In this document: piece by piece, positions 1 to 64,000 of the stretch
Layout of the letters: each line of letters opens with the position of its first letter
Position numbering within the stretch: the stretch's first letter is position 1
Origin: an uncultured Lachnospiraceae bacterium
GTDB taxonomy: Bacteria > Bacillota > Clostridia > Lachnospirales > Lachnospiraceae
Assembly: GCA_947630805.1 (NCBI GenBank)
Contig: CANRIV010000011.1
Span: 1 to 64,000, forward strand
Direction of reading: 5' to 3'
DNA: 64,000 bases
Notes under the pieces: generated by a model
Told to the model about the DNA's origin: nothing
The model's database searches: none
What the model saw: only the letters and a program-made list of their open reading frames with translations
Translations under genes and position numbers: made by a program

Positions 1-2
1 GT

Positions 3-47
3 GTTGATATTGATTATAACAAAGTTGAGAAGAAAGGAGCGTATTGA
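3..47 (+). CDS. 3' end of an upstream gene (partial, uncertain)
   Basis: One frame is open from the window edge and ends at the TGA at 45-47, giving a C-terminus reading VDIDYNKVEKKGAY. The stop shares its last base with the ATG at 47 (TGATG), the usual layout of translationally coupled genes. With only 14 codons visible, no function can be assigned. The claim rests only on the open frame and this overlap. Confidence 0.35.
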   Translation, partial: VDIDYNKVEKKGAY

Positions 48-262
48 TGTATTTGAACATAAATACATCATACAAGAGAAATATGAGTGATTTACCAAGA
101 GATCCGGTTATGCTGCTTAGTGTGGTCAATACAAATCTGAGAGACTATTATGGCAGTCTGGAAGAGTTTTGCAGGGCAAAAGACGTTAATACAGAGGAAA
201 TTAAGGAAAAACTTTCCACAATAAATTATCAGTATGATAAGACCAGAAATCAGTTTATTTAA
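47..262 (+). CDS. DUF4250-type small protein
   Basis: This 71-residue protein contains LPRDPVMLLSVVNTNLRD followed by a short acidic helical stretch and a YQYDKTRNQF ending, which I recognise as the DUF4250 family of small clostridial proteins with no assigned function. The start at 47 is chosen because AGAAAGGAG at 31-39 is well placed. An internal ATG at 83 would give the roughly 60-residue length usual for the family but has only a weak ribosome site, so the first 12 residues may not be part of the conserved domain. The start overlaps the stop of an upstream frame by one base. An intrinsic terminator follows at 313-350. Confidence 0.7.
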   Translation: MYLNINTSYKRNMSDLPRDPVMLLSVVNTNLRDYYGSLEEFCRAKDVNTEEIKEKLSTINYQYDKTRNQFI

Positions 263-312
263 GTGGTGTATCTGTTTCTTTGCCATAAAAATAAGTAAAA
301 TAAGTGATAATA

Positions 313-350
313 AAAAACGGCTTTCCCATACCGGATAAAGTCGTTTTTTA
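313..350 (+). terminator. Intrinsic terminator after the DUF4250 gene, possibly bidirectional
   Basis: AAAACGGCTTT pairs with AAAGTCGTTTT (one G-U pair) around a CCCATACCGGAT loop and runs into a T tract. An A tract on the left arm means it could also serve the citrate synthase gene arriving on the minus strand. Confidence 0.75.
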
Positions 351-394
351 TTTGTAAGATATTTGATATTTTGAGTAAAAGTGCTATACGATTT

Positions 395-1774
395 CTATCT
401 GTCGCTTAAAGGAACGTAAGAAGTTTTTCTGGCTACATTTTTGTAGGCAGGACGAATAATCTTTCCGGCATTGATGATTTCCTCTATTCGGTGTGCGCTC
501 CATCCGGCCATTCTTGCAGCAGCAAACATTGGTGTATACAATTCGTCCGGAAGTCCCAGCATAGAGTATACAAATCCGCTGTAAAAGTCCACATTAGCAC
601 TGACACTCTTAGTGCGGCTGTGAGATTTTGATATTACTTCAGGCGCCAGACGTTCTACATTTTCATATAGTTTAAATTCTTCCATACGCCCTTTTTCTTT
701 CGCAAGTTTTTTTGTAAAAGATTTTAACAATTTTGCTCTTGGGTCTGAGATGACATAAACAGCATGTCCGATGCCGTAAATCAATCCGGATTTATCAAAA
801 ATACGTTTATCCAGAATCGCTTTTAAATAATTTTTGATTTCTTCATCATCATTCCAGTCGTTGACTGTCTCTTTCATGTTATCGAACATATGCTTCACTT
901 TAATATTTGCACCGCCATGTTTTGGCCCTTTCAGGGAACAAAGCGAAGCGGCAATAGCAGAATATGTGTCTGTACCTGAGGAAGAAACAACGTGGTTTGT
1001 AAATGTAGAGTTGTTACCTCCTCCATGTTCTGCGTGAAGCACTAATGCCAAATCAAGAATTCTGGCTTCCAGTTCCGTGTAGGAACTGTCAGGACGCAGC
1101 AGACGCAGGATATTTTCAGCAGTAGACAGCATCGGATTTGGATTGATAATATGAAGATTATCCCCGTAATGATAGTGACGCATAGAGTGATATCCGTAAA
1201 CAGAAATCAGAGGGACCCGGGCAATGAGGCTCAAACTCTGTCGCAATACATTGGAAATAGAAGTATCATCCGGGTTGCTGTCCCAGGAATAGAGAGAAAG
1301 AACGCTTTTTGCCAGCAAATTCATCATATCTTTACTGGTGGCTTTCATAATAATATCTCTGACAAAGGAACTTGGAAGATTTCGATATTCTGCAAGTACA
1401 TGGTTAAAGTTTTCCAGCCTTTTTGGATTTGGAAGTTCCCCAAACAGTAAAAGATAAGTCACTTCTTCAAAGCCGAATCTTTTTTCGGATAGAAATCCTT
1501 CCACAATTTCATTAATATCAATTCCCCGATAAAAAAGCTGTCCTTCGCAGGCCACGGTCTTTCCATCGATTACTTCAAAAGAATGAACATCTCCAATCTC
1601 TGTCAGACCGGTCAGCACACCTTTTCCACCCTTTTCCCTCAGGCCTCGTTTAACGTTAAATTTGTCATACAACATAGGGTCAATACAGGAGTTATTGACA
1701 CATCTGTCAGCATATTTATTAATTTGCAAGGTAAGTTTATCGTCAGTATTATTGTGTTTTTCATTTATTATCAT
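395..1774 (-). CDS. gltA: Citrate synthase
   Basis: Citrate synthase condenses oxaloacetate and acetyl-CoA to citrate in the cytoplasm. Family landmarks are visible: LHAEHGGGNNS near residue 247, GPKHGGAN near 283, GIGHAVY near 336 and NVDFYSG near 395. These carry the catalytic His and Asp residues. At 459 residues it is of normal length. The start is placed at 1774 because AAAGGAG at 1781-1787 lies six bases before that ATG; the ATG at 1792 would put the ribosome site inside the gene. No aconitase or isocitrate dehydrogenase gene is next to it. In a fermenter it probably feeds 2-oxoglutarate and glutamate synthesis rather than a full cycle. It is monocistronic, with its own promoter at 1848-1876. 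Confidence 0.95.
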   Translation of the reverse strand: MIINEKHNNTDDKLTLQINKYADRCVNNSCIDPMLYDKFNVKRGLREKGGKGVLTGLTEIGDVHSFEVIDGKTVACEGQLFYRGIDINEIVEGFLSEKRFGFEEVTYLLLFGELPNPKRLENFNHVLAEYRNLPSSFVRDIIMKATSKDMMNLLAKSVLSLYSWDSNPDDTSISNVLRQSLSLIARVPLISVYGYHSMRHYHYGDNLHIINPNPMLSTAENILRLLRPDSSYTELEARILDLALVLHAEHGGGNNSTFTNHVVSSSGTDTYSAIAASLCSLKGPKHGGANIKVKHMFDNMKETVNDWNDDEEIKNYLKAILDKRIFDKSGLIYGIGHAVYVISDPRAKLLKSFTKKLAKEKGRMEEFKLYENVERLAPEVISKSHSRTKSVSANVDFYSGFVYSMLGLPDELYTPMFAAARMAGWSAHRIEEIINAGKIIRPAYKNVARKTSYVPLSDR

Positions 1775-1847
1775 AAAAATCTCCTTTGTCATTTGTATTT
1801 TTTATTTTTCTAAAAATTGTAAAGCTATTTTATTTCTTAGGAGTATT

Positions 1848-1876
1848 ATTTTACCATAAAATCTGTTTTTGCTCAA
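1848..1876 (-). promoter_or_regulatory. Sigma-A promoter for citrate synthase
   Basis: On the minus strand TTGAGC, 17 bases, TAAAAT, with an extended -10 (TG one base before the -10 box). It lies about 75 bases upstream of the gene start. Confidence 0.6.
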
Positions 1877-2014
1877 TGAACGACAGTAATATCAAAATGA
1901 ACGCAAAGAAAGTGAAATTCAGGCAACATTTTTTCTGCTAAGATACAAAGATGTGAAATATTGAAAAAGAGTGAAAAATATGTAAAATATAGTGAAGTTC
2001 ATTAGCTTTTGTGG

Positions 2015-2020
2015 TAAAAT
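2015..2020 (+). promoter_or_regulatory. Candidate extended -10 element upstream of rarA
   Basis: TGGTAAAAT matches an extended -10 (TG, one base, TAAAAT). The -35 region 17 bases upstream (GTGAAG) is poor, so this is only a candidate. It would give a leader of about 100 bases. Confidence 0.35.
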
Positions 2021-2128
2021 TATATAGAATTATGTCATGGCAAAAAAAGGCGTAAAGTGGAAACAACTTTCGGCTTTGGCTTGTAATAAAATGGAAAAAT
2101 ATGCCGGACAAAGCGTTAGGAGACAAAT

Positions 2129-3445
2129 ATGGACATATTTGATTATGCAGAAAATATAAATCGCAAAAAAGAATCACCGCTTGCCAGCAGATTAAGGCCA
2201 AAAACGCTCGAACAGGTTGTGGGACAGGAGCATATCATTGGAAAGGATAAGCTGCTGTACCGGGCGATTCAAGCCGATAAAATCAGCTCGGTTATATTCT
2301 ATGGGCCTCCGGGTACCGGTAAGACTACACTGGCAAAGGTCATTGCAAATACGACCAGCGCAGAGTTTGTGCAGTTAAATGCTACGGTAGCAGGAAAAAA
2401 GGATATGGAAGAGGTGGTCGCACAGGCAAAACAGAATATGGCCATGAGCGGGAAAAAGACAATTTTGTTTGTAGATGAGATTCATCGATTTAATAAAGGA
2501 CAGCAGGATTATTTACTCCCCTTTGTGGAGGATGGAACAGTAATTTTAGTGGGGGCCACCACGGAAAATCCATATTTTGAGGTAAATACGGCTTTGATTT
2601 CCCGCTCTATTATTTTCGAACTATATCCTTTGAGCGAGGATAATATCAGAGAATTAATCTTTCGGGCAATCGAAGACAAAGAATGTGGTATGGGTGTATA
2701 TGATGCCACAATAGAGGATGCGGCGGTGGAATTTCTGGCGCAGATATCCAATGGAGATGCCAGGACAGCATTAAATGCAGTAGAGCTTGGAGTACTGACT
2801 ACAGACCCGTCCACGGATGGCAGAATTCATATTACACTGGAGGTGGCACAGCAATGCGTTCAAAAGCGAGTTCTCCGGTATGACAAGACAGGAGATAACC
2901 ACTATGACACAATTTCTGCTTTTATTAAAAGTATGAGAGGCTCAGATCCGGACGCGGCAGTCTATTATCTGGCAAAAATGCTCTATGCGGGCGAGAGTGT
3001 GGATTTTATTGCCCGAAGAATTATGATATGTGCGGCAGAAGATGTGGGAATGGCAAATCCGCAGGCGCTGGTAGTGGCAAATGCGGCGGCAGAGGCGGTA
3101 CATAAGCTGGGAATGCCGGAGGCGCGAATTGTGCTCTCTGAGGCAGTGATTTATGTAGCAACCTCCCCGAAAAGCAATTCCGCAATATGTGCGATTGACA
3201 GTGCAATGGAAACTGTAAAAAATACCATTACAGCAAAAGTTCCGGCGCATCTAATGGACTCTCACTATAAAGGGGCGGAAAAACTTGGGCATGGAATCGG
3301 ATACAAATATGCCCACAATTATCCAAATCATTATGTAAAGCAACAGTATCTTCCGGATGGGTTAGAAGGGAGTACCTTTTATAAACCCGGAGAGTTGGGA
3401 TATGAAACAAAAGTAAAGGAATATTTTAAATTTATTGATAAATAG
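2129..3445 (+). CDS. rarA: Replication-associated recombination protein A (RarA/MgsA family AAA+ ATPase)
   Basis: A 438-residue AAA+ ATPase of the RarA/MgsA/WRNIP1 family, which acts at stalled replication forks. The Walker A motif GPPGTGKTT is near residues 59-67 and Walker B ILFVDEIH near 111-118. The C-terminal half has the family's tetramerisation region with typical stretches such as GSDPDAAVYYLAKML and SPKSNSAI. The start is well supported by TTAGGAGA just upstream. It is followed 15 bases later by the large gene at 3460, so it probably heads that operon. RarA itself is a housekeeping factor; its link to the unknown downstream genes is positional only. Confidence 0.95.
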   Translation: MDIFDYAENINRKKESPLASRLRPKTLEQVVGQEHIIGKDKLLYRAIQADKISSVIFYGPPGTGKTTLAKVIANTTSAEFVQLNATVAGKKDMEEVVAQAKQNMAMSGKKTILFVDEIHRFNKGQQDYLLPFVEDGTVILVGATTENPYFEVNTALISRSIIFELYPLSEDNIRELIFRAIEDKECGMGVYDATIEDAAVEFLAQISNGDARTALNAVELGVLTTDPSTDGRIHITLEVAQQCVQKRVLRYDKTGDNHYDTISAFIKSMRGSDPDAAVYYLAKMLYAGESVDFIARRIMICAAEDVGMANPQALVVANAAAEAVHKLGMPEARIVLSEAVIYVATSPKSNSAICAIDSAMETVKNTITAKVPAHLMDSHYKGAEKLGHGIGYKYAHNYPNHYVKQQYLPDGLEGSTFYKPGELGYETKVKEYFKFIDK

Positions 3446-3459
3446 CAGAGGTACTTTAA

Positions 3460-6400
3460 TTGAAATCATTGATGGAAAGACTCGCATCGGGAAATGCAGT
3501 ATATGAAACTCCGGATGCGCTAATATCAGAAAACAGAATATCTGTAGAACTGGAAAGTGGAAGTTCCATGCAGGGAGAAATTACGATTCAGGGACAGAAT
3601 GGCAAAAGTGTCAAAGGTGTGGTTTTTTCAACAGACAGTCATATTGTTTTTGAAAACAACCAGTTCAATGGAATCCACAATACAGTGAAATATACGGCGC
3701 TGAGTAAAAATTTGCTGAATGGCCAAATCTGTAGTGGAACAATAAGTGTCGTAACAACCGCAGGGGATTATGCGATTCCATTTGCTATTACCGTAAAAGA
3801 AAGAAAAATTCAAACGACGATGGGTACACTGTCTGACTTAAAAGATTTCGTAAAACTGGTGCAGCAAAGTTATGATGAAGCACTCATTCTTTTTCTCTCT
3901 AAAGAGTTTCAGGATTATTTTCTTGGAGAGAATCTGTACGCTTTAAGTCTCTACCGCCAGGTTATGAAAAATACGAACAGAAATATTGCGTTGGAAGAAT
4001 TTCTGGTGGGCATGAAATTAAAAGAGCGGGTAAGTATAGCAATTACAGATAAAATACATGAATATACGGACATTACGGAAAACTATGGCGGCGTACTCAA
4101 TATATCCAGAAGCAGCTGGGGATATGTGGATATTGATGTGTCTGTGCAGGGAGATTTTTTATATCATTGCAAAGAAAAGATTTCCGGAGAAGAATTTAAT
4201 GGAAAAATAGCAGAATATCAATACTTCATCAATGCCGGAAAACTGCATGGAGGAAGCAACTGTGGAAGAATTATTTTGAAAACCTCCAATGAAACCATTA
4301 CTTTTGACATTGTAATTGTAAACCAGAAAAATAAAATAGAAGAATATATCAATGAAAAAAAGAGCGATGTCCGGCTGGTAAAGAATTATCTGGATTTTAG
4401 AACAGGAAAAATAGACGGAACTACATGGCTTGACACAATGTCCGGGATTGCGAAGGAACGTCTGGCGCATAATAAAAATGACGGCGTCGGTCTGCTTGCA
4501 AAAGCCCAGGTGTCGATACTGCAAAAAAATACAGAGTTGGCAAATCAATATTTGAGCGAGGTATCTCAGATTGTAGCGGTAAAAAAATCAAACAGTATTG
4601 TGCAATATTGCTACTATCTCTATTTGAAATCTCTATACAAAAACAATGCCGCTTATACAGATGAGGTAAAAAATGAAATCAGAGAGTATTTTGAAGGCGG
4701 ATTTGACAGATGGCAGTTGCTTTGGCTGCTGTTTTATATGGACGAGAGATATGACGACAATCCAACCTTGAAATATACAATGGTAAAAAGAATGTTTCAT
4801 AATGGGTGTACCAGCCCGATTATGTATTATGAAGCCGCCAATGTATTGAATCAGCAGCCGGAACTGCTCCGGATTTTGAATAAATTTGAATTACAGGTAC
4901 TTAATTTTGCAGGCAGATACCATATGGTTTCACGAAATCTGGCAAGACAAACTGCCGAATTGATTTCTAAGGAAAGGACTGTCAGTGATACGCATATCAG
5001 GATTCTGAGCCAGATTTATCAGGACATTCAGGATGATGACGTGTTGGGCTGTATCTGTGCGCAAATTATTCATGGAAACCGAAAAGAGAGAGAATATTTC
5101 CACTGGTTGGAAGAAGGGGTCAAAAAAGAATTAAAAATTACAAATTTATATGAATATTATATTTATACGATAAACACAGAGGATTATCCATTATTAGAAA
5201 AGGCGGCCTATAAATATTTTTCCTACGGAACAGATACACTGGCATATGGCAGAGATTACTTTTATGCGAATCTGATAAAAAATTTTAATGATACCGATGA
5301 AATATATGAAAAGTGCAGAGAAGGTATGGAAAAGTATGCTTTGGAACAGCTGCGCCAGGGCAATAATAATATTCATTTAAGAAAGATATATTCCAAACTG
5401 TTAAGTGATAGTTTTATTGTAGGAAATATTGAGAGCAAAATGCCGGACATTCTGCACACTTATCGGATTACACTGAAAAACCGTAATATTCAAAATGTTA
5501 TTGTCAGTCATAAGGAAATCAATGATATCCAGTGTGAAACAGTAGAAAATGGCAGTGCATACATACAGATGTATACAGAAAATCCGGTCATTGTATTTAC
5601 AGACTATCAGGGAAGAATATTGGCAGATTCTGAATATCAACTTACCGAGATGACCATTGACTGTCCGATTACAAAGAAGGGCACAAATTTTATGATGGAT
5701 TTGTGTCAGATGGAAAAAATAATGAAGGACCCGGAGCAATATCAGGGAAGGATAGCAGAATTGAAAAAAGTGTCAGAATCTTCAATGCTTACCGACCGCT
5801 TTCGATGTCTTTTGCAAAAGTTTATGGTGGATTACTATTATAAAGGATATGATCAGGGGGATTTGGACCTTTATATCCTTCAGATTCCAATGGCAGAGTT
5901 GACAAAAGAATCCAGAAACAAAGTGATTGAAATTCTTATACAGAGAAATCTGATTTCCATGGCGTATCCATATATTGTGAAATATGGTTACAATAATATT
6001 TCCGGTGTGTATTTGGAAAAACTTTGTCTTGAACTTGTAGAATCAGGAGAATATGAAGACAATGAAATTCTGATAGAAATGTGTGCAAATCTTTTCCGTA
6101 ACGGATGCCGAAAGAAAGCAATTTTAAAATATTTAGGAAAATATTATGCGACCGGAACATTGGAAATGTATCAGTTGTTTCTGGCAGCCTGTGCAAAAGA
6201 AATAGAAGATAATACACTTGCAGAGAGACTTTTGGTGCAGTTGATTTTTGAGGCAAATACAGAAGATAAATTGTACCATATCTACCGGGAATATCTGAAA
6301 GGTCCTACAAGTACAGTGATACGAAAGGCATTTTATACTTATGTGACCTATAATTCTTTTATTAAAAAAGTACAGCATAAGGATGACATCTGGGAATTTC

Positions 6401-6996
6401 TGGAACAAGAGTATGCCAATGGGTTAAATACTCCGCTGATTTGTAAAATAACATTTTTGGAAGAAATGTCAAAAAGAGAAGAATTAAGTCAGCAGCAGAT
6501 AAAAATTTCTCAGATGCTGTTAGAAGACCTGGCAAAAAAACATGTGAATCTGGAATTTTATAAAAAGTTTTATCGTTGGTTTAAGATTCCGTTTCAGCTG
6601 ATTGATAAAACAATTATTGATTTTCGTACGAATCCAAAACACCGTGTAGATATTACATATAGTATAAAGACGGCGGAGGGATCTACAAAACAGGTCACAG
6701 AGGAAATGGGAAGTATTTACCAGGGGATTTTTACCAAAGAAATTATTATGTTTTATGGAGAGGAAATTAATTACAGTATTACAGAATATTCTGATGAATT
6801 TCCTCAGGGTAAAATTGTAGACAATTATTCTGTAAAAATAACAGAAAAAAATATCTATAATGATGAAAGCCGGTTTGGAATGATTAATGGAATGATGATT
6901 TGTAAAGATCTTGGCAGAGAAGACGGAGCAAAAGATATTATGCTCACATATCAGCTCTGCAAAGATGCGGGAAAGAAAGTATTTAAGCTGCTTTAG
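3460..6996 (+). CDS. Very large protein of unknown function, beta-sandwich and helical repeats (DUF5717-like)
   Basis: A 1178-residue protein with no signal peptide or clear membrane segment. By eye, residues 20-115 and about 200-290 look like two similar beta-sandwich modules, each ending in an ITV or IVI strand. A long helical-repeat region follows (about 300-640). Another beta-rich stretch is near 645-730, then more helical repeats rich in Tyr, Leu and Lys, and a beta-rich C-terminus from about 1060. It resembles proteins labelled DUF5717 in Lachnospiraceae; that label is from memory. The TTG start at 3460 is chosen because AGAGG lies eight bases upstream, while the in-frame ATG at 3472 has no ribosome site. 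It sits 15 bases after rarA and 16 before the Hsp70-like gene. A scaffold or substrate-binding partner of that ATPase is inferred from position only. Confidence 0.75.
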   Translation: MKSLMERLASGNAVYETPDALISENRISVELESGSSMQGEITIQGQNGKSVKGVVFSTDSHIVFENNQFNGIHNTVKYTALSKNLLNGQICSGTISVVTTAGDYAIPFAITVKERKIQTTMGTLSDLKDFVKLVQQSYDEALILFLSKEFQDYFLGENLYALSLYRQVMKNTNRNIALEEFLVGMKLKERVSIAITDKIHEYTDITENYGGVLNISRSSWGYVDIDVSVQGDFLYHCKEKISGEEFNGKIAEYQYFINAGKLHGGSNCGRIILKTSNETITFDIVIVNQKNKIEEYINEKKSDVRLVKNYLDFRTGKIDGTTWLDTMSGIAKERLAHNKNDGVGLLAKAQVSILQKNTELANQYLSEVSQIVAVKKSNSIVQYCYYLYLKSLYKNNAAYTDEVKNEIREYFEGGFDRWQLLWLLFYMDERYDDNPTLKYTMVKRMFHNGCTSPIMYYEAANVLNQQPELLRILNKFELQVLNFAGRYHMVSRNLARQTAELISKERTVSDTHIRILSQIYQDIQDDDVLGCICAQIIHGNRKEREYFHWLEEGVKKELKITNLYEYYIYTINTEDYPLLEKAAYKYFSYGTDTLAYGRDYFYANLIKNFNDTDEIYEKCREGMEKYALEQLRQGNNNIHLRKIYSKLLSDSFIVGNIESKMPDILHTYRITLKNRNIQNVIVSHKEINDIQCETVENGSAYIQMYTENPVIVFTDYQGRILADSEYQLTEMTIDCPITKKGTNFMMDLCQMEKIMKDPEQYQGRIAELKKVSESSMLTDRFRCLLQKFMVDYYYKGYDQGDLDLYILQIPMAELTKESRNKVIEILIQRNLISMAYPYIVKYGYNNISGVYLEKLCLELVESGEYEDNEILIEMCANLFRNGCRKKAILKYLGKYYATGTLEMYQLFLAACAKEIEDNTLAERLLVQLIFEANTEDKLYHIYREYLKGPTSTVIRKAFYTYVTYNSFIKKVQHKDDIWEFLEQEYANGLNTPLICKITFLEEMSKREELSQQQIKISQMLLEDLAKKHVNLEFYKKFYRWFKIPFQLIDKTIIDFRTNPKHRVDITYSIKTAEGSTKQVTEEMGSIYQGIFTKEIIMFYGEEINYSITEYSDEFPQGKIVDNYSVKITEKNIYNDESRFGMINGMMICKDLGREDGAKDIMLTYQLCKDAGKKVFKLL

Positions 6997-7012
6997 ACAG
7001 GAGGAAATAGAA

Positions 7013-8269
7013 TTGGGGAAAGGAATTATTCTTGGGATAGATTTTTCTATGGAATTTACGCAGATGGCATATCTCGATGATGAAGGAAATCCAAAATCTA
7101 TCTCTTTTGGTACGGAAGACAATTACCTGATACCTACGGTGGTATGCTATAATGAAGAACTGAAAGAATGGTCGGCAGGCGAGGAGGCAATCAATAAAGG
7201 CAGATTAAGCAACAGTACAGTGTACCGGAATCTGCCACTGCTGTTTGAGAAGGAAAATCAAAAGGAACTTCGAAAAAACATAATGGTAGCTTACATATCT
7301 TATCTTCTCAAAATTGCGGTAAATTTCTGCAATGGAAGATTGATCAAAAATATTTTGATTACAGTCAATGAAGTAAATCCTGATATGATAGAAGGCCTGA
7401 CAGAGGTTTTTATAGATTTGGGATATCAGCGGAAGGATATTAAAATTATCAGCCATTCGGAGAGTTTTGTCTATTATGTCCTAAACCAGAACAAAGATAT
7501 TTGGATCAATCAGGTATATTTTCTTGATTTTAGCCGTGAAGGATTTTTTGTCAGAAGGCTGAATGTAATGAAAGGAAGACAGCCTCATGTGGCAGATGTA
7601 AAAATAGAAGAATTGAGTGATAAACTGACGATTCAGATGCTGGAAGAAACCCCGGAAACAGCAGATAGCATTTTGGCAGATTATATGGAGGAAGTCTTAA
7701 AAAAATATGTGGTTTCCGGAGTTTATTTATCCGGAGAGGGCTTTTATAGAGAAGGCTGGGATAAAACATTGTCCGTATTATGCCGGAACAGACGTGTTTT
7801 TAAGGGAAATAATCTGCTTGTAAAAGGTGCGGCTTACGGAGCAAAAGAATTTTTTCATATTCCGTTTTTGGATCAGTATTTGATTTCCTGCAAAGGGAGA
7901 ACGCAGGTCAAAATAATTATGAATGTTAAGCATAAAGAAAGAGACAGCTTTATTACGCTGTCCAACATAGGAGACTACTGGTACCAGGCGCGTTCTAAAG
8001 CAGAGTGTATTATGGAAAAGCCGACAGAAGCTGTTTTTGAGATACAGGATATTATGAATCACAGAAATGAGACGTTTAAAATAGACTTGACGGATTTTCC
8101 GGACCGACCTCCAAAAACGACTCGAATCGAAGTGGATTTCCGGTATCTGTCAGAAAATAAATTTGAAATAGAAGTGAAAGACTTAGGGTTTGGAGAACTG
8201 TTTGCATCTTCCGGAATGTCAGTAAAAAAAGAAGTAGTACTGGATGATGTATTTTCATCCCAGGGATGA
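7013..8269 (+). CDS. Hsp70/actin-fold ATPase-like protein of unknown function (DUF5716-like)
   Basis: A 418-residue protein with the actin/Hsp70 nucleotide-binding fold. The N-terminal ILGIDFSMEFTQMAYLDDEG matches the phosphate-1 loop, ILITVNEV and the region after it match the connect segment, and VSGVYLSGEGF (near 238) plus GAAYGAKEF (near 272) match the adenosine site. The last roughly 130 residues are beta-rich and unlike a DnaK substrate domain. The start is a TTG at 7013 preceded by AGGAGG at 6999-7004. An ATG at 6911 would extend it backwards over the end of the previous gene and lacks a ribosome site. It probably works with the 1178-residue protein upstream, whose stop is 16 bases away. 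It is not DnaK: it is too short and lacks that family's motifs. Confidence 0.8.
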   Translation: MGKGIILGIDFSMEFTQMAYLDDEGNPKSISFGTEDNYLIPTVVCYNEELKEWSAGEEAINKGRLSNSTVYRNLPLLFEKENQKELRKNIMVAYISYLLKIAVNFCNGRLIKNILITVNEVNPDMIEGLTEVFIDLGYQRKDIKIISHSESFVYYVLNQNKDIWINQVYFLDFSREGFFVRRLNVMKGRQPHVADVKIEELSDKLTIQMLEETPETADSILADYMEEVLKKYVVSGVYLSGEGFYREGWDKTLSVLCRNRRVFKGNNLLVKGAAYGAKEFFHIPFLDQYLISCKGRTQVKIIMNVKHKERDSFITLSNIGDYWYQARSKAECIMEKPTEAVFEIQDIMNHRNETFKIDLTDFPDRPPKTTRIEVDFRYLSENKFEIEVKDLGFGELFASSGMSVKKEVVLDDVFSSQG

Positions 8270-8321
8270 AAAACAGGTACGGTGCCCGTAAGTAGTATTG
8301 TTTATCGGTAAAGGAGAGGAC

Positions 8322-9101
8322 ATGAATGATATAACATTATGTACGATACATACAGAGAAACCTTTTTATATAAAGGAAATTAATAAAAATATTTATTCTA
8401 TAGAGGAATTAAGCTATTATCTGTATAATAATCTCTATCTGATAGAAGACCAGTTTTTTAGCGAGGAACTGATTGATTATATTGAAAATGAGTTGGGTCT
8501 TACAACGATAGCTTCCGGTATACGGCAGATTATTGCCAACAAAGGGGAATTGGGAGAAAAAATATCCTTTGTGATAAAAAATTCAGGATACTATACAGAA
8601 AAAGAAGCAGAAAAACTGGAAAATCATTTGGTCATGTTATGTTCAAAAACAGCCGCGGAACGAATGAAAGCTAAGGCCGATATTTTGATGGACACAGAAA
8701 AATATAATATGGCAATTCATTATTACAATAGTATTTTAAGTAAAGCGATCAATAATGAACTGCCGGAAAGATTTTATGGAGATGTATACAATAATCTGGG
8801 TGTTGCCTATGCAAGATTATTTGAATATGAGCAGGCTGCTTCGGCATTCCAGTGTGCTTACCGTTTAAACAAATCTACAGAATCTCTGGAATCTATCATT
8901 ATGTGTGATTTAATCAGTGGTAATGAAAAGAGACTTAAAATTGATAAGGAAAAATATGGCGTCACGGACACAGTGATAAACAGATTACGTGCGGAGATTA
9001 TCAAACTTAAAGTTCATATTCAGTCAGAATGGGACGAGAGCAGGGAAGAGGATTATATTAAACAATGCAAAAAGGAATATATTGTAGAAGTCAACAGCTA
9101 G
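8322..9101 (+). CDS. TPR-like protein of unknown function
   Basis: A 259-residue soluble protein. Residues about 110-200 form TPR-like helical pairs (MKAKADILMDTEKYNMAIHY; NNLGVAYARLFEYEQAASAF). The N-terminal part, TLCTIHTEKPFYIKEINKNI onwards, has no domain I recognise. The start is the ATG at 8322, with AAGGAG at 8311-8316; a TTG at 8298 is in frame but lacks a ribosome site. It follows the Hsp70-like gene by 52 bases and precedes the valS promoter, so it closes the rarA-led gene group. A co-chaperone or adaptor role is plausible from the TPRs next to an Hsp70-like protein, but this is inference. Confidence 0.75.
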   Translation: MNDITLCTIHTEKPFYIKEINKNIYSIEELSYYLYNNLYLIEDQFFSEELIDYIENELGLTTIASGIRQIIANKGELGEKISFVIKNSGYYTEKEAEKLENHLVMLCSKTAAERMKAKADILMDTEKYNMAIHYYNSILSKAINNELPERFYGDVYNNLGVAYARLFEYEQAASAFQCAYRLNKSTESLESIIMCDLISGNEKRLKIDKEKYGVTDTVINRLRAEIIKLKVHIQSEWDESREEDYIKQCKKEYIVEVNS

Positions 9102-9144
9102 CAAATCCGGGGAGCGACAAAAATTCTGAAAGAAAAAGGAAGAG

Positions 9145-9173
9145 TTGACAAACCCGGGGAAAGAATTTATGAT
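9145..9173 (+). promoter_or_regulatory. Sigma-A promoter for the valS T-box transcript
   Basis: TTGACA, 17 bases, TATGAT: a near-consensus sigma-A promoter. Transcription would begin near 9180, just before T-box stem I. Confidence 0.8.
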
Positions 9174-9180
9174 AATAAAA

Positions 9181-9447
9181 AATGCGTTGAAGAAAAGGAG
9201 TAGCGGATAACTCTTTCCCAGAGAGCAGAGGATAGGTGGAAGCTCTGTATTGAAGTGTTCGTGAAGGTAGTTTTGGAGCAGAAACGGTGAACAAAAAGTA
9301 GCTGTTTACGGCTCGTCCCCGTTATAGGATAAGATAAGTGATAAGACAAAGGTGGTACCGCGGGATTTCCGCCCTTTGACGGTACCGGCATAAAATACGC
9401 AGGAAAACAGTCATGCTGATATCGTAGAAGCAGGGCTGTTTTTCTTT
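9181..9447 (+). promoter_or_regulatory. T-box leader (tRNA-Val responsive) for valS
   Basis: The 14-base T-box core is present as AAAGGTGGTACCGCGG at 9348-9363, in an antiterminator that competes with the terminator at 9401-9447. Stem I spans roughly 9186-9285 and contains the AGTA element near its base and an AGAGAGCAGAGGA-type upper region. The specifier is read as GTA at 9267-9269 (context GAAG-GTA-GTT), a valine codon, which agrees with the downstream gene. Uncharged tRNA-Val would stabilise the antiterminator and allow valS transcription. This element accounts for the 376-base gap between the TPR-like gene and valS. Confidence 0.92.
9401..9447 (+). terminator. T-box regulated intrinsic terminator
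   Basis: GGAAAACAG pairs with CTGTTTTTC and is followed by TTTATTT. It lies immediately after the antiterminator region and 30 bases before the valS start, as expected for T-box transcription attenuation. Confidence 0.8.
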
Positions 9448-9477
9448 ATTTGAAAAAACAGAAGAATGGAGAGAAGA

Positions 9478-12117
9478 ATGAAGGAATTTGAGAAAAATTA
9501 TAATCCGTCAGAAATCGAGGACAGATTATACCAAAAGTGGCAGGACAAAAAATATTTTCATGCAAAGGTGGATCGAAGCAAAAAACCGTTTACGATTGTA
9601 ATGCCGCCACCAAATATTACGGGACAACTGCATATGGGACATGCTCTTGACAATACAATGCAGGATATTCTGATTCGATTTAAAAGAATGCAGGGATTTG
9701 AGACGCTCTGGCTTCCGGGAACAGATCATGCTTCGATTGCCACGGAGGCAAAAATTGTTGAGAAGATGAGAGAAGAAGGAATTTCCAAAGAAGATATCGG
9801 AAGAGAAAAATTTTTGGAGCGTGCATGGGATTGGAAAAAACAATATGGAGGCAGAATTGTTTCCCAGCTGAAAAAAATAGGCTCTTCCTGTGATTGGGAT
9901 CGGGAAAGATTTACGATGGACGAGGGCTGCTCTAAGGCAGTCAAAGAAGTGTTTGTCAATCTTTTCAACAAAGGATTGATTTATCGCGGAGAGCGGATTA
10001 TTAACTGGTGTCCGCATTGCCTTACTTCCATATCTGACGCAGAAGTAGAGTACGAAGATCAAGCGGGAAAATTCTGGCATTTACGATATGATCTGACAGA
10101 TGGCAGCGGTTATGTAGAACTGGCTACCACAAGACCTGAGACACTTCTGGGAGATACTGCTATTGCCGTAAATCCAAAAGATGACAGATATAAAGATCTG
10201 GTGGGGAAAACCGTTATTCTTCCATTAGTCCACAGGGAAATTCCGATTGTGGCGGACGACTATGTAGGAATCGATTTTGGAACGGGTGTGGTTAAAATTA
10301 CACCTGCACATGACCCGAATGATTTTGAAGTAGGTATGAGACATAATCTTCCAATTATTAATGTGATGACAGAAGATGCGAAGATTACAGATGAATATCC
10401 AAAATATGCAGGAATGGACCGGTATGAGGCCAGGGAGGCAATTTTAAAGGATTTGGAAGCAGAAGGAGCCCTGGTGAAAACAGAAGATCATGCGCATAAT
10501 GTAGGTACTTGTTACAGATGTCATACTACGATAGAGCCAAGAGTTTCAAAGCAGTGGTTTGTTTCTATGAAAGAACTTGCCGGACCTGCCATTGACGCTG
10601 TAAAAAAAGGAGAGACCCGATTTGTTCCGTCCTATTTTGATAAAACCTATTTTCATTGGCTGGAAAATATTCGGGACTGGTGTATTTCAAGACAGCTTTG
10701 GTGGGGACATCAGATTCCGGCTTTTTACTGCGATGAATGTGGAGAGATGGTAGTTACAAAAGAAGAGCATCCTCTATGTCCAAAATGTGGTAAAGCCATG
10801 CGTCAGGATCCGGATACACTGGACACCTGGTTTTCCTCCGCACTCTGGCCTTTCAGTACGTTGGGGTGGCCGGAGCAGACGGAAGAGATGGATTATTTTT
10901 ATCCGACAAATACATTGGTTACCGGATATGATATTATACCATTCTGGGTGATGCGAATGATGTTTTCCGGTCTGGAGCATACCGGCCGGGTACCTTTTGA
11001 TACGGTATTAATCCATGGTCTGGTAAGAGATTCTCAGGGGCGTAAAATGAGTAAATCTCTGGGAAATGGAATCGACCCGCTGAAAGTAATTGAAAAGTAT
11101 GGAGCGGATGCGCTTCGTTTTACGCTGATTACAGGAAATGCACCCGGAAATGATATGAGATTTTATTGGGAACGGGTAGAGGCAAGCAGAAATTTTGCTA
11201 ATAAAGTGTGGAATGCTTCCCGGTTTATCCAGATGAATATGCCACCCGAGGGAATTCATCTGAAAGAGAAGCCGGATACATTGACAGATGCAGACAAGTG
11301 GATTCTGTCAAAAGTCAACACATTAGCAAAAGAAGTGACAGAAAATCTGGACAAATATGAATTAGGTATTGCAGCCGACAAAATATATCAGTTCATTTGG
11401 GAAGAATTTTGTGATTGGTATATTGAAATGGTTAAGCCAAGATTGTACAATGATAGTGACAGTACAAAAGAGGCGGCGCTATGGACGCTGAATAACGTAC
11501 TGATAAATTCTTTAAAATTACTACATCCATATATGCCATTTGTGACAGAAGAAATTTTCTGTAATTTGCAGGATGAGGAAGAAACAATTATGATTTCCTC
11601 ATGGCCGCTCTATGAAGAAGCTTACAATTTTGCGGCGGAAGAGATGTCAGTAGAAATCATGAAAGAAGCAGTGCGCGCAATTCGAAATATCCGTACAGAA
11701 ATGAATGTGCCTCCAAAGAAAAAGGCAAAGGTCTTTGTTGTATCAAAGAAAGAGAGCATCCGAGAAATTTTTGAAAAAGGAAAAATCTTTTTTGCCACTT
11801 TGGGATATGCCAGTGAAGTAATAATACAGACAGATAAATCCGGCATTGAAGAGAATGCAGTGTCTGTGATAATTCCGGGGGCTGCGATTTATATGCCGTT
11901 TGCAGAGCTGGTAGATATTTCTAAGGAAAAGGAAAGATTGGAAAAAGAATTGGAGAAACTCAATAGAGAGTTGGCAAGAGTCAACGGAATGTTTTCCAAT
12001 CCGAATTTCGTCAGCAAAGCACCGGAAAAGAAGATTAAAGAAGAGAAAGAAAAGAAAGCAAAATATGAGCTGATGATGGAAGAAGTAAAGAAACAGTTAG
12101 AACGATTGAGCAGATAG
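9478..12117 (+). CDS. valS: Valine--tRNA ligase
   Basis: A class I aminoacyl-tRNA synthetase of 879 residues that charges tRNA-Val and edits misacylated threonine. The HIGH motif appears as HMGH near residue 52, and KMSKS near 523-527. The editing domain lies between them (TTRPETLLGDTA). A four-Cys pattern, CDECG and CPKCG, lies near residues 420-442, and the C-terminal end is the coiled coil typical of ValRS. The start at 9478 is preceded by GGAGAG at 9468-9473; the ATG at 9466 has no ribosome site. It is controlled by the T-box leader. Confidence 0.97.
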   Translation: MKEFEKNYNPSEIEDRLYQKWQDKKYFHAKVDRSKKPFTIVMPPPNITGQLHMGHALDNTMQDILIRFKRMQGFETLWLPGTDHASIATEAKIVEKMREEGISKEDIGREKFLERAWDWKKQYGGRIVSQLKKIGSSCDWDRERFTMDEGCSKAVKEVFVNLFNKGLIYRGERIINWCPHCLTSISDAEVEYEDQAGKFWHLRYDLTDGSGYVELATTRPETLLGDTAIAVNPKDDRYKDLVGKTVILPLVHREIPIVADDYVGIDFGTGVVKITPAHDPNDFEVGMRHNLPIINVMTEDAKITDEYPKYAGMDRYEAREAILKDLEAEGALVKTEDHAHNVGTCYRCHTTIEPRVSKQWFVSMKELAGPAIDAVKKGETRFVPSYFDKTYFHWLENIRDWCISRQLWWGHQIPAFYCDECGEMVVTKEEHPLCPKCGKAMRQDPDTLDTWFSSALWPFSTLGWPEQTEEMDYFYPTNTLVTGYDIIPFWVMRMMFSGLEHTGRVPFDTVLIHGLVRDSQGRKMSKSLGNGIDPLKVIEKYGADALRFTLITGNAPGNDMRFYWERVEASRNFANKVWNASRFIQMNMPPEGIHLKEKPDTLTDADKWILSKVNTLAKEVTENLDKYELGIAADKIYQFIWEEFCDWYIEMVKPRLYNDSDSTKEAALWTLNNVLINSLKLLHPYMPFVTEEIFCNLQDEEETIMISSWPLYEEAYNFAAEEMSVEIMKEAVRAIRNIRTEMNVPPKKKAKVFVVSKKESIREIFEKGKIFFATLGYASEVIIQTDKSGIEENAVSVIIPGAAIYMPFAELVDISKEKERLEKELEKLNRELARVNGMFSNPNFVSKAPEKKIKEEKEKKAKYELMMEEVKKQLERLSR

Positions 12118-12128
12118 GAGGAATTGAT

Positions 12129-12269
12129 ATGATTAATTTTGAAGAAGAAATCAAAAAATTTCATCCAAGCCTCGAAATCGAGGAGGCGGAAGATGCCATC
12201 TACAACAACAATATTTCAGATATTACAGATGTCATGATTCAGATGGTAGAGGAACTGAAGGAAAAGTAA
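12129..12269 (+). CDS. Small acidic ORF of 46 residues after valS
   Basis: ATG at 12129 follows a good ribosome site (AGGAGG at 12116-12121) only 11 bases after valS stops. The frame runs 46 codons to TAA at 12267. The product starts MINFEEEIKKFHPSLEIEEA and is acidic, helix-prone and without a membrane segment. I do not recognise a family. The tight spacing, strong ribosome site and codon use like its neighbours support a real gene co-transcribed with valS under T-box control. Confidence 0.65.
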   Translation: MINFEEEIKKFHPSLEIEEAEDAIYNNNISDITDVMIQMVEELKEK

Positions 12270-12291
12270 AGAAACAAAGGTGGACAAATAG

Positions 12292-13710
12292 ATGATATGC
12301 TATAATTGTGGAAATGTTCTGACCAACAGTGATTTTTGCAGTCATTGCGGAATGGATGTGAGCGTATACAAGAGAATTGTGAGATTGTCTAATACTTATT
12401 ATAATGCGGGATTGACCAAAGCCCGAAACAGAGATTTGGCAGGAGCGGCAGATACTCTTCGCAGAAGCGTAAAGCTGAATAAGAGAAATGTGGACGCCAG
12501 AAATCTGCTGGGACTGGTGTATTTTGAGATGGGTGAAACCGTCCAGGCATTTTCAGAATGGGTCATGAGCACGAATATTCAGCCGGACAATAATCCGGCG
12601 GATCGGTATCTTGTGGCAATTCAGCAGGAAAAAGGCAAGGTAGATGAACTGAATCACACGATTAAAAAATTTAATATCGCGTTGGATTATGCCAGAAAAG
12701 GTACAGACGATATGGCGATAATTCAACTGAAAAAGGTCTTAAATCAGAATCCAAATCTGATTAAGGCATATCAGCTGCTATGTCTTTTGTATACGAAGAA
12801 TGGACAATATGAGCGTGCAAAACGAACAATTAAAAAATCTATGAAAATAGATAAGTGTAATCCGTTAAGCATAAGATATCTGAGGGAGATTAATGAATAT
12901 CTGGAAGAAGAAAAGAAAAATGATCCGGACCGCAGAATAGAAAGAAGGAGAAGTCTGCGCGGTGTGTTTGTTGACAGACCTTATCTTAGCGGTAACGATG
13001 TTATTATTCCTCAGAATAATTTTAAAGAGGCAATTACCGGAGCACAAAGTATTCTTCATATTATTATTGGTTTGCTGTTAGGGGCGGCGCTGGTCTATTT
13101 TATTGTAACGCCGGCAAGACTTTCTAATATGTCAGATAAAACCAGTGATATGCAGGTGGAATATAACCAGAAAATTGCCATTAAAAATTCTACCATATCA
13201 GAATTACAAAATCAGGTAGACAGTATAACGAAAGAGCGGAACGATTTAAAGACCAATCTGGCACAATATACAGATACAGGCAATACTTTGAGCAAAAACT
13301 ATAGTAATCTTTTGGAATCAGTAAATTATTATTTAGATAAAGATTATAAAAAGAGTGCGACGTCGTTGGAAAAGGTAGACGGAAAAATGAAAATGGATTC
13401 CGCTCCTTTTACAGCTGTCTATAATGCTCTCAGCAAGCAGCTGTCAAGCCAGGTATCTTCCAGTGCTTATGAGGCAGGAATGGAAGCGATGGATGTAAAT
13501 GATTACGACAAAGCGATTGAGCAGTTTACCAAATGTATTGAAGCTGATAAAGATAATGACGATGCAATCTATTATCTTGCGTGGGCTTATAAGCGCAACG
13601 GTGATGAGACGAATGCAAAGAAATATTTTCAAAAGATTGTTGATGATTTTCCGGATTCGGAGCATATTGATGTGGCGCGCAACCAAGCGGGAGATTCCGG
13701 AGAAGAATAG
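12292..13710 (+). CDS. Zinc-ribbon, TPR and single-membrane-span protein
   Basis: A 472-residue protein. The N-terminus has two CxxC pairs (CYNCG and CSHCG, residues 3-19), a zinc ribbon of the type found on many Firmicute membrane proteins. Residues about 30-200 are TPR repeats. One membrane span lies near 253-275 (HIIIGLLLGAALVYFIV), followed by a predicted coiled coil (about 285-330) and a C-terminal TPR pair near 390-460. The topology suggests a cytoplasmic zinc ribbon/TPR half and an external coiled-coil/TPR half. It probably organises a membrane-associated complex, but no specific function can be read. It follows the 46-residue ORF by 22 bases and ends at a terminator. Confidence 0.8.
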   Translation: MICYNCGNVLTNSDFCSHCGMDVSVYKRIVRLSNTYYNAGLTKARNRDLAGAADTLRRSVKLNKRNVDARNLLGLVYFEMGETVQAFSEWVMSTNIQPDNNPADRYLVAIQQEKGKVDELNHTIKKFNIALDYARKGTDDMAIIQLKKVLNQNPNLIKAYQLLCLLYTKNGQYERAKRTIKKSMKIDKCNPLSIRYLREINEYLEEEKKNDPDRRIERRRSLRGVFVDRPYLSGNDVIIPQNNFKEAITGAQSILHIIIGLLLGAALVYFIVTPARLSNMSDKTSDMQVEYNQKIAIKNSTISELQNQVDSITKERNDLKTNLAQYTDTGNTLSKNYSNLLESVNYYLDKDYKKSATSLEKVDGKMKMDSAPFTAVYNALSKQLSSQVSSSAYEAGMEAMDVNDYDKAIEQFTKCIEADKDNDDAIYYLAWAYKRNGDETNAKKYFQKIVDDFPDSEHIDVARNQAGDSGEE

Positions 13711-13729
13711 GTTATCAGAATGTTTACAA

Positions 13730-13764
13730 AAGAGAAGAACAGAAATGTTCTTCTCTTTTTTATT
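13730..13764 (+). terminator. Intrinsic terminator after the zinc-ribbon/TPR gene
   Basis: AGAGAAGAAC pairs with GTTCTTCTCT around AGAAAT and is followed by a T tract. Confidence 0.85.
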
Positions 13765-13797
13765 TTATAGGAAATTGCTTTGCAATTCCTATAAAAT
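13763..13797 (+). repeat. Short palindromic repeat, copy 1
   Basis: TATAGGAAATTGC and GCAATTCCTATA form an inverted repeat, followed by AAAATA. A second copy is at 19776-19810. Both copies lie directly after a terminator hairpin, suggesting a small dispersed intergenic repeat. Confidence 0.6.
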
Positions 13798-13807
13798 AAA
13801 AATGCTC

Positions 13808-13901
13808 TGCAAGAATCGTAGAGGCGCGGAAAGGTAGTTATTCTTACGAACCCGCGCCTCGCGTGAAGTGTCCCAAGCGATACCTTGTTCTGCAGAAAAT
13901 A
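13808..13901 (+). other. Structured GC-rich intergenic element upstream of spoIIAA
   Basis: GAGGCGCGG at 13821-13830 pairs with CCGCGCCTC near 13851-13860. Flanking TCTGCAAG and ATCG can pair, with bulges, with CGAT, CTTG and TGCAGA further right. It is clearly richer in GC than its surroundings and has no coding support. It may be a dispersed repeat or a structured leader of the spoIIA operon; the sequence does not decide. Confidence 0.4.
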
Positions 13902-13915
13902 TATAGGAGGGTAAG

Positions 13916-14245
13916 ATGGAAGTATTATATGAAGTAAGAGGGGATAATTTATTGATTTATCTGCCACGGGAACTGGATCATCACAATGCAAAAATGATTA
14001 CAGAGCAGACGGACTGGTATATTATCTCAAACCGGATAAAAAATATTATATTTAATTTTAAGAATACCGATTTTATGGACAGTTCCGGAATTGGCGTAAT
14101 TATGGGAAGGTACAAATTGTTAAAAGGACTGGGCGGAGAAATTACAGTGACTAATATTAATCCATCGATAGACCGGATATTTACTATTTCCGGACTCTAT
14201 AAAATCGTAAATAAAACGACAATGCCAAGCCTGGCAAAATGGTAG
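13916..14245 (+). CDS. spoIIAA: Anti-sigma F factor antagonist SpoIIAA
   Basis: A 109-residue STAS-domain protein. The phosphorylation site DSSGIGVIMGRYK is at residues 55-67, and Ser57 corresponds to the serine phosphorylated by SpoIIAB in Bacillus. When dephosphorylated it binds SpoIIAB and frees sigma-F in the forespore. The ribosome site AGGAGG is well spaced from the ATG at 13916. It is first in a spoIIAA-spoIIAB-sigF operon, 15 bases before spoIIAB. No clear sigma-H or Spo0A box could be found upstream by eye. Confidence 0.95.
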   Translation: MEVLYEVRGDNLLIYLPRELDHHNAKMITEQTDWYIISNRIKNIIFNFKNTDFMDSSGIGVIMGRYKLLKGLGGEITVTNINPSIDRIFTISGLYKIVNKTTMPSLAKW

Positions 14246-14260
14246 GTAAAGGGGGAAGCA

Positions 14261-14869
14261 ATGGAAAATATTATGATGCCTGTCATCCTGAGCGGACAGG
14301 AAAATACAGATAATAAAACAATAGAAAAAAACAAAATATATACAGACAGCCGGCATTACAAAAAAGAAAAAAAAATAAAAAATCGGATCAATGAAAACAA
14401 TATGAGTATGGCGATTGATGCAAATTCCCAGAATGAGGGATTGGCAAGAATTTGTGTCGCGGCATTTCTGACAGAAATAGATCCTACTTTGGAAGAAATG
14501 AATGATATTAAGACAGCTGTTTCAGAGGCGGTTACCAATTCTATTATACATGGATACGAAGAAGGACCCGGGAAAATTTTAATTAAATGTAAACTAAAAA
14601 AGCATACTTATGAAAATGACGACAATACATATACGATTGACAGTATTATCAAAATCGAAATCAAAGATAAAGGTGTGGGAATTGATAACATTGAGCAGGC
14701 AAGAGAGCCTTTGTTTACCACGAAACCGGAGCTGGACAGGTCAGGAATGGGTTTTATGTTTATGGAAATGTTTATGGACAGTGTGACGGTGACATCCCAG
14801 GTAGGTGTTGGAACTACCGTTTTGATGGAGAAAAAATTGTCAAGAGTGGTAAAGTATGAGCAAAATTGA
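14261..14869 (+). CDS. spoIIAB: Anti-sigma F factor / serine kinase SpoIIAB with N-terminal extension
   Basis: A 202-residue GHKL-type kinase that holds sigma-F inactive and phosphorylates SpoIIAA. The N box EAVTNSIIHGYE is near residues 89-100, DKGVGI near 137 and GMGFMFMEMFMD near 162. Alignment by eye to known SpoIIAB proteins (about 145 residues) places the normal start near residue 48 (NMSMAIDANSQNEGLARI). The first 47 residues are a Lys/Asn-rich extension. The start at 14261 is backed by AAAGGGGG just upstream, and the internal Met codons lack ribosome sites. There is also a longer insert between strands (KLKKHTYENDDNTYT). It overlaps sigF by 14 bases. Confidence 0.93.
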   Translation: MENIMMPVILSGQENTDNKTIEKNKIYTDSRHYKKEKKIKNRINENNMSMAIDANSQNEGLARICVAAFLTEIDPTLEEMNDIKTAVSEAVTNSIIHGYEEGPGKILIKCKLKKHTYENDDNTYTIDSIIKIEIKDKGVGIDNIEQAREPLFTTKPELDRSGMGFMFMEMFMDSVTVTSQVGVGTTVLMEKKLSRVVKYEQN

Positions 14870-15578
14870 CATTCAAATACTACTAAAAAGAGCCCATAAT
14901 GGAGATAAAGCTTCCCGCAATCAGATTTTAATAGACAATACCGGCTTAATTTGGAGTATTGTCAAACGTTTTCTGAACAGAGGGCATGAAAGTGAAGATT
15001 TATTTCAGATAGGGTGCATTGGTATGCTTAAAGCCATTGACCGTTTTGATAGCGGGTTTCATGTGGCATTTTCAACTTATGCAGTGCCGATGATTACAGG
15101 AGAAATCAGAAGATTTTTAAGAGATGACGGAATTATAAAAATCAGCAGGACAATTAAAGAAAATCAAAAATTAATTTTTGAACAGCGGGAACAATATATC
15201 AGCAAGAATCATGCGGAACCTACCATAGAACAACTTTCTTCTGTTTGCCGCCTTTCCAAGGAGGAAATTATAACAGCGATGGAGGCGGCAAGAGAAGTGG
15301 AGTCTATAGACAAGGAAATGGATTATACAGAGGGAAGCGGACAGACGTTAATTGAAAAAATTGAAGATACAAATAATATGCACAATGCGGTTTTAAACAG
15401 AATTTTTATGAGGCAGATACTGGACATGCTGGATGAGAAGCAGCAGAAAATTATTATTATGCGTTATTATCAAAATAAAACGCAGTCAGAGGTCGCACAT
15501 CTTTTGGGCATGAGTCAGGTGCAGGTATCCAGAATGGAAAAGAAAATTTTAAATTATTTGCGAGAGCAAATTACATAA
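14856..15578 (+). CDS. sigF: RNA polymerase sporulation sigma factor SigF
   Basis: A 240-residue sigma-70 family factor for early forespore transcription. Region 2 is visible as EDLFQIGCIGMLKAIDRFD and AFSTYAVPMITGEIRRFLRDDG, region 3 follows, and region 4 carries the helix-turn-helix TQSEVAHLLGMSQVQVSRMEKK. The order spoIIAA-spoIIAB-sigF and the 14-base overlap with spoIIAB match the conserved operon and its translational coupling. SigG has similar motifs, but the position settles the call. Confidence 0.95.
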   Translation: MSKIDIQILLKRAHNGDKASRNQILIDNTGLIWSIVKRFLNRGHESEDLFQIGCIGMLKAIDRFDSGFHVAFSTYAVPMITGEIRRFLRDDGIIKISRTIKENQKLIFEQREQYISKNHAEPTIEQLSSVCRLSKEEIITAMEAAREVESIDKEMDYTEGSGQTLIEKIEDTNNMHNAVLNRIFMRQILDMLDEKQQKIIIMRYYQNKTQSEVAHLLGMSQVQVSRMEKKILNYLREQIT

Positions 15579-15583
15579 AAAAG

Positions 15584-15612
15584 GAATAATATAAAACATG
15601 CGGGACATACTG
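15584..15612 (+). promoter_or_regulatory. Candidate sigma-G type promoter for the spoVA genes
   Basis: GAATA at 15584-15588, 17 bases, CATACTG at 15606-15612. This closely matches the forespore sigma-F/sigma-G pattern (GnATA ... CATnnTA) and lies 34 bases before the small membrane peptide that precedes spoVAA. In Bacillus the spoVA operon depends on sigma-G. Confidence 0.55.
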
Positions 15613-15645
15613 AAAATATTGTAAGGTATAAAAGAAAGGTCTGGT

Positions 15646-15774
15646 GTGAAAATGAAAATAATAAAAGGTATGTTACTGCTTGCAATGATTATTCTGGCTG
15701 CATTTGCCGGATTTTATCTGTGTAAAGATGCAAAGAAAACTGAAAATAACATAGAAGAAGCGGTAATGATATAG
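15646..15774 (+). CDS. Small membrane peptide of 42 residues between sigF and spoVAA
   Basis: A GTG at 15646, preceded by AAAGG six bases upstream, opens a frame to TAG at 15772. ATG at 15652 is the alternative start. The product has a short basic N-terminus, one membrane span (MLLLAMIILAAFAGFYL) and a polar acidic tail. No family is recognised. It sits 7 bases before spoVAA and after a forespore-type promoter, so it is probably made during sporulation. A signal-anchored peptide is the simplest reading. Confidence 0.6.
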   Translation: MKMKIIKGMLLLAMIILAAFAGFYLCKDAKKTENNIEEAVMI

Positions 15775-15781
15775 GTGGCTT

Positions 15782-16411
15782 ATGAGTGATACATTATATG
15801 TAAAGCTGGAACAGTCCGCAGAGGTTACGAAAAAAGAAGTTACAGTCGGCGATGTCGCAAAACTGGAATGTAAAAATAAAAATATTGTAAATCGGTTAAA
15901 ATCCATCAAACTGCTGACAGATGACAGTAACGGAAAAAAACGCTACATTGTATCTATTATGAAGATTTTTGAGATTGTAGATGAGACGTTTCAGAATGTT
16001 GATGTGCAGAGTGTGGGTGAGACAGATTGCGTCATAGAATTTAAAAAAGCGGAATCCGGAAAAAAAAGAATGGAAATCATAAAGGTTATTTTGATTTGTG
16101 TTATTTTATTTTTTGGCACAGGATTTTCTATTATGTCGTTCAATAATGATATTGCCGTAGAAAAAATGTTTGAAAAAATATGTAAATTAATTTCTCAAAA
16201 CCGACAGACGGGAAAAGTGATTATGGAGATAAGCTATTCTATCGGTCTGGCAATAGGAATTATAGTATTTTACAATCATTTTGGTGCAAAAAAACTTTCC
16301 AAAGATCCTACGCCGATTGAAGTTGAAATGAGAAAATATGAAATGGACATTAATCAGACATTGATTGATGGACATAACAGACAGGACGGAAAGCTGGATG
16401 TAAAAAACTGA
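15782..16411 (+). CDS. spoVAA: Stage V sporulation protein AA
   Basis: A 209-residue protein with a soluble N-terminal domain (about 1-100), two membrane spans (about 100-118 and 147-168) and the C-terminal signature DPTPIEVEMRKYEMDIN. SpoVAA is part of the spore inner-membrane SpoVA complex that moves Ca-dipicolinic acid into the forespore. The AGGTGG ribosome site precedes the ATG at 15782. It is followed by spoVAB 76 bases later. Confidence 0.9.
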   Translation: MSDTLYVKLEQSAEVTKKEVTVGDVAKLECKNKNIVNRLKSIKLLTDDSNGKKRYIVSIMKIFEIVDETFQNVDVQSVGETDCVIEFKKAESGKKRMEIIKVILICVILFFGTGFSIMSFNNDIAVEKMFEKICKLISQNRQTGKVIMEISYSIGLAIGIIVFYNHFGAKKLSKDPTPIEVEMRKYEMDINQTLIDGHNRQDGKLDVKN

Positions 16412-16487
16412 AAGAAGTTTTTGGGGCAGGGTTTGTACTGCTGTAGAAAGTGCAGGCATTTCCAATGGGAACATTAGGAGGCAGAGG

Positions 16488-16922
16488 ATGATAGAATATT
16501 TATTGCTGATATTGACAGCTTTGGGCGGCGGAATGATTGTTTCCGCAGGAATTTTTGCATTAATATCTTCCACGGGTGTCATTACGCGTATGGCTGGAAA
16601 AACACATACAGGAAAGTATGTCAGAATATATGAGACAGCAGTTATCATTGGAGGTATCTGGTGGAATGTGTTCTGGGTTTTTTCGGTTGGGCTTAAAATA
16701 CCTTCTGCTTTTGAGAACGTATTTGAGATTATCATAGGTGGTACGCAGGGAATTTTTGTAGGATGTCTGGCCGTATCGCTGGCGGAGGCGTTAAACGCAA
16801 CAGCAATTTTCTCCCGGAGAGCAAAACTAAAAATAGGATTGAGTTTTATTATATTATCTGCGGCTGTAGGAAAATTATTGGGGGCATTGATACAGTTTCT
16901 CAACGGTTGGGTAAAAAGCTGA
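16488..16922 (+). CDS. spoVAB: Stage V sporulation protein AB
   Basis: A 144-residue membrane protein with four hydrophobic spans. It matches SpoVAB in length and in features such as GGGMIVSAGIFALISSTGVITRM and AEALNATAIFSRRAKL. It is a subunit of the SpoVA dipicolinate channel. The ribosome site AGGAGG lies just upstream. Gene order AA-AB-AC supports the call. Confidence 0.9.
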   Translation: MIEYLLLILTALGGGMIVSAGIFALISSTGVITRMAGKTHTGKYVRIYETAVIIGGIWWNVFWVFSVGLKIPSAFENVFEIIIGGTQGIFVGCLAVSLAEALNATAIFSRRAKLKIGLSFIILSAAVGKLLGALIQFLNGWVKS

Positions 16923-16992
16923 TATTGAAAATTGATCTCTAAGCCGGGAGAAAGCATAATAGAAATTGGAATGAAAATAGGAGGAGAACAGA

Positions 16993-17454
16993 ATGGAGAG
17001 TGAAGAAAAGAAACAACAATACAATGCGTATGTAGAACGGATTACACCAAACAATAGTCTTTGGAAAGATATGCTGAATGCTTTCTGGGTCGGTGGATTA
17101 ATCTGTCTGATGGGTCAGGTATGGGTTGCAGTGTTTATGTATTTTGGAATGAATAAAGAGGATGCTGCCAGTTGGACAACTCTTGTTCTGATTTTGGAAA
17201 GTATTCTTCTTACAGGACTTAATATATATCCTAAGATTGCCAAGGTGGGCGGCGCGGGTACTCTGGTGCCGATTACCGGTTTTGCCAATGGAGTCGTAGC
17301 TCCTGCAATAGAGTTTAAGGCAGAAGGACAGATATTTGGAGTAGGAGCCAAGATATTTACAATTGCAGGACCGGTTATCCTGTATGGTGTCTTTTCCAGC
17401 TGGGTTATTGCAATTATATACCTTCTTCTAAAAAGTACCGGAATTGTCGGATAA
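16993..17454 (+). CDS. spoVAC: Stage V sporulation protein AC
   Basis: A 153-residue membrane protein. The motifs NAFWVGGLICLMGQ and TLVPITGFANGVVAPAIEFK are typical of SpoVAC, a mechanosensitive-channel-like component of the SpoVA complex. The ribosome site is AGGAGG. In most spore formers spoVAD follows at once; here 4.1 kb with two unrelated genes intervene before spoVAD at 21575. Confidence 0.93.
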   Translation: MESEEKKQQYNAYVERITPNNSLWKDMLNAFWVGGLICLMGQVWVAVFMYFGMNKEDAASWTTLVLILESILLTGLNIYPKIAKVGGAGTLVPITGFANGVVAPAIEFKAEGQIFGVGAKIFTIAGPVILYGVFSSWVIAIIYLLLKSTGIVG

Positions 17455-17586
17455 ATAATTACAGCAAAGAGAGTGGAAGGATGTACGGGCGTGAAAAATA
17501 TTGAAAATTAGAGAAATATGCGATAAAATCCAATTTGACATAGTTTAACAAGTTAGAGAAATTTTGTAAAAAACACAGGTGATAGA

Positions 17587-19680
17587 ATGGAAAATCAATC
17601 AAATATTACGAAAACGAGTCAGTCCGGAAAAAAGAAAACAATCAAAGAAAGATTGCGTCAATTTTTTTATCAAGCAAAACATAAGAAGATGACAGAAAAG
17701 CAGAAGAAAACATTACTGCTGGCAATAAAAATTATTACCGTTGTCGTATTTGCGTGTGTTTATCTGCTTTTATTCGCACAGGGATTGTACAAAGAAAGCG
17801 ACAGTGAAGGAATCCACTGGAAACGTATTGCAATTCCGACTTTGATTTTTATTTTGCCATCAATTCTGTTGTTTGTAAAAATAAAAATACCGGAAAAGAT
17901 AAATATTCTGCTGTCTGTTTTGTTCAGCCTTTTTGTCATGAAAGAAAATTTCATAATGTTACAGATGTCTCAGGGGTATCAGTACAAAAATCTGCCGCTG
18001 CAGATTCAGGATTTAAATATGCTGATTATATTTATGATTTTTATTGTTATTTATGCCCTGTTCAATAGTTTTAAGGCGTCCATTATCGGATTAAATATTA
18101 TTACAGTGATATTTGGACTGACGAATTATTTTCTGTCACAGTTTCGCGGGACCGGATTTTTGGCGGTGGACATTTTGAATATAGAAACTGCTGCAAATGT
18201 AGCGCAGGGATATGAGTACACACTAGATTTTTACACGTATCTGCTGCTCTTAACTTCGTTTGCTCTTTGTCTTTTGGCCGTAAAGCTGGGACGGAACACG
18301 ATTACAAGAAAATGGTGGCGGCTGATACCGATTATACTGGCCATCTGTGTCGTATGTCGCTGCAATGAGACATTTTTGGAGACAGATGAGTTTGATAAAC
18401 TGTTAAAAATTAAATATTTTAAACCGCAGGAAACTTTTGATAAAAATGGAATGTATGCTTCTTTTGCAAAGAGCATAAAAGACTTAATTGTAGATCCGCC
18501 GGAGGGATATTCCGTTGCCAAAGTAAAAGAAATTGCACAGACATATACTGCAAAAAAAGAGAAAAATAAAAATGAAAAAGCACCAAATATAATTATGATT
18601 ATGAATGAGGCTTTTACGGATTTTGATTCTTTCAGCGACTTAAATATTTCGGAAGACTGTATGCCTTATTTTCACAGTCTGAAAGAAAATACGATGAAAG
18701 GGCAAATGTTTGTTTCCATTTTTGGAGGGGGAACGGCCGCCACAGAGTTTGAGGCATTGACGTCTAATTCTATGGGATTTATTCCAAATGGAATTACAGC
18801 ATACAGTACTTATATTAATAAACCGATGCCATCTCTGGCTACGACACTGAGAGCGCAGAATTATGGTGGTATGCTGGCAATGCACCCGTTTAAAGGAAAC
18901 GGATATAAAAGAAATAAAGTATATCCGCTTCTCGGGTTTGAGCGTTTTATTACGCAGGATGATTTTGCAGCTGACACAGAGAGAGTAGGTCGTTTTATTT
19001 CTGATAATGCAGATATTGACAGAATCATTACCGAGTATGAGCAATATCGGAAGAAAAATGACAATCCTTTCTTTCTGTTTAATGTGACAATTCAAAATCA
19101 CAGTCCATTTTTAAGTGAGAATGTAAAAGACCGGGTACAGTTAAAGTATCCTCTCAATATTCCGGAAGCAGACCAGTATGTGGATTTAATGAAATATTCA
19201 GATGAAGCACTGAAAAAACTGATTGAATATTTTAAAAATATAGATGAGCCTACATTGGTTGTATTTTTTGGGGATCATCAGCCGAAACTGGAAAATGATT
19301 TTTATGCACAAATTAAGAAAAAATCCAGATTAGATGAAAAGTATGAAGAATTGGAAAAAAGAAATACACAGTTTATTATCTGGGCGAATTATGATATTGA
19401 AGAGCAGGAGGATATGAGTATCAGTTCTAATTATTTAAGCTCGCTTATTTTGGATACTGCAGGACTTCAAAAAAATGGATATGACAAATTTTTGTCGGAA
19501 TTCAGAAAGAAAGTACCTGTTATTACAAAATATGGATATATCGGGGAAAATGGGAAGTTTTATGAGGTAGAAAATAAAAAATCCCCATATTATGAATGGA
19601 TAAACAAATATAACATGATAGAATACAATAATATATTTGACGTAAAAAACAGAGTAAAAGAAATGTTTGAAGTAAAGTAA
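17587..19680 (+). CDS. LTA synthase-like membrane phosphoglycerol transferase/sulfatase
   Basis: A 697-residue protein with a basic cytoplasmic N-terminus, about five membrane spans (residues 45-245) and an external alkaline-phosphatase-superfamily domain. Metal-site motifs include IIMIMNEAFTDFD (near 340), a candidate nucleophile Thr in FGGGTAATEFEALT (near 385), HPFKGNG and FFGDHQPKL (near 560). This layout matches LtaS and related phosphoglycerol transferases that build or modify cell-envelope polymers; the exact polymer cannot be read. It lies between spoVAC and spoVAD on the same strand, 132 bases after spoVAC. It ends at a terminator shared with the opposing symporter gene. Confidence 0.85.
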   Translation: MENQSNITKTSQSGKKKTIKERLRQFFYQAKHKKMTEKQKKTLLLAIKIITVVVFACVYLLLFAQGLYKESDSEGIHWKRIAIPTLIFILPSILLFVKIKIPEKINILLSVLFSLFVMKENFIMLQMSQGYQYKNLPLQIQDLNMLIIFMIFIVIYALFNSFKASIIGLNIITVIFGLTNYFLSQFRGTGFLAVDILNIETAANVAQGYEYTLDFYTYLLLLTSFALCLLAVKLGRNTITRKWWRLIPIILAICVVCRCNETFLETDEFDKLLKIKYFKPQETFDKNGMYASFAKSIKDLIVDPPEGYSVAKVKEIAQTYTAKKEKNKNEKAPNIIMIMNEAFTDFDSFSDLNISEDCMPYFHSLKENTMKGQMFVSIFGGGTAATEFEALTSNSMGFIPNGITAYSTYINKPMPSLATTLRAQNYGGMLAMHPFKGNGYKRNKVYPLLGFERFITQDDFAADTERVGRFISDNADIDRIITEYEQYRKKNDNPFFLFNVTIQNHSPFLSENVKDRVQLKYPLNIPEADQYVDLMKYSDEALKKLIEYFKNIDEPTLVVFFGDHQPKLENDFYAQIKKKSRLDEKYEELEKRNTQFIIWANYDIEEQEDMSISSNYLSSLILDTAGLQKNGYDKFLSEFRKKVPVITKYGYIGENGKFYEVENKKSPYYEWINKYNMIEYNNIFDVKNRVKEMFEVK

Positions 19681-19730
19681 AGACAGAATCTTATAAGATA
19701 GAAAAATAATATAATGAAAAAATAATTGTT

Positions 19731-19776
19731 AAAAAAGTCTGCGGCAAAACTTATCGGTTTGCCACAGACTTTTTTG
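19731..19776. terminator. Bidirectional terminator between the LTA-synthase-like gene and the symporter gene
   Basis: AAAAAAGTCTGCGGCAAA pairs with TTTGCCACAGACTTTTTT with one mismatch, giving T tracts on both strands between convergent genes. Confidence 0.85.
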
Positions 19777-19810
19777 TTATGGGAAACTGCTTTGCAATTT
19801 CTTATAAAAT
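19776..19810. repeat. Short palindromic repeat, copy 2
   Basis: ATGGGAAACTGCTTTGCAAT followed by TTCTTATAAAAT is a near copy of the palindrome at 13763-13797. It again directly follows a terminator hairpin. Confidence 0.55.
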
Positions 19811-21343
19811 TTATTTTGTCTTCTTGATAGATTCAAATTCGTCTATAATATTTTGTTCCGGAGCTTTTGTCAAAAGACTTACTACTACGATAAATACAGA
19901 AGCTACAATGAAGGATGGAAGAAGTTCATAAATATCCCAAACTCCACCGATAGGGCGAATCGCAAATTTCCATACAAAAATCATAATAGCTCCCGCGAGC
20001 ATGCCGCTGATAGCTCCATACTTATTAGACCGTTTCCAAAACAATGCGAACAGCATTACTGGGCCGAAAGTAGCGCCAAATCCTGCCCATGCAAACGATA
20101 CAATCTGAAAAACAGAGTTGTTTGGATCTACGGCTAGAAACATCGCAATAATGGAAATGCAGATAACTGCTCCTCTGGCAACAATCATTTTTGTTTTTTC
20201 AGAAATGTTTAAGCCCAGGACACCTTCCAAAAGATTTTCCGATACACTGGAAGAAGCAGCAAGCAGTTGGGAATCTGCAGTGGACATGGTCGAGGCAAGA
20301 ATACCTGCAAGAATTACTCCGGCAAGCAGAGCAAAGAAAATGCCGTGCGTACTTAAAACATGGGATATCTGTACAATAATTGTCTCCGGATCAAAGGAGC
20401 CGAATTCTCCTACAATGCCATGCGCTGACATACTCACACCCATAATACCGATGAAAACTGCAACTGCCATAGAAATAACAACCCAGACACTGGCAATTCT
20501 TCTGGAAAGTTTTATCTTCTCAGCATCTTCAATCGCCATAAATCTCAACAGAATATGTGGCATACCAAAGTATCCGAGTCCCCACGACAGAGTAGAAAAA
20601 ATGGTAATAATACCATATGGGCTGGCAATATTATTTTCTGCATCATATGTAGCATTGAAATCGATAAATCCCGGGATGTCTTTTACGCTCGAGATAATTT
20701 CATCCATACCGCCCACAGAAATAATTCCGTATATGAGTACAATAGCAAGCGCGATTGTCATGATAATGCTCTGAATAAAGTCAGATGTACTTGCAGCCAG
20801 AAATCCGCCTAACGTTGTATAGGCCACAATAATAATTGCGCTGATAATCATTGCTGTGAGGTAATTTACCCCAAACAGGGAGTTAAAAAGTTTTCCGCAT
20901 GCAGCAAATCCGGAAGCAGTATACGGTACAAAGAAAATGATAATAAGTATAGCCGAAATAAACTTTAAGACTTTTTTATCTCTGTATCGGTTTGCAAAGA
21001 AATCCGGAATCGTAATTGAATTACCACAGATAACAGTATATCTTCTCAGTCTTTTAGCGACAATCAGCCAGTTTACATATGTACCGATTGCCAGTCCTAC
21101 GACGGTCCAGAACGCATCACATAGTCCGGTCAGATAAGCCAGACCCGGAACACCCATCAGCAGATAGCTGCTCATGTCGGAAGCTTCTGCACTCATGGCT
21201 GTAACAAATGGTCCTAATTTTCTTCCGCCGAGATAGAAATCTCCTGTAGTATTGCTTCGTTTTGCAAAATAAAAGCCAATTCCAATGATAGACACCATAT
21301 AAACAATGATGGATATCAGAATTCCAATTTCTGATGTAATCAT
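19811..21343 (-). CDS. putP: Sodium:solute symporter, PutP (Na+/proline) type
   Basis: A 510-residue member of the SSS family with about 13 membrane spans. DFYLGGRKLGPFVTAMSAEA and ASDMSSYLLMGVPGLAYLTG match the Na+/substrate core of PutP-type carriers, and STADSQLLAASSS is the conserved helix-8 region. Proline is the likely solute, but related SSS carriers differ. The start is 21343, with AAAAGGAGAG upstream. The upstream ATG at 21418 lacks a ribosome site and would overlap the promoter. It points against the spoVA genes and splits them. Confidence 0.88.
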   Translation of the reverse strand: MITSEIGILISIIVYMVSIIGIGFYFAKRSNTTGDFYLGGRKLGPFVTAMSAEASDMSSYLLMGVPGLAYLTGLCDAFWTVVGLAIGTYVNWLIVAKRLRRYTVICGNSITIPDFFANRYRDKKVLKFISAILIIIFFVPYTASGFAACGKLFNSLFGVNYLTAMIISAIIIVAYTTLGGFLAASTSDFIQSIIMTIALAIVLIYGIISVGGMDEIISSVKDIPGFIDFNATYDAENNIASPYGIITIFSTLSWGLGYFGMPHILLRFMAIEDAEKIKLSRRIASVWVVISMAVAVFIGIMGVSMSAHGIVGEFGSFDPETIIVQISHVLSTHGIFFALLAGVILAGILASTMSTADSQLLAASSSVSENLLEGVLGLNISEKTKMIVARGAVICISIIAMFLAVDPNNSVFQIVSFAWAGFGATFGPVMLFALFWKRSNKYGAISGMLAGAIMIFVWKFAIRPIGGVWDIYELLPSFIVASVFIVVVSLLTKAPEQNIIDEFESIKKTK

Positions 21344-21389
21344 AAATTTCTCTCCTTTTCGAATTGTAAATATTTTTAACATCTTTACT

Positions 21390-21418
21390 ATTGTATATAA
21401 AATATTCAGTTTAGGCAA
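21390..21418 (-). promoter_or_regulatory. Sigma-A promoter for the putP-type symporter
   Basis: On the minus strand TTGCCT, 17 bases, TACAAT, located 47 bases before the gene start. Confidence 0.6.
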
Positions 21419-21574
21419 GTGAAACGTTAAAAGACTAAAGTAAATGATAAAAAATCAGAGAAAAAGTAAAAAAATAGATAATAAATTTAACTTTTTTGAG
21501 AAAAATGAAAGAACAGGAATATTTAGACCTCAGCTGGAAAAACTATAAAATATAAAATTCAGGTAGGTGTATGT

Positions 21575-22585
21575 ATGGGACGAATGTTAGGAAAGCAAAG
21601 CGTGGTTTTTGATAATCCTCCTTATATTATAGAGGGAGCGTCTATTGTGGGGCAGAAAGAGGGGGAAGGACCATTGGGAAAACTTTTTGATGTGGTAGAG
21701 CAGGACCCGATGCTTGGAAGAGATACGTGGGAAGAGGCGGAAAGTCTGCTGCAAAAAGAGGCTATCCAAAAGGTTTTGTTTAAATCAAATATGAATAAAG
21801 AAGATATCCGTTATATTTTTGCGGGAGATTTGTTAGGGCAGTTAATTGCCACCACGTTTGGAATTTTGGAATTTGAAATTCCGTTTTTCGGATTATATGG
21901 TGCTTGTTCTACGATGGGAGAAGCGTTGAGTATGGCGGCAATTACTGTGGACGGCGGTAATGCAGATAATGTAATCGCTATCGCCTCCAGTCATTTTGCA
22001 AGCGCGGAGAGACAGTTTAGATTTCCGCTTGCTTACGGGAATCAGAGACCTTATTCTGCCACCTGGACAGTAACCGGATGTGGATCTGTAATTGTCAGCA
22101 GGCAGAAAGGATTTGCAAAAATATCCGGACTAACGACTGGAAAAATCGTGGATTTTGGTGTGAAAGATGCCCAAAATATGGGAGCATGTATGGCGCCGGC
22201 GGCCTCAGATACTATTTATCAGCATTTCCAGGATTTTAATACCCGGCCGGAAGATTATGATAAAATTATTACCGGAGATTTGGGTGTTGTTGGAAAAACA
22301 ATTCTGTTTGATTTGTTAAATGAGAAAGGGTATGACATTTCAAAACAACATATGGACTGTGGGATAGAAATGTTTGATGCGGGAACACAGGATACGCATG
22401 CCGGAGGGAGCGGATGTGGATGTTCTGCAACTGTGCTGACGGGATATGTTTTCCGGCAGATAAGAAAAAAAGCATTTAAAAAAGTATTATTTATTCCTAC
22501 CGGTGCATTGATGTCTCCTGTCAGTTTTAATGAAGGGAACAGTGTCCCGGGAATTGCGCATTGTGTTCAAATTGAAATTGCTTAA
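21575..22585 (+). CDS. spoVAD: Stage V sporulation protein AD
   Basis: A 336-residue soluble protein with a thiolase-like fold that binds dipicolinic acid in the SpoVA complex. Features include the start TVVFDNPP-like GKQSVVFDNPPYIIEGAS, GLYGACSTMGEAL near residue 110, SSHFASAERQFRFPLAYGNQR and the C-terminal GNSVPGIAHCVQIE. It starts at an ATG with AGGTAGGTG upstream. It is cut off from spoVAA-AC by two genes and so needs its own promoter or long read-through. No convincing sigma-G box was found in the 150 bases upstream. Confidence 0.95.
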   Translation: MGRMLGKQSVVFDNPPYIIEGASIVGQKEGEGPLGKLFDVVEQDPMLGRDTWEEAESLLQKEAIQKVLFKSNMNKEDIRYIFAGDLLGQLIATTFGILEFEIPFFGLYGACSTMGEALSMAAITVDGGNADNVIAIASSHFASAERQFRFPLAYGNQRPYSATWTVTGCGSVIVSRQKGFAKISGLTTGKIVDFGVKDAQNMGACMAPAASDTIYQHFQDFNTRPEDYDKIITGDLGVVGKTILFDLLNEKGYDISKQHMDCGIEMFDAGTQDTHAGGSGCGCSATVLTGYVFRQIRKKAFKKVLFIPTGALMSPVSFNEGNSVPGIAHCVQIEIA

Positions 22586-22606
22586 AAAAAGAGGAGCGTA
22601 GTAAAA

Positions 22607-22960
22607 ATGATTTTTATAAAAAGTTTTTTGGTAGGTGGCGCTATCTGTGCCGTTGTTCAGATTTTTATTGATAAAACAAAACTCACACCAGGTAGAATTA
22701 TGGTGGGCCTGGTTTGCTTAGGGGTAGTATTGGGAGCCATTGGAATTTATCAGCCTTTTGCAGATTGGGCGGGATGTGGCGCCACAGTTCCTCTTTTAGG
22801 GTTTGGTAATACTCTTTGGAAGGGAATGAAGGATGCGATAGCCGAATCGGGGATATTGGGATTATTTGAAGGCGGATTTACGGCAGGAGCAGTAGGCATT
22901 TCGGGAGCTTTGATTTTCGGATATCTGGCGTCTTTGATATTTAAACCTAAAATGAAGTAA
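22607..22960 (+). CDS. spoVAE: Stage V sporulation protein AE (SpoVAEb type)
   Basis: A 117-residue membrane protein of the SpoVAE(b) type, related to SpoVAC. It has KSFLVGGAICAVVQIFIDKT at the N-terminus, GATVPLLGFGNTL in the middle and a C-terminal GALIFGYLASLIF span. It is probably part of the channel for Ca-dipicolinate. It follows spoVAD by 21 bases with an AGAGGAG ribosome site. No spoVAF or gerA-like gene follows. Confidence 0.93.
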   Translation: MIFIKSFLVGGAICAVVQIFIDKTKLTPGRIMVGLVCLGVVLGAIGIYQPFADWAGCGATVPLLGFGNTLWKGMKDAIAESGILGLFEGGFTAGAVGISGALIFGYLASLIFKPKMK

Positions 22961-23077
22961 TTTCCCGTACAGCAAATAGTATCATTGTGACAAATTTTCT
23001 ATTATTCTGCAAACGATTAAAAAAATAAAGTATTTTGCTGATAGTACTTATAAAATTAAGTTAAGCCCTATAAAAAG

Positions 23078-23106
23078 TTGATAAAATTAATTCTTTAAGA
23101 TATAAT
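23078..23106 (+). promoter_or_regulatory. Sigma-A promoter for gdhA
   Basis: TTGATA, 17 bases, TATAAT. A strong match, 87 bases upstream of the start codon, in a 232-base A/T-rich gap that shows nothing else clear. Confidence 0.75.
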
Positions 23107-23141
23107 TTTCTTTAGTGTGCTAATGTAGTAAATATAGATGA

Positions 23142-24527
<1,386 letters not shown>

Positions 24528-24560
24528 TTCTGAGCATGAAAGGATAGTTAAATTTTAATA

Positions 24561-24619
24561 AAAAAAATCACCAAGAGCAGATTTATGTCGGAACACCGAC
24601 AGCTCTTGGTGATTTTTTT
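24561..24619. terminator. Bidirectional terminator between gdhA and the PBP gene
   Basis: A long hairpin pairs AAATCACCAAGAGC with GCTCTTGGTGATTT, with a second nested stem (GTCGG/CCGAC). T tracts lie at both ends between convergent genes. Confidence 0.9.
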
Positions 24620-24625
24620 ATGGAT

Positions 24626-27229
24626 TTAACGGGCTGCTTTTGAGGCAGGCTCCGTAGTTTTTATTTTGGAGGATGTGTTGGTCTTTGGAGTAGCTCCGGT
24701 TTCAGCGGAGGCCTTATTGTCTGTCGTATCTGGGCGAGCGGTTGTCGTCTCATTTTCCTGAGATGAAACAGCCTTTGTGGTTGTGCTTTCCGTACGGTCT
24801 GAGTCACCACTGTTCAGACGATTGTAATTTTTAGCCGTGCCGGAATGATATGTGCACTTGTCAGGTTGTGTTCCCTTGGAAAAATATTCTTTGTGGGTTT
24901 TAGGACATACTCCGTCAATCGCCACTTTTCCGGAAGAATTACAGATATTATATGCTTTTACATCCTTTCCACTCTGGAAATCTTTTGCTTTATATTTTTT
25001 TACGGTATCTATCTGATTCATAATTTTTGCCCACATGCGTTCATGGTATGCCTGATCTCCCGATAAAGTTTTATTTTCATCGTATCCTGTCCAGATCGAA
25101 GCGGTAAGATAAGGAGTGTAACCGCAAAACCATAAATCATATTCACTGGAGGTTGTACCTGTTTTTCCTGCAACAGGCATTCCGTTGTCAAGTTTACATG
25201 CGGTACCGGTCCCTTCCGTGACGACACTTATCATTGCCTGCGTCAGTAAGTCTGCAGTAGAAGTTTTCAATACGGTCTTTGTTTTAGGTACGGTATTGTC
25301 CAGAAGAACACGTCCATTGCTGTCGATTACCTGTGAGTAGAAAGCAGGTCGGATATATTTTCCCGCGTTAGCAATGGAAGCATAAGCAGCCGTCATTTCC
25401 ACATTTGTGACACCATCGGTAATACCACCCAGAGCCAAAGGCTGATTGATATCCGAAGATACCGTTCCATCCGGCTCGACACGGTTGTCCACTAACGTTG
25501 TAATACCGAAATTAAGAAGGTAATCATACCCCAGCTGAGGAGTGATTTCCGTGAGTGTTTTTACGGCACAGATGTTCATAGAGTCTGCAATCGCTTTTCT
25601 TACGGTAACTGTTCCACGATATCCTCTATACCAGTTTTTTACCGGTCTGCCGTTGGAGTAATTATATGGCTCGTCGACAATCGTGGTAGTCAATGTGTAT
25701 CCCATCGTATCAATGGCCGGAGCGTAAGTAGATAAAATTTTGAATGTGGAGCCCGGCTGACGGGTAGAATCAGAGGCTCTGTTCAGGGAAAGACTTACGT
25801 TTTTCTTACCCCGTCCTCCCACAATAGCCTTTACGTACCCGGTACTTTGATCCATTACCGTAAAGGATGCCTGTGGCTGTGGATTGTAATATAGTGTCTC
25901 ATATTGAGAATATCCGTCTTTTTCTTTGATTCCTTTTTTATAGTATTTTTTCTTTAGATGTTTTTTATATTCATCAACACATTCTTTTGCAGATTCTTTG
26001 GAAGAGAATAAAAGCTTATAGTCTTTCTCTTTCAAAACTGTTTTGTGATATGCGATAATGTCACTCTCATCAAAATTGTCAATGGTGCCATCAGGATTCT
26101 GGACAGACCACGCCCAGTTGATAGAATAATAAATAGAGTATGGATAATTGGAATCATCGGATATCTCCGTATCACAAATTTTCTGAATTTCAGAATCCTG
26201 AGTAGAATAAATTTTTAAGCCGCCACTGTAAACAGAATTATACGCCTGTGTGTAAGTGTATCCTTTTCTTTCCTGTAAATCTTCCATAACTTGTTTGATG
26301 ACTTCATCTACAAAATATGAATATACGGTATCCCCCTGTTTTTCTAATTTATTGTTTACTTTTTGAATTCTTGCGTAGACATTGTCTTTTATGGCTTTGT
26401 TATATTGTTTTTGAGTAATGTGTTTTGCTTCAAGCATATTGTCCAATATTTTTTTGCGCCGTGCCGCGTTTTTTTCCGGATTGGAAATCGGATTCAGCGC
26501 CGAGGGGCTTTGCGTGATAGCGGCAATGACTGCTGCTTCAGAAATCGTAATTTTGCTGACGTCTTTATTGAAGTATCGCAGAGATGCTGCCTGAACGCCC
26601 AGTGTATTAGAGCCAAGGTTTATAGTATTTAAATAAGTCTCCAGAATCGTGTCTTTTGAAGTTACTTTTTCTAACTGAATGGCAAGATATTGTTCCTGAA
26701 GTTTTCGCTTGACAGAAGAGGCAAAGGAATTTTCCTGCGTCCAGTCAGTAAAAACGTTATTTTTTAAGACCTGTTGGGTAATGGTACTGGCACCTTCGGA
26801 AGGGTTGAAAGTCGTCAGGGCAATAAAAGCAGCACGTCCGATTCCTTGGATATCAATGCCATTGTGTTCGTAGAAGCGGGCATCTTCCGTGTCAATAAAT
26901 GCCCAGCGGAGATGTTCCGGTACCTGGTCCAGTGAAACTTTAATACGGTTTGATCCGCTGGTAATTAATTTGGCAATCTGTTTATTATCTGCATTATATA
27001 CTGTGGTAGAATACGAAGAAGGGACAATCGATACATCATCAATCGATGGTGCGCTTTTAATAATTCCGCGCACAACGCCCAATAATAAAAATCCTGCTGT
27101 GATAATGAAGAGCAAGATAATATATAGAATTATTTTTAATACGGAAATCATAGATTTGGACACCAGTTTTTTCTGAACGGAAACTAAGTCCTTTTGTTTA
27201 TCAATGGTTTCTTTATATCCAAAATTCAT
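24626..27229 (-). CDS. Class A penicillin-binding protein (PBP1A family)
   Basis: An 867-residue bifunctional peptidoglycan synthase. It has a membrane anchor at residues about 30-55, a GT51 glycosyltransferase domain (DTEDARFYEHNGID near 111, EGASTITQQVLKN near 150), and a transpeptidase domain with the SxxK serine in QPGSTFKI (near 491), SMN (near 549) and KTGTT (near 688). A Ser/Thr-rich disordered external tail of about 75 residues ends the protein. The start is 27229, with AGGAGG upstream. An open frame continues 187 codons upstream, but it runs antisense into yigZ and lacks support. An extended -10 (TGCTATAAT) lies just upstream. Confidence 0.95.
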   Translation of the reverse strand: MNFGYKETIDKQKDLVSVQKKLVSKSMISVLKIILYIILLFIITAGFLLLGVVRGIIKSAPSIDDVSIVPSSYSTTVYNADNKQIAKLITSGSNRIKVSLDQVPEHLRWAFIDTEDARFYEHNGIDIQGIGRAAFIALTTFNPSEGASTITQQVLKNNVFTDWTQENSFASSVKRKLQEQYLAIQLEKVTSKDTILETYLNTINLGSNTLGVQAASLRYFNKDVSKITISEAAVIAAITQSPSALNPISNPEKNAARRKKILDNMLEAKHITQKQYNKAIKDNVYARIQKVNNKLEKQGDTVYSYFVDEVIKQVMEDLQERKGYTYTQAYNSVYSGGLKIYSTQDSEIQKICDTEISDDSNYPYSIYYSINWAWSVQNPDGTIDNFDESDIIAYHKTVLKEKDYKLLFSSKESAKECVDEYKKHLKKKYYKKGIKEKDGYSQYETLYYNPQPQASFTVMDQSTGYVKAIVGGRGKKNVSLSLNRASDSTRQPGSTFKILSTYAPAIDTMGYTLTTTIVDEPYNYSNGRPVKNWYRGYRGTVTVRKAIADSMNICAVKTLTEITPQLGYDYLLNFGITTLVDNRVEPDGTVSSDINQPLALGGITDGVTNVEMTAAYASIANAGKYIRPAFYSQVIDSNGRVLLDNTVPKTKTVLKTSTADLLTQAMISVVTEGTGTACKLDNGMPVAGKTGTTSSEYDLWFCGYTPYLTASIWTGYDENKTLSGDQAYHERMWAKIMNQIDTVKKYKAKDFQSGKDVKAYNICNSSGKVAIDGVCPKTHKEYFSKGTQPDKCTYHSGTAKNYNRLNSGDSDRTESTTTKAVSSQENETTTARPDTTDNKASAETGATPKTNTSSKIKTTEPASKAAR

Positions 27230-27337
27230 TGTAAATCCTCCTATTTGTTCAATTATAGCAAAAGGACAGAATTTAATAAAGGGGAAAAATGTCAGAGTGT
27301 GACAGAAGAAAAGAAAGCTTCTTTTTGGAAGCGGGTG

Positions 27338-27366
27338 TTGGAATGTGGAAAGAAGTGTGCTATATT
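27338..27366 (+). promoter_or_regulatory. Sigma-A promoter for yigZ-typA
   Basis: TTGGAA, 17 bases, TATATT with a TG extended -10, 44 bases before the yigZ start. Confidence 0.65.
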
Positions 27367-27409
27367 TATTCAGATAAATATTATTCTGCAATACAGATAA
27401 GAGGAAACA

Positions 27410-28036
27410 ATGAAAGAATATTTGATTACAGAAAGACAGGGCGAGGGAGAAATTACGGAGAAAAAATCCAGATTTATTGCCCATGTCATTCCTGTCAATA
27501 CAGAGGCAGAGGCAGTGCATCATATTGAGCAAATCAGAAAAAAATACTGGGATGCACGGCATAATTGTTTTGCATATGTAATAGGAAGAAACAACGAAAT
27601 CCAACGATTCAGTGATGATGGCGAGCCGCAGGGCACTGCAGGAAAGCCGATTCTGGAAGTGCTGATGGGCAGCGACATTCATGATACGCTGATTGTAGTT
27701 ACCAGATATTTTGGCGGTGTCCTTTTGGGGACCGGAGGACTTGTAAGGGCCTACGGGCTGTCGGCGAAAGAAGGATTGAAGCATACACACCTGGTGAAAG
27801 TATGCGAAGGTGTGCGCTTCCGGCTTCAGACAGATTATAACAACATTGGAAAAATTAAATACATTATGGCACAGATGTCTGTTACAGCCGTAGAAGAGTA
27901 CGGTGCAGATGTGATTTTAACCATAGAAATGAGAGCGCAGGAGTCGGAACAGTTTTGCAGTAAGGTGACAGATGCTACCAGCGGAAAGGCTGTTTTCGGA
28001 CCGATGGAGCGCATTGATTATAAGGAAAAAATTTAA
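27410..28036 (+). CDS. yigZ: YigZ/IMPACT family protein
   Basis: A 208-residue protein with the UPF0029/IMPACT N-terminal domain (KKSRFIAHVIPV; RFSDDGEPQGTAGKPIL; RYFGGVLLGTGGLVRAYG) and a C-terminal domain of the type shared with elongation factor G domain IV. The family is near-universal and linked to translation regulation, but its biochemical role in bacteria is unsettled. It has an AGAGGA ribosome site and is followed 26 bases later by typA, another translation-associated gene. Confidence 0.92.
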   Translation: MKEYLITERQGEGEITEKKSRFIAHVIPVNTEAEAVHHIEQIRKKYWDARHNCFAYVIGRNNEIQRFSDDGEPQGTAGKPILEVLMGSDIHDTLIVVTRYFGGVLLGTGGLVRAYGLSAKEGLKHTHLVKVCEGVRFRLQTDYNNIGKIKYIMAQMSVTAVEEYGADVILTIEMRAQESEQFCSKVTDATSGKAVFGPMERIDYKEKI

Positions 28037-28062
28037 TAGGAAAGAGAAAGAGGAGAGATAAA

Positions 28063-29895
28063 ATGATACGGGAAGATATTAGAAATATAGCAATTATTGC
28101 ACATGTCGACCATGGAAAGACAACATTAGTAGATGAATTGCTAAAACAGAGCGGAGTGTTCCGGGAAAATCAGGAAGTAGTAGAACGTGTCATGGATTCC
28201 AACGATTTGGAGCGGGAGAGAGGCATTACCATTCTCTCAAAAAATACAGCTGTTACTTATAAAGGGACAAAAATCAATATTATTGACACTCCCGGTCATG
28301 CCGATTTTGGAGGAGAAGTAGAGCGGGTCCTGAAAATGGTCAATGGCGTTATACTGGTAGTAGATGCTTTTGAGGGGGCAATGCCGCAGACAAGGTTTGT
28401 TTTGAAGAAGGCTTTGGAACTGAATCTTCCGGTTATTGTATGTATTAATAAAATAGACCGTCCTGAGGCAAGGCCGGAGGCAGTAATTGATGAAATTCTG
28501 GAATTATTCATTGATTTGGATGCGAATGAGGAACAGTTGGAATGTCCATTTGTGTTTGCTTCTGCAAAACAGGGATTTGCCACGATGGATTTGAATGAAA
28601 AATCAGATGATATGAAACCTCTGTTTGAGACAATTATAGATTATATTCCTGCGCCGCAGGGCAATCCGGATGCGGATACGCAGGTTTTAATCAGTACAAT
28701 AGACTATAACGATTATGTAGGCCGTATTGGCGTAGGAAAAATAGATAATGGGATGCTTAAAGTAAATCAGGATGTGGTATTGGTCAATCATCATGAGCCG
28801 GACAAGCAGAAAAAAGTGAAAATCAGCAAATTATATGAATTTGAAGGATTAAATAAAGTGGAAGTAGAACAGGCTACAGTAGGTGCGATTGTAGCAATTT
28901 CAGGAATTGCAGACATTCATATTGGCGATACAATCTGTTCTTTGGAAAATCCTGTGCCGATTCCGTTTCAGAAAATATCAGAGCCTACGATTTCTATGAA
29001 TTTTATGGTAAATGATAGTCCATTGGCCGGACAGGAAGGAAAATTTGTGACTTCCAGACATTTGAGAGACCGTCTGATGAGAGAATTAAACACGGATGTT
29101 TCTCTGAGGGTTGAAGAAACAGAGAGTACAGATTCTTTTAAAGTTTCCGGCAGGGGAGAACTGCATTTATCTGTACTGATAGAGACAATGCGAAGAGAAG
29201 GATATGAATTTGCCGTGAGCAAGGCAGAGGTTATTTATAAGGAAGATGACAGAGGAAAGAAGATGGAGCCGATGGAATTATGCTATATTGATGTCCCTGA
29301 CGAGTTTTCCGGTGCCATTATCGAAAAATTAAGCCAAAGAAAAGGAGAACTGCAGGGAATGGCACCGACAGGCGACGGATATACCAGATTGGAATTTGAG
29401 ATACCATCCAGAGGACTGATTGGTTACCGCGGACAGTTTATGACAGACACCAAAGGAAATGGTATTATGAATACTGTGTTTGACGGTTATAGCGAATTCA
29501 AAGGGGAAATACAGTATAGAAAACAGGGCTCTCTGATTGCCTTTGAAGCGGGGGAGGCAATTACCTATGGATTATATAATGCACAGGAGAGAGGAATTCT
29601 GTTTATCGGACCGGGAGAAAAAGTTTATTCCGGTATGATTGTGGGTCAGACATCCCGTGCAGAAGATATAGAAATCAATGTGTGTAAGACAAAGCATTTA
29701 TCCAATACCCGGACATCCAGTTCGGATGAGGCTCTTCGGCTGGTACCAAAAAAGGAACTGAGTCTGGAACAGGCGCTGGAATATATTGATACAGATGAAC
29801 TTCTTGAAATCACACCGGAAAGCCTGAGAATCCGAAAGAAAATATTGGATCCGACACTCCGCAAAAGAGCGAATATAAGAAAACAGCAGGGATAA
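28063..29895 (+). CDS. typA: Translational GTPase TypA/BipA
   Basis: A 610-residue ribosome-binding GTPase related to EF-G. G motifs are visible: AHVDHGKTTL (residues 14-23), ERGITI (switch I), DTPGHADFGGEV and NKID. The C-terminal TypA-specific region includes SRGLIGYRGQFMTDTKGNG. TypA aids ribosome assembly and stress adaptation. It is probably co-transcribed with yigZ. Its length is normal. Confidence 0.97.
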   Translation: MIREDIRNIAIIAHVDHGKTTLVDELLKQSGVFRENQEVVERVMDSNDLERERGITILSKNTAVTYKGTKINIIDTPGHADFGGEVERVLKMVNGVILVVDAFEGAMPQTRFVLKKALELNLPVIVCINKIDRPEARPEAVIDEILELFIDLDANEEQLECPFVFASAKQGFATMDLNEKSDDMKPLFETIIDYIPAPQGNPDADTQVLISTIDYNDYVGRIGVGKIDNGMLKVNQDVVLVNHHEPDKQKKVKISKLYEFEGLNKVEVEQATVGAIVAISGIADIHIGDTICSLENPVPIPFQKISEPTISMNFMVNDSPLAGQEGKFVTSRHLRDRLMRELNTDVSLRVEETESTDSFKVSGRGELHLSVLIETMRREGYEFAVSKAEVIYKEDDRGKKMEPMELCYIDVPDEFSGAIIEKLSQRKGELQGMAPTGDGYTRLEFEIPSRGLIGYRGQFMTDTKGNGIMNTVFDGYSEFKGEIQYRKQGSLIAFEAGEAITYGLYNAQERGILFIGPGEKVYSGMIVGQTSRAEDIEINVCKTKHLSNTRTSSSDEALRLVPKKELSLEQALEYIDTDELLEITPESLRIRKKILDPTLRKRANIRKQQG

Positions 29896-29929
29896 TATAA
29901 AAAAGATTGAATTCATTTGTGACATTTCC

Positions 29930-29958
29930 TTGAAAAATAGTAAGAGATGATATACAAT
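29930..29958 (+). promoter_or_regulatory. Sigma-A promoter for the gene at 30015
   Basis: TTGAAA, 17 bases, TACAAT, 57 bases before the ATG. Confidence 0.65.
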
Positions 29959-30014
29959 ATTTTATAATCCGACAAAAACCTTATGTAACATATTAAAAAC
30001 ATGGGGGTATTCCA

Positions 30015-31016
30015 ATGAATTATGATATGTTTACGAGAGAGATAAAAAAAGGTGTTGAAAAAATAGTACGGGAAAAGATAGGAGAGGGAATTGTAGTCAT
30101 ACGAAATGTCACAAAAAATAACAACGTACGAATGAAAGCCATCAGCATTATGCGAAAGGAGGAAAAAGCTACACCTACGATATATCTGAAAAATTATTAT
30201 AATGAGTATAAAAAAGGAAAAGAGATTGCAGACATATGTCAGGAAATATTTGATGTATATAAGAAGGGATTAAAAACATTTTGTTCTGATATTGATATCA
30301 GTGAGTTAAATAATTTTGATAAAATAAAAGGTAAAATATATTATAAACTGATTCACTATGAGAGAAACAGGAATTTACTAAAAGACGTACCCTATTTCAA
30401 ATTTTTAGATATGGCGATTGTGTTTTTTATTTTATTTTCGGCTGAGGAAGAGCAGCAGGCCACAGCGCTGATTCACAATCAGCATATGGCAGGATGGGGA
30501 ATTGATGTCATACAACTGAGAGATGTGGCTTTTTCAAATACATGGAACAAATTTCCTCCGGTTATTCAAAAAATGGAGGATATTATATCCGGAATGATTC
30601 TAAATGACATTATGGACGAGGAGGATGAAGATTTCTTTTCAGATGAAATCCGGGAAGACTGCAGGTATGGCGAATATACCTACCGGGAAGTGGAGCAGAT
30701 TATCAAAGAAGAGGTGGAACATCTGAAAGCGGACCGTGAGATGGAAATGTATGTATTGACCAACGCTATCAGAAATTACGGGGCGACATGTATTACATAT
30801 CCGGGATTGTTAAAAGATTTTGCAAGACAGCATGGAAAGGATGTGTATATTATTCCAAGTTCCGTGCACGAGGTAATTTTGATTCCTGATTATCAATGGT
30901 CGAAGGAAAAACTGGATGAGATGGTAGTGGAAGTCAATGAGACGGAATTGGATCCGGTCGATATTTTGTCTGACCATGTTTATATTTATAGAAGAGAAAC
31001 CCAGCAGATAGAATAA
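30015..31016 (+). CDS. Protein of unknown function (DUF5688-like)
   Basis: A 333-residue soluble protein whose features (MNYDMFTREIKKGVEKIV, PTIYLKNYYNEYKKGKEI, YVLTNAIRNYGATCITYPGLL and a C-terminal ETELDPVDILSDHVYIYRR) I recognise as the DUF5688 type, seen in many copies in Lachnospiraceae genomes. The function is unknown. It has a GGGGG ribosome site nine bases from the ATG and its own promoter and terminator, so it is a single-gene unit. The strongly conserved C-terminus may hold an active or binding site, but I see no known catalytic motif. Confidence 0.75.
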   Translation: MNYDMFTREIKKGVEKIVREKIGEGIVVIRNVTKNNNVRMKAISIMRKEEKATPTIYLKNYYNEYKKGKEIADICQEIFDVYKKGLKTFCSDIDISELNNFDKIKGKIYYKLIHYERNRNLLKDVPYFKFLDMAIVFFILFSAEEEQQATALIHNQHMAGWGIDVIQLRDVAFSNTWNKFPPVIQKMEDIISGMILNDIMDEEDEDFFSDEIREDCRYGEYTYREVEQIIKEEVEHLKADREMEMYVLTNAIRNYGATCITYPGLLKDFARQHGKDVYIIPSSVHEVILIPDYQWSKEKLDEMVVEVNETELDPVDILSDHVYIYRRETQQIE

Positions 31017-31025
31017 AGAAAAATA

Positions 31026-31098
31026 AAAAGCTGTTATATTTTTGCACGATGCTGTATTTTTCAAAATACGGCATGGAATAAATATAACAGCTCTTTTT
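31026..31098. terminator. Bidirectional terminator between the DUF5688-like gene and tRNA-Arg
   Basis: AAAAAGCTGTTATATTT pairs with AAATATAACAGCTCTTTTT. A second stem sits inside (ATGCTGTATTTT/AAAATACGGCAT). The symmetrical T tracts suit the two converging transcripts. Confidence 0.85.
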
Positions 31099-31099
31099 A

Positions 31100-31171
31100 T
31101 GCACCCAACGAGACTCGAACTCACATTACTGCCTCCGGAGGGCGGCGTTTTATCCATTAAACTATGGGTGC
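31100..31171 (-). tRNA. tRNA-Arg, anticodon CCG
   Basis: The minus strand folds as a cloverleaf: acceptor GCACCCA/TGGGTGC with discriminator A, D stem GTTT/AAAC, anticodon loop CTCCGGA with anticodon CCG after U33, variable loop TAAT, T stem GTGAG/CTCGT with loop TTCGAGT. CCA is not encoded. The anticodon stem CCGCC/GGCAG has one C-A mismatch at the second pair. The anticodon reads CGG codons for arginine. Confidence 0.88.
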
Positions 31172-31205
31172 ATGGAACAAAATAAATAATTGTTTCCGCT
31201 TGTCT

Positions 31206-31234
31206 ATTTTACATTAGAAAACAGGATTTAGCAA
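31206..31234 (-). promoter_or_regulatory. Sigma-A promoter for tRNA-Arg
   Basis: On the minus strand TTGCTA, 17 bases, TAAAAT, 35 bases before the mature tRNA end. Confidence 0.6.
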
Positions 31235-31268
31235 CCATATTTTGCATAAAAACAGAAGAGGGATTTTG

Positions 31269-31297
31269 TTGAACTTTCTATTATTTTTTGTTATTAT
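31269..31297 (+). promoter_or_regulatory. Sigma-A promoter for the membrane protein gene and thiN
   Basis: TTGAAC, 17 bases, TATTAT, 33 bases before the GTG start at 31331. Confidence 0.6.
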
Positions 31298-31330
31298 GTG
31301 TATATTAAGGATATAAGGAGATTATATATC

Positions 31331-32146
31331 GTGGATACGAAAGAAAATAAGTTGAGCAGTGAAGAATTGAATGATTTGCTCAAAGAAGTAGAATCTACGC
31401 ATAGGACAATGCGGACAGTCAATCCTCACAGAAAGAAAAAGCCGACAGTCAGAATCGACATGATTATTGCTGCTGTAGTAGCGTTGATTGTGGTAATAGG
31501 GATTGTTTTTTTGATTGCTCATTTTGTTGGAAAATCCAATAGCAATGCTAAAAAATCGTCTGATGAAAATCCATTGCAAGTAGAAAAATACGAAGAAATC
31601 TCTGATGTTGTTAAAAATTATTTAAATGCTTTTTTGATTGAAGATAATCAGAAACGGGCTCAGGTTATGGCACAGTATGTGGGAAATATGTATGATATCA
31701 ACAGCATAAAGCGAAAAGATTATGTTTCCAGTTACAGTGATATAGAATGTTATACAAAAGATGGTCCGTACGAAAATACATACATTGTATTTGCTTATTA
31801 TAATATGGGAATAAAAAATATTTCCACAAAGGCTCCATGTGTTGACAGAATGTATGTTGTCCGGGATACGAAGACAGGAAATGTATACATTCAAAACGCA
31901 GTAGGGTCCGATATTAAAAAATATATGGACGAAATTGAGAAAGACGCGGATGTACAGGATTTATTGGCAGATGTGAAAAAAGAATTTGACCAGGCAAAGG
32001 CTTCGGATCCTAATTTAAAAGCATTTTTTGATAAATTGGAAGCCGGAATCAAGAAAAGTAAGGAAACAACGGTACAGCAGACCACAGCAGCGCAGAAGGA
32101 AACAACAGCTCAGCCTGCTACAACTGCTCAGCCGACAAACCAATAA
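31331..32146 (+). CDS. Single-pass membrane protein with external domain and Thr/Gln-rich tail
   Basis: A 271-residue protein. The basic N-terminal 45 residues are cytoplasmic, one span lies near 47-68 (MIIAAVVALIVVIGIVFLIAHFV), then an external domain of about 150 residues and a low-complexity tail of Thr, Ala, Gln and Pro. The external part (YEEISDVVKNYLNAFL; YSDIECYTKDGPYENTYIVFAYY) looks like an NTF2-like fold by eye, but no family is certain. The GTG at 31331 is chosen over an ATG at 31298 because AAGGAG lies at 31315-31320. One base separates its stop from the thiN start, so the two genes are translationally coupled. Confidence 0.75.
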   Translation: MDTKENKLSSEELNDLLKEVESTHRTMRTVNPHRKKKPTVRIDMIIAAVVALIVVIGIVFLIAHFVGKSNSNAKKSSDENPLQVEKYEEISDVVKNYLNAFLIEDNQKRAQVMAQYVGNMYDINSIKRKDYVSSYSDIECYTKDGPYENTYIVFAYYNMGIKNISTKAPCVDRMYVVRDTKTGNVYIQNAVGSDIKKYMDEIEKDADVQDLLADVKKEFDQAKASDPNLKAFFDKLEAGIKKSKETTVQQTTAAQKETTAQPATTAQPTNQ

Positions 32147-32147
32147 T

Positions 32148-32762
32148 ATGAATGCAAAGTGTTATATCGTAGGTGCCGGAAATAATTCCGGCACCCATTT
32201 TTCTAAAAACAAAAATGAATATGTGATTGCCGCAGATGGTGGTCTGAAAGTTTTGGAGCGTTTGAATATTATTCCCGATTATATCGTGGGAGATTTTGAT
32301 TCCCTGGGATATGTGCCAAACGGTTGCAATGTCATATCACATCCTGTTATGAAAGATGATACAGATATGATGCTGGCAGTTGAAAAAGCATTGGAGCTGG
32401 AGGCAAAGGAAATTGAACTGTATGGCGGAACCGGAGGAAGAATCGAGCACACGATTGCCAATTTTCAGACCATGCTTTATGCTTCCAGGCACGGAATTGA
32501 TATAAAAATGATAGATGAAAAAAATATTTATAGAGTCATTACGGACCGGGAAATAAGACTAAAGAAAAAGGAAAAAGGTATTTTTTCTGTTTTTGCTCTG
32601 GGCGGTGCTGCCAAAAAAGTTACGATACAGGGGGCCTTGTATGCAATAAAAAATTTTACTCTGACAGAAGATAATCCCCGAGGTATCAGCAATGAGTTTA
32701 CTGGCAGCGAAGTTATCATTTCCGTAAAAGAGGGAAGTCTGCTGATTATTACAGAGTCGTAG
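32148..32762 (+). CDS. thiN: Thiamine diphosphokinase (thiamine pyrophosphokinase)
   Basis: A 204-residue enzyme that converts thiamine and ATP to thiamine pyrophosphate. Motifs IAADGGL, YIVGDFDSLG, KDDTDMMLAVEKAL and LYGGTGGRIEHTIANFQ are those of bacterial ThiN. The ATG at 32148 follows the previous stop by one base, so translation probably depends on coupling. With the riboswitch-controlled thiT downstream it forms a thiamine uptake-and-activation pair. Confidence 0.95.
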   Translation: MNAKCYIVGAGNNSGTHFSKNKNEYVIAADGGLKVLERLNIIPDYIVGDFDSLGYVPNGCNVISHPVMKDDTDMMLAVEKALELEAKEIELYGGTGGRIEHTIANFQTMLYASRHGIDIKMIDEKNIYRVITDREIRLKKKEKGIFSVFALGGAAKKVTIQGALYAIKNFTLTEDNPRGISNEFTGSEVIISVKEGSLLIITES

Positions 32763-32765
32763 GCT

Positions 32766-32807
32766 GCCTTCGGCAAGGCATTGTACAACAGAAAAGTTGT
32801 CGAAGGA
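32766..32807 (+). other. Nested intergenic hairpin after thiN
   Basis: CCTTCG pairs with CGAAGG and, inside it, ACAAC pairs with GTTGT around AGAAAA. A second fold, GCCTTCGGCAAGGC, competes for the left arm. No T tract follows, so it is not a standard terminator; it may be a repeat or RNA-processing site. Confidence 0.4.
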
Positions 32808-32887
32808 TAAGAGTAAAAAAAGAAAAAGAGCCTGTATTGACAGAAATATGGAAAAGAGATATACTTCTATGGAATTAAAAATAAAAT

Positions 32888-32976
32888 ATATTCGCTAGGG
32901 GCGCCATGCGCTGAGATAGACAATATGTCTTGTCCCTTATTACTTGATGCGGTTAGTACCGTCGTAAGGAAGCAGT
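32888..32976 (+). promoter_or_regulatory. TPP riboswitch (THI element)
   Basis: Conserved THI-box segments are present in order: GGGGCGCC then GCTGAGAT near 32898-32916, a variable P3 hairpin (AGACAATATGTCT), CCCTTATTACTTGATGCGG and TTAGTACCGTCGTAAGGAA. It lies about 115 bases before thiT. No T-tract terminator is seen between the aptamer and the gene, so control is more likely at translation initiation. With the hairpin upstream it accounts for the 330-base gap between thiN and thiT. Confidence 0.93.
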
Positions 32977-33092
32977 TATAGTAATTACAAGTATGTCTGA
33001 AAGAAAATAATAATTTATTTATGAAGCAGGCTTTATATTATATTGTTGAATGGATTCTCTGGCGATAAATGAAATCAAAGGAGGATTTTTTT

Positions 33093-33893
33093 ATGGAAAA
33101 AACGAAGACCACAGTAAAACTGACGGAATGTGCAATTATGATTGCTATGGCATTTATACTGAGTTTTATCAGTATTATACATATGCCGTTTGGAGGAGCT
33201 GTTACGGCAGCGAGCATGCTTCCGATTATTGTGGCAGGGTACCGCCACGGATTAAAGTGGGGACTGCTTTCGGGGTTTGCCTATAGCCTGCTCCAACTGT
33301 TGACAGGTTTATCTAATGTTTCCTATGCCACTACAGCGGCAGCTGCCGTAGCGATTATTTTACTGGATTATATTGTGGCATTTACTGTATTGGGATTGGT
33401 GGGGATTTTTCAGAGAAATCAGCATCAGATGTTAGTAATGACCTTGGGAACATTTGTCGTATGTTTTTTGAGATATCTGTGTCATTTTGTGACGGGATGT
33501 ACCGTGTGGGCGGGAGTATCCATTCCTTCTGCTGACGGTATGATTTATTCTCTTATTTATAATGCGGCATATATGATTCCTGAGACGGTAATCACAATTT
33601 ATGTCGCTGCATTGTTGTCTAATTCCCTTGATTTTAGAAGTGACAGACCTGCTGTAAAAAGAAAATCAACGAGAGTCGCTGCCGTATTAAATGGCGTTCT
33701 CGTGTTTGGAATTTCTGTTGTCATCGAGTTTCTTTATCTGTTTCAACAGATTCAGGGGGAAGATGGATTTGATATAACCCTAATCAGAAATACGAATTGG
33801 ATAACAGCACTTTTGATTTTGGTCATTGGCATCGGTGCGGGTATTATCGTGTATTGTCTCAGCAGAGTATTTATTAAGAAAAAAAATATATAA
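33093..33893 (+). CDS. thiT: Thiamine ECF transporter S component ThiT
   Basis: A 266-residue membrane protein with at least six spans. The N-terminal part LTECAIMIAMAFILSFISI and the region GLKWGLLSGFAYSLLQLL match the ThiT/YuaJ thiamine-binding S component, which works with a shared ECF energising module encoded elsewhere. CTVWAGVSIP and SADGMIYSLIYNAAYMIPE are in the thiamine-binding half. A C-terminal stretch of about 70 residues with an additional span is longer than usual. The start is the ATG at 33093, with AAAGGAGG at 33077-33084. The TPP riboswitch upstream confirms the substrate class. Confidence 0.92.
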   Translation: MEKTKTTVKLTECAIMIAMAFILSFISIIHMPFGGAVTAASMLPIIVAGYRHGLKWGLLSGFAYSLLQLLTGLSNVSYATTAAAAVAIILLDYIVAFTVLGLVGIFQRNQHQMLVMTLGTFVVCFLRYLCHFVTGCTVWAGVSIPSADGMIYSLIYNAAYMIPETVITIYVAALLSNSLDFRSDRPAVKRKSTRVAAVLNGVLVFGISVVIEFLYLFQQIQGEDGFDITLIRNTNWITALLILVIGIGAGIIVYCLSRVFIKKKNI

Positions 33894-33906
33894 AATAAAT
33901 GCGTAC

Positions 33907-33946
33907 AAAGACATTTGCAAAATAAAATTTGCAAGTGTCTTTTTTG
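33907..33946 (+). terminator. Intrinsic terminator after thiT
   Basis: AAAGACATTTGCAAA pairs with TTTGCAAGTGTCTTT around ATAAAA and ends in a T tract. Confidence 0.88.
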
Positions 33947-33993
33947 TATGTATGTGATACAATAGACAGGAAAAATTGTCGGGAGACAGCGTT

Positions 33994-34728
33994 ATGGATG
34001 GAAAAAGACAAAAAGCAGAAAAGCAAAGAGGGGAAAAAACACGTCTGAATCAGTTTTTGAGTGATGCGGGATATTGCTCCCGAAGAGAAGCGGACCGTCT
34101 GATTGTTGCAGGAAAAATCACAGTAAACGGACATACGGCAGTTTTAGGTGAAAAGGTAAGTGCGGATGATGTGGTAGAGAAAGATGGGAGAAGAATTCAA
34201 AGAGAACAGGAGCAGATTCTTTTGGCTTTTCATAAGCCGGTAGGCGTAGAATGCACTTCAGATTTGACGAATCCGGATAACATTATTGATTATATCGGAT
34301 ATAGAAAAAGGATATACCCAATCGGAAGGCTGGATAAAAATTCACAGGGACTGATTCTTCTGACCAATGACGGATATTTTGTAAATAAAATATTAAAAGC
34401 TTCTAATTATCATGAGAAGGAGTATATTGTGACAGTGGACAAACCGCTGACAGATGTGTTTCTTCAAAGAATGTCCTCCGGGGTACGGATTTTAAATCAG
34501 ATCACAAGACCGTGCACAGTGCGAAAAACAGGAAGATATCAGTTTCATATCGTGTTGACGCAGGGGTTGAACAGACAGATTCGCAGAATGTGCCTGGAAC
34601 TGGGATATAACGTCCAAAAATTGAAAAGAATAAGAATAATGAATATTGAGCTGGGAAATCTTCCTCTGGGAGCTTACAGAGATGTGACGGAAGAAGAATT
34701 GCAGACATTATTGAAGCATTTAAATTAA
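33994..34728 (+). CDS. rluF: rRNA pseudouridine synthase, RsuA/RluF type
   Basis: A 244-residue enzyme with an N-terminal S4 RNA-binding domain (TRLNQFLSDAGYCSRREADRLI) and a pseudouridine synthase domain with the catalytic Asp in GRLDKNSQGL (near residue 115). The combination LDKNSQGLILLTNDG and GLNRQIRRMCLELGYNVQKLKRIRI fits the RluF branch (23S rRNA), though RluB-like function cannot be excluded. The ATG at 33994 has GGGAG eight bases upstream; the TTG at 33976 is unsupported. It precedes the ligase gene by 8 bases. Confidence 0.88.
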   Translation: MDGKRQKAEKQRGEKTRLNQFLSDAGYCSRREADRLIVAGKITVNGHTAVLGEKVSADDVVEKDGRRIQREQEQILLAFHKPVGVECTSDLTNPDNIIDYIGYRKRIYPIGRLDKNSQGLILLTNDGYFVNKILKASNYHEKEYIVTVDKPLTDVFLQRMSSGVRILNQITRPCTVRKTGRYQFHIVLTQGLNRQIRRMCLELGYNVQKLKRIRIMNIELGNLPLGAYRDVTEEELQTLLKHLN

Positions 34729-34736
34729 AGGAATGA

Positions 34737-36704
34737 ATGGAGATGCCAATGGATAAACCAAAAAGAATTAAGGAATTGGTAGAAATTTTGAATCGGGCCG
34801 GCAGAGCATATTATCAGGAAGCGAATGAGATTATGACGAATTATGAGTATGATAGACTGTATGATGAATTGCTGGCACTGGAAAAAGAAACCGGCATAGT
34901 TCTGGCAAACAGCCCCACAGTAAATGTGGGGTATGAGGTGGTAAGCGAACTGCCAAAAGAGCGCCATGAGAGTGCTATGCTGTCATTGGATAAAACGAAA
35001 AATGTCGAGACACTGAAAGATTTTGTCGGAGAGCGGAAAGCTCTGTTGTCCTGGAAACTGGATGGCTTAACCGTCGTGCTTACTTATGAAGCGGGGAAAT
35101 TGAAAAAGGCAGTTACCCGTGGGACCGGACAGGTGGGAGAAGTTATCACAGCAAATGCAAAAGCGTTTCAAAATATTCCGTTGTCTATAGGCTACAAAGG
35201 AAAACTGACACTTCGGGGAGAAGCAATTATCAAATATTCTGATTTTGAAAAAATTAATCGGGAGATTCCTGAGACAGAATCTAAATACAAAAATCCAAGA
35301 AATCTTTGTTCCGGATCTGTCCGACAGCTGAACAGTGAGGTGACTGCAGAGCGCAATGTGAATTTTGTGGCATTTGCGCTTATCAGTGCAGAAGGAGTAG
35401 ATTTTAATAATTCTATGAATCGACAGCTCGACTGGTTGAGTGCTTTGGGATTTGAGACAGTAGAGAGAAAACTTATATCAGGAAATGAAGTGGCAGATAC
35501 AGTAAAATACTTTGCAGACAAAGTAAAGTCTTATGATTACCCTTCCGATGGTCTGGTATTGATGTATGATGATATTGCATATGGTCTTTCTCTGGGGACT
35601 ACTTCTAAATTTCCACGGAATGGAATTGCGTTTAAATGGGAAGACGAGCAGGCAGAAACGACATTAAAATATATTGAATGGAGTCCCAGCCGTACCGGGC
35701 TGATTAATCCGGTGGCGGTTTTTGAGCCGGTAGAACTGGAGGGAAGTAGAGTCAGCAGAGCCAGTGTGCACAATATCAGTATTATGGAAGAAATGAAACT
35801 GGGTGTAGGAGACCGCATTAAGGTGTATAAGGCAAACATGATTATTCCGCAGATTTCCGAAAATCTTACCAGAAGCGGTGTAAAAGATATTCCAAAATAT
35901 TGTCCGGCCTGTGGTGGAAAAACACGGATAAAAAATGAGAATGGCGTAAAAACATTATATTGTGAGAATAAAAATTGTTCTGCGAAACATATTAAGCTCT
36001 ATACGCTATTTGTGTCAAGGAATGGCATGAATATTGACGGACTTTCTGAGGAAACGTTGGAAAAGTTTATTGATGCCGGATATATCAAAGAGTTTGCAGA
36101 TATTTTCAAACTGGACAGATATAAAGAAGAGATTATAAATACACCCGGATTCGGTCAAAAATCCTATGAAAATCTGATGAATTCCATTCACCAGTCAAGA
36201 AAACCTGTACTGCACGCTTTACTCTACAGTCTTGGAATTCCAAATATCGGAGAGGCAAATGCAAAACTGATATGCCGATATTTTGATTATGATTTAGACA
36301 AAATACGTCATGCCTCGGTGGAAGAACTGACCCGGATAGATAATGTGGGTGAAATCATGGCAGAAAAATTTGTGGAGTATTTCAGGAAAGAAGAAAATAT
36401 TTCCAGACTTGACCATCTTTTGAAAGAAATTACAATTACAAAGCCGGAAGCTTCCCAGACTTTACAGTCTATGGCAGGACTTACATTTGTTATTACGGGA
36501 AATGTATTTCAATTTCCAAATAGAAATGCCGTAAAAGAATATATTGAGGCCAGAGGAGGAAAAGTCACCGGCTCGGTAACCTCTAAAACAAATTATCTGA
36601 TTAACAATGATGCAGCGTCTTCTTCCACAAAAAATAAAAAGGCAAAAGAACTGGAAATTCCAATTATTACGGAACAGCAATTTTTAGATATGTGGGGCGC
36701 ATGA
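34737..36704 (+). CDS. ligA: NAD-dependent DNA ligase, divergent LigA
   Basis: A 655-residue protein with the full LigA layout: Ia domain, adenylation domain with the KLDG nucleophile Lys (near residue 107), OB fold (VSRASVHN; VGDRIKVYKANMIIPQI), zinc finger (CPACG and CENKNC), helix-hairpin-helix region and C-terminal BRCT domain. Several near-invariant positions differ. The Glu two residues before the nucleophile is Ser (SWKLDG), RGDG is RGTG, and the Lys of the DGVVIKV motif is Met (DGLVLM, near 276). It may be a second, specialised ligase rather than the replicative one. The start may be 34737 or the ATG at 34749. It is probably co-transcribed with rluF. Confidence 0.9.
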   Translation: MEMPMDKPKRIKELVEILNRAGRAYYQEANEIMTNYEYDRLYDELLALEKETGIVLANSPTVNVGYEVVSELPKERHESAMLSLDKTKNVETLKDFVGERKALLSWKLDGLTVVLTYEAGKLKKAVTRGTGQVGEVITANAKAFQNIPLSIGYKGKLTLRGEAIIKYSDFEKINREIPETESKYKNPRNLCSGSVRQLNSEVTAERNVNFVAFALISAEGVDFNNSMNRQLDWLSALGFETVERKLISGNEVADTVKYFADKVKSYDYPSDGLVLMYDDIAYGLSLGTTSKFPRNGIAFKWEDEQAETTLKYIEWSPSRTGLINPVAVFEPVELEGSRVSRASVHNISIMEEMKLGVGDRIKVYKANMIIPQISENLTRSGVKDIPKYCPACGGKTRIKNENGVKTLYCENKNCSAKHIKLYTLFVSRNGMNIDGLSEETLEKFIDAGYIKEFADIFKLDRYKEEIINTPGFGQKSYENLMNSIHQSRKPVLHALLYSLGIPNIGEANAKLICRYFDYDLDKIRHASVEELTRIDNVGEIMAEKFVEYFRKEENISRLDHLLKEITITKPEASQTLQSMAGLTFVITGNVFQFPNRNAVKEYIEARGGKVTGSVTSKTNYLINNDAASSSTKNKKAKELEIPIITEQQFLDMWGA

Positions 36705-36809
36705 AATAATTCTGATAAAATAGTGTAAATATATTGAACAGTATTTCATAATATGATAAATATAAAGATAGTATTAAATTTCTAAAATAAATTTCAGGAG
36801 GATACAGAT

Positions 36810-37028
36810 ATGAGAGACGAGATAATAGAAATTTTATGCGACATTAATCCGTTATTGGATCCTGACGACGAAGATATGAATATTGCAGAATTTTTGGAAT
36901 CACAACAACTGATGGAATTGATTGCCGGGATAGAAGATAAATTCGATATTGATATTCCGTATGATGAGAGAAATGAAGATAATTTTGTTAATGTAGATAC
37001 AATTATTGAGATGTTGGAAAAATTATAG
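36810..37028 (+). CDS. Acyl carrier protein-like protein
   Basis: A 72-residue acidic helical protein with the carrier-protein pattern. Residues about 31-46 read ESQQLMELIAGIEDKFDIDIP, shown here in two parts: ESQQLMEL and IAGIEDKFDIDIP. The Ser of ESQ occupies the place of the DSL serine that carries phosphopantetheine, but the flanking residues are unusual. It stands alone with its own ribosome site AGGAGG and terminator, away from fatty-acid or dlt genes. It may serve a specialised acyl or aminoacyl transfer, or may not be modified at all. Confidence 0.7.
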   Translation: MRDEIIEILCDINPLLDPDDEDMNIAEFLESQQLMELIAGIEDKFDIDIPYDERNEDNFVNVDTIIEMLEKL

Positions 37029-37038
37029 AACAGATTAT

Positions 37039-37073
37039 AAAAAAAGAAGCAACAACATGCTTCTTTTTTTTTT
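37039..37073 (+). terminator. Intrinsic terminator after the ACP-like gene
   Basis: AAAAAAAGAAGCA pairs with TGCTTCTTTTTTT around ACAACA. Confidence 0.9.
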
Positions 37074-37084
37074 GGAAAAAATTG

Positions 37085-37113
37085 TTGACAAAAAGAAGAA
37101 ATACCATTATGAT
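37085..37113 (+). promoter_or_regulatory. Sigma-A promoter of the gntR-ABC operon
   Basis: TTGACA, 17 bases, TATGAT: near consensus. Confidence 0.85.
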
Positions 37114-37117
37114 TAAA

Positions 37118-37140
37118 TTGTACTAATCGTAATAGTACAA
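37118..37140 (+). promoter_or_regulatory. Palindromic operator, probable autoregulatory site of the GntR protein
   Basis: Perfect 8-base half-sites TTGTACTA and TAGTACAA are separated by 7 bases (ATCGTAA). The palindrome covers the expected transcription start directly downstream of the -10 box and 20 bases before gntR. This is the classic position for a repressor operator. Confidence 0.75.
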
Positions 37141-37160
37141 TAAATACAAGGAGGATGTGA

Positions 37161-37535
37161 ATGTTTACTGTTAATTTTCAATCGAGAACACCGGTATATC
37201 AGCAGCTATATGACAATGTAGTAAGGCTGGTATCTTTGGGGATTTTAAAGAGCAACACAAAACTGCCGCCGGTAAGAATTCTTGCTACAGAATTGGGAAT
37301 TAATCCGAACACAGTGCAGAAGGCATATAAAATGCTGGAGATGGATGGATATATATATTCCACTGTGGGAAGGGGAAGTTTTATCGCTGACTGTCTGGAA
37401 CAAAACGAGGCAGAAAAGATTGAAGCGAGAAACAATTTGAAAGATGCGATACAGTCGGCTTATAAAAAGGGAATTACAAAAGAGGAAGTAGTTACTATGG
37501 CAGACGAGATATTTGATGGAGGGAAAGAAAAATGA
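37161..37535 (+). CDS. GntR-family transcriptional regulator, YtrA subfamily
   Basis: A 124-residue regulator with an N-terminal winged helix-turn-helix (TPVYQQLYDNVVRLVSLGIL; LPPVRILATELGINPNTVQKAYKMLEMDGYI) and only a short C-terminal dimerisation helix pair, which defines the YtrA branch. Such regulators usually repress their own operon, which encodes an ABC transporter. The ABC ATPase gene overlaps the end by 4 bases. The palindrome at 37118-37140 is its likely target. Confidence 0.93.
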   Translation: MFTVNFQSRTPVYQQLYDNVVRLVSLGILKSNTKLPPVRILATELGINPNTVQKAYKMLEMDGYIYSTVGRGSFIADCLEQNEAEKIEARNNLKDAIQSAYKKGITKEEVVTMADEIFDGGKEK

Positions 37536-38416
37536 TTGAAATAAAAAATCTGACCAAACAATTTGATAGTACCATTGCCTTAAATCATATGAATTGTACG
37601 ATTGAAGAGGGAGCTGTTTTTGGCTTGGCCGGAAGTAACGGAAGTGGAAAAAGCACGCTATTAAGAACGCTGGCAGGTGTTTATGAGCCGGATGATGGAC
37701 AAATATTAATCGATGGTGAAAATGCTTTTGACAATCACAAAATAAAGGAGCGGTGTCGTTTTATCCCGGATTATCCTTATTTTTTTAATGACAGTACAAT
37801 CTTAAAACTGGCGGCGCTCTATCGAAAGATATATGCAGGCTGGGAGGAAGAGAGATTTTTGGAATTGTGTGCCAAATTTCCGATATCTGTCAATAAGAAA
37901 ATTATTAATATGAGTAAGGGAATGCAGAGACAGGCAGCTCTGATTCTTGCATTTGCAACGAATCCCAGATATCTGTTTCTGGATGAAATCTTTGATGGTC
38001 TGGATCCGGTTATGAGAAAAGTGTTGAAAACATTGATTATTCAGGAAGTAGCAGACCGTCAGATGACTTGTATCATAGCTTCCCATAATTTGAGAGAAAT
38101 TGATGATATTTGTGATAAAATTCTTCTGATTCATAAAGGAGAAATGGTAAAAAATACAGAGACGGATACTTTGAAAAATCAGATGCACAAGATTCAGCTG
38201 GCTTTTAATGAGATTCCTGAGGAAAATGTGTTTGGAGAAATCAATGCGCAGATTGTAAGTCGGACAGGAGGCTATTTTGTACTTATGGCAAAGGGCGATA
38301 TTGAAGATATTATGGAGAAATTAAAACAGTTGAATCCGGCATTTATAGAAGCAATGCCATCCACTTTGGAAGAAGTCTTTATTAATGAAATGGAGGGTGC
38401 AGGATATGGAAAGTAA
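37532..38416 (+). CDS. ABC transporter ATP-binding protein (YtrB-like)
   Basis: A 294-residue ATPase subunit with Walker A GSNGSGKSTLL (near residues 34-44), Walker B YLFLDEIFDGLDPV (near 150) and the switch His in IASHNLREI. The signature region reads NMSKGMQRQAALILAFA, so the usual LSGGQ is MSKGM, which is common in YtrB/EcsA-type exporters. It overlaps gntR by 4 bases and the permease start by 11, so all three are translationally coupled. Confidence 0.92.
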   Translation: MIEIKNLTKQFDSTIALNHMNCTIEEGAVFGLAGSNGSGKSTLLRTLAGVYEPDDGQILIDGENAFDNHKIKERCRFIPDYPYFFNDSTILKLAALYRKIYAGWEEERFLELCAKFPISVNKKIINMSKGMQRQAALILAFATNPRYLFLDEIFDGLDPVMRKVLKTLIIQEVADRQMTCIIASHNLREIDDICDKILLIHKGEMVKNTETDTLKNQMHKIQLAFNEIPEENVFGEINAQIVSRTGGYFVLMAKGDIEDIMEKLKQLNPAFIEAMPSTLEEVFINEMEGAGYGK

Positions 38417-40685
38417 AAAATATCTGACAAATAGAAAAAAAGCGTTAGCGTTACTGGGATGGACAATAAAAAAATATATTCCATTTTCTATTGTATATTG
38501 GATTTTATTATTTATTTCTTTTCCTTTGGTAGAAATTTTTGGATTCATTGTATCTGTCAATACAAAAGGCATAAAATTACAAGGGTATATTGCAGGAATT
38601 CGGGAAATCATTCCTTATCTGCCGGGTACTTGCTTTGCAGCGATTGCAGTAATTTTTTCGACAGTCATTGCGCTTATGGCATTTTCTTACATGCACAATA
38701 AGCGAAGCGTTGATTTGTTTGGCAGCTTTCCGGTCGGAAGGCGGACCTTGTTTTTTGCCAGATATCTGGCTGTCCTTATTATGACAATAGTTCCGGTCCT
38801 TGTTATCGGAGTTGTCGGAGGTGTTCTGGGATTTTGTAATGTGGCGATTGTGGTAACTGCAAAAACAATAGGACTTATTTTCTTATCCGTGATTGCAAAT
38901 GTTTCATTTATTGCATTTATCTCCCTGTGCTGCGGAACGGTAGCAGATACGATTGTGTGTTATGGGGCTATCAATATTGTTTATCCGATTTGCGTAGCTA
39001 TCTGTTATCTTTTTCCGGCGTCAGTACTGCCCGGACTGAGTATGCAGATTCTTCCAAATTCTGTATTTTCTATGTTGGCGCCAAGTATTGCAGTTTTTAT
39101 CACAAATTATGGAACGGGAAAACTATTTGGTATTCTCTGGCAGATTATTTTTTCCGCAATTCTGATAGTGCTGTGCTATTTTCTGTGTAAAAAGAGAAAA
39201 GCAGAAGCGGCGCAAAACGCATTTGCATTTGGAATTATGGAATATATTATCAAATTTATTACATGTTTTGCTGCAGGTTTTGGAACGGGATATATATTAT
39301 CTAATTTGTCCCAATCACTCTTTCCACAGTATATCTGGTTTTTTGTGGGAGTAATTATTGCAGTAATGACTGTTAATATTTTACTTCATCTGGTGTTTCA
39401 CAGAGGACTTCCGGGGTATGTTAAAAGTCTTCCTGAGTGTGCGATTGTCACAGGGGTTATCGCATTGTTTTTGTTCTTTGTCACTACAGGAGCTGCGGGA
39501 TATACAACGAGAATCCCACAGGAGAGTGATATTGCCGAAGTCAGTATCAAAATGAATGACAATGACAGCTTTGTCATAAATGGAAAAGATGTATTGACTT
39601 CCTATGTATCAGATAAAGATTTTATTAAAAATGTATATCAGATGCAGCAGATACTGATTGATAATATAGAAAAAGATAAAAAAGAATTATTTAAGATTGC
39701 GGCACGGTATTATGACAATGAATATGAAAATGAAAATGCGATATACATTTATGATACAATTCAGATTTCCTACAAACTGCGTAATGGAAAAGTATTTTCC
39801 CGTACGTATTCCGATAATGTAAGTTTTAAAGGAATAGAAAAATTTAGAATGAAAATTCTGGAAAGTGACGCATATAATAACAAGGTTAAATCACTTGACC
39901 TGATTCCGGAAAAATATCTGTATGCACTTGGTATCTCTTACCACAATTACGGTGGAGAAGACTTTTCTGTAAATGATCTGTATTCAGAGAAAAAAAAGGA
40001 AGAGTGGAAAATAATCAGAAGAATTTTAGAGGCGCTGAAAAAAGATGTAAAAGAACAGGGTATTTATACGATTTCCGGAAAAGATAAAACCCCTATGCTG
40101 GCTTTAGAATTAGATTATGAGGATTATGAGAATAATACATCGCCATATTCCAGTTATAGTACTGTATATTATATTCCTGAGAGTTACACGAATACGCAAA
40201 AAGTTCTTGAAGAGTATGGATACAATAATTTTCTGTATAGTTACATTACTTCGACTTCCGAAGTATGTGATGTCACATATGAAAAAACAGATAATACAAT
40301 TTATCTGAAAACGCCGGAAGACTGGAATCCAAATCAGAAAGTATTATGTATCTTATATGATGAGTACATGAATCGGATTGGTGAGTTCGATGAAAAACAA
40401 TACGCCTGTGAAAAAGTGTCTGATGGAGTATGGAAGTACCATCTGCCAAAAATCAAATCGTATTATGAAGAAGATGAAGATGATATTCGGGCAAGTTATA
40501 TTACGCTGGTAAATTATGACAGTGAAAATCCGAAGAATATCCAAACTTCAGGAATGATAGAAATTCCTTTGGACACAAAAAATAAAATATTGGAATTCGG
40601 AAAGCGTTATAATAAAAATAATATCTATGACACATCTGTTCCACAGTATGAGTATCAGTGGAAACTGTACAAAAAAGCAAAATAG
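38406..40685 (+). CDS. ABC transporter permease with large external C-terminal domain
   Basis: A 759-residue membrane protein. About ten membrane spans fill the N-terminal half (residues 20-370). The C-terminal roughly 385 residues, after FLFFVTTGAAGY, are polar, Tyr/Asp/Lys-rich and probably extracellular; I recall such tails labelled DUF6449 but cannot confirm. The start is the ATG at 38406, with GGAGGG at 38392-38397. With its ATPase partner and the YtrA-type regulator, it resembles operons answering cell-envelope stress or antimicrobial peptides, but the substrate cannot be read. Confidence 0.85.
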   Translation: MESKKYLTNRKKALALLGWTIKKYIPFSIVYWILLFISFPLVEIFGFIVSVNTKGIKLQGYIAGIREIIPYLPGTCFAAIAVIFSTVIALMAFSYMHNKRSVDLFGSFPVGRRTLFFARYLAVLIMTIVPVLVIGVVGGVLGFCNVAIVVTAKTIGLIFLSVIANVSFIAFISLCCGTVADTIVCYGAINIVYPICVAICYLFPASVLPGLSMQILPNSVFSMLAPSIAVFITNYGTGKLFGILWQIIFSAILIVLCYFLCKKRKAEAAQNAFAFGIMEYIIKFITCFAAGFGTGYILSNLSQSLFPQYIWFFVGVIIAVMTVNILLHLVFHRGLPGYVKSLPECAIVTGVIALFLFFVTTGAAGYTTRIPQESDIAEVSIKMNDNDSFVINGKDVLTSYVSDKDFIKNVYQMQQILIDNIEKDKKELFKIAARYYDNEYENENAIYIYDTIQISYKLRNGKVFSRTYSDNVSFKGIEKFRMKILESDAYNNKVKSLDLIPEKYLYALGISYHNYGGEDFSVNDLYSEKKKEEWKIIRRILEALKKDVKEQGIYTISGKDKTPMLALELDYEDYENNTSPYSSYSTVYYIPESYTNTQKVLEEYGYNNFLYSYITSTSEVCDVTYEKTDNTIYLKTPEDWNPNQKVLCILYDEYMNRIGEFDEKQYACEKVSDGVWKYHLPKIKSYYEEDEDDIRASYITLVNYDSENPKNIQTSGMIEIPLDTKNKILEFGKRYNKNNIYDTSVPQYEYQWKLYKKAK

Positions 40686-40745
40686 CTCCAGAAAAAAACA
40701 TGTGGGAAAAGTGAATGTTTCATTTGATTTTGCAGGCAGTCATTA

Positions 40746-40774
40746 TTGACCACAAAAAAAAATAGTAGTATATT
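40746..40774 (+). promoter_or_regulatory. Sigma-A promoter for ilvE
   Basis: TTGACC, 17 bases, TATATT, giving a transcript start near 40781 and a leader of about 135 bases. Confidence 0.7.
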
Positions 40775-40792
40775 TAAATAGGATTAATTCAT

Positions 40793-40817
40793 TAGGGGAA
40801 TCTTCGTGATTCCCCTA
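40793..40817 (+). other. Perfect hairpin in the ilvE leader
   Basis: TAGGGGAATC pairs over 10 bases with GATTCCCCTA around a TTCGT loop. It lies about 12 bases after the predicted transcript start. No T tract follows, so it is more likely an RNA-stabilising 5' hairpin or part of an unrecognised leader than a terminator. Confidence 0.55.
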
Positions 40818-40915
40818 TCATCAATCTATTACAGGGAGGCTTTTATAGGATGCGGTTAAAATACAGGCAGAATATTTGAGCTTTCTTAGAAAATAAATAT
40901 ACGGAGGGATTAAAG

Positions 40916-41941
40916 ATGGACAAGAAAAATATTGACTGGGCAAATCTTGGATTTGGTTATATTCAGACAGACAAGAGATTTGTGGCAAATTTCAAAGACG
41001 GTAAATGGGATGACGGACAGATGGTGGACGATGCCAATATAGTCATAAATGAATGTGCCGGAGTTTTACAGTATGCTCAGACATGTTTTGAAGGAATGAA
41101 GGCGTATACCACAGAAGATGGACGTATCGTGACATTCCGTCCGGATTTAAATGCCCAGAGAATGGAAGATTCTGCAAGAAGGCTGGAAATGCCTGTATAT
41201 CCAAAAGAAAAGTTTGTTGAGGCAGTGGTAGAAACAATTAAAGCCAATGCGGCATATGTACCGCCATACGGATCGGGGGCTACACTTTATGTTCGACCAT
41301 ATATGTTTGGCAGTTCTGCAGTAATTGGCGTAAGTCCTGCAGATGAATATCAGTTTAGAGTTTTCACCACACCGGTAGGTCCCTATTTTAAGGGAGGTAT
41401 AAAACCACTGACGATTAAGATAAGTGATTTTGACCGGGCAGCTCCTCACGGCACAGGGCATATCAAAGCCGGATTAAATTATGCCATGAGTCTGCACGCC
41501 ATTGTTACAGCTCATCAGGAAGGATATGACGAAAATATGTATCTGGATGCGGCAACAAGAACGAAAGTAGAGGAGACCGGTGGCGCAAACTTCTTATTTA
41601 TTACCAAAGACAATAAAGTTGTTACTCCAAAGTCAGGCAGTATACTTCCTTCTATTACCCGCCGCTCTTTAATGACCGTTGCTAAAGATTACTTGGGACT
41701 GGAAGTAGAGGAGCGAGAAGTATATCTGGATGAAGTAAAAGATTTTGCAGAATGTGGTCTTTGTGGTACGGCTGCCGTAATTTCACCGGTAGGAAAGATT
41801 GTAGACCATGGAAAAGAAATTTGTCTTCCAAGTGGAATGACAGACATGGGACCGGTAACTAAAAAACTGTATGAGACATTGACCGGTATCCAAATGGGTC
41901 GCATTGAAGCACCACAAGGATGGTTGGTAGAAATAAAATAA
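40916..41941 (+). CDS. ilvE: Branched-chain amino acid aminotransferase
   Basis: A 341-residue fold-type IV PLP enzyme that transfers amino groups between glutamate and the keto acids of Leu, Ile and Val. The PLP Lys is in GHIKAGLNYA (Lys184), with TCFEGMKAY upstream and EETGGANFLFI and STITRRSL-like SITRRSLM after it. Length fits class II BCATs. The AGGAGG-like CGGAGGG ribosome site precedes the ATG. It is monocistronic. Confidence 0.95.
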   Translation: MDKKNIDWANLGFGYIQTDKRFVANFKDGKWDDGQMVDDANIVINECAGVLQYAQTCFEGMKAYTTEDGRIVTFRPDLNAQRMEDSARRLEMPVYPKEKFVEAVVETIKANAAYVPPYGSGATLYVRPYMFGSSAVIGVSPADEYQFRVFTTPVGPYFKGGIKPLTIKISDFDRAAPHGTGHIKAGLNYAMSLHAIVTAHQEGYDENMYLDAATRTKVEETGGANFLFITKDNKVVTPKSGSILPSITRRSLMTVAKDYLGLEVEEREVYLDEVKDFAECGLCGTAAVISPVGKIVDHGKEICLPSGMTDMGPVTKKLYETLTGIQMGRIEAPQGWLVEIK

Positions 41942-41994
41942 CAGTGTATGGTTATCCTGAAAGAAAAGAAGGAAAATATTCATATAAATTTTAT

Positions 41995-42027
41995 AAAAAG
42001 TTGGCGCTTTTGCGTCAACTTTTTTAA
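41995..42027 (+). terminator. Intrinsic terminator after ilvE
   Basis: AAAAAGTTGGCGC pairs with GCGTCAACTTTTT (one G-U pair) around TTTT and ends in Ts. Confidence 0.88.
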
Positions 42028-42054
42028 TATTTTACTGGACAAAGGAATTATAAT

Positions 42055-42072
42055 TTGTTAAAATTATAACAA
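42055..42072 (+). promoter_or_regulatory. Rex-type operator upstream of the butyrate operon
   Basis: TTGTTAAAATTATAACAA is an inverted repeat with perfect outer 6-base arms (TTGTTA/TAACAA). It differs at one position from the Firmicute Rex consensus TTGTTAAnnnnTTAACAA. It overlaps a possible -35 (TTGTTA with TAATAT 18 bases on) and directly follows a TATAAT at 42049-42054. Rex represses fermentation genes when NADH is low. Confidence 0.7.
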
Positions 42073-42129
42073 TCTTTGTAATATCATTAAAAAATGAAGT
42101 TTTTGTACTATATTTCAATAATTATTTTA

Positions 42130-42158
42130 TTGCGAGGAAAATACAATAATGGTATTAT
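42130..42158 (+). promoter_or_regulatory. Second candidate promoter for thl
   Basis: TTGCGA, 17 bases, TATTAT, 47 bases before the ATG. It lies downstream of the Rex-like site, so it might give expression that escapes Rex. Confidence 0.45.
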
Positions 42159-42204
42159 TTAGATATTAAATATTTTGAATTAATTTAAACGGAGGATTTA
42201 TATT

Positions 42205-43389
42205 ATGTCAAAAAAAGTAGTTATTGCCGGTGCATGCCGTACGGCAATCGGTAAAATGGGTGGAGCGTTAAGTACAACTCCTGCATCTGATCTTGGCGCA
42301 GTTGTCATTGAAGAAGCATTAAAGAGAGCCGGTGTGCCAAAAGAACAGGTAGACCACGTATATATGGGATGTGTTATTCAGGCAGGACTGGGACAGAATG
42401 TTGCCCGTCAGGCTTCTATTAAGGCAGGGCTTCCTATCGAAACACCTGCAGTCACAGTAAATGTTGTGTGTGGCTCAGGATTGAACTGTGTCAACATGGC
42501 TGCACAGATGATTCAGGCAGGAGATGCTGATATTGTTATCGCCGGCGGTATGGAAAATATGTCAATGGCACCATATGCTCTTCCAAACGCACGTTTTGGT
42601 TATAGAATGAATGACGGTAAAGTTGTCGACACTATGGTAAATGATGCGCTGACGGATGCGTTCAACCATTACCATATGATGATTACAGCAGAAAACGTAG
42701 CAGAGCAGTGGAACATCAGCAGAGAAGAGTTAGATGCGTTCTCAGCAAAGTCACAGCAGAAATGTGAGGCAGCAGTTGCAGAAGGCAGGTTTAAGGACGA
42801 GATTGTTCCTGTAGAAGTTAAGACAAGAAAAGGAACTGTTATAGTAGATACAGATGAAGGACCAAGACCAGGAACAACCGCTGAATCACTCAGCAAATTA
42901 AAATGCTGTTCCGGAAAACAGGACGGAGTTGTTACTGCAGGTAATGCTTCCGGTATCAATGATGGTGCGGCAGCAGTGGTCGTTATGAGCGAAGAAAAAG
43001 CAAAAGAACTGGGAGTAACACCAATGGCAACTTTTGTAGCAGGAGCTCTCGGTGGTGTAGATCCTACGATTATGGGCGTAGGTCCCGTAGCTTCTACCAA
43101 GAAAGTAATGAAGAAGACAGGTCTGACTGTGGACGATATGGATTTGATTGAAGCCAATGAAGCTTTTGCAGCACAGTCTGTTGCTGTTGCAAGAGAGTTG
43201 TCATTTGATATGAGCAAAGTAAATGTCAATGGTGGTGCGATTGCCTTAGGTCATCCGGTAGGAGCTTCCGGCTGTCGTATTCTTGTTACTTTGCTTCATG
43301 AGATGCAGAAGAGAGATGCAAAGAAAGGTCTCGCAACACTTTGCATCGGTGGTGGAATGGGTTGTTCCACGATTGTAGAGCGGGATTAA
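42205..43389 (+). CDS. thl: Acetyl-CoA acetyltransferase (thiolase)
   Basis: A 394-residue biosynthetic thiolase that condenses two acetyl-CoA into acetoacetyl-CoA, the first step to butyryl-CoA. The acyl-accepting Cys is in VCGSGLN (Cys89), the His in [10 protein letters not shown] and the second Cys in GGGMGCS (Cys387). It is first in thl-crt-hbd-bcd-etfB-etfA. Codon choice is typical of the strongly expressed genes of this window. A 148-base structured gap separates it from crt. Confidence 0.97.
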
Positions 43390-43391
43390 TT

Positions 43392-43448
43392 TAAGAAAAG
43401 ATAATGAGGCGTGCGTTTGTAATTTACGATTATCCTAAGAAAAGATAA
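43392..43448 (+). repeat. 13-base direct repeat in the thl-crt gap
   Basis: TAAGAAAAGATAA occurs at 43392-43404 and again at 43436-43448, 44 bases apart. The second copy forms the apical part of stem P2 of the RNA element described next. Confidence 0.6.
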
Positions 43449-43511
43449 ATGTAACTACAAAGGGGACAGATGTCCGCACTGAGAAAGCAAGGGCTTTCGC
43501 GCACGGCTCAT
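43404..43511 (+). ncRNA. Candidate four-way-junction RNA element between thl and crt
   Basis: P1 closes the element: ATGAG-G-CGTGCG (43404-43415) with CGCACG-G-CTCAT (43500-43511), 11 pairs and one G-G mismatch. Inside are P2 (TTTGTA/TACAAA, then TTAC/GTAA and TTATC/GATAA), P3 (GGAC-AGAT-GTCC) and P4 (GAAAGC-AAGG-GCTTTC). The P3-P4 linker is GCACTGA. It ends 27 bases before crt. I do not recognise a known class. A dispersed intergenic repeat or an mRNA processing site are alternatives to a riboswitch. Confidence 0.5.
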
Positions 43512-43537
43512 ATTTTTATGAAAAAAGGAGACATAAT

Positions 43538-44329
43538 ATGGAATTCATTACATATGAGCAGGAAGGGTTTGTAGGGATTCTTACAATCAACAGACCCAAA
43601 GCATTAAATGCTTTAAACAGTCAGGTGCTGGATGAGTTAGATGCCGCTTTGGATAAAATCAATGTAAATGACACCAGAGCATTAATTCTGACCGGTGCCG
43701 GGGAAAAATCTTTTGTGGCAGGTGCGGATATTGGAGAGATGTCTACACTTACCAAAGAAGAGGGCGAAGCGTTCGGAAAAAAAGGAAATGACGTGTTCCG
43801 GAAACTGGAAACGCTTCCAATTCCTGTTATTGCGGCCGTAAATGGTTTTGCGCTGGGAGGCGGATGTGAAATTTCTATGAGCTGTGATATCCGAATCTGC
43901 TCGGACAACGCTGTTTTTGGACAGCCGGAAGTAGGGCTTGGTATTACACCGGGATTTGGCGGTACGCAGAGACTGGCAAGAATCGTAGGTCCGGGAATGG
44001 CGAAGCAGATGATTTATACGGCAAGAAATATTAAGGCGCAGGAAGCTTTGAGAATCGGTCTTGTCAATGCGGTTTATCCACAGGAAGAACTGATGGAAGC
44101 TGCAAAAAAGATGGCATCCGGAATTGCGATGAACGCACCGATTGCAGTGAGAGCATGCAAAGAAGCTATTAACAAGGGACTTGATGTGGCAATGGATGAA
44201 GCGATTGTCATTGAGGAAAAACTGTTCGGCAGCTGTTTTGAAACAGAAGACCAGAAAGCCGGTATGGGCAACTTCTTAGAGAAGGATAAAGAAAAGAAAT
44301 TAAAGGTGGTACCTTTTAAAAATTTATAA
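43538..44329 (+). CDS. crt: 3-hydroxybutyryl-CoA dehydratase (crotonase)
   Basis: A 263-residue enoyl-CoA hydratase-family enzyme converting 3-hydroxybutyryl-CoA to crotonyl-CoA. The oxyanion and catalytic regions are visible: AGADIGEM (near 65), NGFALGGGCEISMSCDIRI (near 106), GQPEVGLGITPGFGGTQRL (near 128) with both catalytic Glu positions. It has a good AAAGGAGA ribosome site. It is 58 bases before hbd. Confidence 0.96.
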   Translation: MEFITYEQEGFVGILTINRPKALNALNSQVLDELDAALDKINVNDTRALILTGAGEKSFVAGADIGEMSTLTKEEGEAFGKKGNDVFRKLETLPIPVIAAVNGFALGGGCEISMSCDIRICSDNAVFGQPEVGLGITPGFGGTQRLARIVGPGMAKQMIYTARNIKAQEALRIGLVNAVYPQEELMEAAKKMASGIAMNAPIAVRACKEAINKGLDVAMDEAIVIEEKLFGSCFETEDQKAGMGNFLEKDKEKKLKVVPFKNL

Positions 44330-44387
44330 GCGCGGTAAACAGATAATACACTGCGCAAACAATTAATATATATCAGGAGGAAAAAAG

Positions 44388-45227
44388 ATGATTGTAGGAG
44401 TTATCGGTGCAGGAACAATGGGTTCCGGTATTGCACAGGCTTTCGCAATGACAGACGGTTATGAAGTTCGTCTTTGCGATATTAAACAGGAATTCGCTGA
44501 TGGCGGAAAAGCAAAAATTGAAAAGAATATTAAATTCCTTGTAGGTAAGGAAAAAATTACAGAAGAAAAAGGGGAAGAAATTTTATCCAAGATTACTACC
44601 GGTCTGAAAGATATTTGTACAGACTGTGACATGGTAATTGAAGTGGCCCCTGAGAATATGCAGATTAAAAAAGATACATTTAAGGAATTACAGAATATTG
44701 TAAAACCGGATTGTATTTTTGCTTCAAATACATCATCCCTGTCTATTACGGAAATTGGAGCAGAACTTGACAGACCAATGATTGGTATGCATTTCTTCAA
44801 TCCTGCTGACAGAATGAAATTAGTAGAAGTAATTGCGGGTGGAAACACACCAAAAGAACTGGTAGAGAAAATTAAACAGATTTCTACCGAAATTGGAAAG
44901 ACACCGGTTGAAGTGGCAGAGGCTCCGGGATTTGTTGTAAACAGAATTTTAATTCCAATGATTAACGAGGCAGTTGGTATCTATGCGGATGGTATTGCTT
45001 CTGTTGAAGATATTGATACTGCAATGAAATTGGGAGCATCCCATCCAATGGGACCTTTGGCATTAGGAGATTTGGTAGGTCTGGATATTGTGCTTGCTAT
45101 TATGGAAGTCCTGCAGGCTGAGACCGGAGATCCAAAATACCGTCCTCATACATTACTCAGAAAGATGGTACGTGCCGGTAAACTTGGAAGAAAAACGGGT
45201 GTAGGTTTCTACGACTATACAAAATAA
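44388..45227 (+). CDS. hbd: 3-hydroxybutyryl-CoA dehydrogenase
   Basis: A 279-residue NAD(P)-dependent enzyme that reduces acetoacetyl-CoA to 3-hydroxybutyryl-CoA. The Rossmann motif [14 protein letters not shown] is at residues 6-19, the catalytic His is in [15 protein letters not shown] (near 139), and the C-terminal domain has [15 protein letters not shown]. The ribosome site is AGGAGG. It is followed 26 bases later by bcd. Confidence 0.96.
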
Positions 45228-45253
45228 CATATGAATACAGGGAGGAATAGAAG

Positions 45254-46411
45254 ATGGATTTTACATTAAGTAAGAAACATGAAATGGCTAGAACACTTTT
45301 CAAAGAGTTTGCCGAGAATGAAGTAAAGCCGCTTGCCCAGGAAGTGGACGAGACAGAGCAGTTTCCGGTAGAGACAGTGAAAAAGATGGCAAAATATGGT
45401 TTTCTTGGTATTCCTGTTCCAAAGGAATATGGCGGACAGGGATGTGACCCTCTTACTTACGTAATGTGTGTAGAAGAGTTGTCAAAAGTTTGTGGTACGA
45501 CTGGTGTTATCGTCTCAGCACATACATCACTCTGCTGTGACCCAATTCAGACATTTGGTACAGAAGAGCAGAAACAGAAATACTTAGTGCCATTGGCAAA
45601 AGGGGAAAAGCTGGGAGCTTTTGGATTGACAGAGCCGGGTGCAGGAACAGATGCGCAGGGACAGCAGACAAAAGCTGTATTTGATGAAGAGACAAATGAG
45701 TGGGTTTTAAACGGCTCAAAATGCTTTATTACCAATGGTAAATACGCAGATATATACATTATTATCGCGGTTACAGGTAAAGTAGAAAAACGTGGAAGAA
45801 TGATGAAAGAAATTTCAGCATTTATTGTTGAGAAAGGTACGCCGGGATTTTCTTTTGGAACAAAGGAAAAGAAAATGGGTATCCGCGGATCTGCTACCTA
45901 TGAATTGATTTTTGAAGATTGCCGTATCCCTGCAGAAAATCTGTTGGGCAAAAAAGGAAAGGGCTTTGGTATTGCAATGCACACGTTAGACGGTGGACGT
46001 ATCGGTATAGCCGCACAGGCATTGGGTCTTGCAGAGGGCGCCCTGGAGACGACAATCGAATATGTAAAAGAGAGAAAACAGTTTGGAAGAACGATTGGTG
46101 CTTTCCAGAATACACAGTTCCAGCTTGCTGATATGGCAACAAAAGTAGAGTGTGCTAAATTAATGGTATATAAAGCTGCAATGGCAAAAGCAACACAGAA
46201 AGAATACGGTTTTGAGGCAGCTCAGGCAAAATTATGCGCAGCAGAAGTAGCAATGGAAGTGACTACAAAAGCTGTTCAGTTACACGGTGGTTATGGTTAT
46301 ATCAGAGAATATAATGTTGAACGTATGATGCGTGATGCTAAGATTACAGAAATTTACGAAGGTACTTCAGAAGTTCAGCGTATGGTAATCTCTGCAAAAT
46401 TATTAAAGTAA
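45254..46411 (+). CDS. bcd: Butyryl-CoA dehydrogenase
   Basis: A 385-residue FAD acyl-CoA dehydrogenase that reduces crotonyl-CoA to butyryl-CoA together with EtfAB. The flavin motif [14 protein letters not shown] is near residue 122, [13 protein letters not shown] near 158, and the catalytic Glu is in [11 protein letters not shown] (near 367). In clostridia the Bcd-EtfAB complex couples this to ferredoxin reduction by NADH (electron bifurcation), which applies here by family. It is 15 bases before etfB. Confidence 0.96.
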
Positions 46412-46426
46412 TAGGAGGTACTAATC

Positions 46427-47212
46427 GTGAAAGTTATCGTTTGTGTAAAACAGGTACCTGATACAAAGGGAGGCGTTAAGTTTAACCCGGATGGTACATT
46501 AGACAGAGGTGCAATGCTGACAATTATGAATCCTGATGACAAAGCGGGTTTGGAAGCAGCGCTCAGATTAAAAGATAAATATAATGCTGAAGTTACAGTC
46601 ATCACAATGGGACTTCCAAAAGCAGAGGATGTTCTTCGTGAAGCTATGGCAATGGGTGCGGATAAAGGTATCCTGGTAACAGACAGAGTTCTGGGTGGAG
46701 CAGACACATGGGCTACGTCCACTACACTGGCCGGCGCTATCAGAAATTTGAAGTATGACATTATCATCACAGGACGTCAGGCAATTGATGGTGATACGGC
46801 ACAGGTTGGACCACAGATTGCAGAGCATCTTGGAATTCCTGTTATTTCTTATGCGGAAGATATCCAGATAGAAGGCGACAATGTGATTGTACAGCGTCAG
46901 TATGAAGACAGACATCATATGCTGAAAGCGCAGATGCCTGTACTGATTACAGCACTTTCTGAATTAAATGACCCACGTTATATGACTCCGGGAGGAATCT
47001 TTGACGCTATGGATGCTGAGATTACAACATGGGGAAGAGCAAATCTGATTGATGTATTAGATGGCGACTTAGGTCTTATGGGCTCTCCTACCAAAATTGC
47101 GAAGGCATCTGACAAGGTACGGAAAGGTGCAGGAGAAAAAGTTGCATTGGATTCTCCGGAAGAATCTGTGGAATATATTATGGATAAGTTGTTGACAAAA
47201 CACGTTATTTAG
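46427..47212 (+). CDS. etfB: Electron transfer flavoprotein, beta subunit
   Basis: A 261-residue EtfB. The N-terminal VKVIVCVKQVPDT, DKAGLEAALRLKD and GRQAIDGDTAQVGPQIAEHL are typical. It starts with GTG at 46427, with AGGAGG 8 bases before. In bifurcating systems this subunit carries the FAD that is reduced by NADH. It lies directly between bcd and etfA, as in other butyrate producers. Confidence 0.96.
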   Translation: MKVIVCVKQVPDTKGGVKFNPDGTLDRGAMLTIMNPDDKAGLEAALRLKDKYNAEVTVITMGLPKAEDVLREAMAMGADKGILVTDRVLGGADTWATSTTLAGAIRNLKYDIIITGRQAIDGDTAQVGPQIAEHLGIPVISYAEDIQIEGDNVIVQRQYEDRHHMLKAQMPVLITALSELNDPRYMTPGGIFDAMDAEITTWGRANLIDVLDGDLGLMGSPTKIAKASDKVRKGAGEKVALDSPEESVEYIMDKLLTKHVI

Positions 47213-47230
47213 TAGAGAGGAGATGAAATT

Positions 47231-48283
47231 ATGCAGAACATTAATTTAGAAGATTATAAAGGCGTATATGTCTTCGCTCAACAAGTAGATAACGCATTGA
47301 GCTCAATCGCATTCGAATTACTTGGAGAGGCAGGAAGACTTGCAGCTAAATTAAATACAGAGGTAACAGCAGTCCTTCTTGGATCAAATGTTGGAAACCT
47401 TGTAGATAGTCTGGCAGAGTATGGAGCAGACAAAGTTATCGTTGTAGATGACCCGGTACTGGAAACATACAGAACAGAGCCTTATGCACAAGCATTAGCT
47501 GCTGTGATTGAAAAATTTAAACCGGAAATTATGCTGGTCGGTGCAACTGCAATCGGTAGAGATTTGGGACCTACTGTTTCAGCCAGAGTCGCTACAGGTC
47601 TTACTGCAGACTGTACATCTCTGGAAATTGGTGATTTTCCAATGAATCCGATTCCGGGCAAAGAGCAGAAGCATAACCAGCTTTTGATGACCCGTCCGGC
47701 TTTTGGAGGTAATACTATCGCAACCATCGCATGCCCTGATAACCGTCCACAGATGGCTACAGTACGTGCCGGTGTTATGCAGAAGGCAGAGCCAAAACCT
47801 GGCGCTAAAGCAGAAGTTATTGAATTCAATCCTGGATTTGAAGAAAATAATAAATATGTACAAATTCTTGAAATTGTGAAATCTGTTTCTGAGACAGTCA
47901 ACATTATGGATGCAAAGATTCTTGTATCCGGTGGACGTGGTGTTGGAAGCAAAGAGAATTTTAAACTTTTGCAAGACTTAGCAGATGCACTGGGCGGAAC
48001 AGTTTCCTGTTCCAGAGCTGTAGTGGATAGCGGCTGGATGCCAAGCGATTTACAGGTAGGTCAGACCGGTAAGACAGTAAGACCTCAGGTATATTTTGCA
48101 ATCGGTATTTCCGGAGCAATACAGCATGTGGCAGGTATGGAAGAATCTGATCTCATTATAGCAATCAATAAAGATGAAGATGCACCAATCTTCGATGTGG
48201 CTGATTACGGTATTGTAGGAGATTTAAACAAGATTGTTCCACAGCTTACTGAGGCAATTAAGACAGCGACTGCTCAAAAATAA
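47231..48283 (+). CDS. etfA: Electron transfer flavoprotein, alpha subunit
   Basis: A 350-residue EtfA. The C-terminal FAD domain is clear: SGGRGVGSKENFKLLQDLADALGG (in parts SGGRGVGSKENF and LLQDLADALGG), SRAVVDSGWMP, QVGQTGKTVRPQVYFAIGISG and AINKDEDAPIFDVADYGIVGD. It passes electrons to Bcd. It is the last gene of the butyrate operon; a strong terminator follows. Confidence 0.97.
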   Translation: MQNINLEDYKGVYVFAQQVDNALSSIAFELLGEAGRLAAKLNTEVTAVLLGSNVGNLVDSLAEYGADKVIVVDDPVLETYRTEPYAQALAAVIEKFKPEIMLVGATAIGRDLGPTVSARVATGLTADCTSLEIGDFPMNPIPGKEQKHNQLLMTRPAFGGNTIATIACPDNRPQMATVRAGVMQKAEPKPGAKAEVIEFNPGFEENNKYVQILEIVKSVSETVNIMDAKILVSGGRGVGSKENFKLLQDLADALGGTVSCSRAVVDSGWMPSDLQVGQTGKTVRPQVYFAIGISGAIQHVAGMEESDLIIAINKDEDAPIFDVADYGIVGDLNKIVPQLTEAIKTATAQK

Positions 48284-48311
48284 TTGCATAGACAATGCGT
48301 CAAAGCAATCG

Positions 48312-48375
48312 TAAATAAAAATAAGACAGGCTAAACTGTGTTTGCGCAGAGTTACAGCCTGTTTTATTTTTATTT
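48312..48375 (+). terminator. Intrinsic terminator of the butyrate operon
   Basis: AAGACAGGCT pairs with AGCCTGTTTT, with an inner stem AACTGTG/CGCAGAGTT, and ends in TTTTATTTTTATTT. Confidence 0.88.
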
Positions 48376-48392
48376 ATGTGAATATTTAACCA

Positions 48393-48421
48393 TTGGACCT
48401 GGGAAGAATTTGTTGTATACT
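48393..48421 (+). promoter_or_regulatory. Sigma-A promoter for the aldo/keto reductase
   Basis: TTGGAC, 17 bases, TATACT, 31 bases before the ATG. Confidence 0.7.
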
Positions 48422-48452
48422 TATTTTATCAAAAAGAAAGAGTGGAAGTGTT

Positions 48453-49592
48453 ATGATTTATAGAAATGGTTATTCTGTATTAGGATTTGGTTGTATGAGA
48501 CTGCCCGCCAAATTTGAAGAGGCAGAAAAACTGATTTTGCATGCGCTGGAGTGTGGCATTAATTATTACGATACAGCTTACATTTATAAAGGAAATGAAG
48601 AACTTATGGGAAAGATTCTCTACAAAAATAAATGTCGGGACCAAATGATTATCGCCACAAAACTTCCGGTTTATATGGTAAAAAAGACTTCTGATTTGGA
48701 TAAGTTTTTTTATACACAGCTAGAGCGGTTGAAAACAGATTATGTGGATAATTATCTAATGCACATGTTACCGGATGTAGAAACATGGAATCGATTAAAA
48801 AAGCTTGGAATCGAAGAATGGCTGGAAAAGAAGAAGCAAAAGGGCCAGATAAAGCGAATAGGATTTTCCTTTCATGGATCTACAGAATTATTCCTTAAAC
48901 TGCTTGAAGTTTACCCGTGGGAATTCTGTCAGGTACAATACAATTATATGGACGAAAACAGTCAGGCGGGAAGAATTGGTATACAAAAAGCTTACGAAAA
49001 AAATATTCCTGTTGTTATCATGGAGCCACTAAGAGGAGGACGACTGACGGTGGGACTAAACCAAAAGGCGAAACAGGCTTTTGACAAAACCGGAAAGACA
49101 CCTGCAGAATGGGGGCTGTCCTGGCTGTATGCACAAAAAGAGATTTCCTGTGTTCTCTCAGGCATGAGTACCTTGGATATGTTGGATGAAAATATCCGGA
49201 TTGCATCAAAGGAACATAGATTTGGTGAGAAAGAAAATGAACTGATTTTTCATGTCAGAGATTTAATTCAGGGAGAAAAGAGAATTGATTGTACCGGATG
49301 CAGATATTGTATGCCTTGTCCGATGGGAGTAGATATCCCGGGCGCTTTCCGGTGTTATAATGCAAGTTACGGGGATGGATTTATCACAGGACAAAAGGAA
49401 TATGTCATGTCTCTGGCAATGAAAAAACAACAGGGACTCGCTTCCCAGTGTATCAAGTGTGGTAAATGTGAGCAGCATTGTCCGCAACAGATTCCAATCA
49501 GGAAAGAGTTGGATAAAGTAAAGAAGAGATTGGAGAGTCCGTTATTTAAGGCAGTAAAACTGGTTTCAGACAGAATTTATAAAAGAGATTAA
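48453..49592 (+). CDS. Aldo/keto reductase with two C-terminal 4Fe-4S motifs
   Basis: A 379-residue protein. The N-terminal 270 residues form an aldo/keto reductase barrel (GFGCMRLPAKFEEAEKLI, DTAYIYKGNEELMG, GFSFHG). The C-terminus has ferredoxin-like cysteine sets CTGCRYCMPCPMGVDIP (near 280) and CIKCGKCEQHCPQQIPI (near 335). This oxidoreductase type is common in anaerobes; its substrate is unknown. The start is the ATG at 48453, since an upstream TTG frame begins inside the promoter. It is a single gene. Confidence 0.92.
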   Translation: MIYRNGYSVLGFGCMRLPAKFEEAEKLILHALECGINYYDTAYIYKGNEELMGKILYKNKCRDQMIIATKLPVYMVKKTSDLDKFFYTQLERLKTDYVDNYLMHMLPDVETWNRLKKLGIEEWLEKKKQKGQIKRIGFSFHGSTELFLKLLEVYPWEFCQVQYNYMDENSQAGRIGIQKAYEKNIPVVIMEPLRGGRLTVGLNQKAKQAFDKTGKTPAEWGLSWLYAQKEISCVLSGMSTLDMLDENIRIASKEHRFGEKENELIFHVRDLIQGEKRIDCTGCRYCMPCPMGVDIPGAFRCYNASYGDGFITGQKEYVMSLAMKKQQGLASQCIKCGKCEQHCPQQIPIRKELDKVKKRLESPLFKAVKLVSDRIYKRD

Positions 49593-49663
49593 ACGAATTG
49601 TTCAGAAATTGGCGGAAATACTTCAGATAAAAATGATATAGAAATCGCAGACAGAAAAAATAT

Positions 49664-49736
49664 AAAAAAAGAAAACCGTTGTGAATTTTGTTCAAGTTGA
49701 GGGAACGATTCGACAACGGTTTTTCTTTTTTATTAT
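49664..49736. terminator. Bidirectional terminator between the aldo/keto reductase and pspC
   Basis: AAAGAAAACCGTTGT pairs with ACAACGGTTTTTCTTT with T tracts on both strands. Confidence 0.88.
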
Positions 49737-49930
49737 TGAATGATTTCATCATTCGGAATAATGAGTGCTGCAATAATGTAAGCCAAAAGTCCGGTAGAGC
49801 AGGTGCAGACAGTACCAATGGCCCAGAGAAGTCTTATCCAGGTAGGGTCGATATTGAAATAGACACCCAGTCCGCCGCAGACTCCTGCAAATACTTTATC
49901 GGTAGATGATCTGTAAAGTTTTTTGTTCAT
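49733..49930 (-). CDS. PspC domain protein
   Basis: A 65-residue membrane protein. RSSTDKVFAGVCGGLGVYF and IDPTWIRLLWAI followed by a Gly-rich hydrophobic span are the PspC signature. Small stand-alone PspC proteins are common in Firmicutes and linked to envelope stress, but their role is unproven. It begins 42 bases after buk on the same strand with an AAAGGAT ribosome site, so it may be co-transcribed with ptb-buk. Confidence 0.92.
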   Translation of the reverse strand: MNKKLYRSSTDKVFAGVCGGLGVYFNIDPTWIRLLWAIGTVCTCSTGLLAYIIAALIIPNDEIIQ

Positions 49931-49972
49931 CGGAATGTATCCTTTCTTTTATCACAAATTTAGGAATCTTGC

Positions 49973-51037
49973 TTAATAAATCTTTGCAGGCTCCTCGCCA
50001 CTCATGACTCTGAGCGCTCCCTGCGCCAGTGCAAGCAGTTCGTCCTCTCCCGGATAAATAGTAATCGGAGCAAGGAAACCTACCGTATTTTTAAAATAGT
50101 CCTGTGTTACTTGATTGTAAGCAATACCGCCGGTCAAAATAATCTGGTCGACTTTACCACCAAGAACAACGGCCATGGCTCCAATTTCTTTTGCCAGTTG
50201 ATAGTGAAATGCTTCCATTACCAGTTTTGCCTGTTCATCCGTTTGGGCCATAGTTACCAAATCTCTCATATCATTGGTCCCAACATAGGCGTTGAAACCA
50301 CCGTTTCCATTAATCATTTTTCCTACTTCAGCCTGCGTATACTTTCCACTGAAGCAGACTTTCATCAGAGCTCCGGATGGCAGTCCGCCCGAACGTTCCG
50401 GAGAAAAAGGACCGTCACCATCTAAAGCGTTTGCCACATCAATAACTTTTCCCTGTTTGTGAGCACCCACAGATACACCGCCGCCCATGTGTACAACAAT
50501 CAGATTTAAATCTTCATAGGATTTATTGTTTTCTTTGGCATACCTTTTGGCTACGGCTTTCTGATTCAGTGCATGGAAGATAGATATTCTTGGCATTTCA
50601 GGATGTCCGGAAAGTCTTGCCACATCCTGTAATTCATCAACCACCACAGGGTCTACAATATAGGAAGGGACATGAATTTCTGTGGCAATTTCTTTGGCCA
50701 GAATACCACCTAAGTTGGAGGCATGTTGTCCCTGTTTTCCGATTTTTAAATCTTCTAACAACTCGGGAGTTGTCTCATAAGTTCCACCGGGAATTGGTTT
50801 TAAAAGTCCTCCCCGGCCAACGACAACATTGATCTCATCAAGATTTACGCCTTTTTCTTTTAATACTTTTAGGATAACTTCTTTTCGGAAATCCTTTTGA
50901 TCATAGATTGTATCATACTGTGCAATTTCTTCTGTAGAATGTCTCAGCGTCTCTTCCATCAGCTGTGTCTCGTTTTCATATACACCAATTTTAGTGGAAG
51001 TAGAGCCCGGATTAATAATTAAAATTTTATATGCCAT
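49973..51037 (-). CDS. buk: Butyrate kinase
   Basis: A 354-residue acetokinase-family enzyme that converts butyryl-phosphate and ADP to butyrate and ATP. The phosphate-binding N-terminus [18 protein letters not shown], the metal/phosphate region [13 protein letters not shown] and the adenosine motif ILTGGIAYN match Buk rather than acetate kinase (about 400 residues). It lies 9 bases after ptb in the same operon and is the ATP-yielding last step of the butyrate pathway encoded next door. Confidence 0.95.
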
Positions 51038-51046
51038 AATTTCCTC

Positions 51047-51958
51047 CTATTTTAAATTTTCAGCAACGATTGCAGCAAGAGCGATAGAATTTACTTTCAC
51101 TTCAAATTCATCTGAGCGTGATGTCAGGATGACAGGTGCTTTGGTACCGGTAAGAATATTGCCGTTTTTACAATCTGCAGTATGTACCAGGCATTTGTAT
51201 GTAATGTTTCCTGCCTGAATGTCTGGGAACAGTAATACATCTGCATCTCCTACAATCTTGCGGTCGGTTGTTCCTTTATGGAATGCTGCCTGAGGCTCAA
51301 TAGCCAAATCCAGAGAGAGTGGTCCGTCAATAATACATCCTGTAATTTCTCCGTTTTCATTCATCTCTGTCAGTTTGGCAGCGTCTACCGTGCATTCCAT
51401 TTTTGGATTGACAACTTCTACTGCAGCCAATGGAGCTACCTTAGGACAGGCAACGCCACAGGCGTGTGCGATTTCTACAGTGTTTCTAATAATATTAGCT
51501 TTGGTTTCAAGATCCGGATAAGGGACGAAAGCTACATCGGATAGAAACAGTAAATGATTCATTCCTTTTACTTCAAATACGCATACATGAGATAATGTTT
51601 TATCTGTTCGGAGACCGACTTCCTTGTCTAAGACACTGCGGAGGAAAGATTTGGTATCAATCAGACCTTTCATATACATATCTGCTTTTCCATCATGAAC
51701 GAGTTTTACAGCTGTTCTGGCAGCCTCCAGCATGTCAGGCTCATTGATTATTTCATAACCACTGAGATCAATTTTTAATACATTTGCGATTGTTCTGATT
51801 TTCGCTTCATCGCCGACCAGAACTGCATCCGCAATTCCTCTGTCTTTTGCGGCACGTACAGCCTCTAATACGGCATCGTCCTGCGCACATGCAACCGCAA
51901 TTTTTTTTGTCGGACATTTTGCTACCTGTGCAAGTAAATCATCAAAACTTTTACTCAT
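51047..51958 (-). CDS. ptb: Phosphate butyryltransferase
   Basis: A 303-residue phosphotransacylase that converts butyryl-CoA and phosphate to butyryl-phosphate and CoA. Family features include IAVACAQDDAVLEAVRAAKD, ADMYMKGLIDTKSFLRSVL, NHLLFLSDVAFVPYPDLETK and VLLFPDIQAGNITYKCLVH. Pairing with buk separates it from phosphate acetyltransferase. It has its own sigma-A promoter at 52040-52068. Confidence 0.95.
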   Translation of the reverse strand: MSKSFDDLLAQVAKCPTKKIAVACAQDDAVLEAVRAAKDRGIADAVLVGDEAKIRTIANVLKIDLSGYEIINEPDMLEAARTAVKLVHDGKADMYMKGLIDTKSFLRSVLDKEVGLRTDKTLSHVCVFEVKGMNHLLFLSDVAFVPYPDLETKANIIRNTVEIAHACGVACPKVAPLAAVEVVNPKMECTVDAAKLTEMNENGEITGCIIDGPLSLDLAIEPQAAFHKGTTDRKIVGDADVLLFPDIQAGNITYKCLVHTADCKNGNILTGTKAPVILTSRSDEFEVKVNSIALAAIVAENLK

Positions 51959-52039
51959 TTTCGTATACCTCTTTATTTATCTTATTTTATTTCTTTTGCG
52001 AGGGGACAGACAAAAGCGTCACCTTGCAAATCAATTTAA

Positions 52040-52068
52040 ATAATAGCACCAGGCAATCAATCGGTCAA
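52040..52068 (-). promoter_or_regulatory. Sigma-A promoter for ptb-buk
   Basis: On the minus strand TTGACC, 17 bases, TATTAT, 82 bases before the ptb start. Confidence 0.75.
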
Positions 52069-52128
52069 GGTATGAGAAAGGGAGAAAACAAAATCTGATT
52101 ACGGCAAAATAAATAATATAAAGCAGGG

Positions 52129-52160
52129 CAAACTGATAATGACAGTTTGCCTTTTTTTTG
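52129..52160 (+). terminator. Strong intrinsic terminator in a divergent intergenic region
   Basis: GGCAAACTG pairs with CAGTTTGCC around ATAATGA, followed by eight Ts. There is no plus-strand gene upstream of it (ptb points away), so it would end a short unannotated transcript or act as an attenuator. Confidence 0.8.
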
Positions 52161-52175
52161 TTTGTACCGTATACT
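52147..52175 (+). promoter_or_regulatory. Promoter for the ABC exporter pair, overlapping the terminator
   Basis: TTGCCT, 17 bases, TATACT. The -35 box lies within the right arm of the terminator stem. The start codon is 42 bases downstream of the -10. Confidence 0.55.
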
Positions 52176-52216
52176 GTTTAATTAAGGAAAGTTTATAGAT
52201 TGGTTGGAGCAGAGGA

Positions 52217-53944
52217 ATGATACAATTATTAAAATATTTAAGACATTTTAAGAGAGAATCTGTGCTGGCGCCATTGTTTAAAATGCTGGAGGCCGGCTTC
52301 GATTTGCTGGTACCTTTGGTAGTTGCCCAAATTATTGATAAGGGTATTGCTGAAAAGAACACAAAATATGTGTTGGAAATGGGAGGCGTGCTGCTTCTTC
52401 TGGCTTTTGTGGGACTGGCATTTTCCATTACTGCACAATATTTTGCAGCAAAAGCCTCCGCAGGATTTGGAAAGGAGCTGCGCCATGATTTGTTTCGGCA
52501 TATTCAGGGGCTTTCATATACCCAGATTGATAAATATGGCACGTCTACGTTTATTACAAGAATGACCGCAGATATCAATCAAATCCAGACGCAGGTAAAT
52601 ATGGCGTTAAGATTGCTGCTGCGTTCCCCGTTTATTGTTGTGGGAGCCATCCTTATGGCTTTTTTGGTAGATTTTGATACAGCACTTGTTTTTGTCATTT
52701 CAATTCCACTATTGTCTTTCATTATTTATGGAATCATGATTATTACCATACCTTTGTATCGGAAGGTCCAGGAAAGTCTTGACCAGGTCATGAACAGTAC
52801 CAGAGAAAATCTGAGTGGTGTCAGAGTGATACGGGCCTTCAATAAAGAAGAGGAAGAAATAGAAGAATACCGAAAAGAAAATTTTCTTTTGAATAAATTT
52901 CAGATATTTGCAGGAAAAATTTCTACGATTATGAATCCTGCCACATATATTGTAATTAATCTGGCAATTATTGCTATTTTATGGATTGGTGGAAAGAGAG
53001 TATATACAGGAAATCTAACCCGGGGACAGGTAGTGGCTCTGGTCAATTATATGTCGCAGATATTAGTGGAACTGGTAAAACTTGCCAGTTTGATTATTAA
53101 TCTGACGAAAGCATTTGCCTGTGCAAGAAGAGTACAGGAGGTATTTGCAATCCCGTATGGAATGGATCAGGGAACAATTACAAAAGGCAGAGATAATGAG
53201 CCTGCTGTAGAATTTTGTAATGCCGCTCTGACTTATGAGGGTGCGAAAGAAACTTCTGTAGAAGGAATCAATCTGAGAGTGAAAAAGGGGCAGACCATTG
53301 GTGTTATCGGTGGAACAGGCTCCGGTAAAACTTCATTAGTCCAACTGATTCCAAGACTGTATGACGCTACGCAGGGAGAAGTAAAAGTAGATGGAATCAA
53401 CGTGAGAGCATATGATAAGACAATGCTGAGAAAAATGATAGGGATTGTACCGCAGAAAACACTGCTGTTTCAGGGAACAATCCGAAGCAATCTGCTGTGG
53501 GGAAACGAAAATGCTACAGAAGAGGATTTAATCAGAGCACTCAAAGTTTCTCAAAGTTATGATTTTGTGATGCAAAAAGAGAATGGAATAGATGCTGTGG
53601 TTACTCAGAAGGGAAAAAATTTTTCAGGAGGGCAGCGACAGAGACTTACGATTGCCAGAGCATTGGTAAGAAATCCTGAAATTCTGATTTTAGATGACAG
53701 TTCTTCTGCATTAGATTTTGCTACGGATGCAAAACTCAGAAAAGAGCTGACCAATCTGAAAAATATTACAAAATTTATTGTATCACAGCGTACTGCTTCC
53801 ATTATGGATGCAGATCAGATTGTGGTGTTAGAGGATGGAAAAGTTGTAGGACAGGGAAAACACGAGACATTGCTTGATACATGCGAGGTGTATCGGGAAA
53901 TTTATGAATCTCAATATAAACAGACACAAAAGGAGGGAGCATAA
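52217..53944 (+). CDS. Heterodimeric ABC exporter subunit with degenerate catalytic site
   Basis: A 575-residue half-transporter: six-span ABC type I exporter domain (1-315) and ATPase domain. Walker A is GGTGSGKTSL (near 366) and the signature FSGGQRQRL is intact. The catalytic Glu after Walker B is Asp (ILDDSSS, Asp494) and the switch His is Gln (SQRTAS, Gln524). These substitutions are typical of the degenerate-site partner in heterodimers such as TM287/288 and BmrCD. Its stop overlaps the start of the partner gene. The substrate cannot be told; lipids, drugs and peptides are all known for this family. Confidence 0.94.
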   Translation: MIQLLKYLRHFKRESVLAPLFKMLEAGFDLLVPLVVAQIIDKGIAEKNTKYVLEMGGVLLLLAFVGLAFSITAQYFAAKASAGFGKELRHDLFRHIQGLSYTQIDKYGTSTFITRMTADINQIQTQVNMALRLLLRSPFIVVGAILMAFLVDFDTALVFVISIPLLSFIIYGIMIITIPLYRKVQESLDQVMNSTRENLSGVRVIRAFNKEEEEIEEYRKENFLLNKFQIFAGKISTIMNPATYIVINLAIIAILWIGGKRVYTGNLTRGQVVALVNYMSQILVELVKLASLIINLTKAFACARRVQEVFAIPYGMDQGTITKGRDNEPAVEFCNAALTYEGAKETSVEGINLRVKKGQTIGVIGGTGSGKTSLVQLIPRLYDATQGEVKVDGINVRAYDKTMLRKMIGIVPQKTLLFQGTIRSNLLWGNENATEEDLIRALKVSQSYDFVMQKENGIDAVVTQKGKNFSGGQRQRLTIARALVRNPEILILDDSSSALDFATDAKLRKELTNLKNITKFIVSQRTASIMDADQIVVLEDGKVVGQGKHETLLDTCEVYREIYESQYKQTQKEGA

Positions 53945-55680
53945 TGGAAGAAAAATTTATTGGTCAGAAAGCATCTCTCCTGGAATTGGCAAAAAGAATC
54001 CGAAAATATTGGTATATGTTGACGGCTTCGCTGGCTTTTGCGGTAGTCTATGTCGTTCTTTCTCTTTATGTTCCACGCTTAATCGGATATGCAACAGATA
54101 GAATTATTGATGAGGGAAATGTAAATTTTGTATCGCTAAAAGAAATTATCCTTCAGATTATTATCTGTGTGGTATTTGCCGCATTGGCGCAGTGGATTAT
54201 GGGAATCTGTAATAATAAGATTACATTTCATGTAATACGGGACATTCGTCAGGAAACATTTGCAAAAATCCAGAAACTTCCGTTGAAGTATCTGGATGCT
54301 AGGTCCAGTGGAGATATTGTAAATAGTGTCATGACGGATGTGGACCAGCTTGCAGATGGTCTGCTGATGGGATTTACCAATTTATTTACGGGAATTATCA
54401 CGATTTTTATGACATTAGTATTTATGTTGCGGATTAATTGGAAAATTGCACTGGTAGTAATTGTGATTACGCCATTGTCATTTTTTGTGGCAGGATTTAT
54501 CGCAAAGAGGACTTATTTCATGTTCCGACAGCAGTCAGAAATTCGCGGAGAACAGACCGCACTGGTGGATGAGGCAATCAGTGGAATTAAGGTGGTAAAA
54601 GCTTTTGGGCAGGAAGATAATATTATGGCCCAGTTCGATGATACAAATAACCGCCTGAGAGAAATAAATGTCAAAGCAACTTTTTATTCTTCCATTACCA
54701 ACCCGGCGACCCGATTTGTAAACAATATTGTTTATGCCGGAGTGGCAATCAGTGGAGGGTTGGAAGCAATTTTGACGGGTGGTATTACTGTCGGAGGACT
54801 GACAGCTTTCCTGAGTTATGCCAATCAATATACAAAACCCTTTAATGAGATTTCAGAAGTGATTACAGAATTACAGAATGCTATTGCCTGCGGCGCCCGG
54901 ATTTTTACCATGCTGAATGAGGAGACTGTCAGTGATGTGGAGACACAGCAGTTAGAAGAAGTGGAAGGAAAAGTGGAGATAGAACATGTTTATTTTTCCT
55001 ATACGGCTCAGCAAAAGCTGATTGAAGATTTCAATCTCAATGTAGTACCGGGACAAAGAATAGCGATTGTAGGACCGACAGGATGTGGAAAGACAACGTT
55101 AATTAATCTGCTCATGCGTTTTTATGATGTAAATGCGGGGAAGATTAAAGTAGATGACTGGGATATCACGAAGGTCACCAGAAAAAGTTTGCGGAATTCT
55201 TATGGGATGGTCCTTCAGGAAACATGGCTTAGAAATGACACGGTACGCAGAAATATTTCTATGGCGAGGCCGGAAGCATCAGAGAAAGAAATTATTGCGG
55301 CGGCAAAAGCAAGTCATGCCCACAGCTTTATAAAAAAACTTCCGCAGGGTTATGACACAGTTATCGGAGAGGAGGGAGGCAATCTCTCTCAGGGACAGAA
55401 ACAGCTTTTGTGTATTGCAAGAGTTATGTTATCCCTTCCTCCAATGTTAATTTTAGATGAGGCGACTTCATCGATTGATACCCGTACAGAGATAAAAATC
55501 CAGAATGCTTTTCATAAAATGATGAAAGGAAGAACAACCTTTATTGTTGCGCACAGACTTTCTACAATTAAAGAAGCAGATATTATTCTGGTTATGAAAG
55601 AAGGAAAAATTATCGAGCAGGGAACGCATGAAAGTCTGCTGCAGCAGAAAGGCTTTTATTATAAGTTGTATAACAGTTAA
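53944..55680 (+). CDS. Heterodimeric ABC exporter subunit with consensus catalytic residues
   Basis: A 578-residue half-transporter, partner of the preceding gene (one-base overlap, TAATG). Walker A GPTGCGKTTL is near 376, Walker B with the catalytic Glu is LILDEATSSID, and the switch His is in VAHRLST. Its own signature loop is altered to LSQGQ. Thus the pair makes one full and one degenerate ATP site, as in asymmetric exporters. Membrane spans fill residues about 20-320. Confidence 0.95.
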   Translation: MEEKFIGQKASLLELAKRIRKYWYMLTASLAFAVVYVVLSLYVPRLIGYATDRIIDEGNVNFVSLKEIILQIIICVVFAALAQWIMGICNNKITFHVIRDIRQETFAKIQKLPLKYLDARSSGDIVNSVMTDVDQLADGLLMGFTNLFTGIITIFMTLVFMLRINWKIALVVIVITPLSFFVAGFIAKRTYFMFRQQSEIRGEQTALVDEAISGIKVVKAFGQEDNIMAQFDDTNNRLREINVKATFYSSITNPATRFVNNIVYAGVAISGGLEAILTGGITVGGLTAFLSYANQYTKPFNEISEVITELQNAIACGARIFTMLNEETVSDVETQQLEEVEGKVEIEHVYFSYTAQQKLIEDFNLNVVPGQRIAIVGPTGCGKTTLINLLMRFYDVNAGKIKVDDWDITKVTRKSLRNSYGMVLQETWLRNDTVRRNISMARPEASEKEIIAAAKASHAHSFIKKLPQGYDTVIGEEGGNLSQGQKQLLCIARVMLSLPPMLILDEATSSIDTRTEIKIQNAFHKMMKGRTTFIVAHRLSTIKEADIILVMKEGKIIEQGTHESLLQQKGFYYKLYNS

Positions 55681-55693
55681 AATCTAAGAGAAA

Positions 55694-57211
55694 TCAGGAT
55701 TTGAAATTCTCGTTTTTGATTTGCCGAAACTGTCGCAGGAAAAAATAGAGAAAAACAAATCCAATGGTACCTGCGCTGATACCGGCAGAAATAAATTGAA
55801 ATATTTTTCCGGAGTAAGAGGAAAAACTGAAAATATATTTTATAAAGCGACCCGCGGCCAGACTGCATAACAGCCATGCCGTGGGTTTTATAATATTATC
55901 TACAGCATAAAAGGTAAAAGGGACCCGTTTGTAAATGCAAAAACCGTGCAGAAGAGAAACCGTCAGGTCACTGCCTAAAAGTCCCCATAAGTATCCGACA
56001 ATTCCTACCTTTGGTACAAGAAACCAAAGACAAAACAGCTTTATGGCAGTTCCAATGACATTGTGAATGAACGCAGCATTTGTTTCCCCCAAACCGTGCA
56101 GAATGGATCCCATTGTGATTGAAAGATACATAAACGGACACAGCCAGGCAAGAATCCGGATATATTCCCCAGCAGCTTCATGACCAAATATCGATGTGCC
56201 GATAAAGTTTCCATAAAACAGAAAAATGCCGATAAAAAATATTCCCATAACGAGAGCAAACCATATTGAGGCTTCAGCAGCTTTTTTTACCTGGGAAGGG
56301 TCGTCACTGGTGTTGGCTTGGGCGACTGTGGGAAGAATCATAGTAGAAACGGACGTGGTTATAGCGGAGGGAAAAGAAATGACAGGCAGAGCCATGCCGG
56401 TAAGAACGCCGTAGATACTTAAAGCGTCATGAGAGGCTTCTCCGCTTTTCATCAGAACAATCGGAATGAGAATTGATTCAACACACTGTAAGAAAGTAAT
56501 CATGATTTTATTTATGGTTAAAATATAGGATACAGAAAACAGGCTTTTCATGGAGGAGAATAATTCCCGTATATGAAAAGCATATTTTTTTTCAGAAAAA
56601 ACAGCAATCAGACAGAAAATTACACCTGACATCTCTGAGATAATCATAGAATAGACGGCAATCAGCGGGGTAATTTCAATGTGATTTTTTACCCAGACCA
56701 GTCCTAATATGTAAATGGAGCACACTTTTATAACCTGTTCTAAAATAGAAGAAAATGCAGGAATAAAAGTTTTTTTCAATCCAAGATAATAACCCGCAAT
56801 ACAGGCATGAAGCGTTGTGAGAGGAATGGTAATGCTGGCATAGCGCAACAGGCCGGCACATTCGCTGTTTTTAATAATGTATTCAGATATCGGATGGGCA
56901 AAAGTATACAGGCATAATGTGGTCAGAGAGGAAAGACACAGCGACATGATAATGCTGCTGATTAAAGTCATAAATTTTCCCGCATTATCTTTGCTTTCCG
57001 CTACAAATCTGGAAACAGCAATCTGAATCCCCCCACAACTGACTGCCACGCAAAAACCCAGCACGGGAAAAATCAATTGAAAAATACCCATGCCTCTGGC
57101 ACCTATTAGGTTGGAGAGGAATATTCTATATAAGAAGCCGAGGGCTCTGCTCAACAGGCTTGCTGTAGTTAAAATAATTGTTCCCTTAATAATTTGATTT
57201 TTTACAGACAT
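55694..57211 (-). CDS. SpoVB/MurJ-type polysaccharide flippase
   Basis: A 505-residue membrane protein with about 14 spans of the MVF/PST flippase superfamily. The N-terminus IIKGTIILTTASLLSRALGFLYRI and GARGMGIFQLIFPV are typical of SpoVB/YtgP-like proteins that move lipid-linked envelope precursors. Whether it is sporulation-specific (SpoVB, spore cortex) or a general flippase cannot be settled by sequence alone. Its 3' end lies 13 bases from the ABC exporter gene, convergent, with no clear terminator between. Confidence 0.88.
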   Translation of the reverse strand: MSVKNQIIKGTIILTTASLLSRALGFLYRIFLSNLIGARGMGIFQLIFPVLGFCVAVSCGGIQIAVSRFVAESKDNAGKFMTLISSIIMSLCLSSLTTLCLYTFAHPISEYIIKNSECAGLLRYASITIPLTTLHACIAGYYLGLKKTFIPAFSSILEQVIKVCSIYILGLVWVKNHIEITPLIAVYSMIISEMSGVIFCLIAVFSEKKYAFHIRELFSSMKSLFSVSYILTINKIMITFLQCVESILIPIVLMKSGEASHDALSIYGVLTGMALPVISFPSAITTSVSTMILPTVAQANTSDDPSQVKKAAEASIWFALVMGIFFIGIFLFYGNFIGTSIFGHEAAGEYIRILAWLCPFMYLSITMGSILHGLGETNAAFIHNVIGTAIKLFCLWFLVPKVGIVGYLWGLLGSDLTVSLLHGFCIYKRVPFTFYAVDNIIKPTAWLLCSLAAGRFIKYIFSFSSYSGKIFQFISAGISAGTIGFVFLYFFLRQFRQIKNENFKS

Positions 57212-57296
57212 AAAATCACAGAAATAGTTATTTATTACAATCTATTCTAAAGAGGAAAAAAAATACTATAAATGTAAAAGAAATAAAGGAGTAACC

Positions 57297-58421
57297 ATGA
57301 TATATCTGGATAATGCAGCGACAACAAAGATAAGCAGTGAAGCAGTAAAAGCGATGGAGCCATATTTGAATGATATGTATGGAAACCCATCAGGAATTTA
57401 TAATCTGGCAAAAGCATCGAAAGAAATTGTGGAAGAGACAAGACAAAACATTGCAGATGCAATTCATGCCAGACCGGAAAATATATTTTTTACGTCAGGA
57501 GGAACGGAATCGGACAACTGGGTGCTGGAAAATGCAAAACAGAGAGGAAATCACATTATCACAACCCAAATAGAACATCACGCAATTTTAAATAAATGTA
57601 AAGAACTGGAGACAGCAGGAGCAGAAATTACGTATGTAAATGTTGATCGGACAGGAATTGTGAATCCTTATGAAATAGAAAACTTTATATGTAAAGATAC
57701 TTCCCTCATATCTGTTATGTTTGCAAATAATGAAATCGGTACGATTGAGCCGGTGGCACAAATTGGAAAGATGGCGCATCAAAATCAAATTCCTTTTCAT
57801 ACAGATGCAGTGCAGGCATTCGGCCATGTTCCAATCGATGTAGAAGAAATGAAAATTGATATGTTAAGTGCCAGCGGACACAAATTTCATGGACCGAAAG
57901 GAATCGGATTTTTATATGTAAGAAATCCACAGGAGCTTCTTCCTCTGATATACGGCGGAGGACAAGAAAAAGGAAAGCGGTCCGGGACAGAAAATGTAGC
58001 GGGAATCGCCGGTATGAATGAAGCGGTAAAAGTAGCAATGAAAGAAATGAAGGCGAGAAGGGAAAAAGAAATATATCTGAGAAATTATTTAGTAAACAGA
58101 GTATTAAATGAAATTCCTTATGTCCGGTTAAATGGGCATTGTGCCAGAAGATTGCCGGGCAACGCCAATTTTACAATTGCGGGAATTGACGGAACGTCAC
58201 TGGTTATACTGATGGACAATGATGATATCTGCATATCTTCCGGCTCAGCCTGCTCTGCAGGCTCGGATAAAATATCGCATGTTATATCAGCAATCGGAGT
58301 GCCGGAAGAAATGGGATATGGAACAATCCGTATTACACTGTGCAGTGAAAACACAAAAGATGAAATTGATTATACAATTCACAGATTGAAAGAAAACGTG
58401 AAGATTTTAAGAAGGAGATAA
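57297..58421 (+). CDS. Cysteine desulfurase (NifS/IscS type)
   Basis: A 374-residue fold-type I PLP enzyme that takes sulfur from cysteine for Fe-S clusters or tRNA thiolation. The start MIYLDNAATT, the PLP Lys in SGHKFHGPKG (Lys196) and the sulfur-accepting Cys in SSGSACSAGS (Cys319) are all present. The ribosome site is AAAGGAG. No iscU or thiI gene is adjacent, so the acceptor is unknown. Confidence 0.94.
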   Translation: MIYLDNAATTKISSEAVKAMEPYLNDMYGNPSGIYNLAKASKEIVEETRQNIADAIHARPENIFFTSGGTESDNWVLENAKQRGNHIITTQIEHHAILNKCKELETAGAEITYVNVDRTGIVNPYEIENFICKDTSLISVMFANNEIGTIEPVAQIGKMAHQNQIPFHTDAVQAFGHVPIDVEEMKIDMLSASGHKFHGPKGIGFLYVRNPQELLPLIYGGGQEKGKRSGTENVAGIAGMNEAVKVAMKEMKARREKEIYLRNYLVNRVLNEIPYVRLNGHCARRLPGNANFTIAGIDGTSLVILMDNDDICISSGSACSAGSDKISHVISAIGVPEEMGYGTIRITLCSENTKDEIDYTIHRLKENVKILRRR

Positions 58422-58446
58422 AATTCTGTAATAGATGGTAATGATG

Positions 58447-58521
58447 AAACCCCGGACGGTGCTATTATTTTGCCCCAAAGAAGTTTTTGTTGGCGGGACA
58501 ATATAACTGTCCGGGTTTTTC
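58447..58521. terminator. Terminator hairpin between the desulfurase and the PHP phosphatase
   Basis: AAACCCCGGACGGT pairs imperfectly with ACTGTCCGGGTTTTT, with a further inner stem. T tract on the plus strand; A-rich left side may also serve the opposing gene. Confidence 0.7.
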
Positions 58522-58544
58522 TAATGTCATTATTTCATATGTAT

Positions 58545-59315
58545 TTATTTTATCTCATATCGCTTCAGATGGTATTTATGAATCAGTTTTTCTGCTTGTT
58601 CAAACCCGTATCCAATCCGGGAAGCGGTATGGGCATCAGAGCCTACTGTTACATATTTTCCGCCCAGGCTGCAGTATCTGCGAATGATATCTTCGTGAGG
58701 ATTTGGAAAGGAAAGCCCCTGAGACAAGCTCCCTGTATTGATTTCCAATTTAATATCATGTGCGATAATTAATGCTAAAATTTCATCAATCATATAGCTA
58801 TAATCGGAAACGGAATAGTGAAGATCCCGGTTGGGGCTGTAGCGCACGATATAGTCTAAATGTCCGAGCGCATCTATCTGATGAAATTCTTTTAATGCTT
58901 CCAGCAGTGTTTCAAAATATAGGAGAAAAGCATCATGGTCTTTTTTGTTTTTCCAGAAATCTGAATAATATGGGTCAAATCCGTCTACAATATGACAAGA
59001 GCCAATTACAAAATCAAAAGAAAAAGACTGAAGTAAATTTTTATATTGTGGTACAAGCCCTTTCATCAGTCCCAGTTCTATACCGATAAGCACCTGGATC
59101 TGTCTGCTATATTTTTCTTTGAGCGTCAGAAGCGTATGGGTATATTCAGACACATTGAGAACAGGATATTCGCCTGTCACGGGCCAATTAAAATCCTGAT
59201 GGTCTGTAAACACAATCTGGTCCATCCCCAGTCTGATAGCAGTGAGAATAATCTGCTCCGGTTCTTCTTTGGAATCAAATGAAAAATTGCTGTGAACATG
59301 ATAGTCTGAGTACAT
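58545..59315 (-). CDS. PHP-family phosphatase, histidinol-phosphatase type (HisJ/HisK)
   Basis: A 256-residue metal-dependent PHP-domain enzyme. HVHSNFSFDS at the N-terminus, TDHQDF, GIELGLM, SCHIV, LGHLDYI and the C-terminal SDAHTASRIG give the metal-binding His/Asp set. It resembles the PHP histidinol-phosphatases of Firmicutes; without his genes around it, the exact substrate is uncertain. The start at 59315 has AAGGAGA upstream. An ATG 51 codons earlier is unsupported and would reach into the gap promoter region. Confidence 0.87.
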   Translation of the reverse strand: MYSDYHVHSNFSFDSKEEPEQIILTAIRLGMDQIVFTDHQDFNWPVTGEYPVLNVSEYTHTLLTLKEKYSRQIQVLIGIELGLMKGLVPQYKNLLQSFSFDFVIGSCHIVDGFDPYYSDFWKNKKDHDAFLLYFETLLEALKEFHQIDALGHLDYIVRYSPNRDLHYSVSDYSYMIDEILALIIAHDIKLEINTGSLSQGLSFPNPHEDIIRRYCSLGGKYVTVGSDAHTASRIGYGFEQAEKLIHKYHLKRYEIK

Positions 59316-59450
59316 AATATTCTCCTTAAAAATGCCTGCGTCTTTGTAAAAGAATATACGAATCCTATGATGAAAACGACGCCCGGTTATTATATACATA
59401 CTAGCAAATGTGGCAATAAAAATCCACTTTAAGTTTGCTTTATTTACAAA

Positions 59451-59468
59451 TTGACAAAAAATTAACAA
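59451..59468 (+). promoter_or_regulatory. Weak Rex-like site upstream of gap
   Basis: TTGACAAAAAATTAACAA matches the Rex consensus at 12 of 14 defined positions (right half perfect, left half 5 of 7). It lies about 27 bases upstream of the gap -35 box. TTGACA alone could instead be a -35. Confidence 0.35.
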
Positions 59469-59494
59469 AAATACAATAAAATACAGAAAATACC

Positions 59495-59523
59495 TTGATA
59501 TTTATAAACTTATTATGTAAAAT
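59495..59523 (+). promoter_or_regulatory. Sigma-A promoter for gap
   Basis: TTGATA, 17 bases, TAAAAT, 66 bases before the ATG. Confidence 0.65.
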
Positions 59524-59532
59524 AAGCATTAG

Positions 59533-59548
59533 GTTAATGCAAATTAAC
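59533..59548 (+). promoter_or_regulatory. Palindrome at the gap transcription start
   Basis: GTTAAT and ATTAAC are perfect inverted arms around GCAA, directly downstream of the -10 box where a repressor would act. The spacing differs from Rex sites. Binding protein unknown. Confidence 0.45.
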
Positions 59549-59588
59549 ATTTAAATTAAAAAAATCTTATTATTAGGAGGACAATGAA

Positions 59589-60611
59589 ATGTCAGTAAAA
59601 GTAGCGATTAACGGTTTCGGACGTATTGGACGTCTTGCTTTCAGACAGATGTTCGACGCAGAAGGATATGAAGTTGTTGCAATCAACGACTTGACAAAAC
59701 CTTCCATGCTTGCACACTTATTAAAGTATGATTCATCACAGGGAAGATATAAATATTGTGATCAGGTTTCAGCAAGTGATGAAGAGGGAACAATCACAGT
59801 ATGTGGAAAGACTCTTAAAATCTACGCAGAAGCAGATGCTTCCAAACTTCCTTGGGCAGAACTTGATGTAGATGTAGTTCTGGAGTGTACAGGTTTCTAT
59901 GTATCAAAAGCAAAATCACAGGCACATATTGATGCAGGTGCTAAGAAAGTAGTTATTTCAGCTCCAGCCGGAAATGATCTTCCTACAATTGTTTATTCTG
60001 TAAATGAAGATACATTGACACCAGAAGACAAGATTATTTCTGCAGCATCCTGTACGACAAACTGTCTTGCACCAATGGCAAAGGCTCTTAATGATTATGC
60101 ACCAATTCAGACAGGTATCATGTCAACTATCCATGCTTACACAGGAGATCAGATGGTACTTGACGGACCACACAGAAAAGGTGATTTGAGAAGAGCTCGT
60201 GCCGCAGCAGTAAACATTGTTCCTAACTCCACAGGTGCAGCAAAAGCTATCGGATTAGTTATTCCTGAATTAAATGGTAAATTAATCGGATCTGCACAGA
60301 GAGTTCCTGTTCCTACAGGTTCTACAACAATTTTGACATCTGTTGTAAAAGGAAAAGATGTTACTGTAGAGGGAATCAATGCAGCAATGAAAGCAGCAGC
60401 TTCTGATTCTTTCGGATACACAGAAGAGCCATTAGTATCCTCTGATATTGTTGGTATTACTTACGGCTCCCTGTTTGATGCAACACAGACTATGGTAAAT
60501 CAGATTGGTGATGACCTTTATGAAGTTCAGACTGTTTCATGGTATGACAATGAAAATTCATACACAAGCCAGATGGTTAGAACAATTAAATATTTTGCAG
60601 AATTAGCATAG
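59589..60611 (+). CDS. gap: Glyceraldehyde-3-phosphate dehydrogenase
   Basis: A 340-residue type I GAPDH that makes 1,3-bisphosphoglycerate and [16 protein letters not shown] at the N-terminus binds NAD; the catalytic Cys is in [10 protein letters not shown] (Cys155), with the His in the [15 protein letters not shown] region. Codon use is strongly biased as in highly expressed genes. The ribosome site is AGGAGG. It heads gap-pgk-tpi. Confidence 0.97.
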
Positions 60612-60631
60612 TCAAAATTATGATTCAATGG

Positions 60632-60637
60632 TATAAT
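60632..60637 (+). promoter_or_regulatory. Possible internal -10 (TATAAT) before pgk
   Basis: A perfect TATAAT with a weak -35 (TAGTCA) near 60609, in the gap-pgk interval. It might give pgk-tpi extra expression. Confidence 0.3.
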
Positions 60638-60657
60638 GAAATAAGATAATTAGATCC

Positions 60658-60690
60658 AGACGGGTCCGGCTGACAGGGCCGGACCCGTCT
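60658..60690 (+). other. Very stable hairpin between gap and pgk
   Basis: AGACGGGTCCGGC pairs over 13 bases, perfectly, with GCCGGACCCGTCT around TGACAGG. No T tract follows (CATATTAATTT), so it should not terminate efficiently. It may protect the 3' end of gap mRNA after processing, or weakly attenuate pgk-tpi. Confidence 0.75.
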
Positions 60691-60719
60691 CATATTAATT
60701 TATTGAAAGGAGCGTGAAG

Positions 60720-61925
60720 ATGCTAAACAAAAAATCTGTTGATGATATCAATGTAAAAGGCTTAAAAGTTCTGGTACGTTGTGATTTTAACGTACCATTA
60801 AAAGAAGGTGTGATTACAGATGAAAACCGTCTTGTAGCCGCACTTCCTACAATCAAGAAACTGGTAAATGATGGAGGAAAAGTAATTCTCTGTTCTCATC
60901 TTGGAAAACCAAAAGGAGAGCCGAAGCCGGAATTATCTCTGGCACCGGTTGCAGTGAGATTGTCCGAATTATTGGGACAGGAAGTGAAATTTGCTCCGGA
61001 TGATACGGTAGTGGGTAAAAATGCAAAAGCTGCAGTGGAAGCAATGAAAGATGGAGACATTGTTCTCTTAGAAAATACCCGTTATCGCGCTGAGGAAACA
61101 AAAAACGGAGAAGCTTTCAGCAAAGAGCTGGCATCTTTGTGCGATGTATTTGTCAATGACGCATTTGGTACGGCTCACAGAGCTCACTGCTCAAATGTTG
61201 GAGTGACAGAATATGTTGACACAGCAGTTGTAGGATATTTAATGCAGAAGGAAATTGACTTCCTTGGAAATGCAGTAAACAATCCTGTAAGACCGTTTGT
61301 TGCAATTCTCGGTGGCGCTAAAGTTGCAGACAAACTGAATGTTATTAACAATCTGTTGGAAAAATGCGATACTCTGATTATTGGCGGCGGTATGGCATAC
61401 ACATTCGTGAAAGCACAGGGCGGTAAAGTAGGTGATTCACTTGTGGACGATACAAAACTGGATTACTGTCTTGATATGATGAAAAAAGCAGAAGAACTGG
61501 GTAAGAAGTTATTGCTTCCGGTTGACACTGTTGCAGCAGACGGATTTCCTGATCCTATTGATGCACAGATTGACACAATCGTTGTTTCCACAAATGAAAT
61601 CCCTGATGGAAAAGAAGGTCTGGATATTGGACCAAAGACAAGAGAGATATTTGCAGAGGCAGTAAAAAATGCAAAGACAGTTGTATGGAACGGACCAATG
61701 GGCGTTTCTGAAAATCCTTGTCTGGCTGCAGGTACAATAGCGGTTGCTGAAGCGTTAGCTCAGACAGAAGCAACTACAATTATCGGTGGCGGCGATTCTG
61801 CAGCAGCAGTAAACAATCTTGGATTTGGTGACAAGATGACTCATATTTCCACAGGCGGCGGTGCTTCTCTCGAATTTTTGGAAGGAAAAGATTTACCGGG
61901 CGTAGTGGCAGCCAACGACAAATAG
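60720..61925 (+). CDS. pgk: Phosphoglycerate kinase
   Basis: A 401-residue enzyme making ATP from 1,3-bisphosphoglycerate. [12 protein letters not shown] (substrate binding), [20 protein letters not shown] and the C-terminal nucleotide loop [13 protein letters not shown] are present. The start at 60720 lies seven bases after GAAAGGAG; a GTG two codons earlier is less well placed. Its gene is 71 bases before tpi. Confidence 0.97.
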
Positions 61926-61996
61926 GACAGTGCATTGTGTGGAAGTGTCAGAACTTCCGCTTTATGTCTGTTATAACTTGAAGGAGAATCATAAGA

Positions 61997-62746
61997 ATGA
62001 GAAAAAAAATAATTGCAGGCAACTGGAAAATGAATAAGACGCCAAGTGAGGCAACTGCATTAATTAATGAATTAAAACCATTGGTGGCAAATGATGAAGT
62101 CGATGTAGTATTTTGTGTGCCGGCGGTGGATTTAATACCTGCACTTGAGGCGGTAAAGGGAACAAATATCAGTATTGGTGCAGAAAATATGCACTTTGAA
62201 GAGAGCGGTGCTTACACCGGAGAAATTGCGCCGGATATGCTTACGGACATCGGTGTAAAATACGTTATCATCGGACACTCCGAGAGAAGAGAATACTTTG
62301 CTGAGACAGATGAGACCGTAAATAAAAAAGTGCTGAAAGCTTTCGAACATAATATTACACCAATTATATGCTGTGGAGAGTCCTTAAAGCAGAGGGAGCA
62401 GGGAATTACCCTTGATTGGATTCGTCAACAGATTAAAATCGCATTTTTAAATGTGACAGCCGGCCAGGCCGCAAAGGCAGTGATTGCTTACGAGCCAATT
62501 TGGGCCATTGGCACAGGAAAAACAGCGACATCGGAGCAGGCAGAAGAAGTATGTGCAGCAATCAGAGAGTGTATTGCGGAAATTTATGATGATGCTACAG
62601 CTTCTGAAATCAGAATACAGTATGGTGGCTCAATGAATGCGGATAATGCGGCGGAGTTATTGGCAAAACCTGACATTGACGGAGGACTGGTTGGAGGAGC
62701 AAGTCTCAAACCGGACTTCGGTAAGATAGTCAACTATAATAAATAA
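61997..62746 (+). CDS. tpiA: Triose-phosphate isomerase
   Basis: A 249-residue TIM-barrel enzyme interconverting dihydroxyacetone phosphate and glyceraldehyde 3-phosphate. AGNWKMNKT (catalytic Lys), IIGHSERRE (catalytic His), [15 protein letters not shown] (catalytic Glu) and [14 protein letters not shown] (phosphate grip) are all intact. The ribosome site is AAGGAGA. It is last in the gap-pgk-tpi set; the usual gpmI and eno genes do not follow. Confidence 0.98.
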
Positions 62747-62760
62747 GATTATGATATAAG

Positions 62761-62788
62761 CAGGGCGCTGGTCATTACCGGCGTTCTG
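62761..62788 (+). terminator. Weak terminator-like hairpin after tpiA
   Basis: CAGGGCGCTGGT pairs (with G-U pairs) with ACCGGCGTTCTG around CATT. The following TCTTACT is a poor T tract, so read-through into the next gene is possible. Confidence 0.45.
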
Positions 62789-62809
62789 TCTTACTAAGAA
62801 GGAGTAGTT

Positions 62810-64000
62810 ATGAAACAGAAGAGAATATTAAAAGGATTATTTTTATTATTTACCGTATTTGTTTTAAGCGCTACATTGAACGCACATGCGTATGCAAAGA
62901 AAAATATTACAGTCACACCTGCAAAGGTAGCAAAGCAGGCAAAAAAACATCCGTCTATATATAATAAGTATACAAGACATTACACAGGATTAAATGATTA
63001 TCTGGATAAGATTGGAAAAAAAGGAGGCGGAACGCTTACCGTTAAGAAAGGTACGTATAAAATATCGAATTCCATTTATGTACCATCCAATGTAACGATT
63101 GTATTCCAGAATGGTGTTGTATTTAAAAAAATTAATAAAACAGGGACATCATATAAGCCGTCCGGCTCTATGTGGCAGTTATGTTCCAGAAGTAAAAGTA
63201 AAAAGAAAAACAGTGTTAAAAAATATAATGGCTCAAAAAATGTAACATTTAAATGTAAAGGAAAAGTTGTATTTGATATGCAGGGTATTGATGGTATCTG
63301 TATTGTGGCTGCTCATAATAACAATATAGATATTTCCGGCATCACATTTAAAAATATGAATGGAAACCACTATATGGAAATCAATGGCACAAAAAATGCC
63401 TATATTCATAACAATACTTTTTCGAAAGCAAAATCAAGCACTCTTTTAAAATATTATAATAAAGAAGCAATCAATATTGACCTGCCGGATGCTAAAACCC
63501 ATGGACTTCCATTGGCCTGGGTAAAAAAAGATTTGACGCCATGCCTTAATATCCGAATCGAAAATAATATCTTTGACGGCAATACAAGAGGTATCGGAAC
63601 ACATAAATTTTCACAGAACAGTAAAGGCGAAAACGTATATCACACAAATATTGTAATTAAAAATAATGTATTTAAAAATATTTATGACAATGCCATTTTT
63701 CCATTGAATTGGAAAGATACAACAATTACAGACAATACATTTACAGATATCGGATTGAAAAATAAAAAGTCTTACAGCTCCGGCGCTCATGCTATTTCAG
63801 GCGGCGGTATTGTAGGAATGAATATTACCAATAATACATTTACGAATGTTAAAAGAAATATTATTTATTTCTGTATACAGCAGAATGTAGGTCCGGGAAG
63901 TGAATATGATAAAGTTAAGGTTATGCTGACCAAAGAAGAAACAGAGGCAATGCTGAACAATAAGGTTGTAAACTGTGGAGATGACATGAATGACATTTTT
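62810..64000 (+). CDS. Secreted right-handed beta-helix protein (3' end outside the window)
   Basis: An ATG at 62810, after AAGGAG, opens a frame that runs without stop to the window edge (397 codons seen). The first 29 residues are a signal peptide (basic MKQKR, hydrophobic core, cleavage near AHAYA). A Lys-rich linker and a pectin-lyase-like beta-helix follow: GGGTLTVKKGTYKIS, VPSNVTIVFQNGVVF, then repeated strand-turn units rich in N-N-T-F (IHNNTFSKA, IENNIFDGN, IKNNVFKNI, ITDNTFTDI, ITNNTFTNV). Such proteins often bind or cleave polysaccharides, but no catalytic set is certain. Only the N-terminal part is visible. Confidence 0.85.
   Translation, partial: MKQKRILKGLFLLFTVFVLSATLNAHAYAKKNITVTPAKVAKQAKKHPSIYNKYTRHYTGLNDYLDKIGKKGGGTLTVKKGTYKISNSIYVPSNVTIVFQNGVVFKKINKTGTSYKPSGSMWQLCSRSKSKKKNSVKKYNGSKNVTFKCKGKVVFDMQGIDGICIVAAHNNNIDISGITFKNMNGNHYMEINGTKNAYIHNNTFSKAKSSTLLKYYNKEAINIDLPDAKTHGLPLAWVKKDLTPCLNIRIENNIFDGNTRGIGTHKFSQNSKGENVYHTNIVIKNNVFKNIYDNAIFPLNWKDTTITDNTFTDIGLKNKKSYSSGAHAISGGGIVGMNITNNTFTNVKRNIIYFCIQQNVGPGSEYDKVKVMLTKEETEAMLNNKVVNCGDDMNDIF

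Follow-up and report, generated by a model that had tools for sequence, protein, structure and literature searches.

A folded RNA between thl and crt

The window, by which we mean the whole 64,000-nucleotide stretch of DNA that was analysed, contains a butyrate operon. Open reading frames and protein models give the gene order expected for thl–crt–hbd–bcd–etfB–etfA:

42205–43389, + strand: thl (acetyl-CoA C-acyltransferase); TIGR01930 above its cut-off
43538–44329, + strand: crt (short-chain enoyl-CoA hydratase); best model NF004475, 384.5 bits, just below its cut-off of 394
44388–45227: hbd (3-hydroxybutyryl-CoA dehydrogenase); best model below cut-off
downstream of hbd: an acyl-CoA dehydrogenase and two ETF-type subunits; best models below cut-off

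The gap between the end of thl (43389) and the start of crt (43538) measures 148 bases. It is the longest in the operon, the others being 58, 26, 15 and 18 bases, which agrees with the first-pass annotation that the gap is long for so tight an operon. A scan for sigma-70-type promoters found no promoter-like site in positions 43380–43560, which says little, as shuffles average 0.7.

Positions 43404–43511, folded as RNA, reached a minimum free energy (MFE) of −40.8 kcal/mol compared with −22.2 (s.d. 2.9) for shuffled sequences (z −6.5), and none of 200 shuffles was as stable. The folded RNA between thl and crt is real and, as had been supposed, more organised than chance. It also has the shape described from direct reading, that is, an 11-pair closing stem with one G·G mismatch, three hairpins and the junction strands GG and GCACTGA. 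The hairpin borders held up in part: the overall shape was recovered, but a few border bases pair otherwise in the MFE fold, in which U43416 pairs with G43499 instead of closing P2, and a G43462–C43477 pair sits below P3. The parts of the gap are as follows:

43397–43403, + strand: A-rich strand AAAGATA, which can pair with UAUUUUU (43511–43517) below P1 in the whole-gap MFE fold
43404–43415, + strand: P1 5′ arm, AUGAG-G-CGUGCG, from the folds; the counterpart in a congener, G012, is GAG-G-CAUGCG
43416–43461, + strand: P2 hairpin, TTTGTA...TACAAA, from the folds; outermost U–A pair unformed in the whole-element MFE fold
43464–43475, + strand: P3 hairpin, GGAC-AGAT-GTCC, from the fold
43483–43498, + strand: P4 hairpin, GAAAGC-AAGG-GCTTTC, from the folds; continues P1 once 67 bases are omitted
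43500–43511, + strand: P1 3′ arm, CGCACG-G-CUCAU, from the fold and the G012 comparison
43512–43519, + strand: U-rich tract AUUUUUAU behind the stem, from the sequence; U5 at 43513–43517, 6 T in 8 after the G-C core
43521–43531, + strand: probable crt ribosome-binding site AAAAAAGGAGA, by eye; unpaired in the whole-gap fold

Hairpins at the same place across the genus

Our genus sample comprised 23 genomes, 18 of which (that of the window, G000, included) had a crt match at E ≤ 1e-90; genes in the relatives were named by tblastn with the window's proteins. In all 18 genomes thl lies directly upstream of crt, and each of the 18 gaps shows a strong hairpin shortly after the thl stop codon, with gap z-scores from −3.6 to −10.7. 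The first-pass annotation had looked to relatives for conservation of the stems: a hairpin at the same spot is kept in 18/18 genus members examined, but the four-way core is not. Judged by eye, the hairpins sort into five classes by sequence, namely a AAACCACAG type in seven genomes, a CTGGTTTGA type in four, a GGCTGG type in four, the hairpin of G005 alone, and that of G000 together with G012. The genus rows are not independent: in one class of seven genomes, six carry almost identical hairpins. In a tree of thl, crt and hbd, the first three classes match clades; this genome branches with G005 (support 0.967), whereas G012 falls with the AAACCACAG clade (0.964). Because the tree separates G000 from G012, the hairpin type that they share may be older in that part of the tree.

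Within the classes, the pairing persists as the bases change. In the CTGGTTTGA class (A), for which G002 was represented by the first 57 bases of its gap alone, 98.5% of cells pair, as against 38–56% with partners slid. Compensatory changes occur in 2 of its 17 pairs, which 42 of 500 shuffles equal, and double-changed pairs number 1/10 and 0/12 in the other two classes (B and C). Covariation in the genus hairpins is thus consistent but weak; the classes are small or little diverged.

Likeness to G012 and possible origin of the four-way shape

The G012 gap holds a plain hairpin that reads GAG-G-CATGCG...CGTGCATG-G-CTC, then GCCTTTTTATGA; its counterpart in the window reads GAG-G-CGTGCG...CGCACG-G-CTC, then ATATTTTTATGA. 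On the 3′ side (the P1 3′ arm, neighbouring bases and the U tract), 22 of 27 positions are identical between the two, a score that 0 of 1,000 shuffles reached, and seven other congeners did not stand out in the same test. The alignment is weaker without the U tail, when 14 of 300 shuffles reach its score, and is then suggestive only. Eight of the ten stem positions inward from GAG are the same, the G·G mismatch included; the remaining positions comprise one compensatory pair, A–U to G–C, and one changed on a single side. The two outermost A–U pairs of P1 are unpaired in G012. The compensatory changes sought in all four helices as support for an RNA were therefore found in part: the outer stem is kept in G012 with this one compensatory pair, but P2, P3 and the junction were found in no relative.

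What sets the window apart from G012 is a stretch of about 67 bases, part of which resembles the end of thl:

43416–43482, + strand: putative insertion of about 67 bases within the P1/P4 hairpin (P2, P3 and the junction strands), absent from G012
43384–43404, + strand: direct repeat copy 1 (21 bases, 18/21 identical), in the thl stop-codon region
43428–43448, + strand: direct repeat copy 2 (21 bases, 18/21 identical to copy 1), inside P2

This 67-base part has no significant likeness in 17 congener gaps and no model match there. When it is left out, the window gap becomes one long hairpin with z −7.4; folded alone, the 67 bases give z −3.1. No exact repeat as long as the 13-base core of the 21-base repeat arose in 2,000 gap shuffles, and the alignment score of the full repeat was reached by 2 of 2,000 shuffles and by 1 of 478 other stretches of the window. 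The four-way shape is best read as a G012-like hairpin enlarged in its 5′ arm, in the simplest history partly by copying of the thl tail. One alternative is that G012 may instead have lost these bases, against which stands the finding that other congeners carry plain hairpins behind thl. The element of the window looks like a local, enlarged version of the ordinary hairpin kept by close relatives, not a new riboswitch.

The thl–crt gap compared with other gaps of the operon

Our comparison of intergenic gaps drew on 80 loci from named genomes, on 18 from the genus and on the window. It gave 98 thl–crt gaps with duplicates included; the L060 row was dropped, having no thl upstream. Of these gaps 87 are distinct, 18 in the genus and 69 outside it. 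Folding z-scores were taken for gaps of at least 40 bases and U-tract counts for gaps of at least 30, and all bcd–etfB gaps came from outside the genus. Among distinct gaps of at least 40 bases within the genus, z ≤ −3 was reached by 18/18 thl–crt gaps, compared with 1/10 crt–hbd gaps (the window's own) and 0/7 hbd–bcd gaps. Outside the genus, the corresponding counts were 38/50 for thl–crt, 19/51 for crt–hbd, 20/43 for hbd–bcd and 5/28 for bcd–etfB, a comparison limited by control gaps that are shorter on average. Where both gaps were scored, thl–crt was more structured than crt–hbd in 46 of 55 rows, duplicates included. A strong stem-loop thus lies 3′ of thl and is stabler than other intergenic sequence, as in SRPS-type operons. 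Since 19 of the 69 distinct thl–crt gaps outside the genus are shorter than 40 bases, the hairpin is common, not universal.

Some thl–crt gaps hold additional structured DNA. At L072:2767–3000 the gap contains a long structured element, seen by eye also at L059, L061, L073 and L076; the element matches 6 of 100 family genomes, and three of these have 7–9 matches each, which makes it a dispersed repeat of Lachnospiraceae relatives, and these loci gave no Rfam match at gathering score. In G002 (L117:2300–2550; L033 is the same gap), the usual hairpin is followed by some 250 near-palindromic bases, which have a partial second copy in the same genome (81% over 159 bases). L037 and L044 share a near-identical thl-proximal hairpin, to which the L037 gap adds some 195 structured bases.

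The U-rich tract behind the stem

In the window, the G-C-rich stem is followed by a U-rich tract, as in a terminator: the core is followed by ATATTTTT, with 6 T of 8. A simple terminator scan of the gap returned no site, its loop limit of 3–8 excluding a branched stem. Across the genus, the eight bases after the G-C core include at least five T in 13 of 18 gaps and at least four in 15 of 18 by script; the counts become 14 and 16 if G002, for which the script picked the insert in place of the thl-proximal hairpin, is scored by eye on the latter. G005, the tree sister of this genome, has 1 T in 8 after the core, and G016 has 3. For comparison, 4.4% of 8-mers further downstream in the thl–crt gaps of the whole sample reach five T.

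Outside the genus, at least five T in eight follow the core in 5/45 thl–crt gaps, little different from 3/33 crt–hbd and 1/30 hbd–bcd gaps. In the pooled sample the proportions are 18/63 thl–crt hairpins compared with 3/36 and 1/31. Because 13 of those 18 come from the genus, we claim no enrichment for the wider sample; the terminator-like U tail characterises this genus, and what recurs more widely is evidence for the stem, not for the U tract. These counts from the G-C core supersede an earlier one with looser stem ends, in which A–U pairs took in the tract. By that looser count, the 63 thl–crt helices of −12 kcal/mol or below (median energy −23.7) have a median of 2 T in the following 10 bases, and 12 of the 63 have at least five.

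Known families and further copies

Consistent with the earlier statement that no known class could be recognised, Rfam gave no match in the gap at gathering score; three matches appeared at E ≤ 10, all far under it. We built a covariance model of the four-way RNA (R1) from the window sequence alone, with which distant relatives could be missed. The model matched only its own element in the 23 genus genomes, in 299 family genomes searched with stricter filters (both sets include the own genome), and in the window plus 32 loci. BLAST of the gap against its own genome found one copy at E ≤ 0.001. At E ≤ 1 there were five further matches, including, among the matches listed, one with E 0.127 over 21 bases. 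The suggestion of a riboswitch therefore lacks both an Rfam match and a second match to the four-way model, a single-sequence one, in the genomes and loci searched, and the suggestion of a dispersed repeat is unsupported for want of a second copy in the own genome, by sequence and by structure model alike. Given a single copy, no Rfam match and no model match elsewhere, a riboswitch class or a dispersed repeat is unlikely.

Searches with the gap sequence in 60 relatives and 299 family genomes returned, besides itself, short weak matches; two plasmid records also gave short weak matches, and phages gave none. Three weak matches (L003, L005 and L131) sit inside unrelated protein genes, which by eye encode a C39-type peptidase, an asparagine synthase and an ABC transporter. 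We considered a captured fragment of an asparagine-synthase gene and rejected it: comparison with six matches to that family in the own genome gave one short match (17 bases, E 0.33), outside the relevant part of the gap. At G000:C17:7596–7984, a GATase_7 (PF13537) match is split into two adjoining pieces in different open frames, which may reflect a disrupted gene or a fault in the assembly. Elsewhere in the window, a T-box leader (9178–9379) and a TPP riboswitch (32887–32987) both score over the Rfam gathering score and are ordinary. In the open-licence literature searched, titles and the starts of abstracts name no element between thl and crt, and expression ratios, sought in passages of PMC9600882 and PMC8914356, were not found there.

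Proposed function and alternatives

We favour, with a probability of about 0.6, the reading that the RNA is a leaky transcript-end element, acting as an internal terminator, a 3′ stabiliser or both, that would raise expression of thl over crt–etfA. Among the roles first proposed, that of setting the ratio of thl to the downstream genes, as an attenuator or a processing site, is the best supported by comparison, and the riboswitch and repeat roles were not supported. Transcription past thl would produce the long P1/P4 stem, followed by a short, imperfect U tract. Part of the polymerases would stop at the stem, or the stem would protect the 3′ end of a thl-only transcript, or both; the remaining polymerases would read on into crt–hbd–bcd–etfB–etfA, so that thl would be represented by more mRNA than the downstream genes. 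In this genome, the roughly 67 extra bases in the 5′ arm would add two more hairpins and so the four-way shape, with the extra arms P2 and P3 probably passive, tolerated instead of needed. Sequence analysis shows the fold, a hairpin recurring at this spot in the genus, the U tract behind it and the likeness to G012; that DNA was inserted, that the stem terminates or stabilises transcripts and that enzyme ratios shift as a result is what we infer. The unfavourable condensation that thiolase catalyses may call for an abundant enzyme.

Related arrangements have been described in cellulolytic clostridia. According to PMC9045158, stem-loops behind the first genes of ABC-importer operons in Ruminiclostridium cellulolyticum terminated 20.7–96.1% of reporter transcripts, and the terminator SL-0885 gave no termination without its U-rich tail. 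The element of the window resembles these internal terminators behind substrate-binding-protein genes in being a stem-loop with a long stem after the first gene of an operon, in its short U-rich tract, able to pair with A bases upstream, in an unpaired stem position and in lying before genes that are still needed. It differs in belonging to another operon, in a stem branched by extra hairpins, and in that termination here is predicted from sequence (PMC9045158). It also resembles SRPS stem-loops such as that of cip-cel (PMC4423207, PMC8219983), in that a strong stem-loop stands in the intergenic space where an early gene of a clostridial operon ends. By the account in PMC4423207, 28 of 33 processing-site stem-loops of C. 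cellulolyticum have no U run; the energies of the processing stem-loops range from −6.6 to −31.8 kcal/mol and show a correlation with transcript ratio (r 0.44). Unlike those stem-loops, which mostly lack U runs (PMC4423207), the window element has one, and a cleavage site beside it would be hypothetical.

These likenesses bear on the possibility, which we rate well below the favoured reading, that the gap works purely by selective RNA processing and stabilisation (SRPS), termination playing no part: after endonuclease cleavage in the gap, the stem would shield the thl message against 3′ exonucleases. This reading shares ground with the leaky transcript-end element and differs in denying any termination. 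It would fit the few T behind thl–crt helices in the looser count (median 2 of 10; 12/63 with at least five) and the recurrence of the hairpin outside the genus without a clearly enriched U tract, but pure stabilisation has no need of the T enrichment that this genome and its genus show immediately after the G-C core. It is quite improbable that the element is a dispersed intergenic repeat copy or a small palindromic element with no function in the operon. Palindromic or repeated DNA did enter other thl–crt gaps (the L072 type and the G002 insert), but the window element is single copy by BLAST and by model, and G012 has the same P1 and tail at this locus.

The four-way fold, compact and very stable, and its purine-rich junction strands could suggest a riboswitch or attenuator that senses a CoA intermediate, and Rfam riboswitches and cis-regulatory leaders likewise have compact, multi-branched folds upstream of metabolic genes. 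A riboswitch core is normally the best-conserved part. Here, no Rfam family reaches its gathering score in the gap, the branched core was found in no relative and the structure model matches itself alone in the 23 genus and 299 family genomes, and we regard this sensor as very unlikely. We give scarcely any credence to a leader peptide (ATG at 43404, 14 codons, TAA at 43446–43448) whose translation would control folding of the stem: an ATG-started frame does lie exactly at P1 by eye, but no strong ribosome-binding site and no run of a single codon can be seen, and the stretch resembles parts of three unrelated proteins and has no significant match in 17 congener gaps.

If the leaky transcript-end element is real, its recurrence after thl would explain how pathway enzymes could be made in unequal amounts from one promoter, and the thl–crt gap would be a simple place for tuning the butyrate pathway; turnover of the hairpin across clades would cleanly illustrate how function can persist while sequence does not. 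The gut lining draws on the butyrate of such operons as a main energy source. A more speculative and rather unlikely extension is that the thl–crt gap of Lachnospiraceae butyrate operons is a standing, stoichiometry-setting transcript-end site whose structure is kept while its sequence is repeatedly replaced, and that the insert has here enlarged it into a four-way RNA that would make read-through into crt–etfA condition-dependent, for example on translation of the end of thl or on a ligand.

Other parts of the same operon also show structure. The crt–hbd gap of the window (44330–44387) folds unusually well, with z −4.3 and, by eye, a GCGCGG...CTGCGC hairpin; none of the nine other genus crt–hbd gaps scored reached z −3. 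At the 3′ end of the operon, around 48313–48375, a hairpin can be seen by eye in a longer A- and U-rich surround.
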